A stretch of 37,425 nt of DNA, from assembly GCA_018065085.1 (NCBI GenBank), contig JAGHUA010000038.1, positions 1 through 37,425 on the forward strand. The letters are read 5' to 3'. Shown here piece by piece: positions 1 to 37,425 of the stretch; the stretch's first letter is position 1; every line of letters begins with the position of its first letter. The position numbers were made by a program, and so were the translations under genes. The notes beneath the pieces were generated by a model. That model was given only the letters and a program-made list of their open reading frames with translations, was not told the DNA's origin and ran no database searches. Source of the stretch: Candidatus Liminaster caballi (lineage in GTDB: Bacteria; Bacteroidota; Bacteroidia; Bacteroidales; UBA3663).

Positions 1-101
1 GATGATGAAGGCGGACGACAAGCTCGACTTTGAGAAGGCTGTCACTAAGTTCTTGAAAGACAACCCACGCTTCACAGCTGCCGGATCTTACAGAGTAAAG
101 A
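1..101. repeat. Terminal direct repeat, left copy (circular closure)
   Basis: These 101 bases are identical to 37325-37425. The reading frame of the scaffold gene continues correctly across the join (base 37325 equals base 1). The simplest explanation is an assembly overlap of a circular or terminally redundant genome, so the two copies are one locus. A real 101-bp terminal repeat in the virion DNA cannot be excluded from sequence alone. Confidence 0.95.
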
Positions 102-196
102 CCGGAACAGATGGAAGTCAGGGATCAGGATCACAGACTGGCGACAACGCCAGCATCAACAACGCGATCCGCAGAGCTGCGGGTCACAGAATATAA
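1..196 (+). CDS. Capsid scaffolding protein, C-terminal part (continues from 36894)
   Basis: This is the 3' end of the gene that starts at 36894 and runs off the right edge. Joined through the 101-bp overlap the product is about 208 residues. This part carries the end of the charged helical region (a segment around KADDKLDFEKAV and FLKDNPRF) followed by a Gly/Ser/Gln-rich linker and a short basic C-terminal tail (AIRRAAGHRI). A basic, helical C-terminus is the usual capsid-binding part of phage scaffolds. The major capsid gene starts 19 bp downstream. Confidence 0.85.
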   Translation, partial: MMKADDKLDFEKAVTKFLKDNPRFTAAGSYRVKTGTDGSQGSGSQTGDNASINNAIRRAAGHRI

Positions 197-215
197 TACG
201 GAGGTATATTTCACA

Positions 216-1187
216 ATGAAAAAGTACGTTTTTAACTTACAGCTTTTCGACGGCGAAGCTACTGGCATTTTCAGAACTGACGCCGACGCACTTATTCCTG
301 AGGACAGAGCTCAGGAGATCATCCAGGGAACTATCGAGCAGTCCAGCGTGCTCTCTATGGGCCGCAAGCTCGCAAACATGACAGCGAAGCAGTCAAAACT
401 TCCTGTCCTTGACTCTCTTCCTGTTGCTTACTTCGTGGACGGCGACGCTGGCCAGAAGAAGACAGCACAGCAGGCATGGGACAAGAAAGTGATCTACGCA
501 GAAGAGATCGCTGTCATCGTGCCTATTCCTGAAGCAGTACTCGACGACGCTGAGTACGACATCTGGGCAGAGGTTAAGCCTCGCGTTCAGGAAGCCTTCG
601 GCAAGGTTATCGACGAAGCCATCCTCTTCGGTACTGGCAAGCCTGCAAACTGGAGACAGGGCCTCGTTCCTTCTATCCCTGCAGCTGCAAAGGTTTCCCT
701 CGCTACTGTTGGCGATCTTTACGACGCTACACTCGGCGAGCAGGGCTCTATTGCTGCAGTTGAGCAGTCTGGCTACTTCGTAAGCGGTCACGTGGCTGAC
801 ATCTCTATGAGAGCAAAGCTCCGCGGCTTAAAGGATCAGGACGGTCGTCCTCTTTTCCTCAACAACATGCAGAGCGCTGGCTCTTATGTTCTTGACGGAT
901 CTGCGATCTCTTTCCCTCGCAACGGTGCCTTCGATAAGACTCAGGGCTTAATGATCTCTGGCGACTTCTCTCAGCTCGTTTACAGCATCCGCCAGGACAT
1001 CACTTTCAAGCTCTTCACTGAGGGCGTAGTTCAGAACCCTGACGGCTCTATCGCTTACAACCTCATGCAGAACGACATGGTCGCTCTTCGTGCAGTCATG
1101 AGACTCGGCTGGGAGATCCCTAACCCTGTCAACGGCTTAGAGAAGGACAAGAGCAAGCGCTTCCCATTTGCAGTACTTACTGCCTAA
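216..1187 (+). CDS. Major capsid protein, HK97 fold
   Basis: The 323-residue product forms the icosahedral shell. The ATG at 216 is chosen because GGAGGT lies just upstream at 200-205; the frame is open further upstream, but that part overlaps the scaffold end. The length, the position directly after the scaffold, and the sequence pattern (a mobile N-terminal region, then an E-loop-like segment around residues 55-90, then the P-domain helix around VQEAFGKVIDEAILFG) fit HK97-type capsid proteins. The N-terminus MKKYVFNLQLFDGE carries the FNLQLFD motif shared with the scaffold and the major tail protein, which probably marks it for trimming by the Prp-like protease at 36509. The family assignment is from sequence memory, not a search. 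Confidence 0.9.
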   Translation: MKKYVFNLQLFDGEATGIFRTDADALIPEDRAQEIIQGTIEQSSVLSMGRKLANMTAKQSKLPVLDSLPVAYFVDGDAGQKKTAQQAWDKKVIYAEEIAVIVPIPEAVLDDAEYDIWAEVKPRVQEAFGKVIDEAILFGTGKPANWRQGLVPSIPAAAKVSLATVGDLYDATLGEQGSIAAVEQSGYFVSGHVADISMRAKLRGLKDQDGRPLFLNNMQSAGSYVLDGSAISFPRNGAFDKTQGLMISGDFSQLVYSIRQDITFKLFTEGVVQNPDGSIAYNLMQNDMVALRAVMRLGWEIPNPVNGLEKDKSKRFPFAVLTA

Positions 1188-1206
1188 GTAAAGGAGGTGC
1201 GGGCTG

Positions 1207-1623
1207 ATGTATGTCAACTATGACTTCTACAAGGACACCCTCGGCGGACTGATCCCCGAGGACAAGTTCGCAGCTGTTGAGGCGAAGGCAGAGGCGCACA
1301 TCAGCTACTTAACCTACATCAACGGCGACATCTTCGCAAAAGAGAGCGCAGCGGTCAAGCTGGCCGTCTGCGCAGCTGCGGAGGTGATCTACAAAAATAT
1401 GACCAGCAACACGGCGGGCGCTGGCGTCAAGAGCGAAAGCAACGACGGCTACAGCGTCACCTACGTGACCGAGGCACAGGATGGCCAGACAGCTGAGGAG
1501 GCACTTCGCAAGAAGGTCTACGAGGCGATCAGGCTCTACCTGCTGCCGACTGGATGGCTCAGCCGCAAGGTCAAGATCGGAGGGCACGGCGATGAATGTG
1601 CAGACTGTTCTTGTAATATTTAA
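1207..1623 (+). CDS. Head-tail connector (gp6-like adaptor)
   Basis: A 138-residue, mostly helical protein with a good ribosome binding site (AAAGGAGGTG, 1190-1199) 7 nt before the ATG. The helical bundle pattern (YKDTLGGLIPEDKFAAVEAKAEAHISYLT, quoted only in part: residues 8-36) followed by conserved mid-protein Ala-rich helices matches the HK97 gp6/SPP1 gp15 adaptor family, which sits between portal and tail. Its place directly after the major capsid gene is the usual one. The last residues are Cys-rich (CADCSCNI), which is unusual and lies where the next gene already overlaps by 32 nt. Confidence 0.75.
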   Translation: MYVNYDFYKDTLGGLIPEDKFAAVEAKAEAHISYLTYINGDIFAKESAAVKLAVCAAAEVIYKNMTSNTAGAGVKSESNDGYSVTYVTEAQDGQTAEEALRKKVYEAIRLYLLPTGWLSRKVKIGGHGDECADCSCNI

Positions 1624-2026
1624 CCGGAGGCTGGGAGAGGACAGGCGTGAGCTTTACTATCCCACAAGGATCGCCAGCGCTTCCTACATGGAGGCAAGGC
1701 GTGAGAGCCATGCAGCTGGAGTGCACTCAGAGAGTGCGAGCTTCAAGCTGCGCATCCCGTACGACGCAGACCAGGACGGCAAGACCTACACCAGCGAAGC
1801 GGCTTTTAAGAGCATGAGCGACGAAGAGGCGGCCAAGCACTGGACACTCCAGAAGGGCGACATCGTCATCACGGCGGACTTCGACCAGGAGGATCCTGTG
1901 GACGCCACTGAGCTCGATGCTATTGCGTGCAGGCTGAGTGCGGACATCATCACGGTCACAGAGTACGCGGACAACACCATGAGAGGCACGGACGTCGTGA
2001 AGCATTGGCGGATCGGAGGCGAGTGA
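1592..2026 (+). CDS. Putative head closure (stopper) protein
   Basis: A 144-residue protein starting at ATG 1592, inside the end of the connector gene, with GGAGGG at 1579-1584 as ribosome binding site. A longer frame starts at 1481, but it has no binding site and would overlap the connector almost entirely. Predicted beta-rich with a SASFKLRIPY segment and a GDIVI turn, consistent with the small beta-barrel stopper proteins of siphoviruses. The function rests mainly on position between the connector and the minor tail-completion genes. Confidence 0.55.
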   Translation: MNVQTVLVIFNRRLGEDRRELYYPTRIASASYMEARRESHAAGVHSESASFKLRIPYDADQDGKTYTSEAAFKSMSDEEAAKHWTLQKGDIVITADFDQEDPVDATELDAIACRLSADIITVTEYADNTMRGTDVVKHWRIGGE

Positions 2027-2400
2027 TGGGCTTCAAGAAAATAGTGACACCACCGGACACCACGGCGCAGGGCCCTGGTGGCAAGGTGCAGCTAAAATTC
2101 AGCGCCAGCTTCGCCCCACACATCAACACGGTGCTCTCGGAGAAGCAGAAGATCATCGACAGCGAGGTGCTGCGACTGTGCAGCCCTTATGTGCCACACA
2201 GGACCGGAACGCTGGAGCGTTCTGGCATACTGGGCACGACTATCGGATCCGGCGAGGTCAAGTACATCGCACCGTACGCACGCCAGCAGTACTACAACAC
2301 AGCGCCGACCAGAAGCTACGATCCGAGACGTGGCGGCAAGTGGTTCGAGCGTATGAAGACAGCAAACAAGGACCAGATCCTGAAGCTACTGGAGGGATAA
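2026..2400 (+). CDS. Minor capsid / neck protein (Minor_capsid_2-like)
   Basis: A 124-residue protein whose ATG shares one base with the upstream stop codon (TGATG at 2024-2028), which indicates translational coupling; GGAGGC at 2015-2020 is the binding site. The segment ending SPYVPHRTGTLERSG is characteristic of neck and tail-completion proteins (HK97 gp10-like or Minor_capsid_2). It is expected to join tail to head. The family name is by resemblance only. Confidence 0.65.
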   Translation: MGFKKIVTPPDTTAQGPGGKVQLKFSASFAPHINTVLSEKQKIIDSEVLRLCSPYVPHRTGTLERSGILGTTIGSGEVKYIAPYARQQYYNTAPTRSYDPRRGGKWFERMKTANKDQILKLLEG

Positions 2401-2401
2401 C

Positions 2402-2830
2402 ATGGCAGTAAAGTCAATTATTGACGGCGTGGCCGAGTTCTTCAAGGACTGCCCTCTGTTGAAGCCTGGCGCCCTGCGAGTGGATGCACTCGGGAGCAAG
2501 CCGCTGGAGTACGTGATCGAGGTCGGGATCTTCAACCCGATCATAGAGACATACATCGACGGAAGCTCAGACAGGCGCTACCAGTTCAACTTCGGCAGCC
2601 GTGAGTATTACTCAATGGACCGCGTCCAGAACATCGCCAACAGCACCTTCTACGAAGACTTCGCACAGTGGGTCGAGGACCAGGCTGCTGCTGGACACTT
2701 TCCGGAGCTCCCTGCAGGGATGCACCCGGAGAAGCTCAGCGTCCTCTCACCGGGCTACATGTTCGACGAGGCGCTAAAGAACGCACGCTACCAGATACAA
2801 CTGGAGCTAATCTATCACAAGGAGGCATAA
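2402..2830 (+). CDS. Tail terminator / minor capsid protein (Minor_capsid_3-like)
   Basis: A 142-residue protein starting 1 nt after the previous stop, with GGAGGG at 2391-2396. It has an alpha/beta pattern, with the strands VIEVGIFNPIIETYIDG and YQFNFGSREYYS typical of small Firmicutes-phage proteins placed just before the major tail protein. These normally act as the tail terminator that caps the finished tail tube. Confidence 0.6.
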   Translation: MAVKSIIDGVAEFFKDCPLLKPGALRVDALGSKPLEYVIEVGIFNPIIETYIDGSSDRRYQFNFGSREYYSMDRVQNIANSTFYEDFAQWVEDQAAAGHFPELPAGMHPEKLSVLSPGYMFDEALKNARYQIQLELIYHKEA

Positions 2831-2834
2831 TCTC

Positions 2835-3374
2835 ATGAAATTCAATTTACAGATTTTTGACGAGAGCCGTGCGGCTCTTCTCAGAAACGCCATCGCCGAC
2901 TACGCTGAGATCGGCGACGAGTTCGAGCTCATGGGCACAGGTTTCACAACCTTAGACGAGAGCCCAAACGCTCAGACAGACAGCGAGACATATATCAACG
3001 AGACGACTGCGTCTTCTGACATCACAAGCTACGAGACCGAGTTCGCGTACGAGTCCCGCTTGATCCCTTCACAGAAGGCGATCTACGCACTCTACAAGAT
3101 GGGCCGCGACCATGCGACTGGTGCAGATGCACAGCTCACATACGTCCGCGTTGATCTTTTCAACCCTATCGGAACACCTTCAGAAGAGAAGGCCGAGTAC
3201 AAGGCCCGCAAGTTCCTCGTAGCCAACGAAGTCAGCGACATCGAAGGCAACGGAGGCGAGAAGATCAGCGTGTCTGGTACTCTTCACGCAGTCGGCGACC
3301 CTGTCCAGGGCAAGTTCGACACTGTGACGAAGACCTTCACAGCTGGAGACTTTTCCGGCAAGTACGACGCCTAA
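2835..3374 (+). CDS. Major tail (tube) protein
   Basis: A 179-residue protein that should polymerise into the tail tube. It lies between the terminator-like gene and the tail chaperones, the standard position. The sequence is beta-rich with an internal Asp/Thr/Ser-rich part (residues 40-65), the pattern of phage major tail proteins. The N-terminus MKFNLQIFDES carries a variant of the motif found at the N-termini of scaffold and capsid, so it may also be cut by the Prp-like protease. A hairpin follows the gene at 3435, which may set the high ratio of this product to those downstream. Confidence 0.75.
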   Translation: MKFNLQIFDESRAALLRNAIADYAEIGDEFELMGTGFTTLDESPNAQTDSETYINETTASSDITSYETEFAYESRLIPSQKAIYALYKMGRDHATGADAQLTYVRVDLFNPIGTPSEEKAEYKARKFLVANEVSDIEGNGGEKISVSGTLHAVGDPVQGKFDTVTKTFTAGDFSGKYDA

Positions 3375-3434
3375 GCGTCACCTATAGCAAAATACTGAGA
3401 CCGTGCGCCTGACATGTGCAGGAGGCGGACAGGG

Positions 3435-3468
3435 AGCCAGTGGGTCAATGGTACGGCCTGCTGGCTCT
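3435..3468 (+). terminator. Hairpin after the major tail gene, probable leaky terminator
   Basis: GAGCCAG (3435-3441) pairs with CTGGCTC (3462-3468), and the stem continues inward through wobble and GC pairs. It is followed by a weak T-rich stretch (TATTTAT). It lies in the 127-bp non-coding gap between the tube protein and the chaperones, where partial termination would favour the abundant tube protein. Confidence 0.5.
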
Positions 3469-3501
3469 ATTTATAAGTACCAACCAGAGGAGAACAAAAT
3501 C

Positions 3502-3900
3502 ATGGATATTATTATCAACGGCGTAACACTTCAGGGCGATTTCATGGACGCGGACTTCATCGGTCCGTACGAAGAAGCAACGAGAAAAATGCAGGCGAGA
3601 GCTGCAGAGAGCAGGGACAAGAAGTACGACAGGATCGCGGACGGCTACATTGAGCAGTGCGAGGTCGTGGACGACTACTTCGACGAGATCTTCGGAGCTG
3701 GTACAGCTGCCGAGGTATTCAAGGGCAAGGAGCACAACATCATGGTGCACCTCAAAGCGGTCGAGACTTTGACCGACTGGGCTCAGGGTGAGAAGAAGAA
3801 GCTCAACGACTTCACAAACAAGTACACCCAGAGACAGGCAGCCCAGGCTCAGAGACAGCAGGCTCAGCAGTTTATCGCTAAGAAGGGCGGCAAGCATTGA
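3502..3900 (+). CDS. Tail assembly chaperone (DUF6673-like)
   Basis: A 132-residue acidic helical protein ending in a Gln/Ala/Lys-rich tail (QRQAAQAQRQQAQQFIAKKGGKH, residues 110-132 region). The ATG at 3502 follows AGAGGAGA at 3486-3493; an in-frame open stretch from 3403 runs through the terminator hairpin and is not used. It occupies the place of the lambda gpG-type chaperone before the tape measure gene. It resembles the DUF6673 family of Firmicutes phages; the name is from memory. Confidence 0.6.
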   Translation: MDIIINGVTLQGDFMDADFIGPYEEATRKMQARAAESRDKKYDRIADGYIEQCEVVDDYFDEIFGAGTAAEVFKGKEHNIMVHLKAVETLTDWAQGEKKKLNDFTNKYTQRQAAQAQRQQAQQFIAKKGGKH

Positions 3901-4505
3901 ACCTCTTGATCGACGGACTGCCTGAAGAGGTCGAGATCGCTGGCCAGATGGTCAGGATCAACACAGACTTCCGGACGGGCATCCTCTTCGAGGAGATGAT
4001 GCAGGACGGCTCCCTGGATCCGATGCAGAAGATGGCCACAGCGCTGGAGCTTTACTTCCCGGGCACGCGCTTCGCTCCTGACACAATCATGGACGCGATG
4101 GAGCAGGTGCTCTGGTTTTACAAGTGCGGCGAAGAAGACCACGACAGCACCGGACAAGGATCCGGACAGGCCTCAGACCCTCCGTTCTCGTATGAATACG
4201 ACGCGGACTACATCTACGCGGCGTTCATGGCAGCATATCGCATCGACCTGGCACGCAACTCACTCCACTGGTGGCAGTTTCGGGCTCTGTTCCAGGCACT
4301 GCCGGAGGACACGCAGTTCATGAAGATCGTCGGCTATAGGACCATGAAGATCCCGGCCAAGATCCCGAAAGAACAGCGAGAGCATTATCAGAAAATGAAG
4401 AAGCTCTACAGACTCCCGCAGTCAGCTGACAGACAGCAACTCGAAAGTGACCTCTCCACTTTACTCATGAACGGCGGCAACCCTGCCGCAATATTGGAGC
4501 AGTAA
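3897..4505 (+). CDS. Tail assembly protein, Gp15 family
   Basis: A 202-residue protein that starts at a TTG overlapping the previous stop (CATTGA, 3895-3900), with a purine-rich site AAGAAGGG before it. This is a coupled-start arrangement. The N-terminal strands with VEIAGQMVRINTDFRTG and the helical core with HWWQFRALFQALPEDTQFMKI are typical of the Bacteriophage_Gp15 family, which works with the upstream protein as a tape measure chaperone pair. The frame is -1 relative to the upstream gene, as in lambda G/T, but no slippery heptamer is present in the short window where both frames are open. Confidence 0.75.
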   Translation: MNLLIDGLPEEVEIAGQMVRINTDFRTGILFEEMMQDGSLDPMQKMATALELYFPGTRFAPDTIMDAMEQVLWFYKCGEEDHDSTGQGSGQASDPPFSYEYDADYIYAAFMAAYRIDLARNSLHWWQFRALFQALPEDTQFMKIVGYRTMKIPAKIPKEQREHYQKMKKLYRLPQSADRQQLESDLSTLLMNGGNPAAILEQ

Positions 4506-4520
4506 CGGGAGGGCCTAAAA

Positions 4521-7325
4521 ATGGCATCAGATGGCACACTAACCTTTGACACGTCCCTCAATACGGACGGGCTACAGAAGAGCACCAGCTCCCTGGGGGA
4601 CGTAGCCAAAAACGCGCTCGGCGTCTTCGCCGGCAACCTTATGACCAAGGCCACAGAGGCGGTCATCAACTTAGGCAAGGAAGCACTCAACTCGGGCATG
4701 AGCTTCGAGGCTTCAATGGCCAAAACAAAAACACTTTTCGGTGGAACGGACGCACAGTTCAAAGAACTCAACGACACGATCCTGCAGATCTCATCCTCCA
4801 CAGGACTGGCTGCAGATGGACTGGCTGAGGCTGCATACTCCGCAGAGTCGGCTGGTGTATCGACGGAAATGCTCGGCACAATGCTGGAGAACTCCGCGAA
4901 GCTGGCGTCGGCAGGTTTCACAGACGTAGACACAGCCCTATCAGCAACAGCCAAGACCATGAACGCCTACGGCATGGAAGGCGAAGAGGCGATGCTGAAG
5001 GTGCAGAAGGTCCTGATCCAGACACAGAACGATGGTATCACGACCGTAGGCGAGCTGGGTGCATCCCTGGCTCAGGTAACACCAACCGCGGCAGCGTTCG
5101 GCGTGTCCTTCGAGCAGGTGGGCGCTTCTCTTGCAGTTATGACTGCAGCAGGTACACCAACAGCTCAGGCCACCACACAGCTCAACAGCTTGATCGCTGA
5201 ACTGGGCAAGAACGGAACAGTCGCAGCAAAGAACCTCGAAAAAGCGGCCGAGGGTACAAAGTACGCGGGCATGTCATTCAATGAGATGATGGACTCCGGC
5301 GCGACTCTGGACGAAGTCCTCGGCATGATCAGCGCAGAAGCTGACAAGAGTGGCTTGTCGATGGTCGACATGTTCAGCTCTATCGAGGCCGGCAAGGCTG
5401 CCCTGAGTATCTTCTCCGAAGACGGTGAGACGTTCAGGAAAGACCTGGCAGACATGGCCACAGGCGCGGATGTAGTTGGCGAAGCATACGCCACAGTCAG
5501 CGACACGCTGGAATATAAAGCCGGAAAGATCAAGGCGTCGATGACCAACATCGCGACGTCACTGTTCTCAATGGCAGCGGGACCGCTTGCAGATGCAGCG
5601 GACGCAGCAGCCGACGCTCTCGGAGCGATCCAGGCAGGCTTCAACGAAAACGGACTCGCAGGCGTAGCGGACGCCATCATGGGCATGATGGACAAAGCTG
5701 CAGACGCGATCGCGAACTTCGACTGGTCTGGACTGGGTGACAAAATTGTCAACGGTATCAACAAATTTATAGAGGGAGATGGCACGGGGCAGTTCCTGTC
5801 CACAGCTGGCAAGGTGCTCAGCTCTGTGGCCAGTGGCATCGCGACACTGCTGCCGAAGATCCTGCCGGCCATCGTGAAGCTGGTCGCTTACATGATCACA
5901 AGCCTGTACCAGCACATCCCTGACTTCCTCGCAGCTGGAGGCAAGCTGCTCCTGGGCATCGCCAACGGTGTCATCCAGGCATTGCCGGCGCTGGTTGAGG
6001 GACTGAAAAACATATACGAAGCATGGAAAAATTGCTGGAGTGAGATCCTCACAGCCCTGGGAGACTGGTGCGGCAAGATCATCGACAAGATCGTAGACTG
6101 GGCCGGATCAATGCTGGAAAAAGCCAGCACGGGCATGAGCAACATGCTCACCGCTATCATCGACTGGGTGAAGCAGCTCCCTGGTAAAGTTTGGACCTGG
6201 CTGGTCAATACTGTCACGAAGCTCGTGCAGTGGCGCCAGAATATGATCAACACAGCCTCCGAGGCCATGAGCAACATGCTCAGCAAGGTCGTCGAGTGGG
6301 TGTCACAGCTACCTGGAAAAGTGTGGACGTGGCTCGTCAACACAGTGACCAAGCTGATCACCTGGGGCCAGAACATGGTCAGCAATGCAAGCACAGCAAT
6401 GAGCAACATGCTCACCAAGATCATCGAGTGGGTGTCACAGCTTCCGGACAAGGTCTGGACCTGGCTGGTGAATACAGTCACGAAGGTGGTCACATGGGGC
6501 CAGAATATGGTCTCCAACGCATCGACAGCCATGAGCAACATGCTCACGAAGATCATCGACTGGGTGAAGCAGATCCCGGACAAGGTCTGGACGTGGCTCG
6601 TCAATACAGCCAATAAGGTCGTGACATGGGGCACCAACATGGTGAGCAACGCCAGCACGGCCATGAGCAACATGATCAACAAGATCGTAGACTGGGCGAA
6701 GCAGATCCCGGACAAGGTCTGGACATACCTCAGCAACACCGCCGGCAAGGTGGTCACATGGGGCACAGATCTCGCCACAAAGGGAGCAGCTGCAGCCAAG
6801 GGACTCTTCGACGCTTGCGTCAACGGCATCAAGGACCTGCCTGAGAAGTTCAAGTCCATCGGCTCGGACATCGTGACAGGTATCTGGAACGGTATCAGCG
6901 GAGGCTGGGACTGGCTGAAGAACAAGGTCAAGGATCTCGCTGGCAGCTTGCTGGACGCAGCGAAGGAAAAGCTGGGCATCAACTCACCTTCGACAGAGTT
7001 CAGGGACGAGGTCGGCCACTGGCTGCCTCCTGGAATTTCTGAAGGCTTTGAGGATGCAACACCTGACGCGATCAAACAGATGGAAGAGCAGGCGGCCAAG
7101 ATGGTCGCAAGGATGCAGGGCGCAGTCAGCACCAACCTGGGAGGCTTTAACTTCACCATGGGCGGAGCTGCAGGACTCAGAGCACTCACATCTGCAGGCG
7201 CGGTCGTAAATGTGGACAACTCCTTCGAGCAGCACAACACCTACAACACGCCGGTGACATCGCCGAGCGAGGTGGCCAAGGCACAGCGCGAAGCGCTCAG
7301 AAAAATGGCGGGAGGTGTGAAATGA
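4521..7325 (+). CDS. Tape measure protein
   Basis: At 934 residues this is the longest gene, which is expected for the protein that sets tail length. It starts 15 nt after the Gp15 stop, with GGGAGGG at 4507-4513. The N-terminal ~300 residues are a phage_tail_MP-type region rich in Ala (GLAADGLAEAAYSAESAGVST). The middle has hydrophobic helices (residues 420-500, ITSLYQHIPDFLAAGGK). Five tandem 44-residue repeats follow (about residues 539-758). The C-terminal part carries the common tape-measure motif INSPSTEFRDEVGHWLPPGI. The reverse strand has long open frames here, but they are composition shadows. Confidence 0.93.
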   Translation: MASDGTLTFDTSLNTDGLQKSTSSLGDVAKNALGVFAGNLMTKATEAVINLGKEALNSGMSFEASMAKTKTLFGGTDAQFKELNDTILQISSSTGLAADGLAEAAYSAESAGVSTEMLGTMLENSAKLASAGFTDVDTALSATAKTMNAYGMEGEEAMLKVQKVLIQTQNDGITTVGELGASLAQVTPTAAAFGVSFEQVGASLAVMTAAGTPTAQATTQLNSLIAELGKNGTVAAKNLEKAAEGTKYAGMSFNEMMDSGATLDEVLGMISAEADKSGLSMVDMFSSIEAGKAALSIFSEDGETFRKDLADMATGADVVGEAYATVSDTLEYKAGKIKASMTNIATSLFSMAAGPLADAADAAADALGAIQAGFNENGLAGVADAIMGMMDKAADAIANFDWSGLGDKIVNGINKFIEGDGTGQFLSTAGKVLSSVASGIATLLPKILPAIVKLVAYMITSLYQHIPDFLAAGGKLLLGIANGVIQALPALVEGLKNIYEAWKNCWSEILTALGDWCGKIIDKIVDWAGSMLEKASTGMSNMLTAIIDWVKQLPGKVWTWLVNTVTKLVQWRQNMINTASEAMSNMLSKVVEWVSQLPGKVWTWLVNTVTKLITWGQNMVSNASTAMSNMLTKIIEWVSQLPDKVWTWLVNTVTKVVTWGQNMVSNASTAMSNMLTKIIDWVKQIPDKVWTWLVNTANKVVTWGTNMVSNASTAMSNMINKIVDWAKQIPDKVWTYLSNTAGKVVTWGTDLATKGAAAAKGLFDACVNGIKDLPEKFKSIGSDIVTGIWNGISGGWDWLKNKVKDLAGSLLDAAKEKLGINSPSTEFRDEVGHWLPPGISEGFEDATPDAIKQMEEQAAKMVARMQGAVSTNLGGFNFTMGGAAGLRALTSAGAVVNVDNSFEQHNTYNTPVTSPSEVAKAQREALRKMAGGVK
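6135..6794 (+). repeat. Five tandem 132-bp repeats in the tape measure gene
   Basis: Copies start at 6135, 6267, 6399, 6531 and 6663. Each encodes 44 residues beginning MSNM and containing WV.Q(L/I)P.KVWTWL, then W(G/R)(Q/T)(N/D) and a Ser/Ala end. The three middle copies are the most similar and the last is the most divergent. In-frame units in a tape measure gene can change tail length in fixed steps. Confidence 0.9.
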
Positions 7326-8239
7326 CAAAAAATATTATAACCATAGAGCTGACCTGCAACGGCAAGACGCTCCTCATGGGTCCAGGTGAAGACATCGACA
7401 TCAATGCGGTGACTGGCCTGGAGTCCTCAGAGCTTGAGATCAGCACATCAGACAACGCCCTGGTCGACGGGGCGTCTGTCGATGGTAAGAAGATCAAGCC
7501 GAGAGCGATCCACATCGAGGCCAGCTTCAAGTCAAACAAAGACAACGCAGCGAACCGCGCGGCGGTGATCAAGTTCTTCAACCCGAAGTACACAGGCAAG
7601 GCGCTGATCACCTGCATGGGCGTGAGCCGCAACATCGAGTACGAGCTGGAGGGCTGGACCTTCAAAAAGACCAAAAACGTGGACCAGAAGCTCGGCATCA
7701 TCGTCGACCTGCTCTGTCCGGATCCGTACATGCTCAACGTGGACAACTTCGGCAAGAACATGGCCAACATCACGCCGCTCTTCGCGTTCCCGTGGATGAT
7801 GCTCTCACGAAGGGCATCCGGCAAGCTCGACTACAACCCAAAAGCCAGGGGCCTGCTCTTAGGCGGTGCGACTATGGGCTACCGTACACTGCACAAGGAA
7901 GTAGTGCTCGCCAACGATGGCGACGTTTCGACCGGTGTGCAGATCCAGTTCATCGCTACCAGGGGCGAAGTCACCAACCCAAAGATCACGAACACACTGA
8001 CCGGGCAGTATATGAGGGTCAACATCGTGATGCAGCAGGGCGATGTGCTCCTGATCGACACAAACGAGAGGCACCAGGTCATCACACTCAACGGCGTGAA
8101 CTGCTACCAGAAGATCGACCGAAAGAGTGAGCCGTTCCAGCTGGACGTAGGCGACAACTATCTGGAATATGACGCAGACGTCAACTACACCAACCTGGAT
8201 GTAAACCTGTTTTACACTCCGAAGTATCTGGGGGTGTAG
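7322..8239 (+). CDS. Distal tail protein (Dit-like, Sipho_tail family)
   Basis: A 305-residue protein whose ATG overlaps the tape measure stop (AAATGA). The N-terminal ~130 residues (GEDIDINAVTGLESSEL, then the strand-rich region to GKALITCMGVSRNIEYELEGW) have the pattern of the phage distal tail hub, and the C-terminal half (from about residue 170, VLANDGDVSTGVQIQFIA) resembles the galectin-like domain of Dit proteins. It should form the hexameric ring joining the tube to the tip complex. Confidence 0.8.
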   Translation: MTKNIITIELTCNGKTLLMGPGEDIDINAVTGLESSELEISTSDNALVDGASVDGKKIKPRAIHIEASFKSNKDNAANRAAVIKFFNPKYTGKALITCMGVSRNIEYELEGWTFKKTKNVDQKLGIIVDLLCPDPYMLNVDNFGKNMANITPLFAFPWMMLSRRASGKLDYNPKARGLLLGGATMGYRTLHKEVVLANDGDVSTGVQIQFIATRGEVTNPKITNTLTGQYMRVNIVMQQGDVLLIDTNERHQVITLNGVNCYQKIDRKSEPFQLDVGDNYLEYDADVNYTNLDVNLFYTPKYLGV

Positions 8240-8242
8240 CCT

Positions 8243-9352
8243 ATGAATTTAATGATTTTAGACGAAAACTTCGAGCTCCTGGGAGCTGTCGGCGTCTTCA
8301 ATACACTCATCTGGACCCGCCGCTATTATGCGGCCGGAGTCTTCGAGCTGCATGCGCCGGCTGAGTTCTTCCCTCTGATGAACGAGGGGCGCTACTTATA
8401 CAGAAGCGACCGCGAGGAGCTCGGGCTGATCCGTGAGGTGAACTTCAACAGAGACGAGAAGGGAGCCAGGACAGCATATTGCAAGGGGTACTTCTGCGAG
8501 GAACTCCTCAACAACAGAGTCATCGACCTGCAGACAGCGCTCTCCGGTACGCCTGAGAGCATCGGCAGGGCTCTGGTGAACAAGTACCTGATCAACCCGA
8601 CAGACGCAGGCAGAAAGATCCCACAGATCCGCCTGGGAGCTGTCAGCGGTGTGGGCAGCAGCGTCACGGTCAAGATGACCGGCGACAACGTGGGCGACAA
8701 GCTCTTCGAGATCGAGCAGACGCAGGAGCTCAGCCACCGCCTCAGATATGACTATTTAACCAACGCCCTCACCTTTGAAGTGTGGAAGGGCAAGGACAGA
8801 ACTGACGCCCAGAGCGTCAACAGCTGGGCGATCTTCTCCGACAGCTTCTACAATGTCAAGAACGCGCAGTACGACCGAGACGAGTCAAGCTGCAAGAACT
8901 ACGCCTACGTGGCAGGAGAGGGAGAAGGAACAGCCCGCGCCATCGTCATCGTGGACATCCGGACAAGCTCACAGGAAGAGCGCCGGGAGCTCTACGTTGA
9001 CGCCAGAGACCTGCAGTCGACCTACTACGACGACGCAGGCACCGAGAGACAGTACACAGCCGCCCAGTACAGAGAGCTGCTTCGTCAGCGCGGCCTGGAA
9101 AAGCTGGCCGAGTACGAGAAGGTGGAAACGGTCAACAGCGACGTGGATCCAGCTGCCAACCTCATCTACGGCACGGACTTCGACCTGGGAGACCTTTGCA
9201 CATACCGCTACACGGATGTCAACATCGAGTGCACGAAGAGGATCACCGAGATCCAGGAAGTGTACGAAGGCAGCAAGCAGACGCTCAGCGTGACCTTCGG
9301 AACTGATGGCCTGACATCTATCACAAAACTCATCAAAAGGGAGGCATCTTAA
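8243..9352 (+). CDS. Tail tip protein, siphovirus ReqiPepy6 Gp37-like
   Basis: A 369-residue protein following Dit by 3 nt, with GGGGGTG upstream. The opening (MNLMILDENFELLG, then WTRRYYAAGVFELHAPA) and the late motif around LIYGTDFDLGDLCTYRY are hallmarks of the Gp37-like family, the clostridial equivalent of the tail-associated hub/Tal N-terminal domain. It has no visible C-terminal peptidase domain, so the enzymatic part of a classic Tal seems to be absent or located elsewhere. Confidence 0.8.
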   Translation: MNLMILDENFELLGAVGVFNTLIWTRRYYAAGVFELHAPAEFFPLMNEGRYLYRSDREELGLIREVNFNRDEKGARTAYCKGYFCEELLNNRVIDLQTALSGTPESIGRALVNKYLINPTDAGRKIPQIRLGAVSGVGSSVTVKMTGDNVGDKLFEIEQTQELSHRLRYDYLTNALTFEVWKGKDRTDAQSVNSWAIFSDSFYNVKNAQYDRDESSCKNYAYVAGEGEGTARAIVIVDIRTSSQEERRELYVDARDLQSTYYDDAGTERQYTAAQYRELLRQRGLEKLAEYEKVETVNSDVDPAANLIYGTDFDLGDLCTYRYTDVNIECTKRITEIQEVYEGSKQTLSVTFGTDGLTSITKLIKREAS

Positions 9353-9354
9353 TC

Positions 9355-10341
9355 ATGGCTATAAGATACGGATATTTTGACTCCGAGATCGTAGGCGTGG
9401 ACGAGGAAGGCATGCCGATCTTTGACCGAGCTGAGACCTCTGAGCTCTTCGCTCTGTTCTTCTCCAAGCTCGTCACCAACGGAGTGCTGGCCAAGCCGGC
9501 GAACTGCTTCCAGGTGACTGCAGGAGACACAGGCCTGAGCATCAAGGTGGCGCCTGGCTTCGGTATGGTCAACGGGCACTTCGCCTATGACAACGCCGAA
9601 GAGATCCTACAGCTGGAGCCTGCACCTACAAGCTACAGCAGGATCGACCGCGTCGTGCTCCGATGCAATTATCTGGAGCGACTCTGCGAGATCATCGTCA
9701 AGACAGGCACACCTGCATCCACTCCGGCACCTCCGGAGCTTTTACAGCCTGCATCTGGTGACTACTATGAGCTGGGCCTTGCACTGATCACGATCAGCGC
9801 CAACCAGTCCGTGCTCACTCAGAGCCAGATCACAGACACAAGAGCCAACAGTTCCATCTGTGGCTACATCACCCAGCTGATCGACAGCATCGACACCTCG
9901 GTCTTCTTCGCTCAGTTTGAGCAGTTCTACAAGGAGTTCGTGGACAAGTCCAACGCAACATACGACGAGTTCCAGGATATGGCCAGCACAGCCTACGCAG
10001 GCTTCACGGCTGCCATTGACGACTACATCGAAGCCCTGGAAGCAAAAGGCGACAGCGACCTGGCTGACATCACGGCCAGCTTCAAAGAGTTCCAGCGAGT
10101 ACAGCAGAACGCCTTCAATGAGTGGTTTGCTGACATCAAGGGACAGCTCGACACCGACATCGCCGGACACCTGCAGAACGAGATCACAGAGCACGAGGAC
10201 AGACTGACACAGCTGGAGAGGATGCTCATCCAGAACGAGATCACGGCACCGATCCGCGCCGACGACGACAGTGCGACGACACTGCTCGCTGATGACGACG
10301 GCAACGTCCTGGTCGCAGACTGGAAGTATAAATACGCATAA
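9355..10341 (+). CDS. Tail fibre / baseplate upper protein
   Basis: A 328-residue protein starting 2 nt after the previous stop, with GGGAGG at 9340-9345. The N-terminal ~170 residues contain a beta domain (GFGMVNGHFAYDN, then IDRVVLRCNYLERLCEI) typical of phage baseplate or fibre proteins that attach to the tip. The rest is a long helical stretch (about residues 175-300) rich in Phe, Asp and Glu, which suggests a trimeric coiled stalk. It probably carries the diversified protein encoded next. Confidence 0.65.
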   Translation: MAIRYGYFDSEIVGVDEEGMPIFDRAETSELFALFFSKLVTNGVLAKPANCFQVTAGDTGLSIKVAPGFGMVNGHFAYDNAEEILQLEPAPTSYSRIDRVVLRCNYLERLCEIIVKTGTPASTPAPPELLQPASGDYYELGLALITISANQSVLTQSQITDTRANSSICGYITQLIDSIDTSVFFAQFEQFYKEFVDKSNATYDEFQDMASTAYAGFTAAIDDYIEALEAKGDSDLADITASFKEFQRVQQNAFNEWFADIKGQLDTDIAGHLQNEITEHEDRLTQLERMLIQNEITAPIRADDDSATTLLADDDGNVLVADWKYKYA

Positions 10342-10355
10342 CAAGGAGGATAATC

Positions 10356-11336
10356 ATGGGATCTATTAGTGTAGAAACCAAAAGGATCGACGAGCTCGCA
10401 AACGCCGAGGCAGTCGGATCCGAAAACGACTTGCTCCTGATCCGTCAGGCAGACGGTACAGGCACAAAAAACATCACAGTCGAAGCCTTCCGCAAGGCAA
10501 TGACTGGAGACCTCTCAGGTCTCGACACCGAGGAGAAGGCCAGCGTCGTGGCTGCCATCAATGAGATCCTCGGCATCGACAAAGAAAACGCCAAAGAGAT
10601 CGAGGACTTGAAGAACCTCTGCAATGTTCTCAACTACGACAATGCAGGACTTCACAACGCTCTCTACAGAGGCAAGTATCTCGGCGACAGCTTCACAGCT
10701 GAACAGTCTGCAGCTATCCGCTCCGGCAAGTTCACAGACCTCTGGGTAGGTGACTACTGGACCATCGGCGGCGTGAACTACCGCATCGCAGACTTCGACT
10801 ACTTCCTCAGATCCGGAGATACAGAGTGCACACAGCACCACGCTGTGATCGTTCCGGACACTGCACTCTATAACGCACAGATGAACGCCAGCAACGTGAC
10901 AACAGGCGGCTACACTGGCAGCGCTATGTACACAGCCAACCTCGCACAGGCCAAGAACACCATCAAGGCAGCCTTCGGCGCGTCTCATATTCTCGGCCAT
11001 AGAGAGTACTTGTGCAACGCTGTGGCAAACGGCAGACCATCAGGCGGCGCGTGGTTCGACTCTGACATTGAGCTCATGAGTGAGTCGATGGCATACGGCG
11101 GCAACTTCTTCGAGCCTACTTCAGACGGTTCGACAGTTCCTGCGAAGTACTCCGTCGCATGCAAGCAGCTCAACCTCTTCAGACACCGCCCTGACTTGAT
11201 CAGCAACCGTACAACCTACTGGTTGAGGAACGTCGTGAACACGTCGAGCTTCGCCTTTGTCGACTTCAACGGTAATGCGAGCTGCTACGGCGCTTCGGGC
11301 TCCTATGGCGTCCGCCCGGCTTTCCCGATCTATTGA
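10356..11336 (+). CDS. Tail fibre tip with DGR-diversified C-type-lectin-like end (VR1 target)
   Basis: A 326-residue protein with a strong binding site (AAGGAGGATA, 10343-10352). The first ~60 residues (KRIDELANAEAVGSENDLLL) resemble a fibre attachment domain. The C-terminal ~190 residues resemble the C-type-lectin-like domain of DGR target proteins (DUF6273-like): WVGDYWTIGGVNYRIADFD near the start, then YWLRNV, and the end GVRPAFPIY. The last 28 codons before the closing IY are the variable repeat VR1. Its place after the tail tip genes suggests it is the receptor-binding protein, so VR1 variation would change host range. Diversification is shown by TR alignment; receptor binding is inferred. 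Confidence 0.88.
   Translation: MGSISVETKRIDELANAEAVGSENDLLLIRQADGTGTKNITVEAFRKAMTGDLSGLDTEEKASVVAAINEILGIDKENAKEIEDLKNLCNVLNYDNAGLHNALYRGKYLGDSFTAEQSAAIRSGKFTDLWVGDYWTIGGVNYRIADFDYFLRSGDTECTQHHAVIVPDTALYNAQMNASNVTTGGYTGSAMYTANLAQAKNTIKAAFGASHILGHREYLCNAVANGRPSGGAWFDSDIELMSESMAYGGNFFEPTSDGSTVPAKYSVACKQLNLFRHRPDLISNRTTYWLRNVVNTSSFAFVDFNGNASCYGASGSYGVRPAFPIY
11242..11325 (+). repeat. DGR variable repeat VR1
   Basis: This 84-bp segment aligns without gaps to TR 11961-12044. There are 15 mismatches (TR positions 11967, 11975, 11976, 11981, 11984, 11985, 12000, 12003, 12005, 12008, 12017, 12018, 12023, 12039, 12044) and each is an A in TR. It encodes the end of the fibre protein in the same phase as TR, changing TR Asn codons to Ser, Phe, Asp, Tyr or Gly. 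Confidence 0.96.
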
Positions 11337-11349
11337 TCATAATTTAATC

Positions 11350-11369
11350 CCGGGGCCACCGTGCCCCGG
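11350..11369 (+). promoter_or_regulatory. GC hairpin after VR1, candidate DGR homing structure
   Basis: CCGGGGC (11350-11356) pairs perfectly with GCCCCGG (11363-11369) around a 6-nt loop, 13 nt after the stop codon. No T tract follows, so it is not a standard terminator. In the Bordetella phage DGR a short GC-rich hairpin/cruciform just past the variable repeat enhances target recognition. A matching hairpin follows VR2 at 25353. Confidence 0.75.
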
Positions 11370-11400
11370 TAATAACTAATCAAGGAGATACGGGAGCATT

Positions 11401-11928
11401 ATGTCAGATATAAAAGTCAGTGAACGCGCTGAGAGCAAGCTGAGGGCGCAGCATCACGCCTACTACATCAGGCGACTGATCACCGCGGAGCTCCTGGCCA
11501 GTTTTGGCCACAGCGAGAAAAAGCTGGAGGCTCACATCAAGAAGGTGACGGAGAAGATCAGCGACCCAGAGCAGAGAAGGGTGGAAGCTGCAGCGCTCAA
11601 AGAGCTGGAGGAAAATTTTGAGATGTGGTTCATCGAGAAGGAACGGGACAGGGTGCTGGAGTTCACCAGCGGGATCTCGGAACACCTCAGAGCCGCGAAC
11701 ACTATCTGGCCCACCTATATGTCAGAATTTGAAGAACGTCGCCTGGAGATGGATCGGGCGCTCGTGTGCTGCAATAAGCTCCAGGACGAGCTGCAGTACA
11801 TCGCCGAGACGCTTCCAGCTGACAAGAACAGATACATGGCGATAGTACTGGAGGTCGAGAAAGAGTTCGAGATGATCAAAGCACTCCGGCAGTCTGACAA
11901 CCGGTTCTTGAAACATCTGAAGAAATAA
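11401..11928 (+). CDS. Small helical protein in the Avd position of the DGR
   Basis: A 175-residue protein between VR1 and TR, exactly where the accessory variability determinant (Avd) lies in the order VR-avd-TR-RT. CAAGGAGATA precedes it. It looks entirely helical and highly charged (for example AESKLRAQHHAYYIRRLIT near the start and EKEFEMIKALRQ near the end), which fits a helical bundle, but it is longer and more acidic than the typical ~125-residue basic Avd, and I cannot match it to a named family. Avd proteins bind the reverse transcriptase and the TR RNA. The alternative is an unrelated DGR accessory protein or a tail gene product. Confidence 0.5.
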   Translation: MSDIKVSERAESKLRAQHHAYYIRRLITAELLASFGHSEKKLEAHIKKVTEKISDPEQRRVEAAALKELEENFEMWFIEKERDRVLEFTSGISEHLRAANTIWPTYMSEFEERRLEMDRALVCCNKLQDELQYIAETLPADKNRYMAIVLEVEKEFEMIKALRQSDNRFLKHLKK

Positions 11929-12177
11929 GCATGGGGCGGCCCTTGTTTATGGTGACGTCGCGTCGAACTTCGCCAATGTCAACAACAACGGTAATGCGAA
12001 CTACAACAGCGCTTCGAACTCCAATGGCGTCCGCCCGGATTTCACAACCGCACACAGCTGGACAGGTTTCCACCGTGCGGCAATGGGAAAGGAAGGGCCG
12101 TCCGTTCTGCTGCATAGCAGATAAATGTCAATCATGACGGAGCCGGTCAAGACCGATGCTCCTGCAGCGTGGTTTTT
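11929..12177 (+). ncRNA. DGR template RNA region (TR plus spacer)
   Basis: This is the non-coding stretch between the Avd-position gene and the reverse transcriptase start. In characterised DGRs the TR and its 3' flank are transcribed as an RNA that is template and primer for mutagenic cDNA synthesis. The 3' flank (12045-12177) contains short complementary pieces (GGTCAAGACC at 12146-12155 and nearby GC-rich blocks) that could fold. RNA ends cannot be set from sequence. Confidence 0.6.
11961..12044 (+). repeat. DGR template repeat TR
   Basis: The sequence is A-rich in AAC/AAT context (24 adenines in 84 bp). Read in the VR phase it would encode S-N-F-A-N-V-N-N-N-G-N-A-N-Y-N-S and so on to GVRPDF, the Asn-heavy signature of DGR templates. 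It lies in the 249-bp gap between the Avd-position gene and the reverse transcriptase. VR1 and VR2 both match it apart from substitutions at adenines. A 68-codon frame overlapping it is in another phase and is not considered a gene. Confidence 0.96.
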
Positions 12178-13443
12178 ATGAATGATTTTTACGACGCCAA
12201 CATCTTATACGATGCAGGCACCAAAGCGATGAACGGCAGCAAGTTCAAGAAGAGCACGCAGCTCTTCGAGATGAACCACCTGCTCAACACAGCCAAGATC
12301 CGGCGGGAGCTCATGGAGCACACCTATCGACCCGATCCTGGCCAGAAGTTCATCATAAAAGAGCGGGGCAAGACCCGCTACATCACAAGCAACACAATGA
12401 AGGACAAGACAGTGAACCACGTCCTCTGTGACAATGTTCTCACTCCATCCATCGAGCCCTACTTGATCTATGACAACGGGGCCTCACAAAAGGGCAAGGG
12501 CGTCAGCTTCCACAGGAAGCGCTTCGAGGCGCACCTGCATCAATACTACATGCAGAACCACACCAATGAGGGCTACATCCTCCTGGTGGACTTCTCTGGA
12601 TATTATGCAAACATACCGCACGACAAGTGCCGGGAGATCCTAACCTCATTTATGGATCGCGCTGAGCTGGATCCGGAGACAGTAGAGACGGCGAAGGAGA
12701 TCCTCGACAAGGTCTTCCAGAGCTTCGAGCTGGACGTCTCGCGCTTCTCTGATGAGGAAGTCGAGGCGATGATGCGCACCAAGATCGACCCGCTGATGAA
12801 CGTCGGCGCGGATCCGAAGCAGCTCACCGGCAAGAAGTTCCTGAGGAAGGGCGTCGACATCGGCAGCCAACCGTCCCAGAACATCGGCATCGCGTACCCG
12901 TACACGGTGGACAACTACGCGAAGATCGTGAGAGGCGTCCACGGCTACGGCCGCTACACCGACGACTTCTACGCTATCCACCAGAGCAAAGAGTTCCTGC
13001 ATGACCTACTGAGAGGGCTGACAGAGTCGGCCGAGGCTCTCGGGCTGATCATCAACCCGAAGAAGACCCGGATCTGCAAGCTGAGCCGCCCGTTCTCGCA
13101 TCTGCAGAGGAGCTACCAGCTGACCAGCACCGGAGCGGTGAAGATCAAGATCAGCTCCAAGGCAGTCACCAGAGAGCGGCGGAAGCTGAAAGCATACAAG
13201 AGACTGCTGGACGCTGGCCGGATGGAATACGAGGACATCGAGAACAGCTTCAAAGGCTGGCTCGGTGGTAACTGGAAGGTAATGACACACCAGCAAATTT
13301 ACAACTTGAACGCTCTATATGTGGAGCTGTTCGGAAGGAGTATCTCATGGAAGAAAAAACATTCAAAATTGTGCTGGCTGATGGCACATCCCTCGAAGGG
13401 CTGGGCCTCAACGGCAACAACTTCATCAGCTCCAAGAAGCTGA
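12178..13443 (+). CDS. DGR reverse transcriptase
   Basis: A 421-residue reverse transcriptase that makes error-prone cDNA from the TR RNA. Visible motifs include the palm motif LLVDFSGYYANIPH, the DGR-specific IGSQPSQNIGIAYPY (SQ where group II and retroviral enzymes have QG), and the catalytic YTDDFYAIH, followed by a thumb region rich in Lys and Arg. The ATG at 12178 is the first ATG; a GTG at 12169 is also in frame and neither has a strong binding site. The last ~32 codons overlap the next gene in another frame and look unlike protein (ending TATTSSAPRS), so the functional enzyme probably ends near YVELFGRS. Confidence 0.95.
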   Translation: MNDFYDANILYDAGTKAMNGSKFKKSTQLFEMNHLLNTAKIRRELMEHTYRPDPGQKFIIKERGKTRYITSNTMKDKTVNHVLCDNVLTPSIEPYLIYDNGASQKGKGVSFHRKRFEAHLHQYYMQNHTNEGYILLVDFSGYYANIPHDKCREILTSFMDRAELDPETVETAKEILDKVFQSFELDVSRFSDEEVEAMMRTKIDPLMNVGADPKQLTGKKFLRKGVDIGSQPSQNIGIAYPYTVDNYAKIVRGVHGYGRYTDDFYAIHQSKEFLHDLLRGLTESAEALGLIINPKKTRICKLSRPFSHLQRSYQLTSTGAVKIKISSKAVTRERRKLKAYKRLLDAGRMEYEDIENSFKGWLGGNWKVMTHQQIYNLNALYVELFGRSISWKKKHSKLCWLMAHPSKGWASTATTSSAPRS

Positions 13444-13664
13444 CAGAGGACACGTTCGAGGGCAACCTCTCCCACGTAGTCATCGAAGACTCTGAGGGCA
13501 ACACTGAAGAGCACGACAACATGGCACTCGTACAGATCGCCAAGTATGGCAAGGAGTACTGGTTCGTGCTTCGTGAGTTATCAGCCCAGGAGATCAGAGA
13601 CGCAAAGATCCAGGCAAACATCGAGTACATCGCCATGATGTCAGACATCGACCTGGACGAGTAA
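13347..13664 (+). CDS. Small acidic phage protein, unknown function
   Basis: A 105-residue protein with a clear AAGGAG (13335-13340) and ATG, starting inside the last 97 nt of the reverse transcriptase frame. It begins with a beta pattern (TFKIVLADGTSLEGL, VVIEDSEGN) and ends with an acidic helix. Proteins of this type commonly precede XkdX and holin genes in Firmicutes phages, probably as a minor tail or lysis-associated component. No function is assigned. Confidence 0.75.
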   Translation: MEEKTFKIVLADGTSLEGLGLNGNNFISSKKLTEDTFEGNLSHVVIEDSEGNTEEHDNMALVQIAKYGKEYWFVLRELSAQEIRDAKIQANIEYIAMMSDIDLDE

Positions 13665-13679
13665 AGGAGGGAGAAGAGC

Positions 13680-13832
13680 ATGGAACACAGCAAGAAATAT
13701 GCAACAGTGAAGAAGTACTACGACTCAAAGCTCTGGAGCATCAAGCGCGTGCGCGATGCAGTAGTGAAGGAGTGGATCACTCCGGAAGAATTTGAGGAGA
13801 TCACTGGCCAGCCTTATGAAGAGGAGGCATAG
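13680..13832 (+). CDS. XkdX family small protein
   Basis: A 50-residue product with AAAGGAGGGAG directly upstream. The pattern KKYYDSKLWSIKRVRDAV then WITPEEFEEITG is the XkdX signature (a W-x(3)-(R/K)V-x(2)-AV segment and a WIT.EEF/YKEITG segment). XkdX proteins sit between tail fibre and holin genes in PBSX-like phages; their role is unknown. Confidence 0.88.
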   Translation: MEHSKKYATVKKYYDSKLWSIKRVRDAVVKEWITPEEFEEITGQPYEEEA

Positions 13833-13833
13833 T

Positions 13834-14265
13834 ATGAAAAATGGAATTTGCACACTCATCGGAACAGTGGGCGGCGCGATCGCTGCCCTGTTCGGTGGCT
13901 GGGACACAGCCTTGATCACGCTGATCATCTTCATGGGTGTGGACTACATCACCGGCCTGATCGTGGCCGGAGTCTTCCACAACTCAAAGAAGACCGAAAA
14001 CGGTGCGCTCGAAAGCAGGGCCGGATGGAAGGGCCTCTGCAGAAAAGGCACCACGCTCCTGGTGGTACTTGTAGCCTGCAGGCTTGATCTTGTTATGGGG
14101 TCGAGCTTCGTCAGAGACGCCACCATCATCGCCTTCATTGCTAACGAGACGATCTCGATCATCGAGAACGCGGGACTCATGGGCGCCCCTATCCCTTCGG
14201 TTATTATGAAAGCAGTTGACATACTGAAGCAGAAGGGCGAAGAGTCCGGAGGACCTAAGCAGTGA
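13834..14265 (+). CDS. Holin (TIGR01593 / phage_holin_4 type)
   Basis: A 143-residue membrane protein beginning one base after the XkdX stop, with GAGGAGG at 13821-13827. The hydrophobic segments are about residues 5-22 (IGTVGGAIAALFGG), 25-47 (ALITLIIFMGVDYITGLIV), 73-85 and 95-110, and the DYITGL motif is typical of the toxin-secretion/lysis holin family. It makes membrane lesions that release the endolysin. Its stop overlaps the endolysin GTG. Confidence 0.9.
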   Translation: MKNGICTLIGTVGGAIAALFGGWDTALITLIIFMGVDYITGLIVAGVFHNSKKTENGALESRAGWKGLCRKGTTLLVVLVACRLDLVMGSSFVRDATIIAFIANETISIIENAGLMGAPIPSVIMKAVDILKQKGEESGGPKQ

Positions 14266-15665
14266 TAGCAACCGGATCAACTACAGAGAGAGCGATCTGG
14301 AACTTCTTGACAGTTAAAGGCCTAAGCCCCGCCGGTGTGGCGGGGCTCATGGGCAACCTCTACGCGGAGAGCGGACTGAAGCCACAGAACCTGCAGAACA
14401 GCTTCGAGAAGAAGCTGGGCTACACAGACGACAGCTACACAGCAGCGGTCGACTCTGGCCAGTACACCAACTTCGTCCACGACAGCGCCGGCTACGGCCT
14501 CGCACAGTGGACCTTCTGGAGCCGCAAAGAGGCCCTGCTCAACTATGCCAAAAAGACAGGCGCGTCCATCGGCGACCTTGTGATGCAGCTCGACTTCCTC
14601 ATCCAGGAGCTGAAGGGCTACACCGCAGTCTGGGAAGTGCTGAGGACAGCCAGAACAGTCCAGGAAGCGTCCAACATCGTGCTCACAAAGTACGAACGAC
14701 CTGCCGACATGAGCAGCGCTGTGAAGGCGAGGCGCGCAGCTTACGGCCAGGACTTCTACGATTTTTACACAGACAAGGAGGTCACCATCATGAGCAATAG
14801 CTCCCTTGTTACTTATCAGAACATCACAAAGCACAAAAACAGCCCAAGGAACCACGCGATCGACACGATCACGATCCACTGCATAGTTGGCCAGTGGACA
14901 GCAAAGCAGGGCTGCGACTTTTTTGCGACTACAGACCGCGACTGCTCTGCCAACTACGTCGTGGGCCTGGACGGATCCATCGGTCTGTCCGTAGATGAGG
15001 CGGATCGATCCTGGTGCAGTTCTAACAGCGCCAACGACAACAGAGCCGTCACCATCGAAGTCGCAAGCGATACAACTCACCCTTATGCGGTGACAGAGGC
15101 GGCGTTCGCTGCGCTTCTCGATCTCGTGACAGACATCTGCCAGCGCAACGGCATCAAGAAGCTCATCTGGTCCGATAAAAAAGAGGACAGAGTGAACCAC
15201 CTCAACGGCTGCAACATGACAGTCCACAGAGACTACGCAGCCAAGTCCTGCCCGGGCGACTATCTCTACGAGCGCCACGGTGCCATCGCTGCAGAGGTCA
15301 ACAGAAGACTGGGAGCGGCTGCACCTGCTCCTGCGCCGGTAGAATATCCTGCCACACCGTTCACTGTGAGAGTGCTCATCGACGACCTGAACATCAGAAC
15401 AGGCGCCGGCATGGCCAACGCTGTGAAGGGACAGACAGGCAAGGGCACCTTCACCATCGTGGAAGTGCAGAACGGCTGGGGCAAGCTGAAGAGCGGCGCC
15501 GGCTGGATCTATCTGGAGAACCAGAGCTACTGCACGATCGTGGGAGACGCTCAGCCAGATCCTGCCGATGTATTAGCGAAGGAACTCGCGGAAAGAGTGA
15601 AAGGCTCCGGCCTGGATCCTGCAGATGTACTTGCCAGGGTCAAGAAGATCCTGGGCGTGTCATGA
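14262..15665 (+). CDS. Modular endolysin: lysozyme-like, amidase, SH3
   Basis: A 467-residue protein starting at a GTG overlapping the holin stop (GTGA), after CGGAGGACC. Residues ~5-165 match the phage tail lysozyme-like domain, with the likely catalytic Glu in GNLYAESGLKPQN and a YGLAQWTFW motif. Residues ~195-340 are an amidase_2 domain (ligands in TITIHC, TIEVASD and VHRDYAAKSCPGDY), predicted to cut the MurNAc-L-Ala bond. Residues ~365-412 are a bacterial SH3 domain (VRVLIDDLNIRTGAG, KGTFTIVE, GWGKLKSGAGWIYL), probably the wall-binding part. The last ~35 residues repeat LDPADVLA. A strong internal start at 14790 could make a shorter form. Confidence 0.93.
   Translation: MIATGSTTERAIWNFLTVKGLSPAGVAGLMGNLYAESGLKPQNLQNSFEKKLGYTDDSYTAAVDSGQYTNFVHDSAGYGLAQWTFWSRKEALLNYAKKTGASIGDLVMQLDFLIQELKGYTAVWEVLRTARTVQEASNIVLTKYERPADMSSAVKARRAAYGQDFYDFYTDKEVTIMSNSSLVTYQNITKHKNSPRNHAIDTITIHCIVGQWTAKQGCDFFATTDRDCSANYVVGLDGSIGLSVDEADRSWCSSNSANDNRAVTIEVASDTTHPYAVTEAAFAALLDLVTDICQRNGIKKLIWSDKKEDRVNHLNGCNMTVHRDYAAKSCPGDYLYERHGAIAAEVNRRLGAAAPAPAPVEYPATPFTVRVLIDDLNIRTGAGMANAVKGQTGKGTFTIVEVQNGWGKLKSGAGWIYLENQSYCTIVGDAQPDPADVLAKELAERVKGSGLDPADVLARVKKILGVS
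14775..14792 (+). promoter_or_regulatory. Internal ribosome binding site and start in the endolysin
   Basis: AAGGAGGT (14775-14782) lies 7 nt before an in-frame ATG at 14790, at the junction of the lysozyme-like and amidase domains. It is the best ribosome binding site within the gene and better than that of the main GTG. It would give a 291-residue amidase-SH3 protein. Confidence 0.7.
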
Positions 15666-15781
15666 TCGCCCTGGTGGCCACGGTGGCCGTCATCATCCTG
15701 ATCATCATGCTCGTCGTGGCTCTGGCCATGGTGGGGATCTTCGCGATGTATCAGGCCAGCGTATGGTTCAAAGAAAGATAA
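15662..15781 (+). CDS. 39-residue single-pass membrane protein after the endolysin
   Basis: The ATG overlaps the endolysin stop (CATGA). The product is almost one transmembrane helix (residues 2-30, with VATVAVIILIIMLVV) followed by a short basic tail ending WFKER. Position in the lysis cassette and topology suggest a second holin, antiholin or pinholin-like role. No ribosome binding site is seen beyond coupling, and no family is recognised. Confidence 0.65.
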   Translation: MIALVATVAVIILIIMLVVALAMVGIFAMYQASVWFKER

Positions 15782-15787
15782 AACGAG

Positions 15788-15818
15788 AAAGCTCCAGGCT
15801 ACGGCCTGGAGCTTTTTC
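15788..15818 (+). terminator. Strong intrinsic terminator between convergent late and integrase genes
   Basis: AAAGCTCCAGGC (15788-15799) pairs fully with GCCTGGAGCTTT (15804-15815) around a TACG loop, with five Ts at 15813-15817. A short A run precedes the stem, so it could also stop leftward transcription from the integrase. Confidence 0.92.
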
Positions 15819-15823
15819 TTGCG

Positions 15824-17308
15824 TTATAGCATAATATAGAGTACTATGAAGCCAGGGACGACCTCGACGAGGGTGTTCGGTTTCCAGCTCGGGAGGTCCA
15901 CTTTGGTGATGGTATCCGAACCCTCACCACTCACATTGAAAAAGACACGGGCCTCGCCGTTTTTAACCTCGACGCGGGCCACAAATGTGTCCAGAAGGCG
16001 ACGCTGGAAGTCAGGATCCTCCACATCGCCAAGCCTGAAAGAATTGAGCCATGCTCTGATCGTGTTCTCGGTCAGACGTGGCTTTTTTATTTCCAGGGCT
16101 GCGATCTGCAGCTCCAGTTCTTCCTCCTGAGCTTCGAGCTCGTTCAGTCGTGAGATCATAGCACGGCCAGCACCGTCCTCGATAGCGGTGACGGTGTTCT
16201 TGATCTTTTTGCGCACTCCATCAAGCTGGCGCCTATAATTTACAGCAGGATCCAGCTGCTCATCAGCTTCCTGGACTTCCAGGATCTTCACAGTCAGGCG
16301 GTCGATCATCTCATCGTTGAGGATGTGGGTGATCGTAGCAGTCAGCACGGCCGTCTCCAGTCTGTCCTTCGGCACCGGCTTCAGCTCGCAGCCCTTCGTA
16401 TGTTTGCATTTATAATAATTATAGACTTTTCCCTTCTTGCCGGTTCCGCAGTCAGCGACCAGCATCTTCCCACAATATCCACAAAAACACTTACAGCTCA
16501 GCATATAGTCCACCTTTGCCTTCGCGGCCGCATTGTTGCGGCTCGTTTTGAAATGTTTGGCAGCTTCCTCGAAGGTCGCCCGGTCAATGATCGGCTCCGC
16601 AGGAACAACAACGCCCTGCACCTCAAAGCGGCCAAGGTAGGCATCGTTGCGCAGCATGCGATAGATCGAGCCGGAGCTGATCACCTTCGCGCCTCTCTGG
16701 CCAATAATGCCATGATCAGAGAAGAGCTTCTGCAGTTCCTTCGTGGTAGCTCCAGCGATGTGCAGCTTGAAGGCTTCACGCACGACGGCAGCCTTCGGCT
16801 CGTCTATGACGATGTGCCTGTTCTCGTCCCTGGTGTAGCCGATCGGGAGGCAGAAGGTCCACTCGCCCTTCTTTGCTGTCTCTCTGATCCCTCGGCTGAC
16901 CTTTTGCTTCAGGTCGGCGCTGTAGTACTCGGCCAGACCTTCCAGCACGCTCTCCAGGATAATGCCCTCAGGTCCTTCCGGGACAGTCTCCTCAGCGTAG
17001 AGCAGCTTCACGCCTGCCTTCTTCAATTCATGTTTATAGACCGCAATATCTCGGCGATCTCGGCCGAAGCGGTCAACCTTCCACACGATGACGCACTCAA
17101 AGCGGTGCTTCTTCGCGTCTTCGATCATCTTCAAAAATTCCACACGACCCGCCGTGCTCTTTCCAGAGATATGACGGTCAGCATATAAGCCCACGATGCT
17201 GATCCCGTTCCTCTCTGCGAAGGCCTTGCAGTCTGCAACCTGTCCGTCGATGGACTTGTCAGTCTGCTGAGGTCCTGGCGAGTATCTTGCATATATAACA
17301 CCCTTCAA
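15824..17308 (-). CDS. int: Large serine integrase (site-specific recombinase)
   Basis: A 494-residue serine recombinase that should integrate the phage. The N-terminal resolvase domain (residues ~3-145) has GVIYARYSPGPQQ with the likely nucleophile Ser10, then SGKSTAGRVEF, and VIVWKVDRFGRDRRD. A recombinase domain follows (residues ~155-260, including PIGYTRDENRHIVIDEP). The zinc ribbon is around residues 273-310 (CFCGYCGK ... YYKCKHTKGC), then a long coiled coil (~340-400) and a C-terminal domain. It starts at a TTG immediately after the repressor stop, with GGGGGTG upstream, so it is coupled to the repressor. attP could not be located. Confidence 0.95.
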   Translation of the reverse strand: MKGVIYARYSPGPQQTDKSIDGQVADCKAFAERNGISIVGLYADRHISGKSTAGRVEFLKMIEDAKKHRFECVIVWKVDRFGRDRRDIAVYKHELKKAGVKLLYAEETVPEGPEGIILESVLEGLAEYYSADLKQKVSRGIRETAKKGEWTFCLPIGYTRDENRHIVIDEPKAAVVREAFKLHIAGATTKELQKLFSDHGIIGQRGAKVISSGSIYRMLRNDAYLGRFEVQGVVVPAEPIIDRATFEEAAKHFKTSRNNAAAKAKVDYMLSCKCFCGYCGKMLVADCGTGKKGKVYNYYKCKHTKGCELKPVPKDRLETAVLTATITHILNDEMIDRLTVKILEVQEADEQLDPAVNYRRQLDGVRKKIKNTVTAIEDGAGRAMISRLNELEAQEEELELQIAALEIKKPRLTENTIRAWLNSFRLGDVEDPDFQRRLLDTFVARVEVKNGEARVFFNVSGEGSDTITKVDLPSWKPNTLVEVVPGFIVLYIML

Positions 17309-17665
17309 TTATTTCACACCCCCGAGCTTTAACGCATAGGCCACGATGCGCTTCGTCTGTTCATCAGCATGACGCCAGGCTTCGATCAGGTCGATCTCTT
17401 CCAGGGTAACGCCCAGGAACTTGTTAGTCGCCGGATCTGTATCGTCTCCGGCCGGCTTCTGTATTTTATCTGTGAAGCCCATCAAGTAGTTGAGGTCTAC
17501 GTGGAAAATATCGGCCAGCTGCTCAGCTGTGTCGAAGAGAGGCTTGCGGATCCCGCGCTCATACTGTGAGATAGTCTGCTTGTTTACTCCGAGACGGTCA
17601 GCTACATCCTGCTGGCTCCAGCCTCGCTCTGTTCTTAATTGTTTCACAATATCCTTAAATTCCAT
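17309..17665 (-). CDS. XRE-family repressor (CI-like)
   Basis: A 118-residue DNA-binding protein. The helix-turn-helix is at residues ~6-60 (RGWSQQDVADRLGVNKQTISQYERG), and the C-terminal part is a short helical region with no peptidase domain, so it is not a LexA-type cleavable repressor. It is transcribed leftward with the integrase from the divergent region at 17666-17800 and should keep the rightward early promoter off through the operators there. Ribosome binding site AGGGGG (minus strand) lies ~8 nt before the ATG. Confidence 0.88.
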   Translation of the reverse strand: MEFKDIVKQLRTERGWSQQDVADRLGVNKQTISQYERGIRKPLFDTAEQLADIFHVDLNYLMGFTDKIQKPAGDDTDPATNKFLGVTLEEIDLIEAWRHADEQTKRIVAYALKLGGVK

Positions 17666-17687
17666 AATAACGACCCCCTAAAAATTT

Positions 17688-17704
17688 ATAATCAAAAAGT
17701 TTAT
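17688..17704. promoter_or_regulatory. Operator 1, near-palindrome by the repressor gene
   Basis: ATAATC-AAAAA-GTTTAT is a 17-bp site with one mismatch to a perfect palindrome. It is a close copy of the site at 17722, with centres 34 bp apart. It lies just upstream of the repressor start and is suited to autoregulation. Confidence 0.65.
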
Positions 17705-17712
17705 TTTCTCTA

Positions 17713-17741
17713 TTGACAATTATAAACGAAAAGTTTATCAT
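17713..17741 (+). promoter_or_regulatory. Rightward early promoter
   Basis: TTGACA (17713-17718) and TATCAT (17736-17741) are separated by 17 bp, a near-consensus sigma-A promoter. The operator at 17722-17738 covers the spacer and the -10 box, so repressor binding would block it. Transcription would lead into the gene at 17800 and the early region. Confidence 0.8.
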
Positions 17742-17747
17742 AAGCAA
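17719..17747 (-). promoter_or_regulatory. Possible leftward promoter for repressor and integrase
   Basis: On the minus strand TATAAT (17724-17719) has TTGCTT (17747-17742) 17 bp upstream. The -35 match is weak (TTG only). It overlaps the rightward promoter face to face, and the operator at 17722 lies between the boxes. Confidence 0.45.
17722..17738. promoter_or_regulatory. Operator 2, perfect palindrome in the early promoter
   Basis: ATAAAC-GAAAA-GTTTAT is a perfect 6-bp inverted repeat with a 5-bp A-rich spacer. It shares its form with operator 1 and overlaps the -10 box of the rightward promoter. Confidence 0.75.
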
Positions 17748-17766
17748 TGTAATCGTTTCGATTACA
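17748..17766. promoter_or_regulatory. Unrelated 19-bp palindrome downstream of the early promoter
   Basis: TGTAATCGTTTCGATTACA is a perfect inverted repeat (8 bp with a TTT centre), placed at about +1 to +20 of the rightward transcript. Its sequence differs from the two repressor-type sites, so a second regulator (perhaps the Cro-like protein at 19634) may bind it. As RNA it could fold only into a small hairpin. Confidence 0.6.
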
Positions 17767-17799
17767 CAGAACCACACAAATGTAAAGGAGAACGACCAC

Positions 17800-18423
17800 A
17801 TGAACAGACACAAACCTATCGAGGAGCAAAAACAAGCCGCTCGTGCTCGTTTTGCTAACCACAAAGCCACGGTAGTGCAACAGGACGAGAACTTCCTGAT
17901 CATGGACTGGAGGCACATCTCCGGAACCAGTGACTACTTCGTGCGCTACATACTGGACCTAAAACTGGGCCAGCTTATTGTCACAGGAGACTTAGGTGAC
18001 TCCATTGCCTGCTGGTACAACGCGGTGACACCCGAGAACATGTCAAGATATGTCAGAGACATCAACTACTACATGGGCAAGCTGAAGGCCACATCCGACC
18101 GCTACGACTACGACTGGGAAGATATAAAGGCAGACATAGACGCCCTGGAAAAAGAATACAGAGAAATGCTTGACGACTATGAGGATATAACAGAGGAGGA
18201 CTTCGAGGAGGACTTCGAGAACATCCGCAACATCTTCGACGAGATCAACGTCGGCTACGGTGTAAATTATCCGACCGAGTTGATCGAGATTTTTGAAAAG
18301 TACAACACAGACTGGTGGGAGTCAGCCTTTGCTGACATAGGTCAGAGGATCAGTCCGAGGATCGTGCTCTGGTCCGTAGGTTTCCAGATGGCCTGGGAGC
18401 AGGTAGGAGGTGGATGTGAATGA
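17800..18423 (+). CDS. First early protein, unknown function
   Basis: A 207-residue, strongly acidic protein. The ATG at 17800 is chosen because AAAGGAG (17783-17789) precedes it; the open frame upstream to 17713 overlaps the promoter. Residues 25-75 look like a beta sheet (FLIMDWRHISGTSDYFVRYI, GQLIVTGDLGDS), and residues 95-150 form a Glu/Asp-rich helix (YEDITEEDFEEDFEN). No enzyme motif is visible. The acidic surface and first-gene position would suit an inhibitor or DNA mimic, but this is a guess. Confidence 0.8.
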   Translation: MNRHKPIEEQKQAARARFANHKATVVQQDENFLIMDWRHISGTSDYFVRYILDLKLGQLIVTGDLGDSIACWYNAVTPENMSRYVRDINYYMGKLKATSDRYDYDWEDIKADIDALEKEYREMLDDYEDITEEDFEEDFENIRNIFDEINVGYGVNYPTELIEIFEKYNTDWWESAFADIGQRISPRIVLWSVGFQMAWEQVGGGCE

Positions 18424-18662
18424 AGAACACACTGAGCGATCTCAACAACCACCTCTTCGAGCAGCTGGAACGCCTCAACGACGAAGAGCTCACCGAAGAG
18501 GAGCTCGACAGAGAGCTGAGAAGGTCCGAGGGCATGACAAAAGTCGCCGAGCAGATCATCCGCAACGGTGAGCTGGCCTACAAGACCATGGTGCACATGG
18601 CTGAGTACGGCTACGCAAACGAGCACGGAAGCGTTCCGGAGATGCTGGAGGTGAAGGGCTGA
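18420..18662 (+). CDS. Small conserved helical phage protein
   Basis: An 80-residue protein overlapping the previous stop by 4 nt (ATGA), with GGAGGTGG upstream. The pattern LSDLNNHLFEQLERLNDEEL then ELRRSEGMTKVAEQIIRNGE recurs in small proteins of many tailed phages, often close to regulators or endonucleases. It is predicted to be all helix and its role is unknown. Confidence 0.8.
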   Translation: MKNTLSDLNNHLFEQLERLNDEELTEEELDRELRRSEGMTKVAEQIIRNGELAYKTMVHMAEYGYANEHGSVPEMLEVKG

Positions 18663-19501
18663 TGGCTGTGTATAGATACCCGCAAGAAGTTCACGACTTC
18701 GTGAAAGAGTGGTCTCCAAAGCTGAGAGACCAGGATCTCGCCAAGGCCTGCAACGAAAAGCTGGGGACAAACTTCACAGCGCAGAGCATGAAAGCCTTCC
18801 GAGGCAACCACGGCTACAGAAACGGCAGGAAGCAGTGGACAAAAGAAGAATACTGGAAATACCAGACAAGATACCCGGAGGGCATGTACGAGTTCGTCCG
18901 GGACAACTCCTGGGGCGTAAGCTCCAAAGAGATGGCCGAGATGGTCAACGCCAAGTTCGGGACAACCTTCACGGCCACAATGATGAAACAGTTCCGCCAG
19001 CGCCACGGAATAAAGTCCGGATGCACTGGCTGGTACCAAAAAGGACACCCTCCTGGCAATAAAGGAAAGAAGCTGGAGGAGTACGTCGGGGAAGAACGAG
19101 CTGCAGAGATAAAGCAACGCATAAGTGCCACCCAGTTCAAAAAGGGAGACAGACCGGTGAACGAGATGCAGGTCGGCGCGATCGTCGTCAACTCTGACGG
19201 CTACAAGCTCCGCAAGAAGCAGATGACCGGAACGCTCTGGGAGCGCTGGGAGTTCTTACACAGAGCAGTGTGGGTGGAACACTACGGCCCTATACCAGAG
19301 GACAAGATGGTCAGCTTCAGAGACTCCAACCCGCTGAACTGTGACATCGAGAACCTCATGCTGATCAGCAGAAGCGAGAACGCAAAGATTAACAGACGCG
19401 GCCTTCGCTTCGAGGATCCTGACCTCACAGATGCAGCGGTTCAGATGGTACGACTCGAAAATGCCATAATTGAAAAGAAGAGGAGGAAGCGAAAGAAATG
19501 A
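18662..19501 (+). CDS. HNH endonuclease-like protein with duplicated DNA-binding region
   Basis: A 279-residue protein, overlapping the previous stop by 1 nt. Residues 10-60 and 75-120 are two versions of the same segment (DLAKACNEKLGTNFTAQSMKAFRGNHG versus EMAEMVNAKFGTTFTATMMKQFRQRHG, quoted as positions 30-56 and 92-118), probably tandem helix-turn-helix units. Residues ~165-250 carry an HNH_3-type nuclease region (LHRAVWVEHYGPIPEDKMV, then NCDIENLMLI), and the end is very basic. It may be a homing-type or packaging-linked nuclease. Confidence 0.78.
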   Translation: MAVYRYPQEVHDFVKEWSPKLRDQDLAKACNEKLGTNFTAQSMKAFRGNHGYRNGRKQWTKEEYWKYQTRYPEGMYEFVRDNSWGVSSKEMAEMVNAKFGTTFTATMMKQFRQRHGIKSGCTGWYQKGHPPGNKGKKLEEYVGEERAAEIKQRISATQFKKGDRPVNEMQVGAIVVNSDGYKLRKKQMTGTLWERWEFLHRAVWVEHYGPIPEDKMVSFRDSNPLNCDIENLMLISRSENAKINRRGLRFEDPDLTDAAVQMVRLENAIIEKKRRKRKK

Positions 19502-19623
19502 GATACTGGACAGTGTTCCCTGAGGATCCTGATCTTATGCCTCAGGACTTTGAAACATACAGCGCGGCCAAAGAATACGCAGACGGGCTGTGCTGCAGCT
19601 ACACGATAGAAAGAGCACTATAA
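19498..19623 (+). CDS. 41-residue protein, unknown function
   Basis: The ATG overlaps the previous stop (AAATGA), with GGAGGAAGCGAAAG upstream. The product (MRYWTVFPEDPDLMPQDF, then an Ala/Tyr helix and a Cys pair) looks like a short phage early protein of the type that modifies or binds a host factor. No family is recognised. The good binding site and tight spacing on both sides support translation. Confidence 0.6.
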   Translation: MRYWTVFPEDPDLMPQDFETYSAAKEYADGLCCSYTIERAL

Positions 19624-19633
19624 GGAGGAAATG

Positions 19634-19852
19634 ATGGTCACAACATTAAACAGAGCCTTCACTGGACAGAAGCTCCGGAGGCTCAGAGAAGAGAGAAAAA
19701 TGACGCAGCAGGAGGTCGCTGACATCGTCGGAGTGACTTCGATGGCGATCAGTCAGTACGAGAGCGGGGAGAGATCTCCGAAGGACAGCGTCAAGATCGC
19801 ACTTGCTCAGCATTTTGAAACCACAGTAGAGGATCTTTTTTTTACCTTTTAG
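19634..19852 (+). CDS. Cro-like XRE regulator
   Basis: A 72-residue protein consisting mostly of a helix-turn-helix (MTQQEVADIVGVTSMAISQYESG, residues ~22-44). Two ATGs lie in tandem; 19634 is preferred because it is 5 nt from AGGAGG (19623-19628), while 19631 is too close. It probably opposes the repressor at the early control region or regulates later early genes. Confidence 0.8.
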   Translation: MVTTLNRAFTGQKLRRLREERKMTQQEVADIVGVTSMAISQYESGERSPKDSVKIALAQHFETTVEDLFFTF

Positions 19853-19883
19853 GTAATCAAAAAGATTACAGAAGGAGGCATAA

Positions 19884-20015
19884 ATGACAACGGAAAGAGT
19901 ACCAGACCTTACTCTCCTGGCCATGGCTGCCTATGAAGCAATACAGAGGAGCATGAAGGGAGAAACCAATGAACACAAAACTGAAAAGACTGAGGAAGTA
20001 CCTGCGAAAGTTTAA
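19884..20015 (+). CDS. 43-residue protein overlapping the SleB hydrolase gene
   Basis: An ATG with GAAGGAGG (19871-19878) opens a frame encoding MTTERVPDLTLLAMAAYEAI and a charged tail. It overlaps the next gene by 47 nt, so it could be a leader peptide coupling its translation. No family is recognised. Confidence 0.5.
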   Translation: MTTERVPDLTLLAMAAYEAIQRSMKGETNEHKTEKTEEVPAKV

Positions 20016-20694
20016 CTGGTACATGCAGCACATCCGCTGGAACAGGGTGGCCATCGTGCTGATCATCTTCGTGGCTGCAGTTGTAGGCTTCGCCAAACTG
20101 GTGGAGAAGGAACAGGCAGAGCGCAGACGCATCGAGCTCGAATGGATCCGAGAGCAAGAAGCAGCGGAGAGAGCCTACGAGGCAGAAGTCCAGGCGGAGA
20201 AGGACCGCTGGGCTGAGATAGAAGCCTGGGACGATCTGCAGGTCGCAAAGGAAGGCGAAGCCAGAGAGCTGACGAGCAGAGACATCGAGGAGATGGACTA
20301 CTGGGGAGAGCTGGAGCTCCTGGCCTTAGTGGTTGAAGCTGAGGCAGGCAACCAGGACCTCACAGGCAAGCGCCTGGTCGTTGACGTAGTTCTCAATAGA
20401 GTGGACTGTCCACTATTCCCGAACACCATCACAGAGGTGCTGGAGCAGGAGAACCAGTTCACAACAATGTGGAACGGAGCAGTCGAGAAGGCTGCCTGGA
20501 ATATGCAAGACAGTGACTACGCAGCAGTGATGCTGGAAGTCACAGGCCAGCGACTTGATACCGAGATCATGTACTTCACAGCCGGAGGATATAACGAGAG
20601 CTGCACGCCTGCATACATCCACGGCGACCACTACTTCGGTTATCTATCAAAAGCAGCACAGAAGGAGGTGGTCGAGTTGAACAATAAAAAATGA
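19969..20694 (+). CDS. Membrane-anchored SleB-type cell wall hydrolase
   Basis: A 241-residue protein with a basic N-terminus, a transmembrane segment at residues ~26-44 (VAIVLIIFVAAVVGFAKLV), a charged coiled-coil stalk (~46-90), and a Hydrolase_2 (SleB) domain from ~112 (LLALVVEAEAGNQ, then GKRLVVDVVLNRV, ENQF, and YFTAGGYN). The Glu in VEAEAG is the presumed catalytic residue. SleB family enzymes are peptidoglycan lytic transglycosylases. It lies in the early region rather than the lysis cassette, so it may remodel the wall early in infection or act in superinfection control. Confidence 0.85.
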   Translation: MNTKLKRLRKYLRKFNWYMQHIRWNRVAIVLIIFVAAVVGFAKLVEKEQAERRRIELEWIREQEAAERAYEAEVQAEKDRWAEIEAWDDLQVAKEGEARELTSRDIEEMDYWGELELLALVVEAEAGNQDLTGKRLVVDVVLNRVDCPLFPNTITEVLEQENQFTTMWNGAVEKAAWNMQDSDYAAVMLEVTGQRLDTEIMYFTAGGYNESCTPAYIHGDHYFGYLSKAAQKEVVELNNKK

Positions 20695-20722
20695 GCCAAG
20701 GATGCAAACGATCCAAGGCTCA
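20692..20722 (+). other. Intergenic RNA hairpin without U tract
   Basis: TGAGCC (20692-20697) pairs with GGCTCA (20717-20722), and GGAT pairs with ATCC further in, separated by a symmetric A-A internal loop. It sits in the 76-bp gap before the gene at 20771 and includes the SleB stop codon. It could be an RNA processing or stability element. No T run follows, so termination is unlikely. Confidence 0.4.
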
Positions 20723-20770
20723 CAGGAGAAACCACAGTCTAATTATACCATATTTACAAGGAGGAACGAC

Positions 20771-21229
20771 ATGAAAATAACAGTCGAATTTAACAGTTTG
20801 CAGGAGCTCGACGAGTTCTGCAACGGCGTGGTGATCGCGCCAGGTCTCGCACAGAAAGCACGCGAGGAAAACGCACAGCAGCCTCAGGAAGAGCCTAAGA
20901 AGGCAGAGGCAAAGAAGTCCACACCTAAGAAGGCGGAAGCCAAGGAAGAGGCAAAAACGGAGACCGTGGAGCCCCCTCACGGCGTAGACAATGAGGACCC
21001 TATCGACGCAGAGCCGAAGAAGGTGGAAAAGAAGGAGGCAGCTCCTGACGTGAGCAAGCTCCAGGTGGAGGTCCGCAAGATGCTGGCACAGGTCAACAAG
21101 AAGACCGGAACCAACACAGCCAGCCAGTGGATCAAAGAGCTCACCAGTGTCGAGAAGCTCACAGAAGTGCAGAACGCAGAGGAGCTTCTTGCATTAAAGG
21201 CTAAGGCCGAGGAGGTACTCAATGGCTGA
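20771..21229 (+). CDS. Early protein with Lys/Glu/Pro-rich linker, unknown function
   Basis: A 152-residue protein with AAGGAGG (20759-20765) before the ATG. The N-terminal ~25 residues look folded (MKITVEFNSLQELDEFCNGV). The middle (30-95) is a low-complexity linker of Lys, Glu, Ala and Pro with repeated KKAEAK units. The last ~55 residues form a helical domain (VEVRKMLAQVNKKTG, then SVEKLTEVQNAEEL), similar to ends of recombination accessory proteins. It overlaps the DUF2800 gene by 8 nt, which suggests a joint role in replication or recombination. Confidence 0.75.
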   Translation: MKITVEFNSLQELDEFCNGVVIAPGLAQKAREENAQQPQEEPKKAEAKKSTPKKAEAKEEAKTETVEPPHGVDNEDPIDAEPKKVEKKEAAPDVSKLQVEVRKMLAQVNKKTGTNTASQWIKELTSVEKLTEVQNAEELLALKAKAEEVLNG

Positions 21230-22379
21230 TCATGCACGACTTAGTCCATCAGCCTCACACCGCTGGATCAACTGCCCCGGATCCGTTCACCTCGCTGAGC
21301 AGTGCCCGCCACAGACTGGCAGCGCATACACAGCAGAAGGAACCGAAGCGCATGAGCTGGCAGAGCTGAAGCTGAGGGAGTTCAACGAGGAGGGCGTCAG
21401 CTCTTCATGGAAGAAAAAGCTCGACAAGGCCCGCAAGTCCTTCGAGTACTACAGCGGAGAGATGGAAGAGGCGACCGACTTCTACTATGACATCGTGACC
21501 GAAAAGCTGATCCAGGGAGGACCCGACGCGGAGCTCATGATCGAGCAGCGCTTCAGTCTCGACAAGTGGGTGCCTGAGAGCTTCGGATCCGCTGACGCTG
21601 TCATCATCGCAGGCCACACCATCGAGGTGTGCGACTTAAAGTATGGCAAAGGCGTCAAGGTCGACGCAGTGGGCAACCCACAGCTCAGACTCTACGGCCT
21701 GGGAGCTGCGGAGCTCTTCGGGGATCTTTACGACTTCGACACTGTCCGCGTGACTATCATCCAGCCGAGACTCGACCACGTAAGCACGGAAGAGATCAGC
21801 CTGGAAGAACTCAGACTCTGGGCAGAGGAAGAGGTCGCACCAAGGGCACAGATGGCCATGAACGACAGCGACTTCATCCAGTGCGGTGAGTGGTGCCGCT
21901 TCTGTCCTGCGAAAGCGATCTGCAGGGCAAGAGCTGAAGCCAACCTGGAACTGGCCAAGCACGACTTCAAGAAGCCGGAGCTGCTCACTGATGAGGAGAT
22001 CGGTGACATCTTAAAGCAGGCTGAAGAGCTGGAGAAGTGGGTGGCAGACATCAGCGGCTACGCCTTAGAGCAGGCACTGGCCGGCAAGCAGTACACAGGC
22101 TGGAAGCTGGTGGAAGGCAGAAGCATCCGCAAGTATGCGGACGAGATCAAGGTGGCCGACACTCTCAGGGCCGCCGGTTACGACGACGCGATGCTCTACG
22201 AGCGCAAGCTCAACGGCATCACCAACATGGAGAAGCTCGTCGGCAAGAAGAAGCTCACGGAACTCCTGGGCGATCTGCTGGTAAAACCTGCAGGCAAGCC
22301 TGTCCTGGTACCGGAGAGCGACAAGAGAGAAGCAATTAACACAACCGAAGCAGCCAAGGCTGACTTCACAGAAGAATAA
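21222..22379 (+). CDS. DUF2800 family nuclease (Cas4/PD-(D/E)XK-like)
   Basis: A 385-residue protein. Residues 5-20 (LSPSASHRWINCPGSV) and the PD-(D/E)XK core (SADAVIIAGHTIEVCDLKYGKG, quoted in part; residues ~125-147) fit the DUF2800 family. A cysteine cluster (CGEWCRFCPAKAIC, residues ~224-237) together with the N-terminal Cys of INCPGS could bind an iron-sulfur cluster as in Cas4/AddB-type nucleases. It is followed by the ssDNA-binding protein and the polymerase, a standard replication-recombination set in Firmicutes phages. Confidence 0.85.
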   Translation: MADHARLSPSASHRWINCPGSVHLAEQCPPQTGSAYTAEGTEAHELAELKLREFNEEGVSSSWKKKLDKARKSFEYYSGEMEEATDFYYDIVTEKLIQGGPDAELMIEQRFSLDKWVPESFGSADAVIIAGHTIEVCDLKYGKGVKVDAVGNPQLRLYGLGAAELFGDLYDFDTVRVTIIQPRLDHVSTEEISLEELRLWAEEEVAPRAQMAMNDSDFIQCGEWCRFCPAKAICRARAEANLELAKHDFKKPELLTDEEIGDILKQAEELEKWVADISGYALEQALAGKQYTGWKLVEGRSIRKYADEIKVADTLRAAGYDDAMLYERKLNGITNMEKLVGKKKLTELLGDLLVKPAGKPVLVPESDKREAINTTEAAKADFTEE

Positions 22380-22393
22380 GGAGGAACCATACA

Positions 22394-22936
22394 ATGGCAT
22401 CTACAAAAGTTATCACAGGAAAAGTTCGTTTTAGTTACGTCAACATCTTCAAGGCTCGCGGCTTCAACGGCGGCGACGAGAAGTACAGCATCTGCCTCCT
22501 CATCCCTAAGGATGACCAGGCAACACTCGACAAGATCGAGAAGGCAGTCCAGGAAGCTATCAAGGAAGGCATCAGCTCAAAGTGGAACGGCAAGAAGCCG
22601 GCCAACTTAAAGCTCCCTCTCAGAGATGGAGACGAGGACAGACCTGAGGCTCCTGAGTACGCCGGCATGTACTTCTTGAACGCTAACAGCAACCAGAAGC
22701 CTGGCATCGTTGACAAGGATCTCGTGGAGATCATCGACCCGGACGAAGTGTACAGCGGCTGCTATGGTCGCGCCAGCATCAACTTCTACGCCTTCAACAC
22801 TAACGGCAACAGAGGCATCGGCGTCGGCCTCAACAACATCCAGAAGCTCAGCGAGGGCGATCACCTCGGAGCAAGCAGAGCATCTGCAGAGTCTGACTTC
22901 GGAGGCGACGACTTCACAGACGAGGAGGACTTCTAA
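22394..22936 (+). CDS. ssDNA-binding protein, DUF2815 (Enc34-like)
   Basis: A 180-residue protein with AAGGAGGAACC just upstream. The opening VITGKVRFSYVNIFKA and the segment KYSICLLIPKDD are typical of DUF2815, which has an OB-fold ssDNA-binding structure. The C-terminus is very acidic (FGGDDFTDEEDF), as in SSB proteins that recruit partners through the tail. It should coat ssDNA during phage replication with the polymerase encoded next. Confidence 0.85.
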   Translation: MASTKVITGKVRFSYVNIFKARGFNGGDEKYSICLLIPKDDQATLDKIEKAVQEAIKEGISSKWNGKKPANLKLPLRDGDEDRPEAPEYAGMYFLNANSNQKPGIVDKDLVEIIDPDEVYSGCYGRASINFYAFNTNGNRGIGVGLNNIQKLSEGDHLGASRASAESDFGGDDFTDEEDF

Positions 22937-22939
22937 ACT

Positions 22940-24916
22940 ATGAGCAAGATGTCAGTGGATATAGAAACATACTCATCCATTGACCTGTTGAAGTCTGGCG
23001 TCTACAGATACACCGAGGCGCCTGACTTCGACATCCTGCTGATCGGTTACAGTGTCGACGGTGGGCCTGTGCAGGTTATAGACTGCACGGCCCTCCACGA
23101 CAATTATGAGGAAGAGAAAAAGATGCTCGAGTTCCGGAAGCACTTATATGATCCGGACTGCATCAAGAAAGCCTTCAACGCTAACTTCGAGCGCACCTGT
23201 CTGGCCAAGTGGACCGGGCGGGAAATGCCACCGGAGCAATGGCGCTGCACCATGATCAAATGCCTGACGATGGGACTGCCTGGCAGCCTCGCAGACGCAG
23301 GCAAAGCTCTCGGCCTTCCAGAGGATAAACTGAAGGACCCGCAGGGCAAGGCACTGATCCAGTACTTCTCGAAGCCATGCAAGCCGACGAGAGTCAACGG
23401 GCAGCGCACCAGGAACTTGCCGGAGCATGATCCGGACAAGTGGAAGCTGTACATCGAATACAACCGGCAGGACGTAGTCACTGAGATGGAGATCGACTCA
23501 AAGCTATCAATGTATAAAACCACCGAGACAGAGCAGGAGCTCTGGAACCTCGACCAGACTATGAACGACCGAGGTGTCCGCATTGCTGTGGATATGGTGG
23601 ACAAAATTGTGGAATACGATGAGGTCAGGAAGGAGGAGCTCCAGCAGGAAGCTCAGGAGCTCACCGGACTGAGCAACCCGAACAGCCTGGCACAGCTGAA
23701 GACATGGCTGAACGACCAGGGCATGCCGATGACGTCAGTCACTAAGGACACCATCAGCGCAGCACTCTCGCTGCAATATATCCCGGACAACGTCCGCAGG
23801 ATGCTGGAGATCAGGACAGCACTCGGCAAGACATCGACGGCCAAGTACAGCACAATGCTCGGCGCGGTCTGCGATGATCACCGCCTTCGTGGGATCCTCC
23901 AGTTCTATGGCGCCAACAGATCAGGAAGATGGGCCGGCCGACTGGTACAGACGCACAACCTCGCAAGGAACTCGCTGGAGGATCTTGATCTGGCCAGAGA
24001 GCTGGCAGTCGAGGGAGATTTTGACACAATGCAGACGCTCTTCGGCGAGACGGCCTTCGTCTTTTCTGAGCTGGTCCGCACCGCCTTCATACCATCCGAG
24101 GGCTGCCGCTTCGTGGTGAGTGACTTCTCCGCGATCGAGGCGAGAGTGATCAGCTGGATCGCAGACGAAGAGTGGCGCCTGGAAGCGTTCAGAGCCGGCA
24201 AGGACATCTACTGCGAGACAGCCAGCCAGATGTACAAGGTGCCGGTCGTAAAACACGGAGAGAACGGAGAACTCAGACAGAAGGGCAAGGTCGCAGAGCT
24301 GGCCTGTGGTTATCAGGGCGGCGTCGGAGCGATGAAGCGCATGGACCGAGAGGGCTCGATCCCAGAGGAAGAGCTGCAGGCTGTAGTTGACAGCTGGAGA
24401 AATGCCAACCCGAAAGTCGTGAAGCTGTGGAGGCTGTGCGAGATCGCAGTCAGGACAGCCATCGAGGAACACCGCACCGTAAGGCTGCAGCATGGCCTCG
24501 AATTTTCTTATATCAACCACAACCTCTTCATCAAACTGCCAGGAGGCAGGAAGCTCTGCTACTGGGACACCAAGCTGAAGATGGACCCGCGCGATGGCCG
24601 GGAGCACATCGTCTACATGGGAGTAAACCAGGAGACGAAGCAGTGGGGAGAGACTGAGACATACGGCGGGAAGCTGGTCGAGAACATCGTCCAGGCAACC
24701 GCGAGGGACTGTCTGGCCGTAGCCATGACGAGAGTCAGCAACCTGGGCTACAAGATAGTCATGCACGTCCATGATGAAATGATCGTAGACGTGCCGGTGG
24801 AAGACACCAACGCGCTGGACGTGATCAACGCCTGCATGGCCGAGCCTATTGACTGGGCGCCTGGCCTACCTCTGAAGGGTGACGGCTACGAGACCACGTT
24901 CTACAAAAAAGACTAA
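22940..24916 (+). CDS. DNA polymerase, family A, with 3'-5' exonuclease
   Basis: A 658-residue polymerase. The exonuclease domain has DIETYSS at residues 7-13, then FNANFERTCL and YNRQDVVTEMEI. The polymerase domain has motif A near residue 393 (SDFSAIEARVISW), the finger motif B region near 450 (KVAELACGYQGG), and motif C near 609 (HVHDEMIVDVP). It lacks the 5' nuclease domain of cellular Pol I, as is normal for phage enzymes. It lies 3 nt after the SSB gene and just before the VR2 gene. Confidence 0.95.
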   Translation: MSKMSVDIETYSSIDLLKSGVYRYTEAPDFDILLIGYSVDGGPVQVIDCTALHDNYEEEKKMLEFRKHLYDPDCIKKAFNANFERTCLAKWTGREMPPEQWRCTMIKCLTMGLPGSLADAGKALGLPEDKLKDPQGKALIQYFSKPCKPTRVNGQRTRNLPEHDPDKWKLYIEYNRQDVVTEMEIDSKLSMYKTTETEQELWNLDQTMNDRGVRIAVDMVDKIVEYDEVRKEELQQEAQELTGLSNPNSLAQLKTWLNDQGMPMTSVTKDTISAALSLQYIPDNVRRMLEIRTALGKTSTAKYSTMLGAVCDDHRLRGILQFYGANRSGRWAGRLVQTHNLARNSLEDLDLARELAVEGDFDTMQTLFGETAFVFSELVRTAFIPSEGCRFVVSDFSAIEARVISWIADEEWRLEAFRAGKDIYCETASQMYKVPVVKHGENGELRQKGKVAELACGYQGGVGAMKRMDREGSIPEEELQAVVDSWRNANPKVVKLWRLCEIAVRTAIEEHRTVRLQHGLEFSYINHNLFIKLPGGRKLCYWDTKLKMDPRDGREHIVYMGVNQETKQWGETETYGGKLVENIVQATARDCLAVAMTRVSNLGYKIVMHVHDEMIVDVPVEDTNALDVINACMAEPIDWAPGLPLKGDGYETTFYKKD

Positions 24917-24928
24917 GGAGAGACACAC

Positions 24929-25345
24929 ATGAAAGTATGGAGAATTAAAAAGAAGGAAGTCGAGGTCCCGGAGATCGGGGACAAGATAAAGGTGAAATTT
25001 ATGGAGCAGAAGCAGACAGCGACCTGCATGGGACTGACTGCAGAAGGAAAGCCGGTATTTCTTTTTGACAACATCCTCATGGATCTGCCACACGATGAGG
25101 CTGAGGCGTTCTGTGAGGAGCGTGGCTGGTTCCTTCCTACAAAGCAGAACCTCGAGGAGTGGCCACTCATGCAGGACTATCACTACAGAATAGCAGGACG
25201 CAAAGAGTCAAAGCTCTCAGACTGGTGGTGGCTGGCTGATCCGGCAGGCGCGTCGACCTTCGCCTTTGTCAACGACCACGGTAATGCGAGCTACTACGGC
25301 GCTTCGCTCTCCTTTGGCGTCCGCCCGGCTTTCCTTATTATCTAA
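24929..25345 (+). CDS. Second DGR target: small C-type-lectin-like protein (VR2)
   Basis: A 138-residue protein with AAGGAGAG (24915-24922) before the ATG. It resembles a minimal DUF6273/C-type-lectin-like domain: the strand pair PEIGDKIKVKFM, then KPVFLFDNILMDLP, then WWWLADP, and the end GNASYYGASLSFGVRPAF. The last ~30 codons are VR2, in the same phase as TR. There is no signal peptide, membrane segment or fibre domain. It lies between the polymerase and primase genes, so it is probably expressed early and acts in the cytoplasm. Its ligand is unknown; a diversified binder of a host or rival factor is one possibility. Confidence 0.88.
   Translation: MKVWRIKKKEVEVPEIGDKIKVKFMEQKQTATCMGLTAEGKPVFLFDNILMDLPHDEAEAFCEERGWFLPTKQNLEEWPLMQDYHYRIAGRKESKLSDWWWLADPAGASTFAFVNDHGNASYYGASLSFGVRPAFLII
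25251..25334 (+). repeat. DGR variable repeat VR2, remote
   Basis: These 84 bp align without gaps to TR 11961-12044. There are 14 mismatches (TR 11967, 11975, 11976, 11984, 11987, 12000, 12005, 12008, 12017, 12018, 12023, 12024, 12039, 12044), all at TR adenines. It is 13.2 kb from TR and encodes the end of a replication-module gene. Confidence 0.96.
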
Positions 25346-25352
25346 TAAATCC

Positions 25353-25371
25353 CGGGGGCCTCGTGCCCCCG
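25353..25371 (+). promoter_or_regulatory. GC hairpin after VR2, candidate DGR homing structure
   Basis: CGGGGGC (25353-25359) pairs with GCCCCCG (25365-25371) around a 5-nt loop, 7 nt after the stop codon. It has no T tract and parallels the hairpin after VR1 in stem length, GC content and position. Confidence 0.75.
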
Positions 25372-25404
25372 CATTAAGCATCAACATAGCAGGAGGACAA
25401 CGAC

Positions 25405-25590
25405 ATGCCACTGACGCAGGCACTCAAAACAAAACTGAATAAGATGAAGGCCTCCGGAACCTGGAGAGCGGACTGCTGCATCTGTGGCAGACCGTTGGAT
25501 CCGGAGGATGACAAGACTGAATACTGCAAGACAAAACGCGGGACGGAGAACTTCTTCCACCGTGACTGCATGAGGAGGTGGGCAGAATGA
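25405..25590 (+). CDS. 61-residue probable zinc-binding protein
   Basis: AGGAGGAC (25391-25398) precedes the ATG. Residues 24-56 hold CCICGRP, then YCK and HRDC, enough Cys and His for one zinc site. It overlaps the primase-helicase start by 4 nt (ATGA) and probably works with it. No family is recognised. Confidence 0.75.
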   Translation: MPLTQALKTKLNKMKASGTWRADCCICGRPLDPEDDKTEYCKTKRGTENFFHRDCMRRWAE

Positions 25591-28037
25591 AAGCAGCCAC
25601 TCAGATCATGAACATCAAAGACTATAACAGCATCCAGGTGGAGAACAATGGAGAGCTGTCGATCTCAACCGGCAAGAGCCGCTTCGAGACACACTGGAAA
25701 AACAAGAAGATGCTCTGGTCCGCTTTACTGACCAGGCTCGAAAAATCACAGACAACCGGCGAGACCCATGCCGAGTACATGAAAATGGGCAAAGAGCAAC
25801 AGGATCGCATCAAGGACATCGGCGGCTTCGTCGGTGGACACCTTAAAGATGGACGACGCAAGACTGGCTACGTGGCCACGAGGCAGATCGTCACGCTGGA
25901 CTTAGACTTCGCGCCTGCGGACTTCTGGGATCAGCTCATGAACAACTTGAACATAACCGGAGCGATGGCGGTCTACAGTACGCACAAGCACAGCCAGAAG
26001 ACGCCGCGCTTCCGTTTGATCATACCGCTGGACAGAGATGTCACGCCGGACGAATACGAGGCGATCGCGAGAAAGCTGGCCGAGAAGGTAGGCATGGACT
26101 GGTTTGATCCGACAACCTTCCAGCCGACTCGTCTGATGTACTGGCCAAGCAACAGCTCAGACGTGGAGCCGTTCTTCAAATACTACGACGCGCCGTTCAT
26201 GGTGGCCAATGAGATCCTGCAGGAGTACCCTGACTGGACCGACGTGAGCTACTGGCCAATGTGCAAGGGCGAGATCGACAAGAGAAGACCAGGAAGCAAG
26301 CAGCAGGATCCGCTGGCCAAGGACAACATCGTCGGTGCCTTCTGCCGTACCTATACAGTGACCGGCGCGATCGAGACCTTCCTGAAGGAAGTATATGCAC
26401 CAGGCACAACACCGGACCGCTACACATACACCGGCGGATCCACAGCCAACGGTCTCGTGGTATATGACGGCGACACCTTCGCATACTCAAACCACTCAAC
26501 CGATCCGGCCAGCATGCAGCTGTGCAACGCGTTCGACCTGGTACGCGTTCACCTCTTCGGTGATCAGGACGAGGATCTGGATGAGAGCCGCGCGGATCAG
26601 AAGCCAAGCTACAAGGCGATGGCCGACTTCGCCAGCAAGGACGACCAGGTGAAGCTCACACTGGCCAGCGACAGGAAGGCCAAGGCGGTGCTGGAATTTT
26701 CAAGCGAGGAACCAGTTCCGGAGATCGAGGAGAACTGGGAGACGAAGCTGGTCTACAGCGAGACCGGATCCATCAAGCCGGTCATCACCAACGCCATCCT
26801 GATCCTGCAGAACGACGAGAACCTGCAGGGCATCCGCTTCAATGAGCTCAACGGCTTCGTAGAAGCGACAGGGCTGCCATGGAGCCGCCCGAGTAAATAC
26901 TGGAGAGACGTGGACGACGCCCAGCTCTACGGATATGTGGCCGACAGATACGGCGTGCAGTTTCCTGAGAGCAAGTTCATCAAGGCGCTGGGCATTGTAA
27001 CAGACAATAGACGCTTCAACCCTCTGAGGGACTTCGTGAGAAACCTGCCAGACTGGGACGGCGTTCCAAGAGTAGACACGCTGCTCATCGACTACCTGGG
27101 AGCAGACGACACAGCCTACACCAGAGCGGTCACAAGGAAGTCACTGGTCGGAGCGATCAACCGAGTGCTCACACCAGGATGCAAGCACGACACCGTGCTG
27201 GTATTAGATGGCAAGCCTGGCATCGGCAAGAGCACACTGCTCAGCAAGCTGGGCGGCAAATGGTTCAGCGACAGTCTGAGCCTGACAGATACAAGAGACA
27301 AAACAGCAGCGGAGAAGCTGCAGGGCGTCTGGATCATGGAGATCGGCGAGATGCAGGGAACCAGGAAGGCAGACGTGGACATCCTGAAGGGCTTCATCAG
27401 CAGACAGGTGGACGAGTACCGTCCGGCGTATGGTCGAGTGGTCGAGAGACACCCGAGGACCTGCATCATCTTCGGAACTACCAACAGCACGACGGGCTTC
27501 CTCAGAGATACAACCGGCAACCGACGCTTCTGGCCGGTCTCAGTATGCGGAGGCAAGAAGTCGGTCTGGGATATAAGTGAAGACGAACGTCTGCAGATAT
27601 GGGCCGAGGCGTTCATGTACTCAGTGGACGGAGAGGACACCTTCCTGGATCCGGAGCTGGAGAAGGAAGCGACCAGGATGCAGCAAGCGGCTCTCGAATA
27701 CGACGAGCGCGAGGGCGATCTGGTGGACTACCTGGACGCAAAGCTGCCGGAGGACTGGTACAGCTGGGACGTGTACAAGCGCATGGACTTCTTCCAGCAG
27801 CATGACGAGCTCAGCGCGGTGGAGAAGACGACCGGATCCATGGAGAGGACAAAGGTCTGCGCGGTGGAGATCTTCTGCGAGTGCTTCGGAAGACCGAAGG
27901 CTGCATGGCGTAGACAGGACGGTTATGAGATCGCAGCCATGATGGCAAGACTCCCTGGATGGGAGAGAACCGGAGCGACTGCAAGGATCCCGGGCTACGG
28001 AAAGCAGAGGATATACACACGAAAAACAGAGGAATAA
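25587..28037 (+). CDS. Primase-helicase, VirE family
   Basis: An 816-residue protein; the ATG at 25587 has AGGAGGTGGG (25573-25582) upstream. The N-terminal ~260 residues (TLDLDFAPADFW, VYSTHKHSQKTPRFRLIIPLDR) resemble an archaeo-eukaryotic primase-like or BT4734-like domain. The C-terminal ~350 residues are the VirE helicase: Walker A GKPGIGKSTLLSKLGG (near residue 540), IMEIGEMQG as Walker B, and FGTTNSTTGFLRDTTGNRRFWP as a sensor region. It should prime and unwind at the origin, which may be the non-coding block directly downstream. Confidence 0.9.
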   Translation: MKAATQIMNIKDYNSIQVENNGELSISTGKSRFETHWKNKKMLWSALLTRLEKSQTTGETHAEYMKMGKEQQDRIKDIGGFVGGHLKDGRRKTGYVATRQIVTLDLDFAPADFWDQLMNNLNITGAMAVYSTHKHSQKTPRFRLIIPLDRDVTPDEYEAIARKLAEKVGMDWFDPTTFQPTRLMYWPSNSSDVEPFFKYYDAPFMVANEILQEYPDWTDVSYWPMCKGEIDKRRPGSKQQDPLAKDNIVGAFCRTYTVTGAIETFLKEVYAPGTTPDRYTYTGGSTANGLVVYDGDTFAYSNHSTDPASMQLCNAFDLVRVHLFGDQDEDLDESRADQKPSYKAMADFASKDDQVKLTLASDRKAKAVLEFSSEEPVPEIEENWETKLVYSETGSIKPVITNAILILQNDENLQGIRFNELNGFVEATGLPWSRPSKYWRDVDDAQLYGYVADRYGVQFPESKFIKALGIVTDNRRFNPLRDFVRNLPDWDGVPRVDTLLIDYLGADDTAYTRAVTRKSLVGAINRVLTPGCKHDTVLVLDGKPGIGKSTLLSKLGGKWFSDSLSLTDTRDKTAAEKLQGVWIMEIGEMQGTRKADVDILKGFISRQVDEYRPAYGRVVERHPRTCIIFGTTNSTTGFLRDTTGNRRFWPVSVCGGKKSVWDISEDERLQIWAEAFMYSVDGEDTFLDPELEKEATRMQQAALEYDEREGDLVDYLDAKLPEDWYSWDVYKRMDFFQQHDELSAVEKTTGSMERTKVCAVEIFCECFGRPKAAWRRQDGYEIAAMMARLPGWERTGATARIPGYGKQRIYTRKTEE

Positions 28038-28337
28038 GGCAGAGGGTGGTGCAAAATGCGGCGGCGTTCTTGTTACCACCAAAGCCTAAGGCGGTAAGAG
28101 GCAACAAGTGAGACTTGTGTCGGTAGTTGTGGCGCAAGTTGTGGACACTTGAAAGCATTGAAATATAAGGGCGTCAGCGTGGTGGTAACAAGTGGAACAC
28201 ATAACACTATATACAGTTATCGTATTTCTACAAAACGCGCGTAAAACGCCCGTATATACGCGTATATACATACACGTAATAGCTATATAGGAGAATGTTG
28301 GCCATTGTTTCCGCTAATTTGTACCAGGAGGAAACTG
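28038..28337. other. Non-coding block with repeats, candidate replication origin
   Basis: This 300-bp stretch, between the primase-helicase and VRR-NUC genes, has no credible gene. It holds a 13-bp inverted repeat (28069-28081 and 28180-28192, CTTGTTACCACCA and its complement), the octamer AACAAGTG twice (28103 and 28187), CAAGT/ACTTG motifs in both orientations at 28105, 28113, 28135, 28147 and 28189, and an 18-bp perfect palindrome at 28252. The A+T-rich second half (28200-28300) could be the unwinding element. Position next to replication genes supports an origin. Confidence 0.6.
28252..28269. repeat. 18-bp perfect palindrome in the origin-like block
   Basis: GTATATACGCGTATATAC reads the same on both strands. 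It is flanked by further CGCG/CGT and TATA steps (28236-28280), in the most alternating pyrimidine-purine part of the window. It could be a protein-binding site or a DNA unwinding element. Confidence 0.8.
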
Positions 28338-28658
28338 ATGCAGAGAGAACGAGATATAGAGAAATGGATGAGAGAGAAAATTGAACAGCTCGGCGGCCAG
28401 TTCATGAAGTGGGTGAGCCCCGGCAATGATGGCGTGCCTGACAGGATCGCCATCCTACCAGGTGGGGATGTTTATTTCATAGAACTAAAGACCGACCAAG
28501 GCCACAGCACTAAGATCCAGGAGTGGCAACAGCAGAGACTGAGACGACTGGGCTGCAATGTGCGAGAGGTCAGAGGGATGACCGAGGCCCGGCAGTTCAT
28601 CGAGGAGGTGGTCGATCGTGCAATATACACCGCACAGCTATCAACAGAGAGCGACTGA
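28338..28658 (+). CDS. VRR-NUC domain nuclease
   Basis: A 106-residue nuclease with CAGGAGGAAAC (28325-28335) before the ATG. Catalytic motif candidates are GNDGVPDRIAIL and VYFIELKTDQG (the E-x-K of the PD-(D/E)XK fold), followed by Q-x-x-W in KIQEWQQQRL. Free-standing VRR-NUC proteins are common next to SNF2 helicases in phages and probably cut branched or flap DNA. It overlaps the helicase gene by 41 nt. Confidence 0.92.
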   Translation: MQRERDIEKWMREKIEQLGGQFMKWVSPGNDGVPDRIAILPGGDVYFIELKTDQGHSTKIQEWQQQRLRRLGCNVREVRGMTEARQFIEEVVDRAIYTAQLSTESD

Positions 28659-29967
28659 TCTGGTGGTCAGCAAAAAGAGCGTCGGCCTGTTCTTAGATAT
28701 GGGACTGGGCAAGACCGTCATCACACTGACCGCAGTCAACGAGCTGATCTACGACCGCTTCGAGGTCTCCAGGGTGCTGGTGATCGCACCGAAGCGAGTG
28801 GCGGAGGACACCTGGACGCGTGAGCATAAGAAGTGGGACCACCTTCGAGAGCTTAGGATCTCCAAGGTCCTGGGCACAGCGGCGCAGAGGCTCAGAGCAC
28901 TGGAGCAGGATGCTGACGTCTACGTCATCGGCCGCGATAATGTGGTCTGGCTGGTGGATCATTACAGCAAGAAGAAGCACTGGCCCTTCGACATGATCGT
29001 GATCGACGAGCTGTCGAGCTTCAAGAACCCACAGGCCAAACGCTTCCGGGCGCTACGCAAGACCCTGGGCGTGACTCAGCGAGTCGTAGGCCTGACAGGA
29101 ACACCAAGCCCCAACGGCCTCATGGATCTGTGGGCGCAGGTGTATCTGCTGGACAGGGGCGAGCGCTTAGGCCAGACGATCGGAGCGTACCGCGAGAAGT
29201 ACTTCAGAGCGGGAGCCCGCAACGGCTACGTGGTCTATAAATGGGAGCCATTAAAGGGAGCCAAGGAAAAGATCGAGGAAAAGATCAGCGACATCTGTGT
29301 GAGCATGAGCGCGGCGGACTACTTAACACTACCGAAGAGGATCGACAACGTGATCCCGGTGCGACTCAGCGAGTCAGAGATGAAGCTGTACAAGCAGATG
29401 GAAGCAGACCAGCTCCTGCAGATAGACGACACAGACGTGGTGGCCTTAAATGCGGCCGCAGTCATGACCAAGCTCCTGCAGATAGCCAACGGCAGCGTCT
29501 ACAGTATGGACGGCACGGTCGTCAATATCCACGACGCAAAGCTGGAAGCACTCCAGGAGATCATCGACACAACAGACAGCCCGGTGCTGGTCTTCTACAG
29601 CTACAAGCACGACCTCACCAAGATCATGAACGCCATCCCGAGCGCTCGCATACTGAACGGAGCGAACGACATCAAGGACTGGAACGACGGCAAGGTGCAG
29701 GTGCTCCTGGCACATCCGGCCAGCGTAGGCTACGGCCTCAACCTTCAGGAAGGCGGCCACACTATCGTCTGGTACGGACTCACCTGGAGCCTGGAGCTCT
29801 ACCAGCAGGCCAACGCCAGACTATACAGACAGGGGCAGGACAAGCCGGTCATCATCCACCACCTCATAGCAGAGGGAACGGTGGACGAGCAGGCCATGAA
29901 CGCCCTGCAGCATAAAGACACAAGCCAGGCAGCACTGCTGGCAGCATTAAAGGAGAGAAGGGCATGA
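28618..29967 (+). CDS. SNF2-family DEAD/DEAH helicase
   Basis: A 449-residue protein starting at GTG 28618, after GAGGAGGTGG (28603-28612). The motifs are Q-type YQQRATDLVV, motif I DMGLGKTVITL (residues ~26-36), motif II DELSSFKN (~130), motif III LTGTPSPNGLMD (~158), and the C-terminal RecA lobe with VLVFYSYKHDL and motif VI QANARLYRQGQ. It probably remodels replication or recombination intermediates along with the VRR-NUC protein. Confidence 0.93.
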   Translation: MQYTPHSYQQRATDLVVSKKSVGLFLDMGLGKTVITLTAVNELIYDRFEVSRVLVIAPKRVAEDTWTREHKKWDHLRELRISKVLGTAAQRLRALEQDADVYVIGRDNVVWLVDHYSKKKHWPFDMIVIDELSSFKNPQAKRFRALRKTLGVTQRVVGLTGTPSPNGLMDLWAQVYLLDRGERLGQTIGAYREKYFRAGARNGYVVYKWEPLKGAKEKIEEKISDICVSMSAADYLTLPKRIDNVIPVRLSESEMKLYKQMEADQLLQIDDTDVVALNAAAVMTKLLQIANGSVYSMDGTVVNIHDAKLEALQEIIDTTDSPVLVFYSYKHDLTKIMNAIPSARILNGANDIKDWNDGKVQVLLAHPASVGYGLNLQEGGHTIVWYGLTWSLELYQQANARLYRQGQDKPVIIHHLIAEGTVDEQAMNALQHKDTSQAALLAALKERRA

Positions 29968-30266
29968 ACTACCAAGAGGAAAACATCAAGAGCGGCAAAC
30001 ACTACGGCATTGAGAGCCAGCTGAACCAGACACAGGAGGAAGCGGCTGAACTCATCCAGGCGATCAATAAGTACCGACGGGCGCGAGGAGTCGGACAGGA
30101 GACAGATCTCGGCACTGCAGAGAGCAGGGCCAACCTCGTGGAGGAGATCGTTGACGTCAGCATAATGATCGAGCAGCTCTGCGACCTTCTTCTGATCACG
30201 CAGTCAGAGTTCGACCGTGTGTATGAGACGAAGGTGGCCAGAACAATGAGGAGAAGACTGGGATGA
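29964..30266 (+). CDS. MazG-like NTP pyrophosphohydrolase
   Basis: A 100-residue helical protein overlapping the helicase stop (ATGA). The motif pair QTQEEAAELIQAINKYRR and NLVEEIVDVSIMIEQL has the EExxE and ExxD layout of all-alpha NTP-PPases. It would hydrolyse (d)NTPs or alarmone-type nucleotides to adjust the nucleotide pool during infection. Confidence 0.85.
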   Translation: MNYQEENIKSGKHYGIESQLNQTQEEAAELIQAINKYRRARGVGQETDLGTAESRANLVEEIVDVSIMIEQLCDLLLITQSEFDRVYETKVARTMRRRLG

Positions 30267-30481
30267 ACCCAAGCGGATGCAAAGACCCGACGGCAGAGAT
30301 CGCGATCGCCAGGGTGATGAAAGAGGAACGGAGGAAACAGAAACATGAGCAGAGTGTACATAAGCGGACCGATCACAGGGGTCGCAAATTTCAAGAGGAT
30401 CTTCGAGGGGTACAAGGACAAGCTGGTGGCCAAGGGCTACGACGTAGTAAACCCGGCGGAGCTGACCAGCGTCATCGGTGA
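30263..30481 (+). CDS. Small phage protein, possibly with an out-of-frame tail
   Basis: ATG 30263 overlaps the previous stop. The first ~27 residues (NPSGCKDPTAEIAIARVMKEE) match a recurrent small phage protein type with a DPTA segment. From codon ~28 the frame overlaps the DUF4406 gene by 137 nt and reads like non-protein sequence, so the original gene may have been shorter or lost its stop. Confidence 0.5.
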   Translation: MNPSGCKDPTAEIAIARVMKEERRKQKHEQSVHKRTDHRGRKFQEDLRGVQGQAGGQGLRRSKPGGADQRHR

Positions 30482-30650
30482 CAGCTTCAGCTATGACGAG
30501 ATCATGGACATCGACCTGGACATACTTCACAGGTGCGACGCACTGGTGCAGCTTCCAGGATGGGAAAAGTCGAGAGGCTGCAACATCGAGTACGGCTACG
30601 CAAGAGCGGCCGACAAAATCATATTAAAGGTGGAGGATGTATTGAAATGA
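30345..30650 (+). CDS. DUF4406 protein (deoxyribosyltransferase-like)
   Basis: A 101-residue protein preceded by a weak purine-rich site. It has RVYISGPITGVANFK at the N-terminus, then GYDVVNPAEL, and the end LPGWEKSRGCNIEYGYA, all typical of DUF4406, which is related to nucleoside 2-deoxyribosyltransferases. Role in nucleotide or base metabolism is likely but not shown. Confidence 0.88.
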   Translation: MSRVYISGPITGVANFKRIFEGYKDKLVAKGYDVVNPAELTSVIGDSFSYDEIMDIDLDILHRCDALVQLPGWEKSRGCNIEYGYARAADKIILKVEDVLK

Positions 30651-31174
30651 GGGACGCGCTGAAAGCGGCAGAGATCGCCATGCAGAAGGAAATGGAGCGA
30701 CAGGTGGACATGATATACAGCGCCATGGCCATCGCCTTCCACAGGTACTGGGGCTGGGGTCCGCTTAGGATCCGCAGACTCATGGACAAAACACAGGACG
30801 CCTGGGACGAGTGTGGAGAGACCAACGAAGTCAGCATGCTGCAGATGCTGGAGGACGAGACCGGCATCGAGATCAGGAACCACGAGCTCGGAAAGAGCTG
30901 GCACGATCTGGCATACTTGAACGCCAAGATCGACATGGGCAGGATGAACAGAGCCCAGTGGATCTACATGAGACAGAGGCAGAAGGACTGGATCGGCCCC
31001 CAGGTCATCGCGTGCGTGCTCCTGGCACTATATCGCAAGTACGGCTTCGGCCATCAGCGCTGTCTGAGAATACTCGGCCAGATCGAAGAGATCGAGGCCG
31101 AGTTCGGATATGATCCGAAGAAATTGAAGGCGGCCTGCTTCGAGGAAGCAAGGGTCGAACTGAAGGGGAGGTGA
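30647..31174 (+). CDS. Helical protein with internal duplication, unknown function
   Basis: A 175-residue protein; ATG 30647 overlaps the DUF4406 stop and GGTGGAGG lies upstream. Two segments resemble each other: residues ~27-57 (AIAFHRYWGWGPLRIRRLMD) and ~122-152 (LLALYRKYGFGHQRCLRILG), each with an aromatic-Gly-aromatic-Gly turn and a following helix. It sits before the late regulator, so it may take part in the switch to late expression. No family is recognised. Confidence 0.75.
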   Translation: MRDALKAAEIAMQKEMERQVDMIYSAMAIAFHRYWGWGPLRIRRLMDKTQDAWDECGETNEVSMLQMLEDETGIEIRNHELGKSWHDLAYLNAKIDMGRMNRAQWIYMRQRQKDWIGPQVIACVLLALYRKYGFGHQRCLRILGQIEEIEAEFGYDPKKLKAACFEEARVELKGR

Positions 31175-31179
31175 GACAT

Positions 31180-31617
31180 GTGGAGGAACTAAACGAAGCC
31201 TACAACTATCTGATGCAGATCAGGAAGGCCGAGAGCCAGATCAAGCGCCTGGAAATGAAGGCCAGAGAGCTGAGGAGCTGCCTGCTGCCTGGTGCGATCA
31301 GGTACGACAAGGACAGAGTCCAGTCAACTCCAGAGGACAAGCTCCTGGAGATCATGGCAGAGGTGGACGAGTGCGAGAGGAAGGCAGAGGCCAAAAGAGT
31401 CGAGAAGGCCAGACTGGTCGAAGAGATCACCGGCACCATCGAGATGCTGGAGGACGAGAACGAGAAGACAGTCCTCACGACGTTCTTCGTGGCCAGGGAG
31501 TCAATGAACCAGGCGGCCGAGTACATCAGCTACAGCATCAGGCGGGCGTACTATTTTAGAAAACAGGGACTGCTGCACCTGGGTGAGATACTAAAGTCGG
31601 CAAACATTGCAAAATGA
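31180..31617 (+). CDS. Sigma-like late transcription regulator (DUF1492/ArpU-like)
   Basis: A 145-residue protein. GTG 31180 is preferred to GTG 31171, because GGGGAGG (31164-31170) abuts 31171 but is 9 nt from 31180. The first 85 residues are coiled coil (KAESQIKRLEMKARELRS). The last ~50 residues read like a sigma region 4 helix-turn-helix (LTTFFVARESMNQAAEYISY, then AYYFRKQGLLHLGEIL). Such proteins lie just upstream of terminase genes and activate late transcription. Confidence 0.7.
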   Translation: MEELNEAYNYLMQIRKAESQIKRLEMKARELRSCLLPGAIRYDKDRVQSTPEDKLLEIMAEVDECERKAEAKRVEKARLVEEITGTIEMLEDENEKTVLTTFFVARESMNQAAEYISYSIRRAYYFRKQGLLHLGEILKSANIAK

Positions 31618-31636
31618 TATGTGATATTCTTATATG
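31607..31636 (+). promoter_or_regulatory. Possible late promoter just before the boundary terminator
   Basis: TTGCAA (31607-31612) and TATATG (31631-31636) are 18 bp apart. Both matches are partial. If real, the terminator at 31649 would be in its leader, so late expression would need read-through or an activator such as the sigma-like protein upstream. Confidence 0.3.
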
Positions 31637-31648
31637 GTGGAAAACATG

Positions 31649-31682
31649 AAAGCAGGGAGCTCGTGACGAGGCCCTGCTTTTT
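31649..31682 (+). terminator. Intrinsic terminator at the early/late boundary
   Basis: AAAGCAGGG (31649-31657) pairs with CCCTGCTTT (31672-31680), with an inner CTCG/CGAG stem (31660-31670) and five Ts at 31678-31682. It separates the early region from the terminase genes. Confidence 0.88.
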
Positions 31683-31716
31683 CTATACCTAACAAACAAC
31701 CGGAGGTAAGAACAAG

Positions 31717-32430
31717 GTGCCAAAAGCAAGGAACGCTAAGGCCGACGAGGCTCTGGCGCTTTATAAGCAGGGGCACAAGTTGGTCGACATTGCAAAGCAG
31801 CTCGACCTTCCGGAGGGAACCGTCCGGAGGTGGAAGTGCACATACAAGTGGGACGGCGAGAAAAAGGCGAACGCTCGCAAAGGGGAGACGAACGCTCGCA
31901 ACAAAGGCGGAGCGCCTAAAGGGAACAAGAACGCCGTCGGCCACGGAGCCCCAAAGGGCAACCAGAACGCCAAGCGCTGGGGCATGCTCAGCAGATACAT
32001 CCCACAGGAGACCATGGAGATCCTGGGGATCACTGCAGAGACCTCACCGCTCGACCTTCTCTGGGATCAGATACAGATCGCCTACGCGGCCATCATCAGA
32101 GCCCAGCAGATCAGCTTCGTCAAAGACCAGGACGACAAGACAGTCGAAAAGGTCGAGGACAGAAGCGGAGCCGAGTCCTGGGGCGAAAAATGGGAAGTAC
32201 AGCAGGCATGGGACAAGCAGGCCAGCTTCATGAAAGCACAGGCCCGAGCCCAGTCAGAGCTTCGCAGCATGATCAAGCAGTACGATGAGATGCTGCACAA
32301 GGACTGGGATGCAGCCACAGAGGAGCAGAAGGCTCGCCTGCAGGTGCTACAGTCTAAACTGAGCGACGGAACCGGTCAGGAGGCTCCTGTCGTTATTATC
32401 AATGACACGCAAAGAAGTCCGGATCAGTGA
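31717..32430 (+). CDS. terS: Terminase small subunit
   Basis: A 237-residue protein starting at GTG with CGGAGGTAAG (31701-31710) upstream. The N-terminal helix-turn-helix is clear (EALALYKQGHKLVDIAKQLD then PEGTVRRWK), followed by the Lys/Asn/Gly-rich linker GAPKGNKNAVGHGAPKGNQN typical of PBSX-type small subunits, and a helical C-terminus for oligomerisation. It recognises phage DNA for packaging. The pac/cos site cannot be placed. Confidence 0.9.
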   Translation: MPKARNAKADEALALYKQGHKLVDIAKQLDLPEGTVRRWKCTYKWDGEKKANARKGETNARNKGGAPKGNKNAVGHGAPKGNQNAKRWGMLSRYIPQETMEILGITAETSPLDLLWDQIQIAYAAIIRAQQISFVKDQDDKTVEKVEDRSGAESWGEKWEVQQAWDKQASFMKAQARAQSELRSMIKQYDEMLHKDWDAATEEQKARLQVLQSKLSDGTGQEAPVVIINDTQRSPDQ

Positions 32431-33751
32431 CCTGATCATCCCGGCCTTCTGGGACTCTTTCAATGACACAGACCACACCCACAAGATCCTGACGTCAGGG
32501 CGTGCAGGTACGAAGACCAGCGAGGCAGCCATCGAGGCAGTCTACAAGGTGGTCAATATGGACGACTGCGCTGTGGTCGTACTACGAAAGAGACACAACA
32601 AACTGAGGAAGACGGTCTACAAGGAGATCAAGCGAGCCATCAAGAGGCTGGGGATCCCGGAGAGCGCCTTCAAGATCACCGTCAGCCCGATGGAGATCAC
32701 ATACAAGCCGAACGGGAACACCATCTACTTCTCCGGATCGGATAGTATTGACGACACCAAGGGCATCATCGACGAGAGCAAGCCGATCAAGCTGGTCCTG
32801 CTGGATGAGGTCAGTGAGTTCTTCACTGATGGAGAAGGCGAGGACGAGCTGCAGAACATCGAGGCGACGTTCATCAGAGGAAACGAGGAAGACTTCCAGA
32901 TGCTCTACCTCTTCAACCCTCCGAAGAACCCCAACGCCCCGGTCATGGTCTGGCTCAGGAAGATGCAGAAACGTCCCGACGTGCTGCATGTGCATGTAGA
33001 CTACAGAGACGTGCCGGCCAAGTGGCTGGGCGCGAAGCTGGTGGCTGCTGCCGAGCTCCTGAAAGAGATCGACGAGAGGCAGTGGCGCTGGCTGTGGCTG
33101 GGCCTGTGCATCGGCGTGGACGAGATGATCTACTACATGTTCGGCGAGAAGGCCATCCACCGAACAGACGAGACAGCCTTCCAGATCATAGGCGTGGGCG
33201 TCGACTACGGTCAGCAGAACGCCACCACCTTCCAGGCTGCAGGTCTTAACCTGGCAGCGCACAAGATCGAAGGCCTGGCCGAGTATTATCACTCCGGCCG
33301 AGATACGGGCAAGCAGAAGAGCCCGAGCGAGTACGCTAAGGACTTCGTCACGTTCGTGGACGAGCTCCATGAGAAGTACAGCTGCAACATCTTCTACGTC
33401 TTCATTGATCCATCTGCCAAAGGTCTGGCCGAAGAGATCAAGAGGGCGACAAGGATGGCCAACTATCAGGTGCTACTCAGAGACGCAGAGAACGACGTCG
33501 CCCTGGGCATCTCCCGAGTGCAGAAGCTCTTGACCTTCGGGATGCTGTCCGTGGATCCGGCGCAGGAGAACGCGATCGACGAGTTCGGCACGTATGAATA
33601 CGACAAGAAGTCGATCGAGAAGGGCCGAGAGGTGCCCGTGAAGATACACGACCACGCGATGGACGCCATCCGCTACTTGGTGATGGGCTTCTGGAGCAAG
33701 ATCAAACGCTTCCTGCCTGTGCAGGATGAAGAGGAGGAAAATGAGACATGA
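32402..33751 (+). CDS. terL: Terminase large subunit, PBSX family
   Basis: A 449-residue packaging motor overlapping terS by 29 nt. ATPase motifs are SGRAGTKTS (a deviant Walker A, residues ~32-40) and LVLLDEVSEF (Walker B, ~130). The nuclease domain has GVDYGQQNATTF (~265), VFIDPSAKGLAEE (~335) and DHAMDAIRYLVMGF (~418) with the expected Asp residues. It cuts concatemers and pumps DNA through the portal. Confidence 0.95.
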   Translation: MTRKEVRISDLIIPAFWDSFNDTDHTHKILTSGRAGTKTSEAAIEAVYKVVNMDDCAVVVLRKRHNKLRKTVYKEIKRAIKRLGIPESAFKITVSPMEITYKPNGNTIYFSGSDSIDDTKGIIDESKPIKLVLLDEVSEFFTDGEGEDELQNIEATFIRGNEEDFQMLYLFNPPKNPNAPVMVWLRKMQKRPDVLHVHVDYRDVPAKWLGAKLVAAAELLKEIDERQWRWLWLGLCIGVDEMIYYMFGEKAIHRTDETAFQIIGVGVDYGQQNATTFQAAGLNLAAHKIEGLAEYYHSGRDTGKQKSPSEYAKDFVTFVDELHEKYSCNIFYVFIDPSAKGLAEEIKRATRMANYQVLLRDAENDVALGISRVQKLLTFGMLSVDPAQENAIDEFGTYEYDKKSIEKGREVPVKIHDHAMDAIRYLVMGFWSKIKRFLPVQDEEEENET

Positions 33752-35196
33752 ATATCTTCGCATATTTCAAAAAGAAGGGCATCGACACGCTCGACGCTTC
33801 CTTCTATAGCAAGATAGCCCTCTGGGACAGCTGGTACAGGTCGGACGTCAAGAAGTTCCACTGGTACAGAGTCTACAGAGGCGCCAGCAATTACACACGC
33901 TGCCACCGCAAGAGCCTCGGCATGGCGAAAAAGCTCTGCGAGGACATCAGCGACCTGCTTCTCAATGAGAAGGTCAAGATCACCATCAAGGACGAAGCGA
34001 CCAGCGCCTTCGTGATGAAGGTCCTGGAGGACGCCAACTTCATGGTGCAGGGCAATGAGTACCAGGAGAGGATGGCAGCCTGCGGCACTGTGGCCTATGT
34101 GCCATATTTGACCAACATGGAAGTGACTGAAGACGGTGCAGTCCTCAGCGCAGACGTGAAGCTCGACTATGTAGTGGCCAAGAATATCTTCCCAACAGCC
34201 TGGGAAAATTCTCGCGTCACGGAGTGCATCTTCGTCTTCGAGAAAACATACAAGCGCAAGAAGTACGCACAGCTGCAGCATCACAAGCTGGAGCCATGGA
34301 TCGGCGAGAACGGTGAGGACTTAGGCTTCCAGTACGTCATCGAGAACAGCGTCGTGCTGGCCTCTGATGGAGCTGGCAAGGAGCTCACACCGGCACAATG
34401 GAACGAGATCCCACACTTCGAGGGACTCGCAGCAAGAGTCGAGACCGGAAGCGACAAGCCTCAGTTCGTGATCGACAAGCTCAACATCGCCAACAATGTG
34501 GACGAGGACGACACCAACCCGATGGGCATCAGCATCTACGCCAACAGCGTGGACGTACTGGCCAAGATAGACCTCGAGTATGACAGCTACGCGAACGAGT
34601 TCACACTCGGCCGCAAGCGCATCTTCGTGGCTCCTGAAATGCTCACAGATGCAAACGGCTCGCAGGTGTTTGATCCGGACGACAGCGTCTTCTATCAGCT
34701 GCCGGAGGATTTCTTCAAAGAGTCCCACGAGGCGATGCACGAGGTCAACATGGCCCTCAGAGTCCAGGAACATGAGCAGGCTATCAACAACGACCTGAAC
34801 CTTCTCAGCTTCAAGTGCGGCTTCGGTACCCAGTACTACCGCTTCGAGAAGGGCAGCATCACAACAGCGACCCAGGTCATCAGTGAGAACTCTGACATGT
34901 ACAGAACCATCAAGAAGCATGAGATCATCCTCCAGGATGCTCTGAAGGATCTCATCCGTGCGATCATCCGCCTCGGCAAGACTGCAGGCGTGGCTGATCT
35001 GGTGGAGGACACTGACATCACGATCGACTTCGACGACTCGATCATTGTGGACAAGGAAACAGAGAGAGCTCAGGATCGTCAGGACGTAGCCATCGGCGTC
35101 ATGAGCCTGGCAGAATATCGCGCCAAGTGGTACGGGGAGACAGAGGAAGCAGCTGCGGCCAAGCTACCCGAACAGACTCCGGGCGTGCTCTTCTAA
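33748..35196 (+). CDS. Portal protein, SPP1 Gp6-like
   Basis: A 482-residue protein overlapping terL by 4 nt (ATGA), with GGAGGAAAATGAGAC upstream. Segments such as WYRSDVKKFHWYRVYRG, LCEDISDLLLNEKVKI and the late helical stem region followed by AIIRLGKTAGVADLVEDTD match the SPP1-type portal family. It forms the dodecameric ring at the capsid vertex. Confidence 0.9.
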   Translation: MNIFAYFKKKGIDTLDASFYSKIALWDSWYRSDVKKFHWYRVYRGASNYTRCHRKSLGMAKKLCEDISDLLLNEKVKITIKDEATSAFVMKVLEDANFMVQGNEYQERMAACGTVAYVPYLTNMEVTEDGAVLSADVKLDYVVAKNIFPTAWENSRVTECIFVFEKTYKRKKYAQLQHHKLEPWIGENGEDLGFQYVIENSVVLASDGAGKELTPAQWNEIPHFEGLAARVETGSDKPQFVIDKLNIANNVDEDDTNPMGISIYANSVDVLAKIDLEYDSYANEFTLGRKRIFVAPEMLTDANGSQVFDPDDSVFYQLPEDFFKESHEAMHEVNMALRVQEHEQAINNDLNLLSFKCGFGTQYYRFEKGSITTATQVISENSDMYRTIKKHEIILQDALKDLIRAIIRLGKTAGVADLVEDTDITIDFDDSIIVDKETERAQDRQDVAIGVMSLAEYRAKWYGETEEAAAAKLPEQTPGVLF

Positions 35197-35199
35197 TAG

Positions 35200-36537
35200 A
35201 TGGACGAAAGCTATCACAGCCTGCTCGCTGCAGGCGTAGAAAAGAAATACAGAGACCTGGAGGTCAGCATCATGGAGGACGTGATGCGACGCATCCAGAA
35301 GGCGGGCAAGATCACCTCAACAGCTGACTGGCAGATCCAGCGCCTGATCATCCTGGGCAATTCCACGGAAGACATCAGGGCCCTGGTCTCCAAGGCTGTG
35401 GATGGCAATGAGGAGCTGGTCCGTCAGCTCTATGAGGAAGTCATCAAAAACGAATACACCAGCCAGAAGGAAATATATGAAGCAGCTGGCAAGGAGTTCA
35501 TCCCGTACGAGCAGAACGCAGAGCTCCAGCAGATCACCGAGGCGCTGATCAGGCAGTCCACGGAGGAGCTCTACAATATAACGAAGTCCACCGGCTTCAT
35601 GGTGGACATGGGCAACGGCAAGACAGTCTTCACACCACTGGCCGACATCTACAACGGCTACCTGGACGACGCGATCATCGGCATGGCCAACGGCGCCTAC
35701 GACTACAACACGCTGGTCAGAAAAACGACCAACATGATGACAAGGTCAGGGCTCCGCACGGATCACATCTTCAGGGACGGCGGCAGTGACTACGGCATCG
35801 ACTACGCAAGCGGCTGGCATAACCGCATAGACGTGGCCGTCAGGCGTGCACTTCTGACCGGCTTCGGACAGCTGGCCGGACAAGTCACCGACATGAACGC
35901 CCAGAAGCTCAACACCAACTTCTTCGAGGTCTCAGCTCATGGGGCTGCAAGACCTTCGCACGCATCCTGGCAGGGACGCGTCTGGTCCAAGCAGCAGCTG
36001 ACTGAGGTCTGCGGTCTCGGATCCGGCGGAGGACTCTGCGGATGGAACTGCAGGCACACGTACTACCCGTTCATCAAGGGCATCAGCCAGAGGAACTACA
36101 CGGACCAGTACCTGGAAGACCTTGCAGCCAGAGAAGCAACGCCGAAGAAGTGGAAGGGCAAAGAGTTCAACGCCTACGAGGCAACACAGAAGCAGAGGCA
36201 GATGGAGACGGCCATGAGAGCAAGGCGCGAACAGGTGCAGCTTCTCAGGAAGGCCGGAGCTGATCACGATGACATCGTCGAGGCACAGTGCAGATACCAG
36301 GCACAGCTCGAAGAGTATCGAAACTTCAGCAGATACATGGGCCTCGAAGAACAGACCGAGAGGATCTACACCGGAAGAACTCCGGGCAGGATCTCACCGA
36401 GTCCGAAAGTGTACGCCGAGTGGAAGGCGGAAAAGATAAACCAGGCGAAGGAACGCCAAGAAGAAAAACGCCGCGCCGACATGAGACGCGCGGAGAGGGA
36501 GGCAAAACGTGGTACAAGTTCATCTGGATCAGACTAA
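35200..36537 (+). CDS. Minor capsid protein (phage_min_cap2)
   Basis: A 445-residue protein starting 3 nt after the portal stop. The core motifs are GAYDYNTLVRKTTNMMTRSG, YASGWHNRIDVAVRRALLTG and the conserved VSAHGAARPSHASWQGRVW then CGWNCRHTYYPF, diagnostic for phage_min_cap2. It lies inside the capsid near the portal and is probably ejected or structural. The C-terminal 110 residues are a charged coiled coil. The end overlaps the Prp-like gene by 29 nt. Confidence 0.9.
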   Translation: MDESYHSLLAAGVEKKYRDLEVSIMEDVMRRIQKAGKITSTADWQIQRLIILGNSTEDIRALVSKAVDGNEELVRQLYEEVIKNEYTSQKEIYEAAGKEFIPYEQNAELQQITEALIRQSTEELYNITKSTGFMVDMGNGKTVFTPLADIYNGYLDDAIIGMANGAYDYNTLVRKTTNMMTRSGLRTDHIFRDGGSDYGIDYASGWHNRIDVAVRRALLTGFGQLAGQVTDMNAQKLNTNFFEVSAHGAARPSHASWQGRVWSKQQLTEVCGLGSGGGLCGWNCRHTYYPFIKGISQRNYTDQYLEDLAAREATPKKWKGKEFNAYEATQKQRQMETAMRARREQVQLLRKAGADHDDIVEAQCRYQAQLEEYRNFSRYMGLEEQTERIYTGRTPGRISPSPKVYAEWKAEKINQAKERQEEKRRADMRRAEREAKRGTSSSGSD

Positions 36538-36805
36538 GAAGTTCATCAGCGTCCAGGGACATGCAGCGAACCTTTCCGGAGTTCCTGGCCATAATATAGT
36601 CTGCGCTGCAGTCTCGGCCATCACCTTGACGCTCATCGAAGGGCTGGAGAACATCGCCCTGGAGCACATCAAGACAAGGGTCGAGAGTGGCCTGATCATC
36701 ATCAGCTGGGAGAAGCTGAACGACATCGGCAGCGCACTCATCAGCACGTGGTTCCTCGGCATCCTCAGGATCCAGGAAGCCTACGGAGAAATAACGATAA
36801 TTTGA
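36509..36805 (+). CDS. prp: Prp-type cysteine protease
   Basis: A 98-residue protein, starting at GTG with GGGAGGCAAAAC upstream, inside the end of the minor capsid gene. ISVQGHAANLSGVPGHNIVCAAVSAIT (residues ~13-39, quoted in parts: QGHAA and NIVCAAVSAIT) has the His and Cys of the Prp family, named for removing the N-terminal extension of ribosomal protein L27 in Firmicutes and also shown to act on staphylococcal phage proteins. It lies directly upstream of the scaffold. Scaffold, capsid and major tail proteins start with an FNLQ(L/I)FD motif, the probable target. Confidence 0.9.
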   Translation: MVQVHLDQTKKFISVQGHAANLSGVPGHNIVCAAVSAITLTLIEGLENIALEHIKTRVESGLIIISWEKLNDIGSALISTWFLGILRIQEAYGEITII

Positions 36806-36893
36806 GCGCCCTCGTGGATGCTTTTAATTATGGCCGACGGGCCTAAAACGGGAAAATGTTCACGTACATCACAAAAACGGAGGTAACAAGACC

Positions 36894-37425
36894 ATGAAGA
36901 AGCACATCTTCAACTTACAGCTCTTTGACGACGGCGGCGAGGGCGGCTCTGGAGCACAGGGCGGAAACGCTGGAAATGGTAACGGAGGCCAGGGAAGCTC
37001 CGGAGGAAATAACAACGGCGGCAATGCAGGCGGAGGCTTCAGCTTCGCACAGGCCGAAGAGATCGCAAACGCGAGAGCCCAGAGAGCAGAAAAGGCTGCA
37101 CTCAGCAGCTACTTCAAGCAGCAGGGCATGAGCGAGACAGAGATCGAGCAGGCCATCGCGGACTTCAAGAAGAACAAAGCAGCGCAGCAGCCAAACATCT
37201 CAGCCATTGAGAAGGAACGAGACGAGGCCAAGGCAGAGCTCCAGGCTCTCAAAGACCAGGCCACACTTCGCTCTAAGGGCGTTCGTGATGAGGACCTTGA
37301 CTATGTACAGTTCAAGGTGAGCGCGATGATGAAGGCGGACGACAAGCTCGACTTTGAGAAGGCTGTCACTAAGTTCTTGAAAGACAACCCACGCTTCACA
37401 GCTGCCGGATCTTACAGAGTAAAGA
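36894..37425 (+). CDS. Capsid scaffolding protein, N-terminal part (continues at 1)
   Basis: ATG 36894 has CGGAGGT (36879-36885) upstream. The frame is open to the window end and continues at base 2 (GATG at 1-4 equals 37325-37328), giving ~208 residues in all. It begins MKKHIFNLQLFDD, then a Gly/Asn-rich linker (about residues 13-45), then a long charged coiled coil (FAQAEEIANARAQRAEKAAL, IEKERDEAKAELQALKDQ). This pattern is usual for phage scaffolds, which direct capsid assembly and are then removed. Confidence 0.88.
   Translation, partial: MKKHIFNLQLFDDGGEGGSGAQGGNAGNGNGGQGSSGGNNNGGNAGGGFSFAQAEEIANARAQRAEKAALSSYFKQQGMSETEIEQAIADFKKNKAAQQPNISAIEKERDEAKAELQALKDQATLRSKGVRDEDLDYVQFKVSAMMKADDKLDFEKAVTKFLKDNPRFTAAGSYRVK
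37325..37425. repeat. Terminal direct repeat, right copy
   Basis: Identical to bases 1-101. See the left copy; it is probably the overlap produced by assembling a circular sequence. Confidence 0.95.

What the first reader, a model, noticed from the sequence alone, without database searches (positions are those of the whole stretch)
24929..25345. DGR-diversified protein inside the replication module
The VR2 target lies between the DNA polymerase and primase-helicase genes, with its own ribosome binding site and no signal, membrane segment or fibre domain. Most phage DGRs act on receptor-binding proteins. A small C-type-lectin-like protein made early in the cytoplasm and diversified by the same template suggests variable binding to an intracellular target, such as a host defence protein, a rival phage factor or a replication partner. 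The last point is inference.
Basis: partly seen in the sequence, partly recalled or inferred. Interest (0 to 1): 0.93.

Follow-up and report, generated by a model that had tools for sequence, protein, structure and literature searches.

The report
Hypermutated protein in phage replication module
A bacterial virus carries a targeted mutation machine whose template matches not only a likely tail protein but also a small protein encoded between its DNA-copying genes, and that small protein likely works inside the infected cell, possibly against host defences, rather than on the virus surface.

Summary
ORF 24929-25345 (138 aa) lies between PolA and a VapE-type primase-helicase and ends in a second variable repeat of the phage's DGR: 14 of 24 template adenines changed, 0 of 60 other bases. 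Natural variants differ mainly at those codons. The slot is filled in Acutalibacter phage Fontainebleau and in 11 of 43 polA-related IMG/VR records. Of 22 records of 30 kb or more, 5 of 5 with the window's RT type have the slot gene and 0 of 17 others do. The closest PolA relative, L005, is a clean empty site with an unrelated one-target DGR. In relatives the target is fused to a MazG-like pyrophosphohydrolase (L006) or to DUF3310 (nd12). Second targets of five other published phage types also lie among early or DNA-metabolism genes. I read it as an early cytoplasmic variable binder, perhaps counter-defence. Precedents exist (Quimbyvirus, Shimadzu, Lelie, nd4, nd12), so it is a new variant of a known kind. 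Expression time, virion content and partner are untested.

The parts
24929..25345 (+). second DGR target gene, 138 codons (slot gene)
   Evidence: homologues
25251..25334 (+). VR2, variable repeat
25353..25371 (+). G+C hairpin after VR2, 7-bp stem, z -2.84
   Evidence: role in homing recalled from other DGRs, not tested
24917..24922 (+). ribosome-binding site GGAGAG of the slot gene
   Evidence: read from the sequence
11961..12044 (+). TR, template repeat
12169..13443 (+). reverse transcriptase of the DGR
   Evidence: RVT_1 1.7e-12, phrog_1423 2.6e-59
11401..11928 (+). 175-aa ORF between VR1 and TR, candidate accessory (Avd-like) protein by position only
   Evidence: no convincing family match; an ORF at the same place in Fontainebleau
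10356..11336 (+). first DGR target gene, 326 aa, likely tail protein
   Evidence: position after 9355-10341 (phrog_1220, phrog_25620); own tail matches weak
11242..11325 (+). VR1
11350..11369 (+). G+C hairpin after VR1, 7-bp stem, z -2.67
22940..24916 (+). family A DNA polymerase
25405..25590 (+). 61-aa cysteine-rich ORF; follows polA directly in L005
25578..28037 (+). VapE-type primase-helicase
17713..17741 (+). promoter-like site (11 of 12) ahead of the rightward genes, candidate early promoter
   Evidence: number of sites not above shuffles

Best explanation
The gene at 24929-25345 is a second target of this phage's diversity-generating retroelement, set between its DNA polymerase and primase-helicase genes, and it likely makes an early cytoplasmic protein whose hypermutated C-terminal face is predicted to bind a changing partner inside the infected cell, such as a host defence factor. 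Shown by sequence: one TR matches two VRs, one in a likely tail gene and one in this gene, with changes at template adenines only and a G+C hairpin after each VR. Inferred: the TR transcript is copied with errors at adenines and the cDNA homes into VR2 guided by its 3' end and hairpin; the gene is co-transcribed with polA and vapE early in infection; the protein keeps a fixed core and varies about a dozen residues; variants that bind the present intracellular partner are selected. In relatives the same domain is joined to nucleotide-metabolism domains (MazG-like NTP pyrophosphohydrolase, DUF3310), which fits a role in the cytoplasm and would let the variable domain bring an enzyme to its partner. 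The partner is unknown; host anti-phage defence is my first guess (about 0.4), replication or nucleotide-metabolism proteins next.
For: Adenine-only TR-VR2 changes, 14 of 24 A and 0 of 60 others; in L006, L009, L020, L029, L036 15/26, 16/23, 12/23, 18/24, 15/24 A and 0 of 61-65 others. P0001-P0004: 41 of 56 residue comparisons at adenine codons differ, 17 of 496 elsewhere. Conserved slot after polA: Fontainebleau, 11 of 43 records. Among 22 records of 30 kb or more, slot gene in 5 of 5 with the window-type RT and 0 of 17 others. Clean empty site in L005. Purifying selection before VR in relatives, dN/dS 0.05-0.30. Fusion to an NTP pyrophosphohydrolase domain in L006, P0017, P0018, P0020 and to DUF3310 in nd12, P0050, P0083. 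Second targets outside the structural genes in Shimadzu, Lelie, Toutatis, nd4, nd12, Dulem virus 34.
Against: No expression, proteomic or binding data. Position in an early module does not forbid packaging. The window's own 138-aa form has no fused domain; the enzyme fusions are in relatives 31-44% identical or more distant. Many nd12-type relatives have a degraded DUF3310 part or none (44 and 47 of 120 listed). The fold is predicted only. The co-occurrence test ignores kinship of the records. Promoter-like sites are not above chance.
Confidence: 0.62

Rival explanations
1. It is a virion decoration or receptor-binding protein that merely sits in the replication module, and its variation serves adsorption, as proposed for the nd4 and nd12 tgt2 proteins.
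For: Phage DGR targets are mostly annotated as tail proteins (PMC8144416 section 9); the authors of nd4/nd12 suppose an Mtd-like role for tgt2 (PMC10743442 section 9); weak PHROG match to a Hoc-like head decoration family, E 0.063, limited to the VR part.
Against: Position between polA and helicase, conserved in relatives; no attachment or fibre domain in 138 residues; relatives fused to nucleotide-metabolism domains.
Confidence: 0.2
2. It is an intracellular protein that binds a phage or host replication or nucleotide-metabolism partner, with no part in defence; variation tunes it to host species.
For: Neighbours polA and vapE; fusions to NTP pyrophosphohydrolase and DUF3310 domains.
Against: Replication proteins evolve slowly, so hypermutation is hard to justify; no partner known.
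Confidence: 0.15
3. It is a by-product: VR2 is a spare landing site for the retroelement and the protein has no selected function.
For: VR2 carries the same 3' end and a hairpin like VR1's; the gene is absent from a close relative.
Against: Purifying selection before VR in relatives; the slot is conserved.
Confidence: 0.03

Closest known systems
Acutalibacter phage Fontainebleau (ON453893), WAK78934.1
   Same: DGR with one TR and two VRs; second target directly after DNA polymerase I and before the helicase; hairpins after both VRs
   Different: 189 aa against 138; RT 58.7% identical; annotated only as hypothetical protein
Roseburia phage Shimadzu orf43; Faecalibacterium phages Lelie orf58 and FP_Toutatis 11505-12152
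   Same: small DUF6273-type DGR target among early or DNA-metabolism genes
   Different: other phages, other neighbours, RT 26-32% identical to the window's; reported as target of unknown function (PMC11792537)
Phages nd4 and nd12, target2 (PMC10743442)
   Same: second DGR target with a 3' VR; in nd4 next to DNA pol III alpha, in nd12 fused to DUF3310
   Different: proposed by the authors as Mtd-like receptor binders; first target is a tentaclin
Quimbyvirus second DGR target (PMC8008677)
   Same: non-structural DGR target; authors infer a part in phage-host conflict
   Different: in a defence-related island on the opposite strand, not in a polymerase-helicase slot; not compared by sequence here
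Bordetella phage BPP-1 Mtd
   Same: DGR-diversified C-type-lectin-fold protein (from the papers read)
   Different: tail tip, receptor binding, N-terminal attachment domains

Membership tests
Diversity-generating retroelement target | variable repeat differing from a template repeat at template adenines | tested here: met
   14 of 24 A, 0 of 60 non-A
Diversity-generating retroelement target | reverse transcriptase gene next to TR | tested here: met
   12169-13443, RVT_1 and phrog_1423; IGSQPSQ and YTDD are read from the sequence, their DGR meaning is recalled
Diversity-generating retroelement target | diversity of VR in natural relatives with a fixed remainder | tested here: met
   12 of 14 adenine-codon columns vary, 12 of 124 others
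Diversity-generating retroelement target | G+C hairpin after VR and none after TR | tested here: met
   z -2.84 and -2.67 after VR2 and VR1, -0.30 after TR
Diversity-generating retroelement target | present mutagenic homing activity | not testable with these tools
   needs reads or a culture
Pfam DUF6273 (PF19789) | score over the gathering cut-off | tested here: not met
   138-aa protein 21.6 vs 23.5 bits; L006 24.1 and L009 23.7 pass, L020 and Fontainebleau do not; P0001 and P0004 carry the domain in precomputed annotation
C-type lectin fold | structural match | tested here: inconclusive
Phage receptor-binding or virion protein | presence in the particle | not testable with these tools
   no proteomics at hand
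Phage receptor-binding or virion protein | gene in the structural module | tested here: not met
   between polA and vapE; same in Fontainebleau
Counter-defence protein | binds or blocks a host defence component | not tested
   no binding data; PADLOC, a library of defence proteins, gave no match, which does not bear on it

The most novel reading that the evidence does not exclude
Many temperate phages run a two-armed DGR: one arm varies the tail for the cell surface, the other varies a small cytoplasmic binder made with the replication proteins and sometimes fused to nucleotide-metabolism enzymes, to meet changing intracellular defences. This would be a phage-side hypermutated repertoire against host immunity.
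Probability: 0.35. Interest if true: 0.93.

Novelty: new variant of a known kind. Interest (0 to 1): 0.74.

Why it matters
DGR targets in phages are mostly annotated as tail proteins (PMC8144416, section 9). A hypermutated gene inside the replication operon, gained and lost with its DGR and joined to nucleotide-metabolism domains in relatives, would mean that selection for fast protein change also acts inside the cell. It makes the question 'what do intracellular DGR targets bind?' testable in an induced prophage of a gnotobiotic consortium (Fontainebleau in Acutalibacter muris, PMC10197239), and it casts doubt on the receptor-binding role proposed for the nd4 and nd12 second targets.

Tried and rejected
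An earlier count said that L005 has no RT. That was wrong: (PF00078) found another RT type there and a separate one-target DGR; the report uses the corrected reading. The motif scan missed slot genes in L007, L046 and the second copy in L010; some searches found them. The output was cut in the middle; one search gives the compact list.

Searches that led nowhere: back-translated patterns of the 138-aa protein gave 1 weak viral locus, alignment A2 none in viral or genome contigs; of 149 genomes (the window's own and relatives) only the window's own matched; phrog_21980 in 393 genomes of the order gave 0, but the 14 control genomes were silent too and the window's own genome did not match at that threshold, so it proves nothing. 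Rfam 0 matches. NCBIfam 0 for three proteins. PADLOC 0 for the 138-aa protein and five others, RT models only for the RT. PDB sequence search with the L006 N-terminal part gave one chance match, E 0.33. Pfam MazG matched that part under its cut-off (15.4 vs 22 bits), so the assignment rests on PHROGs. The first structure model, 14 sequences, pLDDT 63.8, was set aside for one with 53 sequences, pLDDT 75.3.

Considered and dropped: terminator for the hairpin after VR2 (T-rich tail only on the minus strand); chance repeat; assembly error for the pyrophosphohydrolase fusion (also in three protein clusters, though the L006 record has one in-frame stop in its RT). Fusions with Dam, S30AE or a doubled DUF3310 among the nd12-type hits (P0053, P0118, P0049; 2, 1 and 1 member sequences) look like chimaeric contigs and are not used. 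One search listed 120 of 866 hits; one search classed those 120 by simple letter patterns (12 intact DUF3310 start, 44 degraded, 47 of at most 225 aa; 17 in no class). MT835543 gave one target; MT835569 an ambiguous TR direction; MT835491 a second target with uninformative neighbours, not counted. The A-scan (66-base windows, at most 1 non-A mismatch) missed Fontainebleau VR1, which searches show; it covered 14 phages or records of those that and offered. The twelfth match (L043) is a 519-aa ORF elsewhere, not in the slot.

Against a simple picture: L008, L032, L036 and L046 differ pairwise at 14-20 of 24 VR positions that are A in the L036 TR and at 6-20 of 471 bases before VR, but also at 2-13 of 63 other VR positions; a different TR allele in L008 and L032, outside their contigs, may explain it but was not seen. 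Five slot-positive records have no RT; all are fragments of 7.1 to 29.8 kb. L016 has no sequence after polA.

Papers: PMC11792537 (passages, section 31), PMC10743442 (passages, section 9), PMC8008677 (passages), PMC8144416 (passages, section 9), PMC10197239 (passages). The Shimadzu paper was not held: nothing read; what is said of it comes from PMC11792537 and from the record itself. Searches for print on this slot or fusion; in the titles and abstract beginnings shown, none describes a DGR target between polymerase and helicase genes; most of the listed papers were not opened.

Full report
What is there. The window is a 37,425-base contig whose first and last 101 bases are identical, so it is probably a circular or permuted phage genome; it is contig 90 of a 2.94-Mb assembly. 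A DGR lies at 11242-13443: VR1 at the 3' end of a likely tail gene, a candidate accessory ORF, TR and RT. A third copy of the repeat, VR2, lies 13 kb away at the 3' end of ORF 24929-25345, between a family A DNA polymerase and a 61-aa ORF that is followed by a VapE-type primase-helicase.

Is it a real DGR target? Yes. TR and VR2 differ at 14 of 24 adenines and 0 of 60 other bases; the chance of that placement is 6e-10, or 2.5e-8 for the first 75 nt, without the two fixed changes at the 3' boundary. VR1 and VR2 differ from each other at 9 positions, all adenines in TR, so they were diversified separately. Both VRs are followed by a G+C hairpin with a 7-bp stem (z -2.84 and -2.67); the stretch after TR has none (z -0.30). 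A protein search found four close relatives, P0001-P0004, 86-93% identical: 41 of 56 residue comparisons at adenine codons differ against 17 of 496 elsewhere, and 12 of 14 adenine-codon columns vary against 12 of 124 others. So the gene is varied in nature while the rest of it stays nearly fixed.

The slot. I fetched 43 IMG/VR records by PolA similarity and read what follows polA. Eleven of 43 have a related target gene there: L006, L007, L008, L009, L010, L011, L020, L029, L032, L036, L046. L010 has a second copy cut by its contig end, and the L007 gene is cut by the end of its contig inside VR2. The window-type RT is in 6 of 43 records (a seventh hit, L028, is only 31-35% identical), and all 6 have the slot gene. 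Four records (L005, L017, L028, L042) have other RTs; each shows one VR next to its TR, and none has the slot gene. In the remaining 33 no RT was found; 5 of these have the slot gene, all fragments of 7.1 to 29.8 kb. Among the 22 records of at least 30 kb the slot gene is in 5 of 5 with the window-type RT and 0 of 17 others (Fisher 3.8e-5, not corrected for kinship). In five records TR could be compared with VR2: 12-18 adenine changes, no other change. Acutalibacter phage Fontainebleau shows the same arrangement.

The empty site. L005 has the most similar PolA (93%). There the PolA stop is followed at once by the ribosome-binding site and start of the 61-aa ORF; in the window the gene with its own ribosome-binding site, VR2 and hairpin lies between them. 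L005 carries another RT and a 538-aa target next to its TR. So a change of DGR type and the gain or loss of a gene 13 kb away go together in this pair, which suggests that the two are selected as one system. That last step is inference.

Fusions. In L006 the slot gene is one ORF of 278 codons: its first part matches phage NTP pyrophosphohydrolases (phrog_4856 2.3e-15, phrog_2245 2e-13; Pfam MazG only sub-threshold), the rest is the target domain with VR2. The same fusion is in P0017, P0018 and P0020. In another phage, nd12, the second target joins DUF3310 (2.5e-16) to DUF6273; PHROGs names the matching families nucleotide kinase (phrog_236, 3.8e-31). Clusters P0050 and P0083, standing for 10131 and 23439 sequences, have this fusion. 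Many relatives have a degraded DUF3310 part or none, which weakens the inference that the enzyme part is needed. The authors of nd12 noted the DUF3310-like motif and left its meaning open. Fusions to soluble nucleotide-metabolism domains are hard to reconcile with a tail tip.

Recurrence. In published phages scanned with one script, a second VR lies among early or DNA-metabolism genes in Shimadzu (orf43, between a DNA methyltransferase and Erf), Lelie (orf58, upstream of a replication initiation gene), nd4 (30965-31669, next to DNA pol III alpha), nd12 (31285-32178, ahead of a replication initiation gene if the record is circular) and Dulem virus 34 (35648-36313, between a methyltransferase and, four small genes on, a rep gene); Toutatis has such a VR too (11505-12152; 50,000 of 54,725 bases fetched, no other VR seen there). 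Lagaffe and CP11 were not examined; by the paper, Lagaffe has two Mtd-like targets. This is a chosen set, not a survey.

How it most likely works. One template feeds two proteins: a tail protein for the cell surface and an early cytoplasmic protein for something inside. Shown: repeats, adenine bias, natural variation, position, co-occurrence, fusions in relatives. Inferred: early expression, cytoplasmic location, binding function. Untested: the partner. A fast-changing partner would explain the hypermutation; host defence proteins fit best, and Quimbyvirus is a published parallel with the same inference (PMC8008677).

Novelty. Non-structural DGR targets in phages are on record (Quimbyvirus), and so are small second targets of unclear function (Shimadzu, Lelie, CP11, nd4, nd12). 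New here, as far as my searches go: the conserved polymerase-helicase slot, the empty site and the link to one DGR lineage, the pyrophosphohydrolase fusion, and the shared location of second targets in several phages. I file it as a new variant of a known kind.

Noticed in passing
L010:7186-7752 and 8246 to the contig end: Two slot-type target genes in a row after polA, with a 151-aa ORF between them; the second is cut by the contig end.
   Followed up: no
P0008, P0009, P0011, P0012, P0013: Short-form relatives that share nearly identical VR-like C-termini in two groups, as if no longer diversified by a DGR.
   Followed up: no
window 6120-6779: Tandem 132-base repeats in the 934-aa tape-measure-like ORF; Fontainebleau has 132-base repeats in its tape measure gene too.
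   Followed up: no
window 29964-30266: A separate MazG-like NTP pyrophosphohydrolase ORF (phrog_2245 2.4e-19) in the same module, not fused to the target.
   Followed up: partly
L064 (L005 record), L017, L028, L042: PolA-related phages carry at least one other DGR type with a single target next to its TR, so DGRs seem to be exchanged on a shared replication backbone.
   Followed up: partly
P0050, P0083: The nd12-type DUF3310-DUF6273 target stands for 10131 and 23439 member sequences, so it is very common in the protein collection.
   Followed up: no
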